A DNA stretch of 40,196 bases from an uncultured Granulosicoccaceae bacterium (lineage in GTDB: Bacteria > Pseudomonadota > Gammaproteobacteria > CALCKW01): NCBI GenBank assembly GCA_937925815.1, contig CALAMQ010000047.1, positions 1-40,196 on the forward strand, written 5' to 3'. Position numbers and translations under genes: made by a program. Every line of letters begins with the position of its first letter. Within the stretch, counting starts at the first letter, position 1. Below are positions 1 through 40,196 of this stretch, one piece after another. The notes under the pieces were generated by a model. It saw only the letters and a list, made by a program, of their open reading frames with translations, was not told the origin of the DNA and searched no databases.

Positions 1-894
1 GCGAGCTGCAACGGGGTCGCCACGATCAAACCCACGCAGGGCCGCGTGCCGTCGTTTAGCCCGTCTTTCACACGCGAGCGACCGGCCCTCGCCCAGCTCT
101 TTTCAACCCAGGGCCCGATCACACGCAGCGCCGAAGACTGCATGCTCGCGCTCGACGCCATGAGCCAAAGCGATTGGCGCGATCCCAACCAAGTGCCAGC
201 GACCCTGCATTACGCCGACGACGCCCATCCCTGCGCGGTGGCGCTCGCCGAGGTGCCGCCTGACATGGACTTTGATGACACCGTGCGCGAGGCGCTTGCC
301 AGCGCGAGCGAACACCTCACGCGCGCGGGTTACCAAGTCACGCGAGTTGAAATGCCCGCGATGGACCGCTTGATGCCGCTGTGGTGCGATCTCGTGTTGC
401 ACGAGCTTGCGAGCCTCACGGGCCAGTCGATGCTGGCCAATGCGAGCGCGGATTTCCACACCGTGTGGCAGGACTACACCACGCTCTTCCCGCCGCCGAC
501 CGATAACGGCGTGCTCGAAGCCATGGCCGAGCGGCTGAGCGTGATTCGGCAGTGGCTGGCAGTGCTCGAGCGCTATCCCATCGTGCTCGCACCGGTCAGT
601 ACCGCGCGCACACCTGGCCCCCGAGGCGACCTCGACTACCCCGATGGCGCGGGCGCCTTTCTGAACCGTCAGCTTCGTTTCACAACCGGTATCAACCTAC
701 TCGGACTGCCTTCGGCTGTGGTGTGCAGCGGTGTCTTCGACGGCATGCCTATCGGTGTACAAGTGATCGCATCGCGCTTTCGAGAGATGCGCAGCCTGCA
801 CGCCGCTGCCGCGATTGAACGCGGCACCGCGCTCGATTGGCCGGCGCTTTGGCGTGATCGCGTCGCGTCCGGCGCCAACCCAGCGCCGGCTTAA
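1..894 (+). CDS. Amidase signature family protein, C-terminal part (5' truncated by window)
   Basis: The reading frame is open from base 1, so the gene begins outside the window and only its last 297 codons are here. The first residues, ASCNGVATIKPTQGRVPSF, match the end of the amidase signature, where the pattern is PA..C(N)G...KPT.GRVP. In this family the Ser-cisSer-Lys triad lies just before this point, so the catalytic residues themselves are not visible. The next segment (QGPITRSAEDCMLALDAM) is the usual GP(M/I)(A/T)RS.ED helix. Members hydrolyse amide bonds of varied substrates (amides, carbamates, indoleacetamide-like compounds); the substrate cannot be told. The end near residue 240 (GLPSAVVCSGVFDGMPIGVQVIA) is the conserved GLPA...P.G.PIG.Q.I block, so the C-terminus is intact. 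The transketolase gene follows 116 bases later on the same strand. Family certain, substrate unknown. Confidence 0.9.
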   Translation, partial: ASCNGVATIKPTQGRVPSFSPSFTRERPALAQLFSTQGPITRSAEDCMLALDAMSQSDWRDPNQVPATLHYADDAHPCAVALAEVPPDMDFDDTVREALASASEHLTRAGYQVTRVEMPAMDRLMPLWCDLVLHELASLTGQSMLANASADFHTVWQDYTTLFPPPTDNGVLEAMAERLSVIRQWLAVLERYPIVLAPVSTARTPGPRGDLDYPDGAGAFLNRQLRFTTGINLLGLPSAVVCSGVFDGMPIGVQVIASRFREMRSLHAAAAIERGTALDWPALWRDRVASGANPAPA

Positions 895-1010
895 ACCAAG
901 CACGTCCCCATCCGCACCACCACAAAACGCGGATCAGGCTGTAAAATATATCGATGTGTCGCCGACAACTGTGTCTGCGCCGCCCTCCACGAGCTACCGA
1001 GCCCCATCCG

Positions 1011-3008
1011 ATGCCCAACACCAGCACTGACGCACTGTCCGCCAACGCCATTCGAATCCTGTCTGCCGACGCCGTGCAACGCGCCAATTCCGGTCACCCT
1101 GGTGCCCCGATGGGCATGGCAGATATGGCAGTCGCGCTGTGGCAACGCCACTTGCAGCACAACCCCTCTGACCCACAGTGGCTCAATCGCGACCGCTTTG
1201 TGCTGTCCAACGGGCACGCGTCGATGCTCATCTATTCCTTGCTGCACCTGACCGGCTACGACCTGCCGATGTCGGAGATCGAGAATTTCAGGCAGCTGCA
1301 CAGCAAGACCCCAGGTCACCCGGAAGTGGATGTCACCCCAGGGGTTGAAACCACAACCGGGCCGCTCGGACAAGGTATCGCCAACGCCGTTGGCATGGCG
1401 CTCGCCGAGAAGCTGCTGGCTGACGAGTTCAACCGCCCAGATCACGTGGTCATCGACCACCACACCTACACCTTCCTCGGCGACGGCTGCCTGATGGAGG
1501 GCATCAGCCACGAGGTCTGCGCGCTAGCGGGCAGCTTGAAGCTCGAAAAACTGATTGTGCTGTGGGACGACAACGGCATCTCAATCGACGGTGAAGTCGG
1601 TCCGTGGTTCAGCGACGACACCCCTGCGCGCTTTCGCGCCTACGGCTGGAACGTCATCGAAGCGGTCGACGGCCACGACGTCGACGCCATCGACGCCGCC
1701 ATCGCAACCGCCAAAACGCACACCGGCGCACCCACGTTGATCGCGTGTCGCACCCGCATTGGCGAGGGCTCGCCAAACAAAGCCGGCACGGCCAAAGCGC
1801 ACGGCGCGCCGCTCGGGGATGATGAAATCGCCCTGACCCGCGACGCGCTGGGTTGGGATGCGGCACCTTTTACGGTACCTGACGCCGCACGCGCAGCGTG
1901 GGACGCCAGCAGCGCCGGCGCCGAACGCCAAACGCAATGGCAAGCCCGCTATGACGCCTACCGCGCCGCCCACCCCGCGCTTGCCACCGAGCTCGAGCGC
2001 CGCATGGCAGGTGAGCTGCCAGCGGATTACGCCACGCGCAGCGCCCGGATACTCGCCGAACTCAGCACCGATGACACCAAACACGCCACACGCAAGGCCT
2101 CTCAGATTGCCATCACCGCGCTCGCGGACTGGCTGCCTGAGATGCTCGGCGGCTCGGCTGACTTGACCGGCTCAAACCTCACCAACTGGCCAGACTGCGG
2201 CGCCGTGCGCGGCGGACAACCGGGCGGGCGTCACATCAACTACGGCGTGCGTGAATTCGGCATGGCCGCGATCATGAACGGCATCACCCTGCACGGTGGC
2301 TACATCCCCTTCGGCGGCACCTTCCTCACCTTCTCTGACTACTCGCGCAACGCGCTGCGGATGTCCGCGCTGATGAAGCGCCGCACCATCCACGTCTTCA
2401 CCCACGACTCCATTGGGCTCGGTGAAGACGGCCCGACGCACCAGTCGGTGGAGCACGCCGCGAGCTTGCGTTTGATCCCGAATCTCGATGTCTGGCGCCC
2501 GGGAGACCTCAGCGAGACCGTCGTGGCGTGGACCGAGTCGCTGGCGGCGGCTGATCGCCCGAGCGCGTTGCTGCTTTCGCGCCAGGGCATGCCGCCGCAA
2601 GCGCGCGATGAAGCCACCCGCGCCGCGATTGCCAAAGGCGGCTACACCCTCGTCGACGCCGACAACCCGGCCGCTGTGTTGATCGGCACCGGATCGGAAC
2701 TCCACCTCGCGGTCGAGGCCGCCGAAGCGCTCGCCGCCGACGGCATCGCCGTGCGCGTGGTCTCCATGCCTTGCCTCGACGCCTTCGAACGCCAAGACCG
2801 CAGTTACCGCGACAGCGTCATCCCGCCTGGCACGCCAGTGGCTGCCATCGAGGCCGGTGTCGCAGACACTTGGCTGCGTTTCGCACCGCGTGAGCAGGTC
2901 ATCGCGATGCCTGGATTTGGCGAGTCAGCGCCAGGCGGCACGCTCTATGAGCACTTTGGAATCTCAAGTGCAGCGCTCGTCGACGCGGTTCGCAAGGCGC
3001 TCGCCTGA
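1011..3008 (+). CDS. tktA: Transketolase
   Basis: ThDP-dependent enzyme of 665 residues moving two-carbon ketol units between sugar phosphates in the pentose phosphate (and, if present, Calvin) pathway; cytoplasmic. Visible family marks: [15 protein letters not shown] near residue 23, [34 protein letters not shown], the ThDP motif [12 protein letters not shown] followed by the helix ending in WDDN, and in the pyrimidine domain [17 protein letters not shown] and [14 protein letters not shown]. The frame is open further upstream (GTG at 954), but ATG 1011 gives the length and N-terminus usual for the family, so I choose it. A -10-like TAAAAT lies at 942-947 with no clear -35. The stop codon shares one base with the start of rpe, so the two pentose-phosphate enzymes are translationally coupled. 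Confidence 0.97.
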
Positions 3009-3697
3009 TGCAAGCGCCGCTGATTGCGCCGTCCATTTTGTCGGCCAACTTTGCCGCCCTCGGCCAAGACGTCGATGACGCCATCGCCTCGGGTGCCGAG
3101 TGGGTGCATTTTGATGTCATGGACAATCACTACGTGCCCAACCTGAGTTTTGGGCCCGTGGTCTGTCAGGCGCTTCGCAACCACGGTGTGACAGCACCGA
3201 TTGACGTGCACTTGATGGTCAAACCGGTGGACCGCATCGTGCCGGAATTTGCCGAGGCCGGGGCCAGCAGCATCACCTTTCACCCCGAGGCGAGCGAGCA
3301 CGTTGATCGCACGCTGCAATTGATTCGTGACGCAGGCTGCCAAAGCGGTCTGGTATTCAACCCGGCAACGCCGTTGGATTGCCTGCGCTACGTCATCGAC
3401 AAAATAGACATCGTCTTGTTGATGTCGGTCAACCCGGGCTTTGGTGGGCAGTCATTTATTCCCGCCACCCTCGATAAATTGCGCGAGGCGCGCGCGTTGA
3501 TCGACAAGAGCGGCCGCGACATCCGCTTGCAGGTGGACGGCGGCGTCAAACTTGACAACATCGCCGAGATTGCCGCAGCTGGCGCCGACACCTTTGTCGC
3601 GGGTTCAGCGTTTTTCGGTGCCGCGCGGGACAGTGACCCGCATCGCTTTGACACCGTTTGTGCCGAGCTGCGGCAGCGCGCAACGGCAGCTGCCTGA
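3008..3697 (+). CDS. rpe: Ribulose-phosphate 3-epimerase
   Basis: Interconverts ribulose 5-phosphate and xylulose 5-phosphate, the latter being a substrate of the transketolase encoded just upstream. The 229-residue length is the family norm. TIM-barrel landmarks are all present: [13 protein letters not shown] at the N-terminus, [18 protein letters not shown] (metal-binding His and Asp), [25 protein letters not shown] and [11 protein letters not shown] (catalytic Asp), with phosphate-binding [13 protein letters not shown] near the end. The start ATG overlaps the transketolase stop in TGATG, which fixes the start and implies co-translation. The gene ends 34 bases from the convergent EamA gene. 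An 8-bp hairpin at 3741-3761 lies beyond it but has no U-run. Confidence 0.97.
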
Positions 3698-3731
3698 CGC
3701 GCAGAGCGCGCGCCAACACTTCAGAATTCGA

Positions 3732-4652
3732 CTATTTCACCACCCGGCAGTCAGCCGGGTGCGTCGGCTCGCGCGCTTCCCAAAGCTGCTCCTTCACCAA
3801 CACCACACTCGCCCCGATGAGCACTGCGGCGCCAATAAACACATTGGCAGAAGGCCACTCAGAGAACACCGCGGCACCAATCAGCACCATCCAAATAAAT
3901 TGGGAATTGACCAGGAGTGAGAAAAAATGCACGGGCACGCGCTTGACGGCCTCAAGTGCGAGCCACCGAGACAAAAACATGAGCAACGCGTAGAGCGCCA
4001 CCCACAGCAGATCCACCACGTCCATCGGTTTGTAAACAGAGGGCAAGGCCGCCAGCATCACCACAGCCATGACAACATGCGTGTACAACATCAGTGACAT
4101 CGGGCGGTACTCCCGCTGGCTGATATAACGTGTCAACACAATCGAAAGCGTGCCGGTCAGCACACCAATACTCGCCGCTAGGTACCCGACCAGTTTCCCA
4201 TCGGGTGCACTTGGGAACAGCAACGCAACACCAATACCGCCACCGGCCAAGGCGAGCCAACTACGCGCACCCACCCGGTCTCCCAGAATGGGTTTTGCCA
4301 CCACGCCAGAGAGCAGCGGTGCGAGCCCGATGAACAAAAACACCTCGGCAAAATCGAGGAATTTAAAGGCGTAGTAATAGCCCGCAACGGCGGTGCAAGC
4401 GAATACACACCGGCCCGCCATGGCTTTGGGAAATTCAGTGCGCCACTCCAGCTTTTCCGCGGTTGCCCGTGCCGTGATCACTGAGAATACACAGATGCAC
4501 AAAGCGGACAACACAAAGAGTTGCGGCGCCTCGAATCCGCTTGCGAAATGCTTGACGATGCCGTCGCACGCAGCGGCAATAAACGTGAACAACAACGTGA
4601 TCCCGACGCTGAACCACACCGTGCGAACACGATTCTTGGCAGATACATCCAT
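3732..4652 (-). CDS. DMT superfamily (EamA) transporter, putative exporter of the peptide cassette
   Basis: Integral inner-membrane protein of 306 residues with about ten hydrophobic segments in two EamA halves. Segments include VWFSVGITLLFTFIAAACDG at the start, VFLFIGLAPLLSGVVAKPILGDRVG (the end of a first EamA unit) and VFSEWPSANVFIGAAVLIGASVVLV (the end of the second). EamA proteins export small metabolites, amino acids or nucleotides. The start ATG at 4652 shares a base with the stop of the 355-residue protein (TGATG), so the two are translationally coupled and probably act together; an in-frame GTG one codon earlier is less likely. From its position I infer that it exports the product of the small repeated peptide gene or a derived molecule. 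That role is inference; a generic metabolite exporter is the alternative. Confidence 0.88.
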   Translation of the reverse strand: MDVSAKNRVRTVWFSVGITLLFTFIAAACDGIVKHFASGFEAPQLFVLSALCICVFSVITARATAEKLEWRTEFPKAMAGRCVFACTAVAGYYYAFKFLDFAEVFLFIGLAPLLSGVVAKPILGDRVGARSWLALAGGGIGVALLFPSAPDGKLVGYLAASIGVLTGTLSIVLTRYISQREYRPMSLMLYTHVVMAVVMLAALPSVYKPMDVVDLLWVALYALLMFLSRWLALEAVKRVPVHFFSLLVNSQFIWMVLIGAAVFSEWPSANVFIGAAVLIGASVVLVKEQLWEAREPTHPADCRVVK

Positions 4653-5719
4653 CACCTAGGCACGGCAACTGATCGACTGAAATGATGGAAAAATTCGTCA
4701 AACTTCGGGCAACTCGCGCTCAGCGCGTGGATGTGGGTACGCGCGACATCACTCAACGCATCACCAGCGTCGCGGCTAAAGGCGCCCCAATCCCCAGTTC
4801 TCCGCTCAGCAGAACGCCATAAAATGCCGGACAATTCACGCAGTGGCGTCGGTTGGCGCAGTCTGGATCCGCGGCTAAACACAGCGTCCGAGGCGGTGAA
4901 TCCATTTGCGAGCAACGCACCACCAGCGAGCGACTCCGCCCACCCGAGCGTGAGTGCTTCGTGGTAAAAATCATTACCAGGCATGTTCGTCCCTGACTCT
5001 GTCGCAACTACGGATCCGTGTGCAGCGCGCGCGACATGCTGCCAGTAAAACGGGGGCTCCACCCCGCAATAGCGCAACGCCACGAGCACCTCAGCTAAGA
5101 GGTCGACGTCGTCATCCAACAACGCCACCATTCCAGCATACTCCAAGGACGTCTTGAGATCAGCTAACCACGCTGGATTGTTCATCCCGTACCCACTGAT
5201 GTAAAACACAGCGTGGGTCAGCTCAAAAGCCGCTTTTCGATTAGGCACCGCAAAATACGGCGCGTTGACGCAGAAATTCCTGACTCGATCCAGCAGCGCA
5301 GCGTCCGGTTCCGACGCGGAATTAAACGGGCTTGTTAGCCAATGTGTTTCCAGCCGTTGCAAGTCAGACAACTCACCGGCAACAAAACGCTGATTCAAAA
5401 CAAACTGGTTGAGCGATGAGTATGTGTCGCCGGAAAAACCGAGTAATTCGAGGTCTCGGCAAATAGACAAAATAAAACGGTAGTATTGCGGAAAGAATTG
5501 AAGCCGCAGCGGGGCCTCTTGGTAAAAACGCTCGTAGCAAGCAAGACTCGCGACGGACACAGGCGACTCTGTGCAGGTGAGCACCCGCAGCAACTCTGAA
5601 TTTTCTTTTAGCCAGTACACATCCTCAGGTGAACGGCGCCCTGTCGCAAAACACGTCAACAACGAATTGGCGGTTGCACTCTCATCCTGACTTTCTGTGT
5701 TTTTTACCGCGTACAGCAT
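4652..5719 (-). CDS. Protein of unknown function, candidate peptide-modifying enzyme
   Basis: I do not recognise this 355-residue protein with certainty. It appears all-helical and soluble, with no signal peptide. The most striking stretch is AAFELTHAVFYISGYG (about residues 163-178), followed by LLDDDVDLLAEVLVALRYCG (200-219) and NDFYHEALTLGWAESLAGG (249-267). The pattern of TH..FY, an acidic helix and a later YH recalls, from memory only, uncharacterised helical DUF6895-type proteins, whose conserved His residues could form an active site. It is not a radical SAM, YcaO, LanM, ATP-grasp or DUF692 enzyme: none of their motifs is present. It lies between a small repeat-containing peptide gene and an EamA exporter on the same strand and is coupled to the exporter by a one-base overlap. 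An AGGGG Shine-Dalgarno lies 7 bases before the ATG. A peptide-modifying or peptide-binding role is inferred from context. Confidence 0.85.
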   Translation of the reverse strand: MLYAVKNTESQDESATANSLLTCFATGRRSPEDVYWLKENSELLRVLTCTESPVSVASLACYERFYQEAPLRLQFFPQYYRFILSICRDLELLGFSGDTYSSLNQFVLNQRFVAGELSDLQRLETHWLTSPFNSASEPDAALLDRVRNFCVNAPYFAVPNRKAAFELTHAVFYISGYGMNNPAWLADLKTSLEYAGMVALLDDDVDLLAEVLVALRYCGVEPPFYWQHVARAAHGSVVATESGTNMPGNDFYHEALTLGWAESLAGGALLANGFTASDAVFSRGSRLRQPTPLRELSGILWRSAERRTGDWGAFSRDAGDALSDVARTHIHALSASCPKFDEFFHHFSRSVAVPR

Positions 5720-5911
5720 CCCTTCACCCCTATTCGTTCGGTTTCCGCCATAGAACCATCATCAACGCAATAGCGCCTTTCAAAACGGACCAGTGCCACA
5801 AGCCAAGACTACTTCAGACACCAAAAACCGGCGTAAAAAACAGCAGAAAGCGTGTCACCGTCGCTGTGAGTGTGATCGATAAGGGGGTTGCCGATGTTTC
5901 ACACTAACCGC

Positions 5912-5949
5912 AAAAACCTGCCACCGATTATTCGCAACTCGGTGGCAGG
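5912..5949 (-). terminator. Intrinsic terminator/attenuator after the small peptide gene
   Basis: On the minus strand a perfect 10-bp stem CCTGCCACCG/CGGTGGCAGG with a 13-base loop is followed at once by TTTTTG, the classic form of a rho-independent terminator. It lies about 80 bases after the stop of the 73-residue peptide gene and about 190 bases before the 355-residue protein. It could end most transcripts after the peptide gene and let a fraction read through, giving much peptide and little enzyme and exporter, as is common in peptide loci. The rest of the 309-base gap (5720-6028) holds no gene that I can support and no convincing second promoter. Confidence 0.75.
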
Positions 5950-6028
5950 CAACCGCGAAAATATTACACAATCAAGGCCGCCGCGTTCGTCCGTTGAACA
6001 ACGTGACCTTCAGTGCAATAGTTTTTGA

Positions 6029-6250
6029 TTAAGCGGTGTAGCAGCCGTACAACTCAGAACCGGCGCCAGAGTGCGACGTACCGGCGCGCTGGGTGTAGCA
6101 TCCAAGCAGCTCTGTGCCAGCACCAGAGTGCATTGAGCCTGCTGCAAGGGTGTAGCAACCGAAGAGCTCGGTGCCTTCGCCAGCGAACATCATACTGTCT
6201 TCGACAATTGCGTCCTGTGAAGAGACGACTTCTTGAGTCATTGCGTGCAT
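6029..6250 (-). CDS. Multi-core RiPP-like precursor peptide (three GCYT repeats)
   Basis: A 73-residue peptide with a leader-like N-terminus (residues 1-23, acidic, containing QEVVSSQDAIVEDS) and three tandem units: GEGTELFGCYTLAAGSMHS (24-42), GAGTELLGCYTQRAGTSHS (43-61) and GAGSELYGCYTA (62-73). The invariant part is G-x-G-(T/S)-E-L-x-G-C-Y-T, one Cys per unit, with a linker (x-x-A-G-x-x-H-S) between units. There is no secretion signal or membrane segment. The start is ATG 6250: a GGAGG Shine-Dalgarno at 6260-6264 stands 9 bases before it, while the in-frame TTG at 6259 would abut the GGAGG. Gly and Leu third codon positions differ between units while the residues stay the same, so the repeats are kept by protein-level selection. 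This architecture (leader plus repeated Cys cores, terminator, unknown enzyme, exporter) fits a RiPP precursor. I know of no named family with this core; a metal-binding small protein is the alternative. Confidence 0.8.
   Translation of the reverse strand: MHAMTQEVVSSQDAIVEDSMMFAGEGTELFGCYTLAAGSMHSGAGTELLGCYTQRAGTSHSGAGSELYGCYTA
6032..6181 (-). repeat. Three tandem 57-bp coding repeats (core units of the small peptide)
   Basis: Units read on the minus strand are 6125-6181, 6068-6124 and a shortened last unit 6032-6067 of 12 codons. Each encodes G(E/A)G(T/S)EL(F/L/Y)GCYT. The TGC TAC ACC codons are identical in all three, while the Gly, Thr/Ser and Leu codons have drifted synonymously or conservatively, so this is an old, selected repeat and not a recent slippage product. 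Confidence 0.9.
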
Positions 6251-6273
6251 GATTTTCAACCTCCATATTGTTT

Positions 6274-6316
6274 AATCAAGCGCGATTGATTATGCATGCC
6301 GATCGATTTGATGCAA
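6274..6316 (-). promoter_or_regulatory. Predicted promoter and near-palindromic operator of the peptide gene
   Basis: On the minus strand a -10 element CATAAT (6289-6294, 5 of 6 consensus) follows a weak -35 TTGCAT (6311-6316) after 16 bases. Directly downstream, over the expected transcription start, lies the imperfect palindrome AATCAAGCGCGATTGATT (6274-6291; 16 of 18 bases symmetric), ending 9 bases before the GGAGG of the peptide gene. This position suits a repressor operator. No regulator gene lies in the cassette, so the binding protein is unknown. Confidence 0.4.
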
Positions 6317-6695
6317 CCCCGGTTTTTTAAACTTGACCTCAATCTGTTTTATCGGTAGCCAATTTCAATAACCTTTTTTTTATTGAACGATTGTTGAGTT
6401 ATTAATTCGAAAAATGGCGTTTCAGTATCCAAACAAATCAATAAACCGTAACTGTGTTATGCACGATCATCAGCAGGTTTCAGACACACGCACGGCTTCA
6501 TCGTGCACGCTAATCCTGCGCAGATTGATGCATGCCAGCTCAACTACGGCATTGAAGCGAGCAGGCTTCACAGTGCAACAAGCTCAAATCCACAGCCTTT
6601 GCGCAGTAAGTCGCTATCAGCAAACGTGGCCAGCACTGTCTCGTCTGCGAAAGATCCAGTACCCGATCACGACAATATCAAGTGCTGGCAAGCTG
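6317..6695. other. Intergenic region without a supported gene
   Basis: Divergent spacer between the minus-strand peptide cassette and the plus-strand acyl-CoA genes. The part at about 6330-6430 is distinctly AT-rich, with runs such as GGTTTTTTAAA and an 8-T run, unlike the GC-rich neighbours. The open frames that cross it on the plus strand have no recognisable content and no good ribosome binding site. It probably holds regulatory DNA for both directions; AT-richness may also hint that the cassette was acquired. Confidence 0.5.
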
Positions 6696-6722
6696 TTGAC
6701 AATACGGCGTCGCAGGTACACT
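6696..6722 (+). promoter_or_regulatory. Candidate promoter of the fadB-like operon
   Basis: A perfect -35 TTGACA (6696-6701) is followed after a short 15-base spacer by TACACT (6717-6722, 4 of 6 of the -10 consensus). It is 41 bases before the ATG of the bifunctional acyl-CoA gene. The spacer is shorter than ideal, so this is only a candidate. Confidence 0.35.
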
Positions 6723-6762
6723 GCGTTGTATCACGAAGAGTTACGGCGGCACGAGGCAAGAC

Positions 6763-8865
6763 ATGAACGATGTAATCACCCTGGAGGTTATCGGTCAGAC
6801 TGCGCTGATCACCGTGGACAACCCACCGGTGAACGCCGCGAGTGCTGCGGTCCGCGCCGGATTGGTCGCGCTGTTTGACCAAGCGAACGACGATGACGCC
6901 GTCGATGTGATCGCCTTGATTGGTGCAGGTCGCACTTTTACAGCTGGCGCAGACATCCGTGAATTTGGCAAACCGCCTGTCGAGCCCACGTTGCCCGCTG
7001 TGTGCAATCATATTGAGTCGTCGGCGAAGCCGGTCATCGCGGTGGTGCACGGCACAACCCTAGGCGGCGGACTTGAGATAGCGCTTGGTTGCCACGCCCG
7101 CGTCGGCGTCAGTGGCGTTCAGCTCGGTTTTCCCGAAGTGAATCTAGGCATCATTCCGGGCGCTGGGGGCACGCAGCGCGCACCGCGTCTCTCAGGCGTC
7201 GTCGGAGCCGCCGAGTACATTTCGTCCGGCAACCGACTATCAGCAGAACAAGCCATGGACGCCAATCTGCTCAATGTATTAGTAGAAGGCACACCAAGAG
7301 AGCTCGCTCTAGAGTACGCCGAAAAAGTGCGGTCCGGTGATCTGCCAACACAGCGTACCGGTGAACGCGTGACAACCCCAGACGCTGAAGGTCTTGAATC
7401 AGTTCGCGCGGCAGTCACGGCGCGTTCGCCCCGCTTGCTCGCACCAAAGCGGTGCGTCGATGCAGTCTCGGCCAGCGACTTGCCGCTCACTGATGGTCTC
7501 GCACGCGAGCGAGCGCTCTTCGATGAGTGTGCGGCAACCGATCAGCATCGGGGCTTAGTACACGCCTTTTTTGCCGAACGCGCGGTGCAGAAAATTCCAG
7601 AGGCCAACGCCACCCCGCTGCCCATTGAGCAAATAGGCGTCATCGGCGGTGGCACGATGGGCACGGGGATCGCAACTGCTGCATTGCTTGCGGGACTGCC
7701 AGTCACCTTGATCGAGATGAACAGCGAGGCGATCGAGCGCGCGCGCGCCGCCATCACAGCCAATCTCGACGGTGCGCTCAAACGTGGCAAGCTCAGCCAG
7801 CCGCGACACGACTCTATTTTCGCGGGGGCGCTGCAGTTCTCAACAGAACTAGATGCCTTGGCACAGACAGACCTCGTGATTGAGGCCGTGTTTGAAGACA
7901 TGACAATAAAGCAGGATATATTTCAGAAACTCGATGCATTGTGCAAACCCAGCGCATTGTTGGCGAGTAACACGTCATATCTTGATATCAACCAAATCGC
8001 CGCATGCACTCAACGACCAAGCCAAGTGCTGGGCCTGCATTTTTTCTCACCAGCTCACATTATGCGGTTACTCGAGGTGGTCGTCGGCGACAACACCTCA
8101 GCGGACGTAGTCGCCACGGGTTTTGCACTCGCAAAGCGCTTGCGCAAAGTCGCCGTGCGCGCCGGTGTTTGCGATGGCTTCATTGGAAACCGCATACTCG
8201 GCCACTACCGCAAAGCCGCCGATTACCTTCTGCTCGACGGCGCGCACTACAGCCAAATTGATGCCGCCTTAGAATCCTTCGGCTTTGCGATGGGGCCGTT
8301 CGCCGTGATGGATCTCGCCGGGCTCGACATCGGTTGGGCAACGCGAAAACGGCAGGCCGCCACAAAGCCGCAAGCAGAGCGCGATGTCGGTGTCGCAGAC
8401 CGCATTTGTGAAAACGGCTGGTTCGGGCGCAAAACCCAACGCGGTTACTATGACTACCGCGTTGATCAACGCGCACCTCACCCAGAAGTCGATGAGATCA
8501 TCGACGCCGAGCGAAAAGCAGTTGGCATCACACCAAGGGCGTACACAGATAGCGACATTGTCGACCGCTACATGACAGCCATGATCTCAGAGGCTACACG
8601 GGTGGTCGAAGACGGCATCGCGTTGCGCCCGGTTGATGTCGACACGGTTTTTCTATTTGGATACGGATTCCCGCGCGACCGCGGAGGCCCGCTGCACTAC
8701 GCTGATACATTGGGCGCCAAGGAGCTGGTAGCGCGCATCGAGCGCTGGGCGCAAGACGACCCACACTACTGGCAAGTGCCGCAGCTCTTGCGCAAGATGG
8801 CACAAGACGGCAGCCAATTCGCCGACCTCAACACCGCCCAGCTTCCACATGGATTGCGTGTATGA
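6763..8865 (+). CDS. Bifunctional enoyl-CoA hydratase / 3-hydroxyacyl-CoA dehydrogenase (FadB/FadJ/PimF-like)
   Basis: 700 residues. The N-terminal half is a crotonase domain (about 1-190) with the oxyanion and catalytic blocks AGADIREFG, GTTLGGGLEIALGCH and FPEVNLGIIPGAGGTQR; both catalytic Glu positions (GGGLE and FPE) are present. The second half is an NAD-dependent dehydrogenase (about 290-690) with the Rossmann fingerprint IGVIGGGTMGTGIA, the acidic residue of LIEMN, the catalytic region LGLHFFSPAH and DGFIGNRI, followed by the two C-terminal helical repeats. It hydrates 2-enoyl-CoA and oxidises the 3-hydroxyacyl-CoA, two beta-oxidation steps. Its stop overlaps the start of the next acyl-CoA dehydrogenase in ATGA. 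With the dehydrogenase pair that follows, the arrangement is like PimF-PimC-PimD of dicarboxylate degradation, but chain-length preference cannot be read here. Confidence 0.94.
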   Translation: MNDVITLEVIGQTALITVDNPPVNAASAAVRAGLVALFDQANDDDAVDVIALIGAGRTFTAGADIREFGKPPVEPTLPAVCNHIESSAKPVIAVVHGTTLGGGLEIALGCHARVGVSGVQLGFPEVNLGIIPGAGGTQRAPRLSGVVGAAEYISSGNRLSAEQAMDANLLNVLVEGTPRELALEYAEKVRSGDLPTQRTGERVTTPDAEGLESVRAAVTARSPRLLAPKRCVDAVSASDLPLTDGLARERALFDECAATDQHRGLVHAFFAERAVQKIPEANATPLPIEQIGVIGGGTMGTGIATAALLAGLPVTLIEMNSEAIERARAAITANLDGALKRGKLSQPRHDSIFAGALQFSTELDALAQTDLVIEAVFEDMTIKQDIFQKLDALCKPSALLASNTSYLDINQIAACTQRPSQVLGLHFFSPAHIMRLLEVVVGDNTSADVVATGFALAKRLRKVAVRAGVCDGFIGNRILGHYRKAADYLLLDGAHYSQIDAALESFGFAMGPFAVMDLAGLDIGWATRKRQAATKPQAERDVGVADRICENGWFGRKTQRGYYDYRVDQRAPHPEVDEIIDAERKAVGITPRAYTDSDIVDRYMTAMISEATRVVEDGIALRPVDVDTVFLFGYGFPRDRGGPLHYADTLGAKELVARIERWAQDDPHYWQVPQLLRKMAQDGSQFADLNTAQLPHGLRV

Positions 8866-10049
8866 ATTTTACGTTTAGCGAAGACGAACGCGCTTTTGAA
8901 GCCGAGGTCGAAACTTTTCTTCGCGACAAACTGCCACCGGAGATCGCGGCTCGCACGCATCGCGGTGAAGAGATTGGCAAGGCCGACACCGAGCGTTGGC
9001 AGGCGATCTTGAGTCAGAAAGGTTGGCTTGCGCCAACGTGGCCTGTGGAACACGGCGGCGCAGACTGGGACCCTGTCAAACACTATCTGTACGATGCCGC
9101 GGCCTGTCGCGCAGGCGCGCCGAGAACGGTCCCATTTGGGGTCAACATGCTCGGCCCCGTGCTGATCGCATTTGGCACTCCAGCACAGCAGCAGCACTAT
9201 CTGCCGCGCATACTCAACGGCAAGGATTGGTGGTGTCAGGGTTATTCTGAACCCGGCGCAGGTTCAGATCTCGCAAGCTTGCGCACACGTGCTGAACAAG
9301 ACGGCGACTACTACATCATAAACGGACAAAAAACCTGGACCACACTTGGCCAATACGCGAACAACATTTTCTGCTTAGTGCGCACCCGTGCGTCGGGTAA
9401 ACCGCAAGAGGGCATCAGCTTCGTGCTCGTCGACCTCGACACTCCAGGTGTGGAAATGCAGCCTATAAAACTCATTGAGGGCGGCCACGAGGTCAATGAA
9501 GTCTTTTTCACCGACGCCCGCGTGCCGGTGGCAAACCGCGTCGGCGAAGAGAACAAAGGCTGGACCATCGCCAAATATTTACTCGGTCATGAACGCACCG
9601 GTATTGCGGGCGTCGGCTTGTCCACACACGCACTCACTAGGCTCAAAGCCGTGGCTAGACAGCAAACCCGAAACGGCAAACCACTAATCGAAGACCCGTT
9701 GTTTTCCTCGAAAATTGCCGAAGTGGAAATTGACCTTGCGGCGATGACTATCACCAATTTGCGCATGCTCACGCAATCGCAAGGCAGCCCCGGACCCGAG
9801 GCTTCCATGCTCAAAATCAAGGGCACGGTCATTCACCAGACCCTCAATGATCTTGCACGGCGGGCGCTGGGACCGGCGGCAGCACCGTTTCCGGCCGAAG
9901 CTCTGGCTGCTAACCTCGCGCTTGTCGAGGACACGCAAGCGCGCAATGCCGCGCGGTATTTTAACAACCGCAAGCTGTCAATTTTTGGCGGTTCAAATGA
10001 AATCCAACGCAATATTCTCAGTGCCATGACATTGGGCAACCGCCGATGA
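8862..10049 (+). CDS. Acyl-CoA dehydrogenase, large-subunit (PimC-like)
   Basis: FAD-dependent enzyme of 395 residues inserting the 2,3-double bond into an acyl-CoA. Domain order is N-terminal helical (1-120), middle beta-domain with the flavin-contact motif GYSEPGAGSDLASLRT and YIINGQKTWTT, and C-terminal helical domain ending FNNRKLSIFGGSNEIQRNIL. Where medium/short-chain enzymes carry the catalytic Glu in YEGT, this protein has FGGS, so its base must lie elsewhere or be shared with a partner. The overlap of 4 bases with a second, shorter acyl-CoA dehydrogenase suggests a hetero-oligomer, as reported for pimeloyl-CoA and steroid side-chain dehydrogenases. The start ATG overlaps the preceding stop. 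Family certain; the pimeloyl-type assignment rests on length, order and general resemblance. Confidence 0.92.
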   Translation: MNFTFSEDERAFEAEVETFLRDKLPPEIAARTHRGEEIGKADTERWQAILSQKGWLAPTWPVEHGGADWDPVKHYLYDAAACRAGAPRTVPFGVNMLGPVLIAFGTPAQQQHYLPRILNGKDWWCQGYSEPGAGSDLASLRTRAEQDGDYYIINGQKTWTTLGQYANNIFCLVRTRASGKPQEGISFVLVDLDTPGVEMQPIKLIEGGHEVNEVFFTDARVPVANRVGEENKGWTIAKYLLGHERTGIAGVGLSTHALTRLKAVARQQTRNGKPLIEDPLFSSKIAEVEIDLAAMTITNLRMLTQSQGSPGPEASMLKIKGTVIHQTLNDLARRALGPAAAPFPAEALAANLALVEDTQARNAARYFNNRKLSIFGGSNEIQRNILSAMTLGNRR

Positions 10050-11113
10050 ATTTTGAACCCACTTCTGAGCGCCGCATGATCAGCGACGCACTCGCGCGCT
10101 TGCTTGCCGATCACAGTGATGTGTCATCGCGCGACGAAACCGCGTTCCAAGCCCCTTATAGCCGAACCAAAACCTGGCAGGCGCTAAGCGAGATGGGCGC
10201 TTTTGCCGCGCTTGCACACGAATCCGCAGGCGGGTTCGGCGGCGAGGGCTTCGATATCGCGACCGTCTTTGAAGCGCTCGGCCGTGCATTGTGTCCAGAA
10301 CCTGTCCTCGCCCAACTGCTCAGCATTCAATTGCTCACGCACGTCGGCGACTCAAGCGTCAACAACGCACTGACCGGCGCCACCCGCTACGCGCTCGCTT
10401 GGGAGGAACCCGACACCTGGTTTGATATCGAACGCATTGACACTCAGGCCACAACGGAAAACGGCAACATTCTCATCACTGGCCGCAAGAGCGTTGTCTA
10501 CGGTGCACCGGCGGCGCAGCGGTATCTGGTCTTGGCCAAGTTTGAAGGCGACCTTGCATTGTTCGACGTCGACGCCGACACAGTCGAGCGGCACAGCTAC
10601 GCGATGATTGACGGCGGTGGTGCGGCCGAGCTTTTTTTCCGCGCGACGCCAGCAACGTTACTGATCAACGATGCACGCGCCCCACTGCAACTGGCGCTCG
10701 ATGCTGGCGCGCTGGCATTGTGCGCCGAGGCCGTTGGCATCATGGATGTGTTGCGCGACACCACGCGTGACTACCTTGGCACACGCAAGCAGTTCGGCGC
10801 ACATATCGGTAGGTTTCAGGCGCTACAACACCGCTTTGTCGATCTCTCAATTGAAATCGAGCAAGCGCGGTCGATCACACAATTGGCGGCCTCCCGCCTC
10901 GGCGACACCGAAGGCTCGCGCAGCGTGTCCATGGCCAAACACTTGATCGGCCGGGTTGGTCAATTAGTCGCTGAGGAGTCGATCCAAATGCACGGCGGCA
11001 TCGCCATGACATGGGAATACACTGTCTCCCACTACGCCAAGCGACTGACCATGATCGACCATCAACTCGGCGACCGTGACCAACACCTGCAACGCGTCAT
11101 GCAGACCTTATAG
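10046..11113 (+). CDS. Acyl-CoA dehydrogenase, small-subunit (PimD-like)
   Basis: 355 residues, second member of the dehydrogenase pair. The C-terminal helical domain is clear: DTTRDYLGTRKQFGAHIGRFQALQHR followed by EESIQMHGGIAMTWEYTVSH and HYAKRLTMID, typical of the small-subunit class. The N-terminal domain (FEPTSERRMISDALARLLAD, AFAALAHESAGGFGGEGFD) is also recognisable, but the middle flavin region (ITGRKSVVYGAPAAQRYLV) is weaker than in the partner, without the SEPxAGSD signature. That fits a subunit in which one chain carries part of the cofactor site. The ATG overlaps the stop of the larger subunit by 4 bases. Probably acts with it on one acyl-CoA substrate; the substrate is unknown. 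Confidence 0.9.
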   Translation: MNFEPTSERRMISDALARLLADHSDVSSRDETAFQAPYSRTKTWQALSEMGAFAALAHESAGGFGGEGFDIATVFEALGRALCPEPVLAQLLSIQLLTHVGDSSVNNALTGATRYALAWEEPDTWFDIERIDTQATTENGNILITGRKSVVYGAPAAQRYLVLAKFEGDLALFDVDADTVERHSYAMIDGGGAAELFFRATPATLLINDARAPLQLALDAGALALCAEAVGIMDVLRDTTRDYLGTRKQFGAHIGRFQALQHRFVDLSIEIEQARSITQLAASRLGDTEGSRSVSMAKHLIGRVGQLVAEESIQMHGGIAMTWEYTVSHYAKRLTMIDHQLGDRDQHLQRVMQTL

Positions 11114-11168
11114 CAAGCGCCAACTGCGACGACTCACTCATAGCGTCAAACGCAACGGATGCGACTCG

Positions 11169-11834
11169 ATGCACAGTGTCAAGACCAACCTCAAGGCCAT
11201 TCTCTATGACTTTGGTGGGGTGTTTTGTGAATCCCCGCTCGCGAAGTTCACAGCGTTTGAATCGGAACACGGTCTGCCGCCGCAGTTTCTCGCCAATACC
11301 ATCAAGGCTCAACCCAACCACGGTGCGTTCGGTCGATTTGAATGTGGCGTGACAAGCTTGGCTGAATTTGACCGTGCTTTCTTGTTGGAAACCACGCGAG
11401 CCGGCCACGCTGTCAGCGGCCAGACCCTAATGTCGCTAATGCAATTGCCTCTACGCCCTGCCGTGGCACAACATCATCGATCCCTGATAGACGCGGGATT
11501 CAAGACAGCGTGCATCACCAACAACACGCCGAACAGCCGCGCGTCAAACTGGGTGCCAGCCGATTCAAAGGCTTTATCAGAGTGCATCCTCAGTGCCTTC
11601 GACGTGGTGATTGAAAGCGCCGCCGAAGGTATACGCAAGCCCGACCCTGCGATTTATCTGCTCGCTTGCCAGAGGCTCAGCATCCACCCAAGCGAGTGTG
11701 TCTTTCTGGATGATCTGGGGGTGAACCTCAAACCGGCGCGCGCGCTCGGCATGCACACCATCAAAGTGCCAGTCTACGATTGGCACCTGGCATTTGAGTC
11801 GCTTGGGAAGATAACAGGTGTGCGTTTCAACTGA
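11169..11834 (+). CDS. HAD-superfamily hydrolase, ACAD10/epoxide-hydrolase N-domain type
   Basis: 221 residues from ATG 11169. The frame is open back to 11076 inside the previous gene, but the region before 11169 has no family similarity. Motif I is ILYDFGGVFCE (residues 10-20), with the nucleophile Asp and a Gly at the +2 position where most phosphatases have Asp. Motif II is CITNN (about residue 117). The Lys and acidic end are seen in GIRKPDPAIYLLAC and VFLDDLGVNLKPAR. This DFGGV form is shared with the N-terminal domain of soluble epoxide hydrolases and of ACAD10/11, proteins that fuse it to an acyl-CoA dehydrogenase. Here a stand-alone copy sits next to two acyl-CoA dehydrogenase genes, so a common role in acyl-CoA handling is plausible but unproved. 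Confidence 0.85.
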   Translation: MHSVKTNLKAILYDFGGVFCESPLAKFTAFESEHGLPPQFLANTIKAQPNHGAFGRFECGVTSLAEFDRAFLLETTRAGHAVSGQTLMSLMQLPLRPAVAQHHRSLIDAGFKTACITNNTPNSRASNWVPADSKALSECILSAFDVVIESAAEGIRKPDPAIYLLACQRLSIHPSECVFLDDLGVNLKPARALGMHTIKVPVYDWHLAFESLGKITGVRFN

Positions 11835-11855
11835 TTAAAGTCAAACCTCACGTAA

Positions 11856-12842
11856 TCAATCGACAACTTCAACTTCTTCGACCGACTCTACGGAGGGCTC
11901 CACTTTTTGTGAAGCACGGTAGCGTGAATGTGCGGATTCAGCCATGGTACAAATTCGATCTATCAGGTCATCGGCAACTGGCAACAGGGGCAATTCGCGC
12001 AAGCGTGCAACAACCCCAGTCACTGAGCCCCGCAACGGGTAGTTAACCACCGGCAAGGCTTTAATCTGATCACTGTTTCCTGTGAGGCGAAATAACAACG
12101 GCGACACCACCGCCACCGAATCTGTAGACAGCAATAGCTGTCGCACAAGCCCCATGTCGTGAGCGGTCAAGAACACCGACCGAAATTCCGAAATGGTGCG
12201 AAATTGATCCGGCCAGCCCTTGCGAATGTCTTCCAGCATCCAGTCCGGTACATCGCCCGCGAGCACCGGATATTCAATGACCTCTGAGGGTAATACGACA
12301 CTCTTTTGCGCGAGCGGATGCGTTATACGGCACAACGGCAGGGGCGGTGCAAGTGGGAGTTCGCGCCAGCTGATGTTGGTGTCGCGTTGCTCTGGCGGCA
12401 GGCCGACATAAAGATCAATGCGCTTATCATTCAGCGCTTCAACACTGTCTGCCCAATTGCAAGTGAGCACGCGGATGCGAACATCGGGCTTGTGCTGCAT
12501 CAACTCGATTAACACTGGCGCAAGCAATGTTTCGCTGAGATTGCTGTCCGCCCCGATCACAATCGATCCCGAACCGCTGTCACGCATCTGCACAAGATCA
12601 CGCTCTGCCCGCTCCATCTCAGACAACGCAATGGAGGTGGAGCTGAGAAGTCGGCGACCGATTGCGGTGGGCACGGTGCCGCGTTTACCGCGCACAAACA
12701 AGCTCACACCGTAATGCTGCTCAAGACGCGCAATAGATTGGCTCAGGGCGGAGTGCGTCATACCGAGGCGGGCCGCTGCTTTGCGGTAGTTGCCTGTTTC
12801 ACCCAATACTTGTAATTGCCGAAACCCGCGCAACAAGTCCAT
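11856..12842 (-). CDS. LysR-family transcriptional regulator
   Basis: 328 residues. Residues 1-60 form the winged helix-turn-helix: LRGFRQLQVLGETGNYRKAA, AARLGMTHSALSQSIARLE and VSLFVRGKRGTVPTAIG. The rest is a periplasmic-binding-like effector domain starting with GSIVIGADSNLSETLLAPVL. I take the ATG at 12842, preceded by a GGGG Shine-Dalgarno; an in-frame GTG lies one codon earlier. It is transcribed away from the SDR-thiolase-ThDP operon, the classic LysR arrangement, and so probably controls that operon and itself in response to a pathway intermediate. It faces the HAD gene tail to tail with 21 bases between them. Confidence 0.92.
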   Translation of the reverse strand: MDLLRGFRQLQVLGETGNYRKAAARLGMTHSALSQSIARLEQHYGVSLFVRGKRGTVPTAIGRRLLSSTSIALSEMERAERDLVQMRDSGSGSIVIGADSNLSETLLAPVLIELMQHKPDVRIRVLTCNWADSVEALNDKRIDLYVGLPPEQRDTNISWRELPLAPPLPLCRITHPLAQKSVVLPSEVIEYPVLAGDVPDWMLEDIRKGWPDQFRTISEFRSVFLTAHDMGLVRQLLLSTDSVAVVSPLLFRLTGNSDQIKALPVVNYPLRGSVTGVVARLRELPLLPVADDLIDRICTMAESAHSRYRASQKVEPSVESVEEVEVVD

Positions 12843-13246
12843 CACTCACCCCAAAATTGCTTCAAAGACCGCGACCCACTGCGCGCCAAACAGAATGTTA
12901 GCAAACAACGTTAGCTTACAATCGCTAAAAGCGCCAATTGAACCCAGCACAGCGCACATTTCACTGATTTCGTGAATTATATTTCTTATTTGTGCGCTTT
13001 TTATTCTTCGAGGTTCTCACAGTCACGCTGCTCTGACCACGCAAAAGGCCACAACTTCGACACCGCAAAGCGCAAAGCTCTGTTGCGTAAAATGAACATG
13101 AAACAGCATTTGCAAATCCGGTGGTGTCATCCTAATCCCGTTTGCTTCTGCAAGCGCAAACCTGCGTCGCGTGATAGCTTTTCAAATACGAAACACGCGA
13201 CGTCGGACACCAACCGACCAACTACGTTCATTGTAGCGAGCCACAC
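12843..13246. promoter_or_regulatory. Divergent regulatory region between the LysR gene and the SDR operon
   Basis: 404 bases without a supported gene. Close to the LysR start lie two direct copies of GTTAGC (about 12897-12902 and 12910-12915). The second forms an inverted repeat TTAGC-8-GCTAA (12911-12928), a spacing compatible with LysR-type boxes. The part at 12970-13010 is AT-rich. I see no strong consensus promoter for the SDR gene. Binding by the neighbouring LysR protein is inference. Confidence 0.35.
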
Positions 13247-14068
13247 ATGACACCCGAAACGCTTTTCTCACTAGACAAAAAAACAGCCCTAGTCACCGGC
13301 GGAGCAACCGGCATCGGCCGCATGGCCGCTGAGGGTCTGCTGCACGCTGGCGCTAACGTCTTGATTGCCAGCCGCAAGGGTGAGGCCTGTGAAGAGGTGG
13401 CGCGCGAACTCAATGCACTGGGCGCGCGTGGGCGCGCCAGTGGCTTTGCCGGTGATGTCAGCACGGAAGCTGGGGTGGCGGCCCTGGCGTTGTCGGTTGC
13501 AGAACGAACAGACGCACTACACATTCTCATGAACAACGCGGGCACCACCTGGGGCGCCCCGCTCGGCGAATTCCCCTACAAAGCCTTTGAGCGCGTGTTC
13601 TCGGTCAATGTCACTGGCATGTTTGCGCTGACCCAACAACTCTTGCCACTGCTGCGCGCCGCGGCCGCGGCTGATGATCCCGCGCGTGTTGTAAACGTGG
13701 GTTCGGTCATGGGTGAGATTCCCATGGGAGATGGCGCCTACAGTTACGCCGTCTCAAAATCAGCGGTACACCAGATGACCCGCATCCTCGCCAAAGAGCT
13801 GGCCGGCGACGACATCACAGTGAATGCACTCGCACCCGGCCCCTTTGTGAGCAACATGACCGCTTTCGCAACCTCAGACGACGCCACCCGCCAACGCGTC
13901 GCCGAAGGCGTTCCCGCCGGGCGCGTGGGCAACGCTGAAGACATCGCCGGCGCAATGCAGTTTTTGTGTGGCCGCGGCGGCGGTTATGTCACGGGCGCGG
14001 TGATCCCGCTCAGTGGCGGCATCAATGTCACCACAGGACCAGCAATTTTTGACGAAGCACTGAGCTAA
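13247..14068 (+). CDS. SDR-family oxidoreductase (FabG-like)
   Basis: 273 residues with a complete classical short-chain dehydrogenase signature. The nucleotide-binding TGGATGIGRMAAEGL (from about residue 17) is followed by NNAGTTWGAP, the catalytic Ser in VVNVGSVMGE, YSYAVSKSAVHQMTR with the YxxxK pair, and NALAPGPFVSNMT. It oxidises or reduces a hydroxyl/keto group with NAD(P); ASRK after the second strand (Arg) suggests NADP as possible, but this is weak evidence. It is the first gene of a plus-strand run with a thiolase and a ThDP enzyme, so its natural substrate is probably a hydroxyacyl-CoA or related intermediate. The ATG at 13247 lacks a strong Shine-Dalgarno. Confidence 0.92.
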   Translation: MTPETLFSLDKKTALVTGGATGIGRMAAEGLLHAGANVLIASRKGEACEEVARELNALGARGRASGFAGDVSTEAGVAALALSVAERTDALHILMNNAGTTWGAPLGEFPYKAFERVFSVNVTGMFALTQQLLPLLRAAAAADDPARVVNVGSVMGEIPMGDGAYSYAVSKSAVHQMTRILAKELAGDDITVNALAPGPFVSNMTAFATSDDATRQRVAEGVPAGRVGNAEDIAGAMQFLCGRGGGYVTGAVIPLSGGINVTTGPAIFDEALS

Positions 14069-14124
14069 AAGCAGACGCTTTAAGCTAAGACGCCCAACCA
14101 CACTTCAAGAACAGGACGCTGATC

Positions 14125-15327
14125 ATGCGTGACGCAGTCATTGTTTCCACCGCCCGCACGCCCATTGGCAAAGCCTACCGAGGCGCATTTAACAACACCA
14201 GCGCACAGGCTCTCGCCGGCCACGCCATTGCCTCGGCCGCTGCCAGAGCGGGTCTCGATCCGGCAGACATCGAGGACGTGATCCTCGGCGCCGCTCTACA
14301 GCAAGGTTCGAGCGGCGGCAACATTGCGCGCCAAGCAGCGGTGCGCGCCGGTCTGCCCGTGAGCGTCGCCGGGATGTCGGTTGACCGCCAGTGCGCAAGC
14401 GGCATGATGGCGATTGCAACAGCCGCCAAGCAGATCGTGCACGACGGTATGAACGTTGTCATCGGGGGAGGCGTCGAGTCCATTAGCTTGGTCCAAAACG
14501 AACACATGAACCGCCACCGTGCAGCAGATGACTGGCTTAAAACTAACAAGCCAGAGCTGTATATGAGCATGCTCGAGACTGCCGAGACCGTGGCCGCGCG
14601 GTATGGCGTGTCGCGAGAGGCCCAAGACGCCTACGCCGAACAATCCCAGCACCGCACTGCACGCGCTCAAGCGGCCGGACGATTCGAGCAAGAGATCTCG
14701 CCTATGCAGAGCACCATGTTGGTGCAAGACAAAGCGAGCGGCGAAATCAACTCACGCGAGGTCACACTCGAACGCGACGAGGGCAATCGGCCCAGCACCA
14801 CGCTTGAGGCATTGTCGAATTTGAAGCCCGTATTCACCGATGGTGTTCATATCGACACCGGCCGATTCATCACTGCTGGTAACGCGAGCCAACTATCAGA
14901 CGGCGCCTCGGCGAGTGTGCTGATGGAAGCACGTGAAGCCGCACGTCGCGGCCTCTCGCCACTCGGGCGCTACGTCGGCATGGCTGTGGCCGGCTGTGAA
15001 CCCGATGAAATGGGCATTGGTCCGGTGTTCGCCGTGCCTAAATTGCTTGCACAACACGCACTGCGGGTCGAAGACATCGACCTCTGGGAACTCAACGAAG
15101 CCTTTGCCGTGCAGGTGTTGTACTGCCGCGACAAACTTGGCATTCCGGACGATCGCCTCAACGTCAACGGCGGTGCAATCTCAGTTGGACACCCCTACGG
15201 CATGTCCGGCGCTCGGTTGGTCGGGCACGCGCTGATCGAGGGCAAGCGCCGCGGAGCGCGCTATGTCGTTTGCACTATGTGCGTTGGCGGCGGCATGGGT
15301 GCAGCCGGCCTGTTTGAAGTGATCTGA
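14125..15327 (+). CDS. Thiolase (acetyl-CoA acyltransferase)
   Basis: 400 residues, the usual length for a degradative or biosynthetic thiolase. The acylated Cys lies in [12 protein letters not shown] (about residue 92), the active-site His in [16 protein letters not shown] and the second Cys in [17 protein letters not shown] at the C-terminus. The first strands [18 protein letters not shown] and [19 protein letters not shown] are typical. It cleaves 3-ketoacyl-CoA with CoA to release acetyl-CoA, closing the beta-oxidation cycle begun by the upstream hydratase/dehydrogenase and acyl-CoA dehydrogenases. An AGGAC Shine-Dalgarno precedes ATG 14125. The next gene begins 3 bases after its stop, so the two are co-transcribed. 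Confidence 0.95.
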
Positions 15328-15330
15328 ATT

Positions 15331-16896
15331 GTGACTGAATTGAACAACGGCGCCGAAACGCTGGTGCGCACTCTCACCGACAGCCGCATCGACATGTGTT
15401 TCACCAACCCCGGCACATCGGAGATGCACCTAGTTGCCGCGCTCGACCGCATTGACGGACCACGCTGCGTGCTCGGGCTGTTTGAAGGTGTGGTCACGGG
15501 CGCGGCGGATGGATACGCCCGCATGGCAGACAAGCCCGCTGCGACCTTACTCCACTGTGGCCCCGGCCTCGCTAACGGTCTGGCCAACATCCACAATGCG
15601 CGCAAAGCCGGCACGCCGATGGTCAATTTAATCGGCGACCACGCCACCTGGCACGTTGAGCACAACGCCCCCTTGACCGCCGATGTGGTCGGCCTGGCAG
15701 CCCCCATGTCAGATTGGGTCAGGCTCACCCCAGACGCCGCGTCACTTGCGCAAGACGCCGCCGAGGCCGTCGCCGCAGCCAACGCCTACAACGGCAAAAT
15801 TGCAAGCTTGGTTGTGCCAGGAAACGCGGCCTGGGATACAGCCTCTGAATCTGCACAAGCCATGCGCTCAACGCCGCCCGTCGCAGTCGACCCCACAGCA
15901 TTGAATGAGGCTGTCAACTGCTTGCGCAACGGCAAGCGCAGCGTGCTCATCGTTGGTGGCAACTGCCTGCGCGAGCAACCGTTGGCCCAGGCCTACACCA
16001 TTGCCACACACTGTGGTGCCAATTTGCTCGCGCCCACGTCTAACGCCCGCACGTCACGCGGACACGGGCGCGCGCCAGTTACACCTGTCCCCTACCCGGT
16101 TCACCAAGCGCTTGAAATGTTGGCAGAGGTCGAGCAAGTTGTGTTGGTGTGCGCAGACGCCCCCGTTGGGTTTTTCGCCTACCCCGACACACCAAGTTCC
16201 ATGCTGCCACCCGGCTGCCATGTCGTCCAACTCGCCAGCCAAGACGGCGATGGACCGGCAGCTCTCGCCGCCTTGGCCGATGCCGTAGGCGCAACCGATC
16301 CGGCCGCAGTTCCCAAGCTGACCGCTCCAATCAAGCCTATTGACGCAAGCCTGACACCTTCTTTGATCAATGCAGTTGTCGCCTACCGGATTCCAGAACA
16401 GGCGGTACTCGTTGATGAAGCGATCACCGGAGGTCGCGACTTACTCGATTTCACAGCCGCGGCGGCACCGCACGAACACTTGCAAATCGTCGGCGGTTCA
16501 ATTGGCATTGGGCCGCCGCTTGCAACCGGCGCAGCGCTCGCCGACGCCGAGCGGCGTGTGATTGCGCTGCAGGCAGATGGCAGCGCAATGTACACGCTGC
16601 AAGCGTTGTGGACACAGGCCCGAGAGCAGCTCAATGTCACCACAATTGTCTATGCCAACCGAGCCTACGGCATCTTGCAGTACGAACTGCGCAACGTCGG
16701 CGCACAATCAGGTGACCAGATCGGAGAGGTCGCACGCAACATGATGGCGCTCGACAACCCGGAACTGAATTTTGTGCAACTCGCAACTGGAATGGGCGTG
16801 CCGGCGTCGAGAGTGCATACGGTTAATGAATTGGACCGTGCGTTGTGCGCTGCGCTTGCAGCGGACGGGCCAGTGTTGATTGAAGCCGTACTCTAG
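15331..16896 (+). CDS. ThDP-dependent enzyme of the acetolactate synthase / benzoylformate decarboxylase class
   Basis: 521 residues with a GTG start 3 bases after the thiolase stop. The three-domain order of the family is visible. The N-terminal pyrimidine domain carries the activating Glu in LGLFEGVVTGAADGYARM (about residues 49-66). A central domain with SVLIVGGNCLRE follows. The C-terminal domain has the ThDP/Mg motif LQADGSAMYTLQALWTQARE ending in VYANRAYG. It is shorter than true acetolactate synthase catalytic subunits (about 550-600), and no regulatory subunit gene follows, so branched-chain amino acid synthesis is unlikely. A 2-keto acid decarboxylase, a carboligase or a 2-hydroxyacyl-CoA lyase-like reaction is more probable given the acyl-CoA neighbours, but the reaction cannot be fixed from sequence alone. 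Confidence 0.88.
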   Translation: MTELNNGAETLVRTLTDSRIDMCFTNPGTSEMHLVAALDRIDGPRCVLGLFEGVVTGAADGYARMADKPAATLLHCGPGLANGLANIHNARKAGTPMVNLIGDHATWHVEHNAPLTADVVGLAAPMSDWVRLTPDAASLAQDAAEAVAAANAYNGKIASLVVPGNAAWDTASESAQAMRSTPPVAVDPTALNEAVNCLRNGKRSVLIVGGNCLREQPLAQAYTIATHCGANLLAPTSNARTSRGHGRAPVTPVPYPVHQALEMLAEVEQVVLVCADAPVGFFAYPDTPSSMLPPGCHVVQLASQDGDGPAALAALADAVGATDPAAVPKLTAPIKPIDASLTPSLINAVVAYRIPEQAVLVDEAITGGRDLLDFTAAAAPHEHLQIVGGSIGIGPPLATGAALADAERRVIALQADGSAMYTLQALWTQAREQLNVTTIVYANRAYGILQYELRNVGAQSGDQIGEVARNMMALDNPELNFVQLATGMGVPASRVHTVNELDRALCAALAADGPVLIEAVL

Positions 16897-16926
16897 GCGG
16901 TCGGCCGGCAGCGCTTTAACGGCCGG

Positions 16927-17559
16927 TCAACTTCCAGGCTGCGCAAGTGTTGCGCGATAAGTCGCCACCGCCTCTTCAGCTAACACCAGCTCGCGGCTGA
17001 ATTTGAGTATGTCTTCTTGGTGGTCGAGGATATCGTCATTGAGCTCGGCGATGTCGTAGTGCGCAGCTAGCCGCTCGGCCTCGCTCAAATCACCAAAGGA
17101 CTGAAGCAACTCAGTGACTTGATCTTGCTTGTCAGCGACCGAGCGCTTGGCCTGGTCGAGGTCGGTGCGCGCACGGTATAAGCGCTCACCAACGTCAAAT
17201 GCCGCAAGAAAGCCCACTTCTGCATCAAGGCCGCACACACCGCCGTAACTGCCACCCGATTCCCCAACGCGCAAGCCATTGGAGGCGGTGCAATAACGGC
17301 TGAGACCGGACGCATAACCCGCACGCCAGAGCGCTTGGTCCGGGCTAATGCCCACTTTTGCGCAGGCCTTGGCATGCCCCGCGAGCCGCGTATGCTCGAC
17401 GTACCCCGCCGCACCGTCTCGCTCGCCGATGGCCGACCAATCGGCCGTTTGGCACTCTTCCTTCGAGAGCGTGCTGCACGCGGCCAGCGACGTACTCAAC
17501 GCGGCAACGGCAACCAGGCGCAACCCGCGACCCCGACCCCATGCTTCGCAAACAGCCAT
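16927..17559 (-). CDS. DUF2799-type lipoprotein
   Basis: 210 residues from ATG 17559; the frame is open to 17628, but the part before 17559 does not look like a signal sequence. The N-terminus is basic then hydrophobic (LRLVAVAALSTSLAAC), with a lipobox LAAC, so the protein is probably lipid-anchored in the envelope. After it comes the DUF2799 pattern: LSKEECQTADWSAIGERDG, HAKACAKVGISPDQALWRAG and YCTASNGLRVGESGGSYGGV. The C-terminal 80 residues are charged and helical (DLDQAKRSVADKQDQVTELL), a likely coiled coil. The family has no known function. It lies convergently against the ThDP enzyme gene and 62 bases after the acyl-CoA ligase gene. Confidence 0.85.
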   Translation of the reverse strand: MAVCEAWGRGRGLRLVAVAALSTSLAACSTLSKEECQTADWSAIGERDGAAGYVEHTRLAGHAKACAKVGISPDQALWRAGYASGLSRYCTASNGLRVGESGGSYGGVCGLDAEVGFLAAFDVGERLYRARTDLDQAKRSVADKQDQVTELLQSFGDLSEAERLAAHYDIAELNDDILDHQEDILKFSRELVLAEEAVATYRATLAQPGS

Positions 17560-17621
17560 TCCAATCACCTCAAACATCTCAGCGCAATCACCACAGCGCC
17601 ACCCAATACTAACCCAATTCT

Positions 17622-19163
17622 CTAGCAATCCGATTCCAACTTCGCCGCGAAGTGCTTCAGCAAAGTGTGCTTGAGAACTTTTCCGGTCGCGGCTGTTGGG
17701 AACTCCGGCACCGCATACACGCGCTGTGGCACTTTGTAAGCGACCAGCCGCTCTCTAGCCCAGGCTTGCAATGTCGCGCCATCGAGAGAGCCGTCGGTCA
17801 AAACGAAGGCCACGATTTCTTCATCGCCCTGCACAGCGCGCCCGACCACGGCAGCTTGATGCACCGCCGGGTGGCGAGTGAGCATGGCCTCAATCTCCGG
17901 TGGGTAGACGTTAAAACCCGAGCGGATAATGAGCTCTTTGAGGCGGCCAACAATAAACACTGCCCCGTCTTCTGCCACCCACCCCAAGTCACCGGTTCGA
18001 AGCCAGCCATCGTCGGTCAGTGCTGCGCGCGTGCCCTCGGGATTGCGGTAGTAGCCACGCATGATCTGATCACCGCGAAGCCAAATCTCGCCGATGCCGT
18101 CAGAGTCTGGCGACACGATTCGAAGCGACATGCCCGTTACAGGCCAGCCGACCGCGTTGTCAGCGCGGGGCTTGTCCAACCGACTCGACGCCACCGTGGG
18201 TGCGGCCTCGGTGATGCCATATCCGTTTCCAAGCGGTATACCAAACCGACTTTCAACACGCCGTTTGAGATCGGGATCGAGCGGCGCTCCACCGCACGAT
18301 ATGCGCCGTATAGCGGGCGCCACCAGCGGCTGGGATTGCTCATCTAGGTACGCGAGCAGCGCCGCCATCATTTGCGGTACAGCCGGGAAGACACTCACGC
18401 CGTCCGCGAGCACCTGTGTCACCGCCACAGGCGAGAAGCGCGGGAGAAGTACCACTGTCCCACCGGCAAAAAGTGACGGTAAGAGCACCGAGGCAAAACC
18501 GAAAATGTGTGTCATCGGCAGCGTACAAAGCACACGGTCTCGGGCCGTCGCCTGCCACACCTCGGTCACAGCACGGGTGTTGGCAATCACGTTCCGGTGG
18601 CTCAGCATCACACCTTTGGGCGCGCTGGTGGTGCCGGTGGTGTACATCAACGCCGCGATCTGAGCGTCGCCCGAGACAGTGGGCTCCGGGGTCACTTCCA
18701 ACACATCACTGACAAAAAGCGGCCCCAACGGCATTTCGCACAACAGTGTCGCACCCAGTCGCTCGGCGTGTTCAGCGGCCGGTTGGGACACGTGGCACGT
18801 GAACACCAGGCATCGGGCCCCGGCGTGTGCCACGGTGCTGTCGACTTCGAGTGCACTTTGACGCGCGTTGACGGGCACCGCCCAGGCATCAAGACGCGAC
18901 AAGGCGAAGAGCACAGCCACAAACACCGCGCAGTTCTCAGCCAAAAGCACAACGCGGTCACCCGCGCGCACACCGTGTGCATGCAGTGCAATTGCCAGGC
19001 GCTCTGCGGTGGCGTTCAGTACACCATAACTGACCGTAGCTGTATTGTGATCAACCAGTGCAACAGAATCTGGAGGGTGCGAACTGATGAGTTCGTGTAC
19101 GCGCTGAATTCGCTCACCGCCTGTGCCTGATGCGCCTGCCTCACAACCCGTGCGCACTGTCAT
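17622..19163 (-). CDS. AMP-forming acyl-CoA ligase (class I adenylate-forming enzyme)
   Basis: 513 residues. Adenylation motifs in order: ALMYTTGTTSAPKGVMLSHRN (about 172-192, phosphate-binding loop), the mid-domain GNGYGITEAAPTVAS, GEIWLRGDQIMRGYYRNPEGT, DDGWLRTGDLGW with the ribose-binding Asp, GRLKELIIRSGFNVYPPEIE (hinge) and the catalytic Lys in PTAATGKVLKHTL near the end. It activates a carboxylic acid to the acyl-adenylate and then to the CoA thioester, the entry step for the beta-oxidation genes upstream. The substrate cannot be read from the sequence; medium-chain, dicarboxylic or aromatic acids are possible. The ATG overlaps the Dabb gene stop in ATGA. Confidence 0.93.
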   Translation of the reverse strand: MTVRTGCEAGASGTGGERIQRVHELISSHPPDSVALVDHNTATVSYGVLNATAERLAIALHAHGVRAGDRVVLLAENCAVFVAVLFALSRLDAWAVPVNARQSALEVDSTVAHAGARCLVFTCHVSQPAAEHAERLGATLLCEMPLGPLFVSDVLEVTPEPTVSGDAQIAALMYTTGTTSAPKGVMLSHRNVIANTRAVTEVWQATARDRVLCTLPMTHIFGFASVLLPSLFAGGTVVLLPRFSPVAVTQVLADGVSVFPAVPQMMAALLAYLDEQSQPLVAPAIRRISCGGAPLDPDLKRRVESRFGIPLGNGYGITEAAPTVASSRLDKPRADNAVGWPVTGMSLRIVSPDSDGIGEIWLRGDQIMRGYYRNPEGTRAALTDDGWLRTGDLGWVAEDGAVFIVGRLKELIIRSGFNVYPPEIEAMLTRHPAVHQAAVVGRAVQGDEEIVAFVLTDGSLDGATLQAWARERLVAYKVPQRVYAVPEFPTAATGKVLKHTLLKHFAAKLESDC

Positions 19164-19456
19164 GCGGGACGGTAGTCGATCACAATGATGTCGGCGACAA
19201 GGGGCACAAAGACCGCTTTAAGGTTTTCGTGTCCCGGGTGCGGCAGGTACGCATCGCGCGCGGCTGAGTCCACAAAAGTCATCAGAATCGCATGCGTGAA
19301 TCCCTTCTCAAGACCCTCCGGACTCTCGTTGGCACCGCACTCCACACTGACGATCCCGGGGATGTCGGCAGGCAAACGCCGAAAGTGCGCAAACAACGCG
19401 TCGAGTTGCTCGGCTGTGACTTCGGGTTTAAAGCGGACTAACAACAGGTGGCGCAT
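19160..19456 (-). CDS. Dabb (stress-responsive alpha/beta barrel) domain protein
   Basis: 98 residues from ATG 19456. The frame continues upstream to 19651, but only from MRHLLLVRFKPEV does it match the family, and this start gives the standard single-domain length. Features of the dimeric alpha/beta barrel: RHLLLVRFKPEVTAEQLDAL, VECGANESPEGLEKGFTHAI (the SPEGLEKGFTH motif is diagnostic) and YLPHPGHENLKAVF with the HP.H pair, ending VIDY. Such proteins are small barrels, sometimes cyclases or binding proteins (olivetolic acid cyclase is a plant member), but most bacterial ones have unknown roles. It is co-transcribed with the acyl-CoA ligase by a 4-base overlap. Confidence 0.88.
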   Translation of the reverse strand: MRHLLLVRFKPEVTAEQLDALFAHFRRLPADIPGIVSVECGANESPEGLEKGFTHAILMTFVDSAARDAYLPHPGHENLKAVFVPLVADIIVIDYRPA

Positions 19457-19958
19457 GCCGTCATGTCTCGTGAGGGTGGGATCGGGTGCCGCCCAAGATC
19501 GGCGTGCAGCGCAGTCGCAGGGCGCACAGGGGCGACTCGCGACGTGCCTCGGTATACCGAAGATAGTACGGCCACTGGCTACAGCCAGGCATCGTTTCGG
19601 GCGGGCATGTGCTCCCCGGCACGCCCGCGCACTGCCCCACCGTCGCGACACCCTGCGTCAGACCTAACTGACACGCGCCACAGACGATGCTGGAACGGTA
19701 AGTCTCGGGTGCGCAGAGCCAGTTGAAGAACCGACCAATCCCGTCGATTCACCACGCCAAAGTACCGAGAGTCTGCTGCGTTTTTTACAACGCTGAACAC
19801 ACTGCAAATTTGGTATGGGTTGAGCAGGGCAACCAAAGGCATGATCGATCGCACACTCAGGTTTTCAGCGCGAAGGTCGACACCGTTAGTACACCAAGCC
19901 TGGCGCGTGGGTGTGACTCAAGTGACCACACAGTTTGTCGAAAGAACAGGTATTAGAC
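19457..19958. other. Divergent intergenic region with a 12-bp palindrome
   Basis: About 500 bases between the Dabb gene (-) and the chemoreceptor gene (+). A perfect palindrome TCGGTATACCGA lies at 19549-19560, about 95 bases before the Dabb start, and may be an operator. The rest carries no gene I can support. The chemoreceptor has an ACAGG Shine-Dalgarno just before its ATG; I see no convincing sigma28 or sigma70 promoter. Confidence 0.4.
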
Positions 19959-21884
19959 ATGGAACGTCTTGCGAACCTCTCCCTAGCCAAATCTCTGGCT
20001 ATCCTACTGGCCTTGCCATTGTTGGCGGTCTTCTACTTTGTTGCCGTTGAGGTCAACAAAGATCTTGCCGCGATTGAGACCTCGGATCAGTACACTACGA
20101 TCCCGGAATATTTCATCGCCTACGCTGACGTCATTCACGAGCTTCAAAAAGAACGCGGCAAGTCGGTCGGACTGATCAGCTCCGACTACACATTGTTTGG
20201 CAGCGAATTAACCGTACAGCGAAGCAAAACTGACAAATCAATCAAATCACTGCAAGCGCTGCACGCTGATTTGGCCGACAGCACTTCACCTGTCGTGGCG
20301 AAAGGCGCGGACCACGTGTTGGAGATACTCGACGGAATCAGTGTCACCCGCCGCGGCATCGACGCCAGAACGTATAGCCAAGACCGCGTGGTCAGTGGGT
20401 ATTCTTCTGTCATCAACGGCATCCTGCACGACATCGGCGCGGTCACCAAAACAGTCGAATCGGGCAAAATAGCCGCGGACATTGTGGCATTTTTGGACGT
20501 GCTCAAGACCGAGGAGGCGGCGGGTCAAGAGCGGGCCGCACTGACGCGAATCTACTTGGCAAAAGCCGTGAGCCACTCTGATCTGAAAACAATTGTCAGC
20601 TTGGCGGCGAAACAAGATTCCAACAACGATCATTTCATCGCAACCGCACCCGACGGCATCCGCGAACTGTTCGAGGGTGCCATCGCATCCGAAGGATTCC
20701 AGAACGCGCTGAGCATGCGACAACGTGTGCTGAATGTTGCAGCCGGACAGCTTGGTTCAAACACACTCAACATAGACCCGGTTTCAGTGTTTGACGCGCA
20801 GACGCGGAAAATCGACGAACTCAAAAAGGTCGAAGACCGCATCGGTGAAGACCTGCGGAAAATCGCACTAAAGCAACACGAGCACGCTGTCGCATTGTTG
20901 TGGCTGGCTGTCATTGAATGCATCGCGGTTGTCTTTGTCACGCTGGCACTGGCCTTCGCAATTGTGCGATCTATCCTGAAGCGCATCGACACCGCAAGGC
21001 ATGTGGCTGAACGCTTGGGCCAGGGTGATCTGACCGGTCGCTCAAACATCACCAGCACAGACGAAATCAGTCAGTTGATCGGGTCATTGGACACCGCAAA
21101 GCAACGCTTGGTCCGGGTTCTTGGTGACATTAATGAGACAGCCAGCGAGCTGAACAACGGCACCACCGAAATCGCGCAAGGCAATATGAGCCTCAGCGAC
21201 CGAACGCAGACGCAAGCTGCAAGCCTTGACTCCATCAACCTGAAAGTCGGTGAACTCTCCAAGGCTGTCAAGAGCTCAGCGGAGCGCCAGGCCCACGGTG
21301 ATCGACTGTCAGAACAGGCGATGAGCCTCTCGAACACCTGCGGTGAAATGGTCGAGACCCTGTTCCACTCGATGCAAGAAATCAAAGGTGCGAGCAACGG
21401 TGTGAAAACCATCACCAGCGTCATCAACGACATCGCCTTTCAAACGAACCTGCTGTCATTGAACGCGGCAGTTGAGGCCGCTCGTGCAGGCGAGATGGGT
21501 AAAGGCTTTGCGGTCGTGGCGGCCGAAGTGCGCCAGCTCTCTCAGCGAAGCAGCACAGCGGCGAGCGAGATCGGAGACCTCATTGACGAGAGTGTCAAAA
21601 AAATCAGCACCGGTGGCGAGCTCGCCGACAGCGTTCGCTCGTCTCTGGTGGAAGTGCAAAGCGCGGTGACATCGGTCACTGAGGTCATGCGTGAGCTGTC
21701 AGACTACAGCCACTCACAGGCCAACGACATCGACGGCATCTACGCGATGGTCCAGGAAATTGACGACATGACCCAGCACAACACCGCCATGGTCGAGGAA
21801 GTCGCCGCGGCCAGTCAGCGCCTGAGCCACAACTCCGCGACACTGAAAACGTCAGTGGGCTACTTTGAGATTGACAAAAAGTGA
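19959..21884 (+). CDS. Methyl-accepting chemotaxis protein with NIT sensor domain
   Basis: 641 residues from ATG 19959 (a TTG eight codons earlier is in frame but has no ribosome site). A first membrane segment (about 9-31, [20 protein letters not shown]) is followed by a periplasmic helical domain to about residue 300 with [15 protein letters not shown], the signature of the NIT (nitrate- and nitrite-sensing) domain. A second membrane segment ([20 protein letters not shown]), a HAMP domain (ending [17 protein letters not shown]) and the signalling coiled coil come next. The hairpin tip is [20 protein letters not shown] and its continuation. It passes ligand state to CheA/CheW. The C-terminus (GYFEIDKK) has no CheR-binding pentapeptide. 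No che genes are nearby, so it is an orphan receptor. Confidence 0.93.
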
Positions 21885-21892
21885 CCACCTGA

Positions 21893-21922
21893 GTGGCGCC
21901 CGCTCACAACAGCGGGTGCCAC
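21893..21922 (+). terminator. Hairpin after the chemoreceptor gene
   Basis: A 12-bp stem GTGGCGCCCGCT/AGCGGGTGCCAC with one G-U pair and a 6-base loop starts 8 bases after the stop codon. No U-run follows, so it is a non-canonical terminator or a 3'-end protecting hairpin. Confidence 0.4.
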
Positions 21923-22018
21923 CGAGTATCAAATCGCACTGGACGTCATTTTCGCCCCGCATTTGACCGCAACGTCTCGCGGCCGAATCACACAATCCCT
22001 CATGGTGGGTGCGGGCAC

Positions 22019-22043
22019 AAAAAAACGCGCCGGGGCGCGTTTT
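22019..22043 (-). terminator. Rho-independent terminator after tRNA-Lys
   Basis: On the minus strand the stem CGCGC/GCGCG with a 4-base loop, extended by A-T pairs on both sides, is followed by a run of seven T. It begins 3 bases after the CCA end of the tRNA and terminates the tRNA and probably the whole Tol-Pal transcript. Confidence 0.8.
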
Positions 22044-22046
22044 AAA

Positions 22047-22122
22047 TGGTGGGCCGTGAAGGATTCGAACCTTCGACCAATTGATTAAAAGTCAACTGCT
22101 CTACCAACTGAGCTAACGGCCC
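22047..22122 (-). tRNA. tRNA-Lys (UUU)
   Basis: 76 bases with the CCA end encoded. The acceptor stem GGGCCGT pairs with ACGGCCC; the D-arm AGCTCAGTTGGTAGAGC, the anticodon loop CTTTTAA (anticodon TTT) and the T-arm GGTTCGAATCC are all standard and match gammaproteobacterial tRNA-Lys closely. Its place after the last Tol-Pal gene is a known conserved linkage in Gammaproteobacteria. Confidence 0.97.
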
Positions 22123-22187
22123 AACGAAGCCACGCAGTATAGCGTTCTATTGCCGCCGCGCCAAGCCTCTTGCTGGCAACTGCTCCA

Positions 22188-23045
22188 CTACTGAACAATT
22201 TCCTCGAGTCGCCGCTGCGCCAAGAGGGCCGCGGTGGTGCTCGGGTGTCGGCCAACAACGCCCTCCAGGGTGGCTCTAGCGGCGTCAATGTCACCCATCT
22301 CAAACTCTATAAAGCCCACTCGTAGGCGCGCATCTGGCGCTTTTTTGTCTGTGGGATAGAGCAGCAACATTTCTTCGAAATAGCCGCGCGCGGCATCAAA
22401 GCGGCTCTGCGCATACTGTGCTTCCCCAAGCCAATACAGCGAGGACGGCACATAATCGCCGTCTGGAAACTGGCTGAGCAGTTTCTCAAAGCCCGCCGTC
22501 GCGGCGGTGTAGCGGCTGTTGACGAGATCGAGATAAGCTGCGTCAAACAACCCTTTCTCGGCTACATTCTCCGGCGCTGAGTTGTCGATCAGGGCGCTGG
22601 CACCGGGCTGAACCGCTGTGACCGCGACCGCAACGGTGGTGTCAGGCTGATTGATCTCCGCCGCGTTGTCACGCGGTGTTGCCGCCGCGGCTAGCGCGCT
22701 GCTGCCGCTGACGATATTGCGAGTCTGACTCGCCGCTGCCGAGGCGCGGTTTTCTATGTCTTGCAGACGGCGGTCTGTGTCGATGTAGAGATCGCGGTTA
22801 CGCCGCTCCATGTTCGCAAGCTCGTTGCGCTGTAGCTCGATTTCGCCACGTAACTCTCGCATTTCCCGCTGTACGGCTTCAATGCGTTGCAGCAGATCAA
22901 TCAGAACGCGATTGTCGAGAATGCGCTCCAAGCGCTGAACCCGTTGCTCAATAGGCGTCTCGGCCAACAAAGCCGTGGGCACCAAGGGCAGACAACACAT
23001 TACTGCCACACACAAGGTGTGGTGCCGAGGCTTTGATTGAGTCAT
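22188..23045 (-). CDS. cpoB: Cell division coordinator CpoB (YbgF), Tol-Pal associated TPR protein
   Basis: 285 residues. An N-terminal signal peptide (LCVAVMCCLPLVPTALLAET, cleavage probably after LLA) sends it to the periplasm. Residues about 30-105 form a coiled coil (RVQRLERILDN, REMRELRGEIELQRNELAN), the TolA-binding trimerisation segment. A low-complexity Ala/Val/Thr linker follows, then three TPR-like repeats from about residue 165 (LFDAAYLDLVNSRYTAATAG, PSSLYWLGEAQYAQSRFDAA, APDARLRVGFIEFEMGDIDA). The protein links outer-membrane constriction by Tol-Pal to peptidoglycan synthesis by PBP1B. It is the last protein gene of the tol operon, 22 bases after pal and followed by tRNA-Lys. Confidence 0.94.
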   Translation of the reverse strand: MTQSKPRHHTLCVAVMCCLPLVPTALLAETPIEQRVQRLERILDNRVLIDLLQRIEAVQREMRELRGEIELQRNELANMERRNRDLYIDTDRRLQDIENRASAAASQTRNIVSGSSALAAAATPRDNAAEINQPDTTVAVAVTAVQPGASALIDNSAPENVAEKGLFDAAYLDLVNSRYTAATAGFEKLLSQFPDGDYVPSSLYWLGEAQYAQSRFDAARGYFEEMLLLYPTDKKAPDARLRVGFIEFEMGDIDAARATLEGVVGRHPSTTAALLAQRRLEEIVQ

Positions 23046-23067
23046 GTCTCACAATCCCTTTGTGGGG

Positions 23068-23661
23068 TTATTCGTAGATGAGCTCCACACGGCGGTTCTG
23101 CGTCCAAGCCGACTCGGTTTGGCCTAGAACTGCGGGTTGCTCTTCGCCGTAGCTAAGGGTGATCACCTGATTGTAGGCCGCGCCCTGCAACATGATCAGA
23201 CGTTTGATGGCCTGCGCACGGCGCTCACCCAGCGCAATATTGTACTCGCGCGTGCCACGTTCGTCTGCATGGCCCTCCAGGCGGACAGTGGTATCAGGGT
23301 ATGTTGCGAGATAGCGACCGTGCTCGCTGATCGCGTCAATGTACTCAGAATCAATGGTGTCCTGGTTGAAGTCGAAGTAAAAAATACGCTGCGCGAGCGT
23401 GCTCGCCGGGTCGTAAATCGCTTCACGCGGGATGAAACCATCGTCCACAACTGCGCCGCCGTCGACGAGTTCACCGTCCAATGTGCCATTTTCAGCACCG
23501 GCGAGGTTCGCAGCTTCCGCCTCTGCCGCGGCGGCCGCGTCTTGAGCAGACTGAGCCGCCGCTTCTGATGCGGACGGAATGTCTTCTTCCAGTGCACCGC
23601 GCGACGAGCAGCCCGCGAGCAACAGCGCCAAAACGGCGGCGGGGATTAGAATTTTGGTCAT
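23068..23661 (-). CDS. pal: Peptidoglycan-associated lipoprotein Pal
   Basis: 197 residues from ATG 23661, chosen because GGAGAGTACCTC precedes it and the first residues form a lipoprotein signal with lipobox LLAGC (Cys about residue 17); an upstream in-frame start would ruin the signal. A flexible Ala/Glu-rich linker, unusually rich in AAAAEAEA, leads to the OmpA-like domain (about 90-197): FYFDFNQDTIDSEY, VRLEGHADERGTREYNIALG, RRAQAIKRLIMLQG and ISYGEE-like LSYGEEQPAVLG. The HADERG...YN and RR motifs bind meso-diaminopimelate of peptidoglycan. Pal anchors the outer membrane to the wall and partners with TolB from the gene before it. Confidence 0.95.
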   Translation of the reverse strand: MTKILIPAAVLALLLAGCSSRGALEEDIPSASEAAAQSAQDAAAAAEAEAANLAGAENGTLDGELVDGGAVVDDGFIPREAIYDPASTLAQRIFYFDFNQDTIDSEYIDAISEHGRYLATYPDTTVRLEGHADERGTREYNIALGERRAQAIKRLIMLQGAAYNQVITLSYGEEQPAVLGQTESAWTQNRRVELIYE

Positions 23662-23704
23662 GAGGTACTCTCCTTGAGCGTTGTTTTTCACGCCGAGACG
23701 GGCA

Positions 23705-25009
23705 TTAGGGCAATGTGGGCGACCAAGCGGGTTCGCGTACGTCACCCTCAGTCAAAGGCATATTCAGTTTTATTGCACCGTCCGCACTGACGGCGCCGAG
23801 CACACCACGGCCGCTCTCCTCGGTGGCATAGATAATCATTTCGCTGTTTGGCGAAAAGCTCGGCGATTCATCGAGTTTGCCGCGCGTGAGGATGTCGAGC
23901 AGATTGCTTTCTAAATCGAGCACCGCAATGCGAAAATCCTTGCCAAGCTGGTGCACCATGGCGAGCAGTTTGCCGTCTGGTGAGACCGCGGGGCTCGCGT
24001 TGTACTTGCCTTCAAAGGTCATTCGCTCTGAGGGACCACCGTCTGCAGGGATGCGATAGATCTGCGGTCCACCGGCGCGGTCAGAGGTGAAATAGACGAA
24101 CTTCCCGTCTGGCGACCAAGTGGGTTCGGTCTCTATGGCCGGGTTGTTGGTCAGCTGGAATCGGTTGCCGCTGCCAACATCAATCAAATAGAGGTCTGGC
24201 GTGCCGCGCAAGGACAATGTCACCGCGATCTTCTCACCGTCAGGTGACCACGCCGGCGCGCCATTAATGCCTTCAAAGGATGCGAGCTGTTCGCGCTGCC
24301 CAGTGTAGCGGTCTTGCACAAAGATCGCGCTGCGGCGCGGGTTCTCAAACGACACGTAGGCGAGTTTGCCGCCATCAGGTGACCAGCTCGGTGACATCAG
24401 CGGCTTGCTTTGGCTGACGATGGTCGTCGGGTTGGCACCGTCTGAATCCGACACTTGCAGCTCAAAGCGGCGCGCGTCGAGGGTGTCACCCTGGACCGAC
24501 ACGTACACCAGGTTGGTGTCGAAGGCACCGGTCGTTCCGAGCAACGCTTCAACCACAGCGTCAGAAATCTTGTGTGCCGCGCGTCGCAACTGGTTCTGAC
24601 GCGGGTTGTATTGCACCGAGGTCAGCACCCGCTGACGAAAAACATCGATAAGTTCAAACGTGACTTGGTAGTCGAGCGCGGTGACTTGCTGCACACGGCC
24701 GACGATCAGGTAGTCGACCTGCAATATTTTCCAGTTGTCATAGCGCACGTCTTCGCTTCGCGTGGGCGATGAGATCATGTTCTCCCGCGCTACCGGCGCG
24801 AGCTTCCCCGTGCGATTGAGGTCACTTGCAACAATCTGCGCGATGTCTTCAGGAACATTGCCCTCAACGCCAAAGGGGACAACGGCGATCGGCTGACCGC
24901 CGCCCACGCCACCCTTTATCTCGATACGCAGGGCAGCATTCGCTGCCGTACTGACCACGAGCGTGCACATCAACACAAAGCAGGACAGAAATCGGGGAAA
25001 ACCAGTCAT
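23705..25009 (-). CDS. tolB: Tol-Pal system protein TolB
   Basis: 434 residues, standard length. A signal peptide (FLSCFVLMCTLVVSTAANA) is followed by the N-terminal alpha/beta domain (about 25-165: IAVVPFGVEGNVPEDIAQIV, LDYQVTFELIDVFRQRVL). A six-bladed beta-propeller then shows the repeating WSPDG units: MSPSWSPDGGKLAYVSFE, GAPAWSPDGEKIAVTLS, TEPTWSPDGKFVYFTSDRAG, ASPAVSPDGKLLAMVHQ and ESPSFSPNSEMIIYATEE. TolB is the periplasmic partner of Pal and TolA in outer-membrane constriction and in import of some colicins and phages. It starts 8 bases after tolA and is co-transcribed with it. Confidence 0.97.
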   Translation of the reverse strand: MTGFPRFLSCFVLMCTLVVSTAANAALRIEIKGGVGGGQPIAVVPFGVEGNVPEDIAQIVASDLNRTGKLAPVARENMISSPTRSEDVRYDNWKILQVDYLIVGRVQQVTALDYQVTFELIDVFRQRVLTSVQYNPRQNQLRRAAHKISDAVVEALLGTTGAFDTNLVYVSVQGDTLDARRFELQVSDSDGANPTTIVSQSKPLMSPSWSPDGGKLAYVSFENPRRSAIFVQDRYTGQREQLASFEGINGAPAWSPDGEKIAVTLSLRGTPDLYLIDVGSGNRFQLTNNPAIETEPTWSPDGKFVYFTSDRAGGPQIYRIPADGGPSERMTFEGKYNASPAVSPDGKLLAMVHQLGKDFRIAVLDLESNLLDILTRGKLDESPSFSPNSEMIIYATEESGRGVLGAVSADGAIKLNMPLTEGDVREPAWSPTLP

Positions 25010-25017
25010 AGCCAGGT

Positions 25018-26280
25018 TCAGCTTGGATTGAATGTAAATATTAACACCGGATCAAACAAACGCGGGTCCGGTGCCTGCGGCAAAGGACTCGCTTTGAGCA
25101 CGGCGTTCTCCACAGAGCGCTCCAGCTGTGCGTTGCCACCAACGCACACCACAGTTGTCACGAAGAGAATGTCGCCGACCAGTGACTGACGTGCCTTCAC
25201 ACTGCAACTCACTTCCCCGCTGCCGCCAGTCGGGTCAATCCAGCGACTCTCAACGCGTTGCGCAATGCTACGGTTCCAGCGATTTAACATTCGGTCGAGT
25301 TCGGCCGCTTCGCGCCGCCGCTCGTCTTCCGCCGCCCTCGCGGCCCGCTCGGCTTCGAGGCGCAGGGCTTCCTGGCGCAGGGCTTCCTGGCGCTCAGCTT
25401 CGAGGCGCAGAGCTTCCTGACGTTCCGCCTCAAGACGTTCGGCTTCGAGGCGCTCTGCCTCAAGACGTTCTGCCTCAAGGCGCTCGGCCTCGAGACGTTC
25501 TGCCTCAAGACGCTCTGCCTCAAGACGCTCTGCTTCGAGACGCTCTGCTTCGAGACGTTCTGCTTCAAGGCGCTCGGCCTCGAGACGTTCTGCCTCAAGG
25601 CGCTCGGCCTCGAGACGTTCTGCCTCGAGGCGTTCAGCCTCAAGACGTTCGGCTTCCAAGCGCTCGGCCTCAAGACGTTCGGCTTCGAGGCGTTCAGCCT
25701 CTAGACGTTCAGCCTCTAGACGTTCAGCCTCTAGGCGCTCGGCCTCTAGACGTTCGGCTTCGAGGCGTTCGGCTTCTAGGCGCTCGGCCTCAAGACGTTC
25801 GGCTTCCAAGCGCTCTGCCTCTAGACGTTCGGCCTCTAGACGTTCGGCCTCTAATCGCTCGGCTTCGAGGCGCTCGGCCTCAAGACGTTCGGCTTCTAAA
25901 CGCTCGGCCTCAAGACGCTCGGCCTCTAAGCGCTCTGCTTCGAGGCGCTCGGCTTCGAGGCGCTCCGCTTCAATGCGCTCTTCTTCTAGCCGTATCGCTT
26001 CCAATCGCTCCGCTTCAATGCGTTTGGCTTCGTCTATTTCCGCCTGACGAGCCGCTTCTATCGCGTCGAGTCTGGCCTGCTCTTCGTCTTCCATCGCCTG
26101 GATCTGCTCACGCACTTCTTCGGCGTTCACGACCACAGCCTGAATTGGAGACGATACGTCTTGCTCGACTACCGTCGGCGCCCGTTCAAAGCCAATTTCA
26201 GCAACCAATAACACTGCAATCAATGTGTGTCCCACAAGGGACAACAGCCAGGCGACTGCGTGGGAGCGCGATGAGCCCAT
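25018..26280 (-). CDS. tolA: TolA with an expanded EAERL repeat stalk
   Basis: 420 residues. Domain I is one membrane anchor (about 8-29, [20 protein letters not shown]) containing the SLVGH pattern through which TolA meets TolQ/R. Domain II (about 55-325) is a continuous charged helix that includes 36 uninterrupted EAERL pentapeptides (residues 104-283), flanked by degenerate units such as EALRQ. Domain III (about 326-420) is the compact C-terminal domain: [31 protein letters not shown] and VTTVVCVGG, the two Cys probably forming the usual disulfide. TolA spans the periplasm and joins TolQR energy to TolB/Pal. A pentapeptide period this regular is unusual; the natural stalk is normally irregular and Ala/Lys-rich. 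The gene starts 2 bases after tolR. Confidence 0.93.
25432..25971 (-). repeat. 36 tandem 15-bp repeats inside tolA
   Basis: 540 bases made of 36 in-frame 15-bp units, each coding for EAERL. Synonymous sites vary (CTC/CTT, GAG/GAA, CGT/CGC, CTA/TTA in different units), but amino acids are invariant. Blocks of identical neighbouring units suggest past slippage or unequal exchange, with later drift. Copy number is likely to vary between strains, and the region is hard to assemble from short reads. Confidence 0.95.
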
Positions 26281-26282
26281 TG

Positions 26283-26717
26283 TCAGCTTGGAGGCTCCGT
26301 CATCAACCCAATGTCACCCGCGCCAGCGGCTTGCAATATCGCCATGGCGGCCACAACCCGACCGTAGGGAACCTCGTTGTCTCCGGCTACAAGCACCCGC
26401 TTGTCCGGCTGTTGTCTCATCACCGCAGAGGCGAGCTGCAACGCAACATCGCGGTCAATGGCTTCATCAGGCGAATCGCCAACATTCAAAAACAAGCTGC
26501 CGTCCGCCGTGACAGTGAGGATTAGCGGGTCTTGCTGCGCGCTGTTGAGCGACTCCGCTTGCTCTTGCGGCAGTTGCACATCGACGCCGGTTTTAAGCAA
26601 GGGCGCGGTGATCATAAAGATCACCAACAACACCAGCATCACATCGATATAAGGGACAACATTGATCTCGGCAACATGCCGTCGTGATCGACGCCGCCGA
26701 GCGTGCACCTCGGCCAT
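26283..26717 (-). CDS. tolR: TolR, ExbD/TolR family
   Basis: 144 residues. One membrane helix near residues 20-40 ([20 protein letters not shown]) carries the essential Asp of the ion pathway (YIDVMLVLL). The sequence [12 protein letters not shown] marks the start of the periplasmic domain, which ends with [20 protein letters not shown], typical of the family. TolR forms the motor with TolQ and uses proton flow to energise TolA. The ATG shares a base with the tolQ stop (TGATG). Gene length and order are normal. Confidence 0.96.
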
Positions 26718-27409
26718 CAGATATCGCCTTGCTGCCGACCGGCGTGCAGTTGCCGGTTGAGCAAGTTGCAGAATTCTTCGGAGAAGTTCTCGTAGCGGTT
26801 GATCAGCCGATCAATGCTGTTGGCAAAGCGGTTGTAGAAAATAACCGCAGGAATCGCGGCAAAAAGCCCGATTGCGGTTGCAATCAAGGCCTCGGCAATT
26901 CCCGGTGCCACCATTGCAAGCGTGGCTTGCTGGACATTACCCAGTGCGCGAAAAGAATTCATGATGCCCCAGACGGTGCCGAAAAGGCCGATGTACGGAC
27001 TTACCGAACCGACGGTTGCGAGAAAAGCCAAGCCGTTTTCAAGGTCGTCTGTCTCCCGCGACAGCGCGAGGCGCATGGAACGTTGTGAGCCGTTGAATAT
27101 GACGTCATTGTCGGTACTGCGCCGCGCGAGCCTGCCGTATTCACTGAAACCTGCCTCAAACACCCGCTCCAGCCCGCGCAAGGACGCGCGCCTGGGTTTC
27201 AGTACACGGTAGATGTCTGATACGTCTCCACCAGCCCAAAAGGTATCTTCAAAGCTGTTTGCGTCGCGGCGTGCGCGGCGCAACTGAAAAATCTTGACTG
27301 CAATCGTGCTCCACGACATCACAGACGCGATCACCAAGATGGCCATCACACCCTGCACAATTGGGCTTGCTTCGCGGATGAGATGGAGAAAAGACAGGTC
27401 AGCTTGCAC
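26717..27409 (-). CDS. tolQ: TolQ, MotA/TolQ/ExbB family
   Basis: 230 residues with three membrane helices: IVQGVMAILVIASVMSWSTI (about 16-36), the second near AFLATVGSVSPYIGLFGTVWG and the third at APGIAEALIATAIGLFAAIP. The blocks VGSVSPYIGLFGTVWGIMNSF and GIAEALIATAIGLFAAIPAV are the family signatures, with Thr/Ser residues lining the proton path. TolQ5-TolR2 forms the stator-like motor for TolA. The start is GTG 27409, overlapping the end of the ybgC gene by 11 bases, which fits the operon spacing. Confidence 0.96.
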   Translation of the reverse strand: MQADLSFLHLIREASPIVQGVMAILVIASVMSWSTIAVKIFQLRRARRDANSFEDTFWAGGDVSDIYRVLKPRRASLRGLERVFEAGFSEYGRLARRSTDNDVIFNGSQRSMRLALSRETDDLENGLAFLATVGSVSPYIGLFGTVWGIMNSFRALGNVQQATLAMVAPGIAEALIATAIGLFAAIPAVIFYNRFANSIDRLINRYENFSEEFCNLLNRQLHAGRQQGDI

Positions 27410-27827
27410 GGTTCAGGGCCTCTAGCAGCATCTGTGGAATCGCGCCCGGTGCACCGGTTTCGGTGTGAACGCAAGCGATTTGGACGTCCGCGCTCACCAG
27501 CAGCTCGCCGCTGTTGGACCGCACCACGGCCTGATGAAATTCGACACTGGCACGGCGCAGGCGTGACACCTCAACACTGACCGCCAGGGCCTCGTTGAAA
27601 CGGGCTGGCGCACGGAAATCCACGTTGACGCGGCGTACAACAAACTGCCGTTGTTCGTCCCGCATGAGGTCATCTTGCTCGACGCCAAATCCGCGCAAAA
27701 ATTCAGTGCGCGCCCGTTCGAGAAAGCGCAGGTAGTTGGCGTAGTACACGATGCCACCTGCGTCGGTGTCTTCGTAGTACACGCGAACTGGCCAGCTGAA
27801 TGTGCCACGTGATTCTCCGCCGTCCAA
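27399..27827 (-). CDS. ybgC: Tol-Pal-associated acyl-CoA thioesterase YbgC
   Basis: 142 residues forming one hotdog domain. The N-terminal active-site motif VRVYYEDTDAGGIVYYANYL contains the catalytic Asp of the 4-hydroxybenzoyl-CoA thioesterase type, followed by RFLERARTEFLRGFG and VVRRVNVDFRAPARFNEAL. It hydrolyses short acyl-CoA or acyl-ACP thioesters in the cytoplasm and is the usual first gene of tol operons; its role in envelope function is not settled. It follows ruvB by 149 bases on the same strand and overlaps tolQ. Confidence 0.95.
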   Translation of the reverse strand: MDGGESRGTFSWPVRVYYEDTDAGGIVYYANYLRFLERARTEFLRGFGVEQDDLMRDEQRQFVVRRVNVDFRAPARFNEALAVSVEVSRLRRASVEFHQAVVRSNSGELLVSADVQIACVHTETGAPGAIPQMLLEALNRAS

Positions 27828-27976
27828 TGCGGTCCCTTAAATTATCCGGCTGCCGCGCACCCACTTGGCGCGTCGGTACCGCGTTACTCGACAGTGTACC
27901 GATTGCGAAGCAACTTGTAACTCCATTTCCAACAACCACCCGTATCTCGCTAATTTGATACGGAAATCGTCAAGAA

Positions 27977-29008
27977 TCAGTCACTGAGATCGGTGCCCAA
28001 CAGGTCGCCATCTGGGGCCTTGTCCAAGCCTATCGCGCGGTAGCCTCCGGCCGTTGCCACGCGGCCACGCGGCGTGCGCATCAGCAGGCCCTGCTGAATC
28101 AAGTACGGCTCGACCACGTCCTCGAGCGTGCCGGATTCCTCGCCGATGGCGGCGGCGATGTTGTCCAGCCCCACAGGACCGCCATCAAACTTGCGGATCA
28201 CAGCATCCAGCAACCGCCGGTCCATGGTGTCCAGCCCGAGTCGGTCAACCTCTAACAAATTGAGCGCAGCGTCTGCGGTCGCGGTGTCGACCCGGCCGTC
28301 GCCTTTAACCTCGGCGTAATCACGCACCCGGCGCAACAGGCGGTTGGCAATGCGCGGCGTACCGCGAGCACGCCGTGCAATCTCGGCGGCGCCGCCGTCA
28401 TCGAGACTGAGCCCAAGCAATCCTGCGGCGCGCTGCACAATGCCGGCGAGGTCTGCGACGGCGTAAAAATCGAGCCGTTGCACAATCCCAAAACGGTCGC
28501 GCAACGGTGAGGTCAGCAGGCCGGCGCGCGTGGTGGCCCCAACCAACGTGAACGGCGGCAAGTCGAGCTTGATCGCGCGGGCCGCTGGCCCCTCGCCGAT
28601 GATGATGTCGAGTTGGCCGTCTTCCATCGCCGGGTAGAGGATCTCTTCAACCGCCGGACTCAGGCGGTGGATTTCGTCGATAAACAACACGTCATCGCGC
28701 TCGAGATTGGTCAGCAGCGCGGCGAGGTCACCGGCTTTCTCAAGCGCAGGCCCCGAGGTCTGCCGCATCGCCACGCCCATCTCGGCCGCGATGATGTGCG
28801 CGAGTGTCGTCTTGCCAAGACCCGGAGGACCAAAAATCAACACGTGGTCGAGCGCCTCGCCGCGCCCGCGTGCAGCGTTGACGAAGATGTCCATCTGCTC
28901 GGCGACGCGTGGCTGGCCACGGTAATCGGCCAACCGTCGCGGACGCAATGCGCGGTCTTCAGCGGTGTCCGGCAGCTGTTCATCGCCCGCCAGCAATCGA
29001 TCGTCCAT
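27977..29008 (-). CDS. ruvB: Holliday junction branch migration helicase RuvB
   Basis: 343 residues. AAA+ ATPase with Walker [16 protein letters not shown] (about 60-74), Walker [13 protein letters not shown], sensor [19 protein letters not shown] with its arginine finger region, and sensor [15 protein letters not shown]. The N-terminal [19 protein letters not shown] and the C-terminal winged helix ([40 protein letters not shown]) are typical. RuvB hexamers drive branch migration with RuvA. In most Gammaproteobacteria ruvC-ruvA precede ruvB directly. Here a divergent unrelated gene lies upstream, so ruvA and ruvC must be elsewhere in the genome. Confidence 0.97.
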
Positions 29009-29139
29009 GCCTGTGACCTACCCGTGTATTCAGACGCCGATTGTATCGCGCTGAGCGCGTGACTGCGGCGCGGTGCGCACTTGGCGGCTCATCCTGCGCG
29101 GCGCACAATAGGCCGTAACCTGAACGACGGAACGTGCCG

Positions 29140-30249
29140 ATGTTGCGACTGCTGTTGCTGTGCTGTGTTTTAGTTGCCAACGCCTGCTGGGCTGAAGAAG
29201 GTGAAAACACCTTTAGAGTCTTGTTTGAGGAGTGGTACCGCGACAACCCGCCCGCGACAACCGTGCCCGGCGAACGCGAACAAGCCTTGCTTGAGCGCCA
29301 CCGCCCACGCTTTTACCTGGCTGAAGACCAGACGCGGTTTATCGACTTCTACGCCGACTACATTGGCAGCGGCACCTTAGACACCGAGACGCAGCAATTC
29401 GACGCGGTTGACGCAGCACTGCTAAACCGGCACAAGATGGACGTCGACGCGCGTTTTGTTCACGCGCCGAGCGCGCCAACGGCGCCACCCGTCGCCTACG
29501 CGCGCTTTGATACCGGCAGCTTCACCAGCGCGGGACAGCGCTTTGATTTTGAATTCCTGACCTACAATCTCGCCTTCGCCCACTCCGGCTTGCCGCGTGG
29601 GCTGCCGTTCTGGCAGCGCGGTTTGGCAGGCTTGATCAACGGCAACCGCGACTGGCATCAACTCGACCACTACGTCGCAGCCACGCTCGCGCTGCACCAA
29701 GGCGAGCTCATCGCCGTGACCTTGCAACAACACAACTACCTCACCACTTGGCGTGTGCCCGAGGACATCCAAACGGACAGCGGCGGCCGTCTGCAATTTG
29801 ATATTGCCATGGGGTCGAATGAGCTCTACCCGCACAGCGAGGGACGCACCCGACACCCAACCGTATCTTTCGTCAACGCCGACAACGTCGAGTTTGTGAT
29901 GACGGGTGAGAACAAACCGCTCTTCGGTGCCTTCGACATCACAGACGGCACCGAGGAGACCGACTACAGCTTGGTTTTCTTGCCGCCCAGCGATGCCTTC
30001 TACGGCTTTCGCGGCACGCTCGGTGCGGACCGCATGCTGCCCGGGCGCGGGGGCCCACCGGGTGCAGACTACAACACCCTGCCCGCAATCAAACCCTACG
30101 CAACCGCCATGGCGGTCGGCTGGCGAGGTGAGACGCCAAGCGAGGCACGCGCTAAACTGCAAGCGCTTATGGACGGCTGGACGGTGCACCCGGAGGGCAT
30201 TCAAGCTGCCATTGACGCCTTTGTGCGCGACACCAACTTACAACCCTGA
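29140..30249 (+). CDS. Exported protein of unknown function
   Basis: 369 residues from ATG 29140 (a GTG two codons earlier is in frame, too close to the ACGGA ribosome site). A signal peptide LRLLLLCCVLVANACWAEEG is clear, with likely cleavage after CWA. The mature part opens with EEWYRDNPPATTVPGEREQA and LERHRPRFYLAEDQTRFIDF. This opening and HNYLTTWRVPED (about residue 204) recall Vps62-like proteins, but I do not recognise the family with confidence. The protein lacks membrane segments, lipobox and known catalytic motifs. It is divergent from ruvB and 46 bases ahead of an SDR gene on the same strand. A periplasmic enzyme or binding protein is possible; no function is assigned. Confidence 0.85.
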   Translation: MLRLLLLCCVLVANACWAEEGENTFRVLFEEWYRDNPPATTVPGEREQALLERHRPRFYLAEDQTRFIDFYADYIGSGTLDTETQQFDAVDAALLNRHKMDVDARFVHAPSAPTAPPVAYARFDTGSFTSAGQRFDFEFLTYNLAFAHSGLPRGLPFWQRGLAGLINGNRDWHQLDHYVAATLALHQGELIAVTLQQHNYLTTWRVPEDIQTDSGGRLQFDIAMGSNELYPHSEGRTRHPTVSFVNADNVEFVMTGENKPLFGAFDITDGTEETDYSLVFLPPSDAFYGFRGTLGADRMLPGRGGPPGADYNTLPAIKPYATAMAVGWRGETPSEARAKLQALMDGWTVHPEGIQAAIDAFVRDTNLQP

Positions 30250-30295
30250 GCACGCACCCGCGCGCTCAACCACTCAACTTGAACAGGACTCTCTT

Positions 30296-31075
30296 ATGGA
30301 TCTCGGAATCGCTGGAAAAAGCGCCATTGTCTGCGCGGGTTCGCGCGGCCTTGGGCGAGGCTGCGCCGAAGCGCTCGCCGCCGAGGGGGTCAACCTCGTC
30401 ATCAACGGCCGAAGCGCCGACACCTTAGAGGCCACCGCCGAGGCGATCCGCGCGCAGTACGGTGTGAGCGTGACCGCGGTCGCCGCCGACATCGGCACTG
30501 ACGCGGGCCGTGAAGCGGTCATCGCCGCGAACCCAACGCCGGACATACTCGTCAACAACAACGGCGGGCCGCCACCGGGCATGTGGTCAGACTGGGGCCG
30601 CGAGGAGTGGCTTGGCGCGGTCGAGCAGAACATGCTCACGCCGATCTTGATGATCAACGCCTTGCTGCCTGGCATGATGGAACGCGGCTGGGGACGTGTG
30701 GTTAACGTCACCTCTCAATCGGTCAAATCCCCAATCCCAGTGCTTGGCTTATCGAACGGCGCGCGCGCTGGATTGACCGGCTTTGTCGCCGGCACCTCGA
30801 GACAAGTTGCCGGCAGCGGCGTCACCATCAACAACTTGCTGCCCGGCATCCACGCAACCGACCGCGCAATCGCGCTCGACCAGGGCGTCGCCAACGCGCA
30901 GGGCATCACACCTGAACAAGCCAAGACCAACCGCGAGGCCACCATCCCAGTTGGGCGCTACGGCACAGCCGAAGAGTTCGGTGCCACTTGCGCCTTTCTG
31001 TGCTCGCAACACGCGGGTTTTATGATCGGTCAAAACGTGCTGCTCGACGGCGGCGCGATCAACACCACGCTCTAA
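30296..31075 (+). CDS. SDR-family protein lacking the YxxxK pair
   Basis: 259 residues from ATG 30296; the frame is open upstream in the preceding gene, but the SDR fold begins at this Met. The nucleotide motif is CAGSRGLGRGCAEALAAEG (TGxxxGxG variant), followed by VNNNGGPPPG for NNAG and the Ser strand VVNVTSQSVKS. At the site of the catalytic Tyr and Lys the sequence reads GLSNGARAGLTGF, so by alignment Tyr is replaced by Ser and Lys by Arg. The end VPVGRYG-like IPVGRYGTAEEFGATCAFLC and GQNVLLDGGAINTTL are typical. It may be an SDR of the atypical FabG-like subgroup with altered chemistry, or a non-catalytic member. Confidence 0.9.
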   Translation: MDLGIAGKSAIVCAGSRGLGRGCAEALAAEGVNLVINGRSADTLEATAEAIRAQYGVSVTAVAADIGTDAGREAVIAANPTPDILVNNNGGPPPGMWSDWGREEWLGAVEQNMLTPILMINALLPGMMERGWGRVVNVTSQSVKSPIPVLGLSNGARAGLTGFVAGTSRQVAGSGVTINNLLPGIHATDRAIALDQGVANAQGITPEQAKTNREATIPVGRYGTAEEFGATCAFLCSQHAGFMIGQNVLLDGGAINTTL

Positions 31076-31089
31076 CTGCCGCAACCCAA

Positions 31090-31112
31090 CCCGCCACCGA
31101 AACGGTGGCGGG
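31090..31112 (+). terminator. Strong hairpin after the SDR gene
   Basis: A perfect 10-bp stem CCCGCCACCG/CGGTGGCGGG with an AAA loop, 14 bases after the SDR stop. No U-run follows, so termination would be inefficient or factor-aided. Nine of ten stem pairs match the hairpin after the small peptide gene at 5917-5949. Confidence 0.45.
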
Positions 31113-31194
31113 ATACTCGCTGTGCGCCACACACGCGCTGTGCGATGATGGCAACCCGACACGCGGCACTGTGTGTCCCCCGCTTGGAATTCCA

Positions 31195-32082
31195 ATGATC
31201 AGTCGCTCCGACGCGCAGGCCATGCTGCTCATGGCAGCCGGTATCGCATCGCTTGTGAGCATGGACGCCACAGTCAAAGCTCTGGTCACTGACGGTATCC
31301 ACGCTGTGCAGTTACTCGCGCTGCGCAGCGTTTTGATCGTGGCAGTGCTGTTACTGATCTACCGTGCACGCGGTGAACTCAATCAACTCAAGCCAAGCCG
31401 CTGGGCATGGCAAAGCGCGCGCGCGTTGATCGGATTTGTCGCGCCGCTCGCCTTTTTCATGTCGCTGATTTACCTGCCGCAGGCCGACGCGACAGTGATG
31501 TTTTTTTCAGCGCCGATGGTCGTCACGCTGTTTTCGTATTGGTTCCTTGGCGAACGCTTTGGTGTGCACCGCTGGGTGGCGTTGGTGATTGGATTTGCCG
31601 GTGTAATAGTTGCGTTGCGACCAGAAGGCAACGCCAGCGGAATCGGTTACTTACTCGCAGCTGTCGGCAGCCTCGCCTACGCCGGGCTTTTTCTCAGCGG
31701 CAAGTACCTGTCACGCACCGAGTCGACGCCGTCACTGGTGATGTCGTACAACGTCGGGGTGGGCGCGATTGCCTTGCTGTTGTTGCCGTGGTTTTGGCAA
31801 CCCATGACAGCCAAGCAGTGGTTGGTGTTAACCGCACTGGCAACGCTCGCGGTGACAGGCCATTTCTGCGTTACCACGGCGTTTGCACGCACCGACGCCT
31901 CGCTGCTTTCGCCTATTGAATACACCGCGCTGTTTTGGGCAATAGGTTTCGACTGGATACTGTGGCGGCACGCGCCCGGACAACACACGGTACTCGGCGG
32001 TGGCATTGTGATTTTAGCCGGGCTCTACTTTGTGTACCGCGAGCGCATTCACGCACGCGGCCAACCCTCGCCACCCAACTGA
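31195..32082 (+). CDS. DMT superfamily (EamA) transporter
   Basis: 295 residues from ATG 31195; the frame is open upstream but without family sequence. About ten membrane helices in two EamA units: AMLLMAAGIASLVSMDATVK, LIGFVAPLAFFMSLIYLPQA and the conserved DATVMFFSAPMVVTLFSYWF ... GERFGVHRWVALVIGFAGVI in the first; MSYNVGVGAIALLLLPWFW and SPIEYTALFWAIGFDWILW in the second. The type is that of S-adenosylmethionine or small-metabolite exporters (RhaT/YdcZ-like group), but the substrate is unknown. It is unrelated in sequence detail to the EamA gene at 3732. Confidence 0.92.
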   Translation: MISRSDAQAMLLMAAGIASLVSMDATVKALVTDGIHAVQLLALRSVLIVAVLLLIYRARGELNQLKPSRWAWQSARALIGFVAPLAFFMSLIYLPQADATVMFFSAPMVVTLFSYWFLGERFGVHRWVALVIGFAGVIVALRPEGNASGIGYLLAAVGSLAYAGLFLSGKYLSRTESTPSLVMSYNVGVGAIALLLLPWFWQPMTAKQWLVLTALATLAVTGHFCVTTAFARTDASLLSPIEYTALFWAIGFDWILWRHAPGQHTVLGGGIVILAGLYFVYRERIHARGQPSPPN

Positions 32083-32106
32083 CACCCCGTCTACACGGGC
32101 TATAAT
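32079..32106 (+). promoter_or_regulatory. Sigma70-type promoter of the MATE gene
   Basis: -35 CTGACA (32079-32084, 5 of 6 of consensus), a 16-base spacer and a perfect -10 TATAAT (32101-32106). The predicted transcription start near 32113 leaves a leader of only about 17 bases before the ATG at 32130. The -35 overlaps the end of the upstream EamA gene. Confidence 0.65.
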
Positions 32107-32129
32107 CTGACGCCAACGAACACACTGTG

Positions 32130-33518
32130 ATGGCAGAAGACTCAAACCGCGACCGACTACTAAACGCCCCCCTGTTACGGCTCTTCCCAGCGATGGCGTT
32201 GCCGATTGCGCTCGGGCTGTTGGTCCACGGCTTGTACAGTTTTGTCGACGCGATATTCGTCGCGCGTTTTATCGGCACGGTCGAATTTGGCGGTGTGTCG
32301 GCGGCCTTCCCGGTCTACATGGTGATCATTGCGTTGAACGCCGCGATAGGCAGCGGCATGGCCTCGCGCGTGTCACGCCAGCTCGGCGCGGGTGATCAGG
32401 CGGGCGCCCATCAGACCTTTAATACAACCCTGCTCTTTGCAGCGTGCTTTGGCGCCGCGCTCAGTGTCGGGCTGTTGCTCAGCCTTGCCACTTTGTTTGA
32501 TTGGATGGCGCTGCCAGCGGCACTGCGCCCATCCGCGCGCGAGTACCTCTTGCCAATCCTCTCCGTGGCCGCCATCAGTGCCACCAGCGGCGTGCTCAGC
32601 GACGCGCTGCGCGCGATGGGCGAGATGCAGCGCGTCATGCGGCTCATGCTGTTCTCGGCATTGCTGAACATCGCGTTGGACGCGCTCTTTATTGTGGTGT
32701 TTGGCTGGGGAGTACCGGGCGTTGCCTGGGCAACGGTGGTCACGATTTTGATCACATTGCTCTACGCCGCCTGGCTGTTTTGGCGCGGCAACTACCCAGC
32801 CATGCCCGAGCGCCGCGCAATGCGCTGGCACGGTCCGAGCCTTGGCCACGTGATATTGCTTGGCGCGCCTGTGGTGTGCAGCCACACCGGTTACGCCATC
32901 GGCATCGCCGCAATCAACATTGCCACCACCCACGCAGCACCGGCCGCTGACGCCGATCTCTGGGTCAGCGCAAACGGCATCATTCAACGTGTGTTTATGC
33001 TGCTCTTTTTGCCCGTCATGGGAATGATGATCGCGCTGCAAACCATTGCCGGTTACAACCACGGCGCAGGCCAAACAGAGCGCGTGAAACGCGCGCTCTA
33101 CGTCGCACTCGGGTACAGCGCGGCTTACACCATTCCGATCGCGGTTCTGATGGTGACAGCGCCGAACGTCATCTTCTCGATTTTCAGCGACGACGCCGCC
33201 CTGCTGGAGACAAGCGATATCATCGCGAGCGTGGTGTATCAGAGTTTTCCGCTGGTGGGCGTGATCATCATGGTGCCAGCCTTGATGCAGGCAACCGGCA
33301 GGGCGTTGATTGCAGTTGGGCTCTACGCTGCAAACACCTGGCTGGTCTTTATTCCAGTGCTCACAAGCTTCACCCTGAGTTACGGGCTGCCAGGTGTTCG
33401 TTGGGCGCTGCCTGCGATTGACACCCTGAGCAGCCTGATGATGCTGCTAACACTGTCACTTGTGTTCAGGTATAGCAAGCGCCAACAGCTAGGCCGTGAA
33501 GGCGAGACTTTAGCCTAA
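32130..33518 (+). CDS. MATE-family multidrug/toxin efflux transporter
   Basis: 462 residues (an in-frame GTG precedes the ATG by one codon). Twelve hydrophobic segments in two halves, beginning with LFPAMALPIALGLLVHGLYS and VDAIFVARFIGTVEFGGVSA, the conserved first MATE unit. The second unit begins about residue 240 (VILLGAPVVCSHTGYAIGIA), with MLLFLPVMGMMIALQTIAGYNHGAGQTERVKRAL cut across its conserved G(Q)N.GAG-like motif. MATE proteins are Na+ or H+ antiporters expelling cationic drugs and metabolites. It has its own strong promoter and ends 4 bases before the convergent FG-GAP-like gene. Confidence 0.93.
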   Translation: MAEDSNRDRLLNAPLLRLFPAMALPIALGLLVHGLYSFVDAIFVARFIGTVEFGGVSAAFPVYMVIIALNAAIGSGMASRVSRQLGAGDQAGAHQTFNTTLLFAACFGAALSVGLLLSLATLFDWMALPAALRPSAREYLLPILSVAAISATSGVLSDALRAMGEMQRVMRLMLFSALLNIALDALFIVVFGWGVPGVAWATVVTILITLLYAAWLFWRGNYPAMPERRAMRWHGPSLGHVILLGAPVVCSHTGYAIGIAAINIATTHAAPAADADLWVSANGIIQRVFMLLFLPVMGMMIALQTIAGYNHGAGQTERVKRALYVALGYSAAYTIPIAVLMVTAPNVIFSIFSDDAALLETSDIIASVVYQSFPLVGVIIMVPALMQATGRALIAVGLYAANTWLVFIPVLTSFTLSYGLPGVRWALPAIDTLSSLMMLLTLSLVFRYSKRQQLGREGETLA

Positions 33519-33522
33519 CTTC

Positions 33523-34281
33523 TCAGTCCGAGGCCGTACCCACCCCAATCTCGCACGCCATCGCCAGACGCATGGCATCCGGGCTGTAGTCAGCAATCAC
33601 CCGTGGATGTAGCGCGCCGTCAAAACGCAACACCGTCACATCTCGCCAGTCACCGCTGGCAACCACCATCTCCACACCGTCGCCGCAATCGCGCAAGCCG
33701 CCCTCGATGTAGTCCCAGCCAATGCGGTGGTTGCTGTAGCCACGCGCGGACGCCACCTCAATCAGTGAGCCATCCACCAGCCGCCAGACTCGCAGCGTCT
33801 TGGCGAGGTGCGGCCGGTCGATGTACGCAAACTCAACAACGCCATCACCGTCCAGGTCCGCTGCGCCAATGGGTGCGAGCCAGCGGTAGCGCGTACCAAT
33901 AAACGGCGTGGCCGCAATCAGCCCGTCTGCGTTATACAACGCAAGCCGCGCACCGAGCAGCGCATCACTCTCCACCACCATCGCCGCGCGCGCGCTTGCT
34001 GCGTTGAGCGCAACGATACGTGGCTCCAAGTCTTCAAACACCCGTGATTCAGGCAGGCGGACAACAACCTCGCGAACCGAAGTTGAATCGCAATCCGAAC
34101 ACGCTGATACCCTCAGCCGCAAGGCACCCCACTCTTTCACATCGCCAAGCACCGCGTGACCGTAACGTGAGGTTGGCTCGGCGAATTCAGCTGACACCAA
34201 CTGGTCCGCCGCCCACACCGGCGACCACAGTAAAGAAACAAGCACCAAGGCTTTTCTCACACGTCGAATCAACACAGGCAT
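33523..34281 (-). CDS. Exported FG-GAP/VCBS-like repeat protein
   Basis: 252 residues. A signal peptide (VRKALVLVSLLWSPVWAADQ, cleavage after VWA) leads to a mature beta-rich protein. A single clear FG-GAP element is visible: APIGAADLDGDGVVEFAYID (about residue 135), with the calcium-binding DLDGDG. Other weaker strands (WRLVDGSLIEVASARGYSNH and CGDGVEMVVASGDWRDVTVL) look like further blades. Two Cys pairs (CSDC at about 57-60; CGDG and MACE near the end) may form disulfides. This fits small periplasmic beta-propeller proteins known widely in Proteobacteria, without established function. Confidence 0.88.
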   Translation of the reverse strand: MPVLIRRVRKALVLVSLLWSPVWAADQLVSAEFAEPTSRYGHAVLGDVKEWGALRLRVSACSDCDSTSVREVVVRLPESRVFEDLEPRIVALNAASARAAMVVESDALLGARLALYNADGLIAATPFIGTRYRWLAPIGAADLDGDGVVEFAYIDRPHLAKTLRVWRLVDGSLIEVASARGYSNHRIGWDYIEGGLRDCGDGVEMVVASGDWRDVTVLRFDGALHPRVIADYSPDAMRLAMACEIGVGTASD

Positions 34282-34743
34282 AAGCGTCTAAATCTCTCTT
34301 GTGGAACGTTTGGTGTGAATCGATGCGGCTGCGTCATAGGCCATCCGATGGCCAAACCCAATTCTAGGAAACACGTTGCAATGCGTCCTACCGCCTTTTC
34401 GCGCTCTGACCTCCACCGTTCGAACTGGCAGTGCCGCGAAGAGACCTGACCCACCCACTGAAGTTGTTGTTGGCGCAGCGAATCTGTGTGCAGGTGGCCG
34501 GTTCCATGTCCGCTTTTCCACTCAAATTTACATTTTATTTTCAATGACTTAAATACGTAAAATGCCGTTTGAAAGGCGCTTAATGTCCGCTTTCTAGACC
34601 TCAGGCGTCAAACCAGTAAGGATCCAATTCCACCTGCACTTCTACACCTTTGTGCGCCAGGCCCAACAGCGGTTATTGCGCTTCGCAACCAGTCCAGCGT
34701 TCACGGCCAGCAGCGCACTTTGCCGGCCTCACTCTCAAGTCGC
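34282..34743. other. Intergenic region without a supported gene
   Basis: About 460 bases between the divergent FG-GAP-like gene and the GbsR-like gene. An 11-base direct repeat ATGTCCGCTTT occurs at 34506-34516 and 34583-34593. An AT-rich stretch lies at about 34520-34570. The open frames here are short and have no recognisable content. A decayed gene cannot be excluded, but I see no evidence for one. Confidence 0.45.
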
Positions 34744-34790
34744 TTGACTTCCAGCCGATCAATATCCATTATTTTCAGTAATTACTGAAA
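34744..34790 (+). promoter_or_regulatory. Promoter with an 18-bp palindromic operator for the gbsR-cydAB operon
   Basis: A -35 TTGACT (34744-34749), a 17-base spacer and a -10 CATTAT (34767-34772) run straight into the perfect palindrome TTTCAGTAATTACTGAAA (34773-34790), which covers the predicted transcription start. The ATG of the MarR/GbsR-type gene is 12 bases further on. A palindrome here would let a dimeric winged-helix protein, most simply the one encoded next, block transcription of itself and the oxidase genes. Confidence 0.7.
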
Positions 34791-34802
34791 TTACGGAATG
34801 AC

Positions 34803-35339
34803 ATGGAATCGCTCGACGACGACACCCGCACTTTCATTCTCCATTTTGGCGAAATGGGCAGCCACTGGGGCATCAACCGCACGGTGGGGCAGGTCTACGC
34901 GCTGCTCTATCTGGCCGAAAAACCGTTGTGCGCCGACGACATCGTCGCAGCCCTTGGCGTCTCGCGCTCCAACGTGAGCATGAGCCTCAAAGAGCTTCAA
35001 GCCTGGCGACTGGTGAAGTTGCAGCACTTGAGTGGCGACCGCCGCGACTTCTTCTCAACGCCAGATGACGTCTGGGAAATTGCGCGGACGTTGATCGAGG
35101 AGCGGCGCAAGCGCGAACTCGACCCGACTCTCAGCGTGTTGCGCGATTTGATGCTGCGAAGCGATGAACAAGACGAATCACACAGCCAGCAACGCATCCG
35201 CGAGATGCACGACTTGCTCGAGCAATCGATGCGCTGGTCTGACGACCTGCTGCGCCTGAACCCGAGCACGCTCAAACAAGTGATCCGACTCGGTGACGGC
35301 GTGCGCAAGCTCGTCGATTTCGGCAACCGCAAGACCTGA
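34803..35339 (+). CDS. GbsR/MarR-family transcriptional regulator
   Basis: 178 residues. The DNA-binding winged helix is at about 30-95: VGQVYALLYLAEKPLCADDI, VAALGVSRSNVSMSLKELQA and WRLVKLQHLSGDRRDFFST. The N-terminal FILHFGEMGSHWGINRTVGQ and the helical C-terminus (LIEERRKRELDPTLSVLRDL, REMHDLLEQSMRWSDDLLRL) are those of the GbsR group, where the helices form the dimer. It is 26 bases before the oxidase genes on the same strand and preceded by a palindromic operator, so it is probably an autoregulator and controller of the oxidase. The inducer is unknown; signals linked to respiration are likely. Confidence 0.9.
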   Translation: MESLDDDTRTFILHFGEMGSHWGINRTVGQVYALLYLAEKPLCADDIVAALGVSRSNVSMSLKELQAWRLVKLQHLSGDRRDFFSTPDDVWEIARTLIEERRKRELDPTLSVLRDLMLRSDEQDESHSQQRIREMHDLLEQSMRWSDDLLRLNPSTLKQVIRLGDGVRKLVDFGNRKT

Positions 35340-35365
35340 ATCCCACCCTCCGCTGGAGACCTCCG

Positions 35366-36730
35366 ATGATGGACGCCCTGCTTCTCGCCCGCATCCAGTT
35401 TGCGGCCAACATCAGTTTTCACATTCTCTTCCCCACCATCACCATTGCGCTCGGGTGGGTTTTGCTCTGGTTCAAGTGGCAGCAACACCGCAGCGTCGCG
35501 CGCGGTCAGTCGGATGCCGTCTGGCGCGAGCTGCACATGTTCTGGACCAAGGTCTTTGCGCTGTGCTTCGCGCTCGGCGTGGTCAGCGGCATCACCATGT
35601 CGTTTCAGTTCGGCACCAACTGGACGGGATTCATGGAGTCAGTGGGTGCGGTCGCGGGGCCGCTCTTGGCGTATGAAGTGCTGACGGCGTTTTTCCTTGA
35701 GGCGACCTTCCTTGGCATCATGCTGTTTGGACAGAGCCGCGTGCCCAACTGGGTGCACACGCTTGCCACCGCCTTGGTTGCCATCGGAACCTCTTTGTCC
35801 GCGTTCTGGATTTTGGTGCTCAACTCCTGGATGCACACCCCGGCGGGCGTGCGAACCGAGGACGGCGTTGTGGTGGTTGAAAATTGGATGGCGGTTATCT
35901 TCAACCCGTCCATGCCCTACCGCCTGAGCCACATGCTGCTCGCGAGTGTGTTGACAGTTGCATTCGTGATTGCAGGCTTGTCTGCCTACCGCCAACTCAA
36001 AGGTGACCGCAGTGACAGCGCGCGTCTGGGGCTGCGCACCGGCGCCTGGCTTGCCGCCATTGCCATCCCGATCCAAATTCTCCTCGGCGACCTGCACGGC
36101 CTGAACACGCTTGAACACCAGCCGGCCAAAATCGCCGCGATGGAGGGCGTCTGGGAGACCGAGCAAGGCGCGCCCTTGCTGTTGTTCGCCATTCCCGACG
36201 AGGACACACGGGAGAACCACTTTGAAATTGGCATTCCCAAAGGCGCGTCGTTGATCCTAACCCACGAACTCGACGGCAAGATCGTCGGCCTCAACGACTT
36301 TGAAGACCACCCACCCGTCGCCCCGCTCTTCTACGGTTTTCGCATCATGGTCGGCACCGGCATGTTGATGTTGGCGGCGAGTTGGTGGATGGTCTGGCAA
36401 CTGCGCCAGCACAGAGAGCTGAACCGGCCGACTTTGTGGCTTGCTGTCGGCATGACCTTCTCAGGCTGGGTCGCAACCCTCGCCGGCTGGTACGTGACCG
36501 AGATCGGCCGCCAGCCGTGGTTGGTCGAGGGATTGCTGCGCACCAGCGACGCTGCTGGCGCAGCCACAGCTGGGCAAATTGGCACCTCACTCACGCTCTA
36601 TCTGACGTTGTACGCCGGACTGCTCAGCGCCTTTATCTGGACGCTGTTCTATCTTGCGCGCAAAGCCGCAGGGTTGGTCTCTGATGCCAAGCCCGCCTTC
36701 ACCCACACCACGACGGAGGCACACTCATGA
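35366..36730 (+). CDS. cydA: Cytochrome bd-type ubiquinol oxidase subunit I (CydA/CioA)
   Basis: 454 residues, nine or so membrane helices. The N-terminus LLARIQFAANISFHILFPTI contains the haem-ligand His; next come FALGVVSGITMSFQFGTNW, LEATFLGIMLFGQSRVP and HMLLASVLTVAFVIAGLSAY. The GRQPW motif (TEIGRQPWLVEGLLRTSDA), shared by all bd oxidases, is near residue 380. The protein is shorter than Escherichia coli CydA (about 520) and so has a short quinol loop, as in CioA-type oxidases often tolerant to cyanide. It reduces oxygen to water with quinol and generates proton motive force without pumping. The start ATG ATG follows GGAGACCTCC; the ATGA end overlaps subunit II. Confidence 0.95.
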   Translation: MMDALLLARIQFAANISFHILFPTITIALGWVLLWFKWQQHRSVARGQSDAVWRELHMFWTKVFALCFALGVVSGITMSFQFGTNWTGFMESVGAVAGPLLAYEVLTAFFLEATFLGIMLFGQSRVPNWVHTLATALVAIGTSLSAFWILVLNSWMHTPAGVRTEDGVVVVENWMAVIFNPSMPYRLSHMLLASVLTVAFVIAGLSAYRQLKGDRSDSARLGLRTGAWLAAIAIPIQILLGDLHGLNTLEHQPAKIAAMEGVWETEQGAPLLLFAIPDEDTRENHFEIGIPKGASLILTHELDGKIVGLNDFEDHPPVAPLFYGFRIMVGTGMLMLAASWWMVWQLRQHRELNRPTLWLAVGMTFSGWVATLAGWYVTEIGRQPWLVEGLLRTSDAAGAATAGQIGTSLTLYLTLYAGLLSAFIWTLFYLARKAAGLVSDAKPAFTHTTTEAHS

Positions 36731-37719
36731 GCCCCGACACTTGGCTGCCGCTCGCGTTCTTCGCCCTGATGGGCCTCGCGATGCTGATCTACGCCGTGCT
36801 CGACGGCTATGACCTCGGCGTTGGCATGTTGCTCAAACGCGCCGACACCGAGGCCGAGCGCGACCTCATGATTGCCAGCATTGGCCCCTTCTGGGACGCC
36901 AATGAAACCTGGTTGGTGCTCGGTGTGGGCTTGATGCTGGTTGCCTTCCCGCAAGCCCACGGGATTGTGCTCGGCGCGCTCTACCTGCCTGTCGCCTTGA
37001 TGCTGGCAGGCTTGATCCTGCGCGGTGTGGCCTTTGATTTTCGCGCCAAGGCCGGGCTCTGGCAAAAGGGTTGGTGGGACACGGCGTTCTTTGCCGGTTC
37101 CTGGATCACCAGCCTCTCCCAGGGCTACATGCTCGGCGCCTATGTCACGGGCTTTGACAACAGCCTCGGCGCCACGCTATTCGCGCTGCTGAGCGCGGTC
37201 TGTGTGTCGGCGTCTTATTGTTTGATCGGGTCTGCTTGGCTGGTGGCGAAAACCGAAGGTAAGTTGCAAGCGCTAGCTTGGCGCTGGGGACGCGTGGCAC
37301 TCGGTTTTTCCATCGCAGGGCTGGCGCTTGTGTCTGTGGTCAACCCACTGGTGTCACCGCGCATCGCCGAGCGGTGGTTTGCATTCCCAGACAGCCTCTA
37401 TGTGGCACCGGTACCGCTGTTGACCGGTGTGTTGTTGTTTGCGCTGTGGCGCTGCTTCCAACGCGCAGACAACACCCGACCCTACACACCACTTCTGCTC
37501 ACCGCACCGGTGTTTGTGCTCGCGTTCATCGGTCTTGCGTACAGCTTCTTCCCGGATATCGTGCCTGGGCAGCTCACGCTCTGGGAAGCCGCGAGCAGCA
37601 CAGCAACCCTGCAAATCATTTTCTACGGTGCCATTGCGGTGCTGCCGTTCATTGCCGGCTACACCGTGCTCTCCTACTGGATTTTCCGCGGCAAGGCGAC
37701 ACACTTGCGGTATGACTGA
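36727..37719 (+). CDS. cydB: Cytochrome bd-type ubiquinol oxidase subunit II (CydB/CioB)
   Basis: 330 residues, about eight membrane helices. The start region LPLAFFALMGLAMLIYAVLD continues into GYDLGVGMLL, the conserved subunit II opening. The motif IGPFWDANETWLVLGVG is diagnostic, as is LRGVAFDFRAKAG. Subunit II stabilises the haems of subunit I. The ATG overlaps the stop of subunit I in ATGA. No small third subunit gene (CydX-like, a 30-40 residue membrane helix) follows: only 46 bases separate it from the convergent photolyase gene. Confidence 0.96.
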   Translation: MSPDTWLPLAFFALMGLAMLIYAVLDGYDLGVGMLLKRADTEAERDLMIASIGPFWDANETWLVLGVGLMLVAFPQAHGIVLGALYLPVALMLAGLILRGVAFDFRAKAGLWQKGWWDTAFFAGSWITSLSQGYMLGAYVTGFDNSLGATLFALLSAVCVSASYCLIGSAWLVAKTEGKLQALAWRWGRVALGFSIAGLALVSVVNPLVSPRIAERWFAFPDSLYVAPVPLLTGVLLFALWRCFQRADNTRPYTPLLLTAPVFVLAFIGLAYSFFPDIVPGQLTLWEAASSTATLQIIFYGAIAVLPFIAGYTVLSYWIFRGKATHLRYD

Positions 37720-37765
37720 CCCAGACAACCCATCAAGCCACAGTCGCGCACAGCGCCCAAAGCGA

Positions 37766-39169
37766 CTATGACTTGGTCTCGGCAAGCGCCGCGAGGGCGG
37801 CCTTGCGGGATTCAGCGAGGTCGGCAATGGGGTGCGGGTAGTTTACGCCAAGCGTGACACCGGCTTCGGCTAGCACGTCGTGCGGCGCGAGCCACGGCGC
37901 AAAAAGGTGCTTCTTTGGCAGCTTGGCAAGCTCGGGCACCCACTTGCGGGTGTACTCACCCTCGGCGTCGAACTTCTCCCCTTGGGTCACCGGGTTAAAG
38001 ATGCGGAAAAACGGCGCGGCGTCCGCGCCGCTGCCAGCCACCCACTGCCAGCTCGCGCTGTTGCTCGCCAGGCTCGCGTCGACTAGCGTGTCATGAAACC
38101 ACGCAGCGCCGTGGCGCCAGTGCTGGAGCAGGTTTTTCACCAAAAACGACCCCACCACCATGCGCACACGGTTGTGCATGTAGCCCGTGGCCCAGAGTTC
38201 GCGCATGCCGGCATCGACTATTGGAATGCCGGTTTGCCCGGCCTGCCACGCGTCGCGCTGGGCGGCGTCGTCGCGCCACGGCATGGCGTCAAATTTCGGC
38301 TGCCAGTTTGTATCTGGCAAACTCGGCCAGTGGTAGAGCAAGTGGTGTGAGAATTCGCGCCAACCGAGCTCGGTGCAAAAGCGGTCACGATCGTCGGTGT
38401 CGGGCAAGGACATCGCCATCTGCCAGGCCTGGTTGGGCGAGATCTCACCAAACTGCAAGTGTGGTGAGAGCCGTGTCACGGTCTCAGCAGCGGGCAGATC
38501 GCGGCCACGGGCGTAATCCCGCAGCTCACGCGCGCGCACGGCATCGAGACGCGCGTGCGCACCGGCCTCACCGGGAGTCCACATATCTTCAATGCCGCTG
38601 TACCAAGAGATGCCCGGCATCAGCTTGAGCGCATCAAGCCGGAGACCCTCAGCCGCACGCAAGGTTTGGATGTCTGCTGGAGCGGGCGTGGGGACGCGCG
38701 GTGCGGCTGCCTGCAAGCAGCCCTTGCGGTAAAACGGCGTGAACACCTTGTACGGTGTCTGGTCTTTTTTGTGGATATCCCAGGGCTCCCACAGCAGCGA
38801 GCCATTGTGGCTCGCGACCTCCACACCCTCAGCGCTGAGCGCGGCTTTGATCTCGCTGTCGCGGCGAATGCGCCAAGGCTCATAGCAGCGGTTCCAGTGC
38901 ACCGATTCAATGCCGTGCTCGCGCACCAAAGCTGGCAATATTTCACGCGCATCGCCGGCAAAGACCGCAAGCGCGCCACCTAGCGAGTCATTGAGCGCCG
39001 CAAGGCTCTGGTGCAACCACCAGCGCGACGCACCGCCAAGCAATGCCTCACCGGCGTTGACATCATCGAGCACGTACACGCAGAGCACCTCACCGCGAGC
39101 AGCCGCAGCAGACAACGCGGGGTTGTCCGCTAGGCGAAGGTCTTGTCTGAACCAGTGCAAGGCGCGCAC
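37766..39169 (-). CDS. phrB: Deoxyribodipyrimidine photolyase (class I CPD)
   Basis: 467 residues from GTG 39169, chosen because AGGAG stands 6 bases before it, just after the stop of the preceding gene. An ATG at 39214 would add 15 residues overlapping that gene and lacks a ribosome site. The antenna-binding alpha/beta domain begins RALHWFRQDLRLADNPALSA. The FAD domain shows TRLSPHLQFGEISPNQAW, ELGWREFSHHLLYHWP, DAGMRELWATGYMHNRVRMV and the WQWVAGSGADAAPFFRIFNP block, with the Trp residues of electron transfer. It repairs cyclobutane pyrimidine dimers using blue light. Co-directional with the MBL-fold gene (13 bases apart). Confidence 0.95.
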   Translation of the reverse strand: MRALHWFRQDLRLADNPALSAAAARGEVLCVYVLDDVNAGEALLGGASRWWLHQSLAALNDSLGGALAVFAGDAREILPALVREHGIESVHWNRCYEPWRIRRDSEIKAALSAEGVEVASHNGSLLWEPWDIHKKDQTPYKVFTPFYRKGCLQAAAPRVPTPAPADIQTLRAAEGLRLDALKLMPGISWYSGIEDMWTPGEAGAHARLDAVRARELRDYARGRDLPAAETVTRLSPHLQFGEISPNQAWQMAMSLPDTDDRDRFCTELGWREFSHHLLYHWPSLPDTNWQPKFDAMPWRDDAAQRDAWQAGQTGIPIVDAGMRELWATGYMHNRVRMVVGSFLVKNLLQHWRHGAAWFHDTLVDASLASNSASWQWVAGSGADAAPFFRIFNPVTQGEKFDAEGEYTRKWVPELAKLPKKHLFAPWLAPHDVLAEAGVTLGVNYPHPIADLAESRKAALAALAETKS

Positions 39170-39182
39170 AGCATTCTCCTGT

Positions 39183-40196
39183 TTAGTCGGTGGTGACAAG
39201 CGGTCGGGTTTCACCGTGCTGCATCACCACAAAATCCTCGGCGGCCACACCGGCCTCAACAAGCGCCGCGGCCAACCGTTTCGGTGGATCATCCACTGGC
39301 TCGTCAGTGAGCATGAAGGTGCCCCAGTGCATGGCAACCGATTGCCGGGCACGCAAGTCGCGGTGCACTTGCACCGCTTCTGCGGGGTCCATGTGCGCGG
39401 CTTGCATAAACCAGCGTGGCAAGTAGGCACCGATAGGCACCGCCGCGAGATCAAACGGTCCGAGGCGATCGCCAATGGCTTTGAAGTCCTCGGAATAGCC
39501 GCTGTCGCCGATATGAACAAAGCGAAAGTCCGGTGTCGCCATCACCCAGCCCGCCCAGAGCACGCGATTGCGGTCAAAGGGGCTGCGGCTGGTCCAGTGG
39601 TGTACCGGCACCGCGGTGACCTCCCACTCGCCAAAGGGTGCGCTCTGCCACCAGTCAAGTTCGATCACCTTTTGCACACCGAGCGCATCAAACCACGCGC
39701 GCTGGCCGAGCGGGACAAACCACGTGGGCGGGTTCTGGGCTTGCTGTTTGGTCAGCGCCTCGACGGTGTAGCGATCGAGGTGGTCATAGTGGTTGTGCGA
39801 GATCACAACCGCGTCAATGTCCGGCAAGTCCTCGAGCGCGATACCGGGTGGCACCATGCGCTTGGGGCCGGCAAAGCTCACGGGTGAAGCGCGTTCACCA
39901 AAGTGCGGATCGGTGAGCACGTTGATCCCATTGTGTTGCAACAAAAAGGTGCTGTGACCCACCCAGGTCAACGTGGAATCGCTGCGGTTGGCGCGCAGGT
40001 CATCCGGGTTGTTCTCGGCCAGTGGCAACGCCAGGGGCTTCACCTCGGGCGCGTTCCAACGCCATTTCAGCAATGCGGAAAACGGCTTGTTGATGGCGAC
40101 GCCGTCGGTGTTGACGAAACGGCCGTCGCTGCGGTGGTGCGCGGGCTTGCCGTCAACCACTGTGGCGTCTTTTCGCCCGAGCAAACTGGCGCAGGC
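39183..40196 (-). CDS. MBL-fold metallo-hydrolase (N-acyl phosphatidylethanolamine/UlaG-like), 5' end outside window
   Basis: At least 337 residues; the frame stays open to the last base, so the start is missing. The four codons before the apparent TTG start (40185-40196) read A-C-A-S, which could be a lipobox end with the lipidated Cys, suggesting a lipoprotein. Metal-binding motifs are clear: TWVGHSTFLLQHNGINVLTD, VISHNHYDHLDRYT (HxHxDH), VPVHHWTSRSPF, FVHIGDSGYSEDF (Asp) and VAMHWGTFMLTDEP (last His). The layout matches the NAPE-PLD/UlaG-like branch of the metallo-beta-lactamase superfamily. It is probably an envelope phosphodiesterase or lactonase; the substrate is not known. Confidence 0.88.
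   Translation of the reverse strand, partial: ACASLLGRKDATVVDGKPAHHRSDGRFVNTDGVAINKPFSALLKWRWNAPEVKPLALPLAENNPDDLRANRSDSTLTWVGHSTFLLQHNGINVLTDPHFGERASPVSFAGPKRMVPPGIALEDLPDIDAVVISHNHYDHLDRYTVEALTKQQAQNPPTWFVPLGQRAWFDALGVQKVIELDWWQSAPFGEWEVTAVPVHHWTSRSPFDRNRVLWAGWVMATPDFRFVHIGDSGYSEDFKAIGDRLGPFDLAAVPIGAYLPRWFMQAAHMDPAEAVQVHRDLRARQSVAMHWGTFMLTDEPVDDPPKRLAAALVEAGVAAEDFVVMQHGETRPLVTTD

Follow-up and report, generated by a model that had tools for sequence, protein, structure and literature searches.

Radical-SAM epimerases introduce D-residues into ribosomal peptides such as the proteusins and epipeptides, and several cores per precursor are found in graspetides, cyanobactins, orbitides and the fungal dikaritins. 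Fungal alpha-factor-type pheromone precursors also contain many identical short copies, the sequence of which is species-specific. MslH, the epimerase of the lasso peptide MS-271, has a calcineurin-like metal-dependent fold with His/Asp pairs (PMC10406935). The title of a study listed as ref. 371 in PMC13352647 (Shi et al., ACS Catal. 2026) names a DUF6895 (PF21836) protein as a lasso-peptide epimerase as well.

The locus described here is a module of three genes on the minus strand of the window, the whole 40,196-nt stretch of DNA that was analyzed. In the direction of transcription, a gene for a 73-aa peptide (ATG at 6250, stop at 6029) is followed by a gene for a 355-aa protein and by an EamA gene, whose GTG or ATG start overlaps the stop of the preceding gene as TGATG. 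Gene order, strand and coupling, which had been noted in a preliminary description of this DNA, were confirmed from the three ORFs (Table 1). The transporter matched Pfam EamA (PF00892; E 2e-12, 48 bits versus a cut-off of 28.2) over two EamA stretches. The eight genes flanking the module were assigned by Pfam to ordinary metabolism, encoding an amidase, a transketolase, a ribulose-phosphate epimerase, a fatty-acid oxidation multienzyme, two acyl-CoA dehydrogenases, a HAD hydrolase and a LysR regulator.

Table 1 Features of the module in the window.
Feature	Position	Strand	Evidence
Precursor peptide gene, 73 aa, short leader and three GxGxELxGCY(T) repeats	6029..6250	-	ORF translation, conserved in congeners G002 and G001
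Repeat 1, GEGTELFGCYT	6149..6183	-	Direct repeat family and translation
Repeat 2, GAGTELLGCYT	6092..6126	-	Direct repeat family and translation
Repeat 3, GAGSELYGCYT, followed by C-terminal Ala	6035..6069	-	Direct repeat family and translation
Conserved block of promoter and ribosome-binding site (TGnATAATCnAnCGCGCTTGATTAA..CAATAtGGAG.GTTGAAAATC) ahead of the peptide start, containing the palindrome of the preliminary description	6251..6297	-	Three-congener comparison
Hairpin resembling a terminator, located between the peptide gene and the enzyme gene; T5 tail at 5912-5916	5917..5949	-	Folding z -4.9
Putative enzyme gene, 355 aa, DUF6902 (PF21843), also above the DUF6895 (PF21836) cut-off; H169, D206, E210 and H253 superfamily-conserved	4652..5719	-	Pfam, alignment
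EamA/DMT-type membrane transporter gene, translationally coupled (TGATG)	3732..4655	-	Pfam; order as in 83/105 loci

The peptide and the 355-aa protein very likely form a RiPP-like precursor/enzyme pair. Like the reported lasso epimerase, the 355-aa protein scores above the DUF6895 cut-off and has a His/Asp/Glu/His set in common with the members of that family compared here, and the DUF6895 genes that we examined also follow a small precursor-like gene. It differs in being a DUF6902 protein, in having a short, multi-core precursor, and in lacking genes of the lasso leader peptidase (B) or macrolactam synthetase (C) type among the eight neighbors tested by Pfam. With MslH (PMC10406935) it would have in common the epimerization of a peptide whose precursor gene lies alongside, through acid-base chemistry of His and Asp, whereas the fold is unrelated, being predicted as all-helical. 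Unlike in the other multi-core families, the cores are of 4-6 residues and none of the modifying enzymes of those families was found among the neighbors tested. Unlike the alpha-factor-type precursors, the system is bacterial, paired with DUF6902, and without evident dibasic processing sites.

The preliminary description had recognized a 73-residue peptide with three Cys-containing repeats, and this was confirmed by a 35-nt direct repeat present three times at an exact spacing of 57 nt (71-74% identical) as well as by the translation. Both genes are present in two of the three other species of the genus that were examined, while the third has neither; in one of the two (G001), a contig break splits the peptide/DUF6902 pair. 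The congener peptides keep three GxGxELxGCY repeats and vary in the leader, the linker and the residue that follows. Between these ORFs, synonymous change is near saturation and nonsynonymous change is about half that (pS 0.69-0.79 versus pN 0.34-0.39). Because the ORF and its three repeats are conserved in two congeners and pS exceeds pN, this comparison indicates that the peptide ORF is a real gene under purifying selection. Lack of conservation of the peptide in related strains, which had been named as an observation against it, was thus not what was seen. The features predicted for a ribosomal precursor with a leader or linker and a core were found in sequence comparisons, in that the ORF and the cores are conserved and the linkers are variable. 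None of the peptides tested gave a convincing match to a Pfam or NCBIfam model.

The earlier statement that motifs of known RiPP enzymes are absent from the 355-aa protein needs correction. This protein matches Pfam DUF6902 (PF21843) over its full length (residues 8-350; E 2.3e-102, 343 bits versus a cut-off of 27) and, with part of the profile, DUF6895 (residues 23-222; E 1.5e-18, 67.6 bits versus 23.8). DUF6895, to which the reported lasso-peptide epimerase belongs, is a separate Pfam family within the superfamily. No other catalytic domain was found in it by Pfam, including radical-SAM and calcineurin domains, which sets it apart from the radical-SAM epimerases and from MslH. Its profile matches mark it as uncharacterized but not family-less. 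When 105 DUF6902 proteins were aligned with three of the DUF6895 family, the residues matching H169, D206, E210 and H253 were common to both groups, and a motif search found them in nine superfamily members, with the last motif of one (L154) missed by the pattern and visible in the alignment only. These four may be the catalytic residues. The AlphaFold model, built from eight sequences, is all-helical (pLDDT 82, pTM 0.86). Neither sequence nor structure searches found a relative in the PDB (best Foldseek E 0.21); as the predicted fold matched no solved structure, the active site remains putative. To our knowledge, there is no mass spectrum, product or activity for any DUF6902 protein. A search of open-access literature brought up no publication on DUF6902, but such a search misses most subscription journals and is therefore not proof of novelty.

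Of 395 species sampled from the family that includes Roseobacter MED193, 109 had a DUF6902 protein, which puts the peptide/DUF6902 pair in about 28% of the sampled species of an ecologically important family of marine bacteria. We compared the surroundings of 105 DUF6902 genes including that of the window, of which 104 could be evaluated and one (L137) lies at a contig edge. Upstream peptides were called by an automatic scan, and leftover loci were read by eye. A multi-repeat ORF was present just upstream on the same strand at 102 of the 104 loci, with a median gap of 86 nt; the two loci without one were L119 and the very divergent L136. When one precursor of the SSGS type was used as a query over all 395 genomes, matches were obtained in 94, all of them DUF6902-positive, and in none of the 286 DUF6902-negative genomes (Fisher p ~1e-75, with species that are not independent). 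The co-occurrence of the peptide with homologues of the 355-aa protein, which the preliminary description had put forward as a check, was therefore borne out, and homologues regularly standing without a repeat peptide were not encountered. In view of this co-occurrence (94/94 versus 0/286) and of the conservation in congeners, an ORF that arose by chance next to an enzyme and a transporter unconnected with it has a negligible probability, and testing brought out nothing in its favor. Where a genome seemed to have a second precursor on another contig, the cases checked (G153 and G430) proved to be contig ends broken at the repeats. Among the Rhodobacterales loci, the literal pattern G.G.EL.GCYT was rejected as a family-wide motif, since its matches were limited to the genus of the window and reading of all frames upstream gave other cores elsewhere. 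The Cys-containing repeat holds for the window and its congeners but not as a defining feature, as most relatives have Ser/Thr cores that lack Cys.

EamA proteins usually carry small metabolites. An EamA gene was detectable at 83 of the 105 DUF6902 loci, in every such case as the gene that comes next on the strand of DUF6902. At the other 22 no adjacent EamA gene was found and no other exporter was evident; the next genes in loci of this kind are mostly what we take, from reading their sequences, to be HesB/erpA-like and dgt-like genes. Since EamA is missing beside these loci, the minimal unit is, judged by gene content, the peptide and DUF6902, with EamA common but dispensable. Of the self-contained three-gene module first described, the peptide and the 355-aa protein are thus conserved as a unit, but the transporter is not always present.

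The precursors hold 2-20 repeats of about 20 aa each, made up of G[D/E/G]xxx[L/M/A]F, a core of four residues, in many cases [A/G]P, and then a free linker. The core is [LFY]GCYT in the window, and F-SSGS, F-TSWS and F-TCGL are examples from other species. Core statistics were taken from the 88 precursors that have three or more F-anchored repeats (609 repeats in all). Repeats entered this analysis if they had an aromatic residue and a G upstream, and repeat pairs within one precursor are not independent. On average, 94% of the repeats of a precursor carried its consensus core, and all cores were identical in 62 of the 88 precursors. Amino acid identity between repeats was 0.93 in the core and 0.95 at the Phe, versus 0.61 in the upstream part and 0.44 in the linker, and the synonymous share of codon differences was 86% in the core versus 22% in the linker. 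Nearly half of the core codon comparisons showed synonymous differences. Core codons thus drift while the protein sequence of the core is held, which argues that the copies are not simply fresh duplicates. A repetitive structural or cell-surface protein, with repeats that expand by slippage and DUF6902 as an assembly or modifying factor, would explain the wide variation in repeat number (3-20), as in tandem-repeat proteins. We consider it very improbable, as the linkers vary freely with only the short core held, and synonymous differences at this frequency are not those of recently slipped duplicates.

Between species the core changes readily. There were 37 distinct cores, and two random precursors share one with a probability of 0.08. 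Parsimony on the enzyme tree gave at least 54 core changes, an approximate count on a quick tree with many weak forks. In the close relatives L054 (CSAS) and L055 (SSGS), whose enzymes are 0.26 changes per site apart, every copy differs. As copies are uniform within a precursor and the core differs between species, the selected product would be a released short peptide. Of 90 precursors, 54 have exactly core position +4 as their last residue, and the C-terminus of the product likely lies there; precursors of the SWS type close with a short [G/E/K]P tail instead. In their many identical copies and in the turnover of the core, the precursors resemble those of pheromones, and the pair could be a signaling system in which the repeats release an unmodified peptide pheromone and the all-helical DUF6902 protein is a cytoplasmic receptor or chaperone and not an enzyme. 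The AlphaFold model has a faint, non-significant solenoid likeness to ComR and PrgX (prob 0.35-0.38, E ~0.8-1). We regard a receptor as unlikely, since a DNA-binding domain was not found, the His/Asp/Glu/His set is conserved across a superfamily with a reported epimerase among its members, and one would expect a receptor to change together with the core, yet close enzymes serve different cores, as in L054 and L055.

DUF6895 genes outside the Roseobacter family, in other phyla too, also lie just downstream of small precursor-like peptides. Two GELxGPWxxx-type repeats are found beside the DUF6895 gene of L153, which belongs to the same class as the window, two peptides containing GRWYV and GPWFV beside that of L152, and two WTFxSxNYVYKG repeats beside that of L154. 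Plasmids of Kitasatospora, Streptomyces and Pseudalkalibacillus have a peptide of 65-118 aa directly upstream of the DUF6895 gene, with an 'SGL[IVL]' leader-like stretch, and those of Kitasatospora and Streptomyces end like GYVLAWDKYVLVV. All of these upstream peptides, in L152-L154 and on the plasmids, combine a leader-like part with an end rich in W, F and Y. The motif of the window, GxELxGCY, is intermediate between the Roseobacter-family repeats and those of the DUF6895 type (GGELVGPW). The window protein itself, used as a query against plasmids, gave no match. In S. fungicidicus (L170), two DUF6895-like genes stand in tandem.

At core position +2, 87 of the 88 Rhodobacterales-type consensus cores have Ser, Thr or Cys and one has N, and the residue is Cys in the window; Phe or Tyr precedes the core in most. 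These residues would be the targets if the system is RiPP-like and DUF6902 performs other chemistry, such as dehydration, backbone cyclization, oxidation or peptide-bond rearrangement, on the +2 Ser/Thr/Cys or on the Phe. We hold this to be a lesser but serious alternative. Relatives of the enzyme stand beside peptides with Pro, Arg or Trp at the matching positions (GPWFV and GRWYV), a few DUF6902 cores have no Ser, Thr or Cys at +2 (YIAGL in L134), and Pfam found no further catalytic domain. With no single side chain common to all cores, a backbone chemistry such as epimerization fits better than a side-chain chemistry. The DUF6902 gene adjoins the precursor at nearly all loci, and its putative enzymatic role rests on the reported DUF6895 precedent. 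Because of this precedent, the conserved set of two His and acidic residues, and the tolerance of core side chains, we favor an undescribed multi-core RiPP-like system in which DUF6902 is probably a peptide epimerase acting on repeated cores. The chemistry itself may not be new, as the DUF6895 relative was already reported, in the same source, to epimerize a lasso peptide.

In such a system, the precursor would carry several copies of one short core, and DUF6902 would bind each repeat through its conserved part, G[D/E/G]xxx[L/M/A]F, and would modify the backbone of the core with no need for a given side chain. The change would most likely be an L-to-D epimerization, with acid and base residues drawn from the His/Asp/Glu/His set. 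Unlinked host proteases may release several identical short peptides, and EamA would usually, not always, export them. It counts against this reading that no protease gene was found travelling with the peptide/DUF6902 pair. The released peptide is plausibly a strain- or species-specific signal or a small bioactive. The preliminary description had proposed a new class, and there is a real chance that this RiPP-like system would form one. In its fullest form, which we offer tentatively as a possibility, it would be a class widespread in marine Rhodobacterales, with a polyprotein-like precursor that yields many copies of a species-specific 4- to 6-residue signal peptide containing D-amino acids, a single all-helical DUF6902 epimerase, and cores that switch together between close species. 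Should the cores be species-specific signals, roseobacters would have a new system of communication by peptides; otherwise, the pair would still stand for a RiPP-like, multi-core enzyme family that is undescribed and accepts very different cores. The cores, at least 37 with matching enzymes, are a natural library for a direct and inexpensive test of DUF6902 function.

The hairpin between the peptide and enzyme genes, described earlier as terminator-like and as a possible attenuator, is real in the window, where a 12-bp stem is followed by T5 and 0 of 200 shuffles were equally stable, and it may well reduce read-through in this strain. It was missed by the automatic hairpin scan, as its loop is longer than the scan permits. 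As a general feature it does not stand, since a hairpin-like element was present at 11 of 94 relative loci versus 5 of 94 shuffled, which is not clearly enriched, and none was found in congener G002. The palindrome described over the peptide promoter is either an imperfect inverted repeat (74%) or one with arms of only 4-6 nt, and with arms that are incompletely conserved it was rejected as an operator. The promoter/ribosome-site block in which it lies fared better: about 45 nt 5' of the peptide start, with a GGAG ribosome site and an ATAAT element, are near-identical in three congeneric species, and the sequence further upstream diverges.

In many roseobacters, the cassette comprising the repeat-peptide precursor gene and the gene for the putative modifying enzyme DUF6902 occupies a single chromosomal site (loci L003, L005-L008, and many of L042-L136). 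At many loci it is flanked by an xthA-like gene on one side and by HesB/erpA-like, dgt-like, and argS-like genes on the other. Only about one quarter of roseobacter species carry the cassette, yet the site is common to many of them, which suggests that the cassette has been repeatedly lost or gained at a fixed chromosomal position.

At one locus (L119, genome G389), no recognizable repeat peptide was found upstream of the DUF6902 gene. This enzyme clusters with relatives that do have a repeat peptide; at L119 the peptide may have been lost recently. Contig ends fall within or next to the precursor gene in G153 and G430 (L171 and L172), as well as in the congener G001, so draft assemblies probably split these repeat genes or count too few of them.

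In a few cases, two differing cores were present inside one precursor, and these precursors are possible intermediates of core switching. In G298 (L131), DUF6902 is preceded by two successive repeat ORFs with unlike cores, FTSGS and FGSSC.

Precursors containing mixed cores
Locus	Cores
L094	SSGS + STSC
L108	TSSS + TSGS
L067	CSWS + SSLS
L004	TTSG + MTAC

Outside the roseobacters, the region 2266-8700 of L152 (G597) has a gene of the related family DUF6895 accompanied by two precursor-like peptides. A methyltransferase-like gene is found close by, as are genes for an MFS-like protein and a protease of the papain/C39-like type, giving the appearance of a fuller biosynthetic cluster. On Streptomyces fungicidicus plasmid p1 (L170, 3833-7688), two DUF6895-like proteins encoded in tandem appear to share an operon with a serine hydrolase and a small protein of 62 aa.
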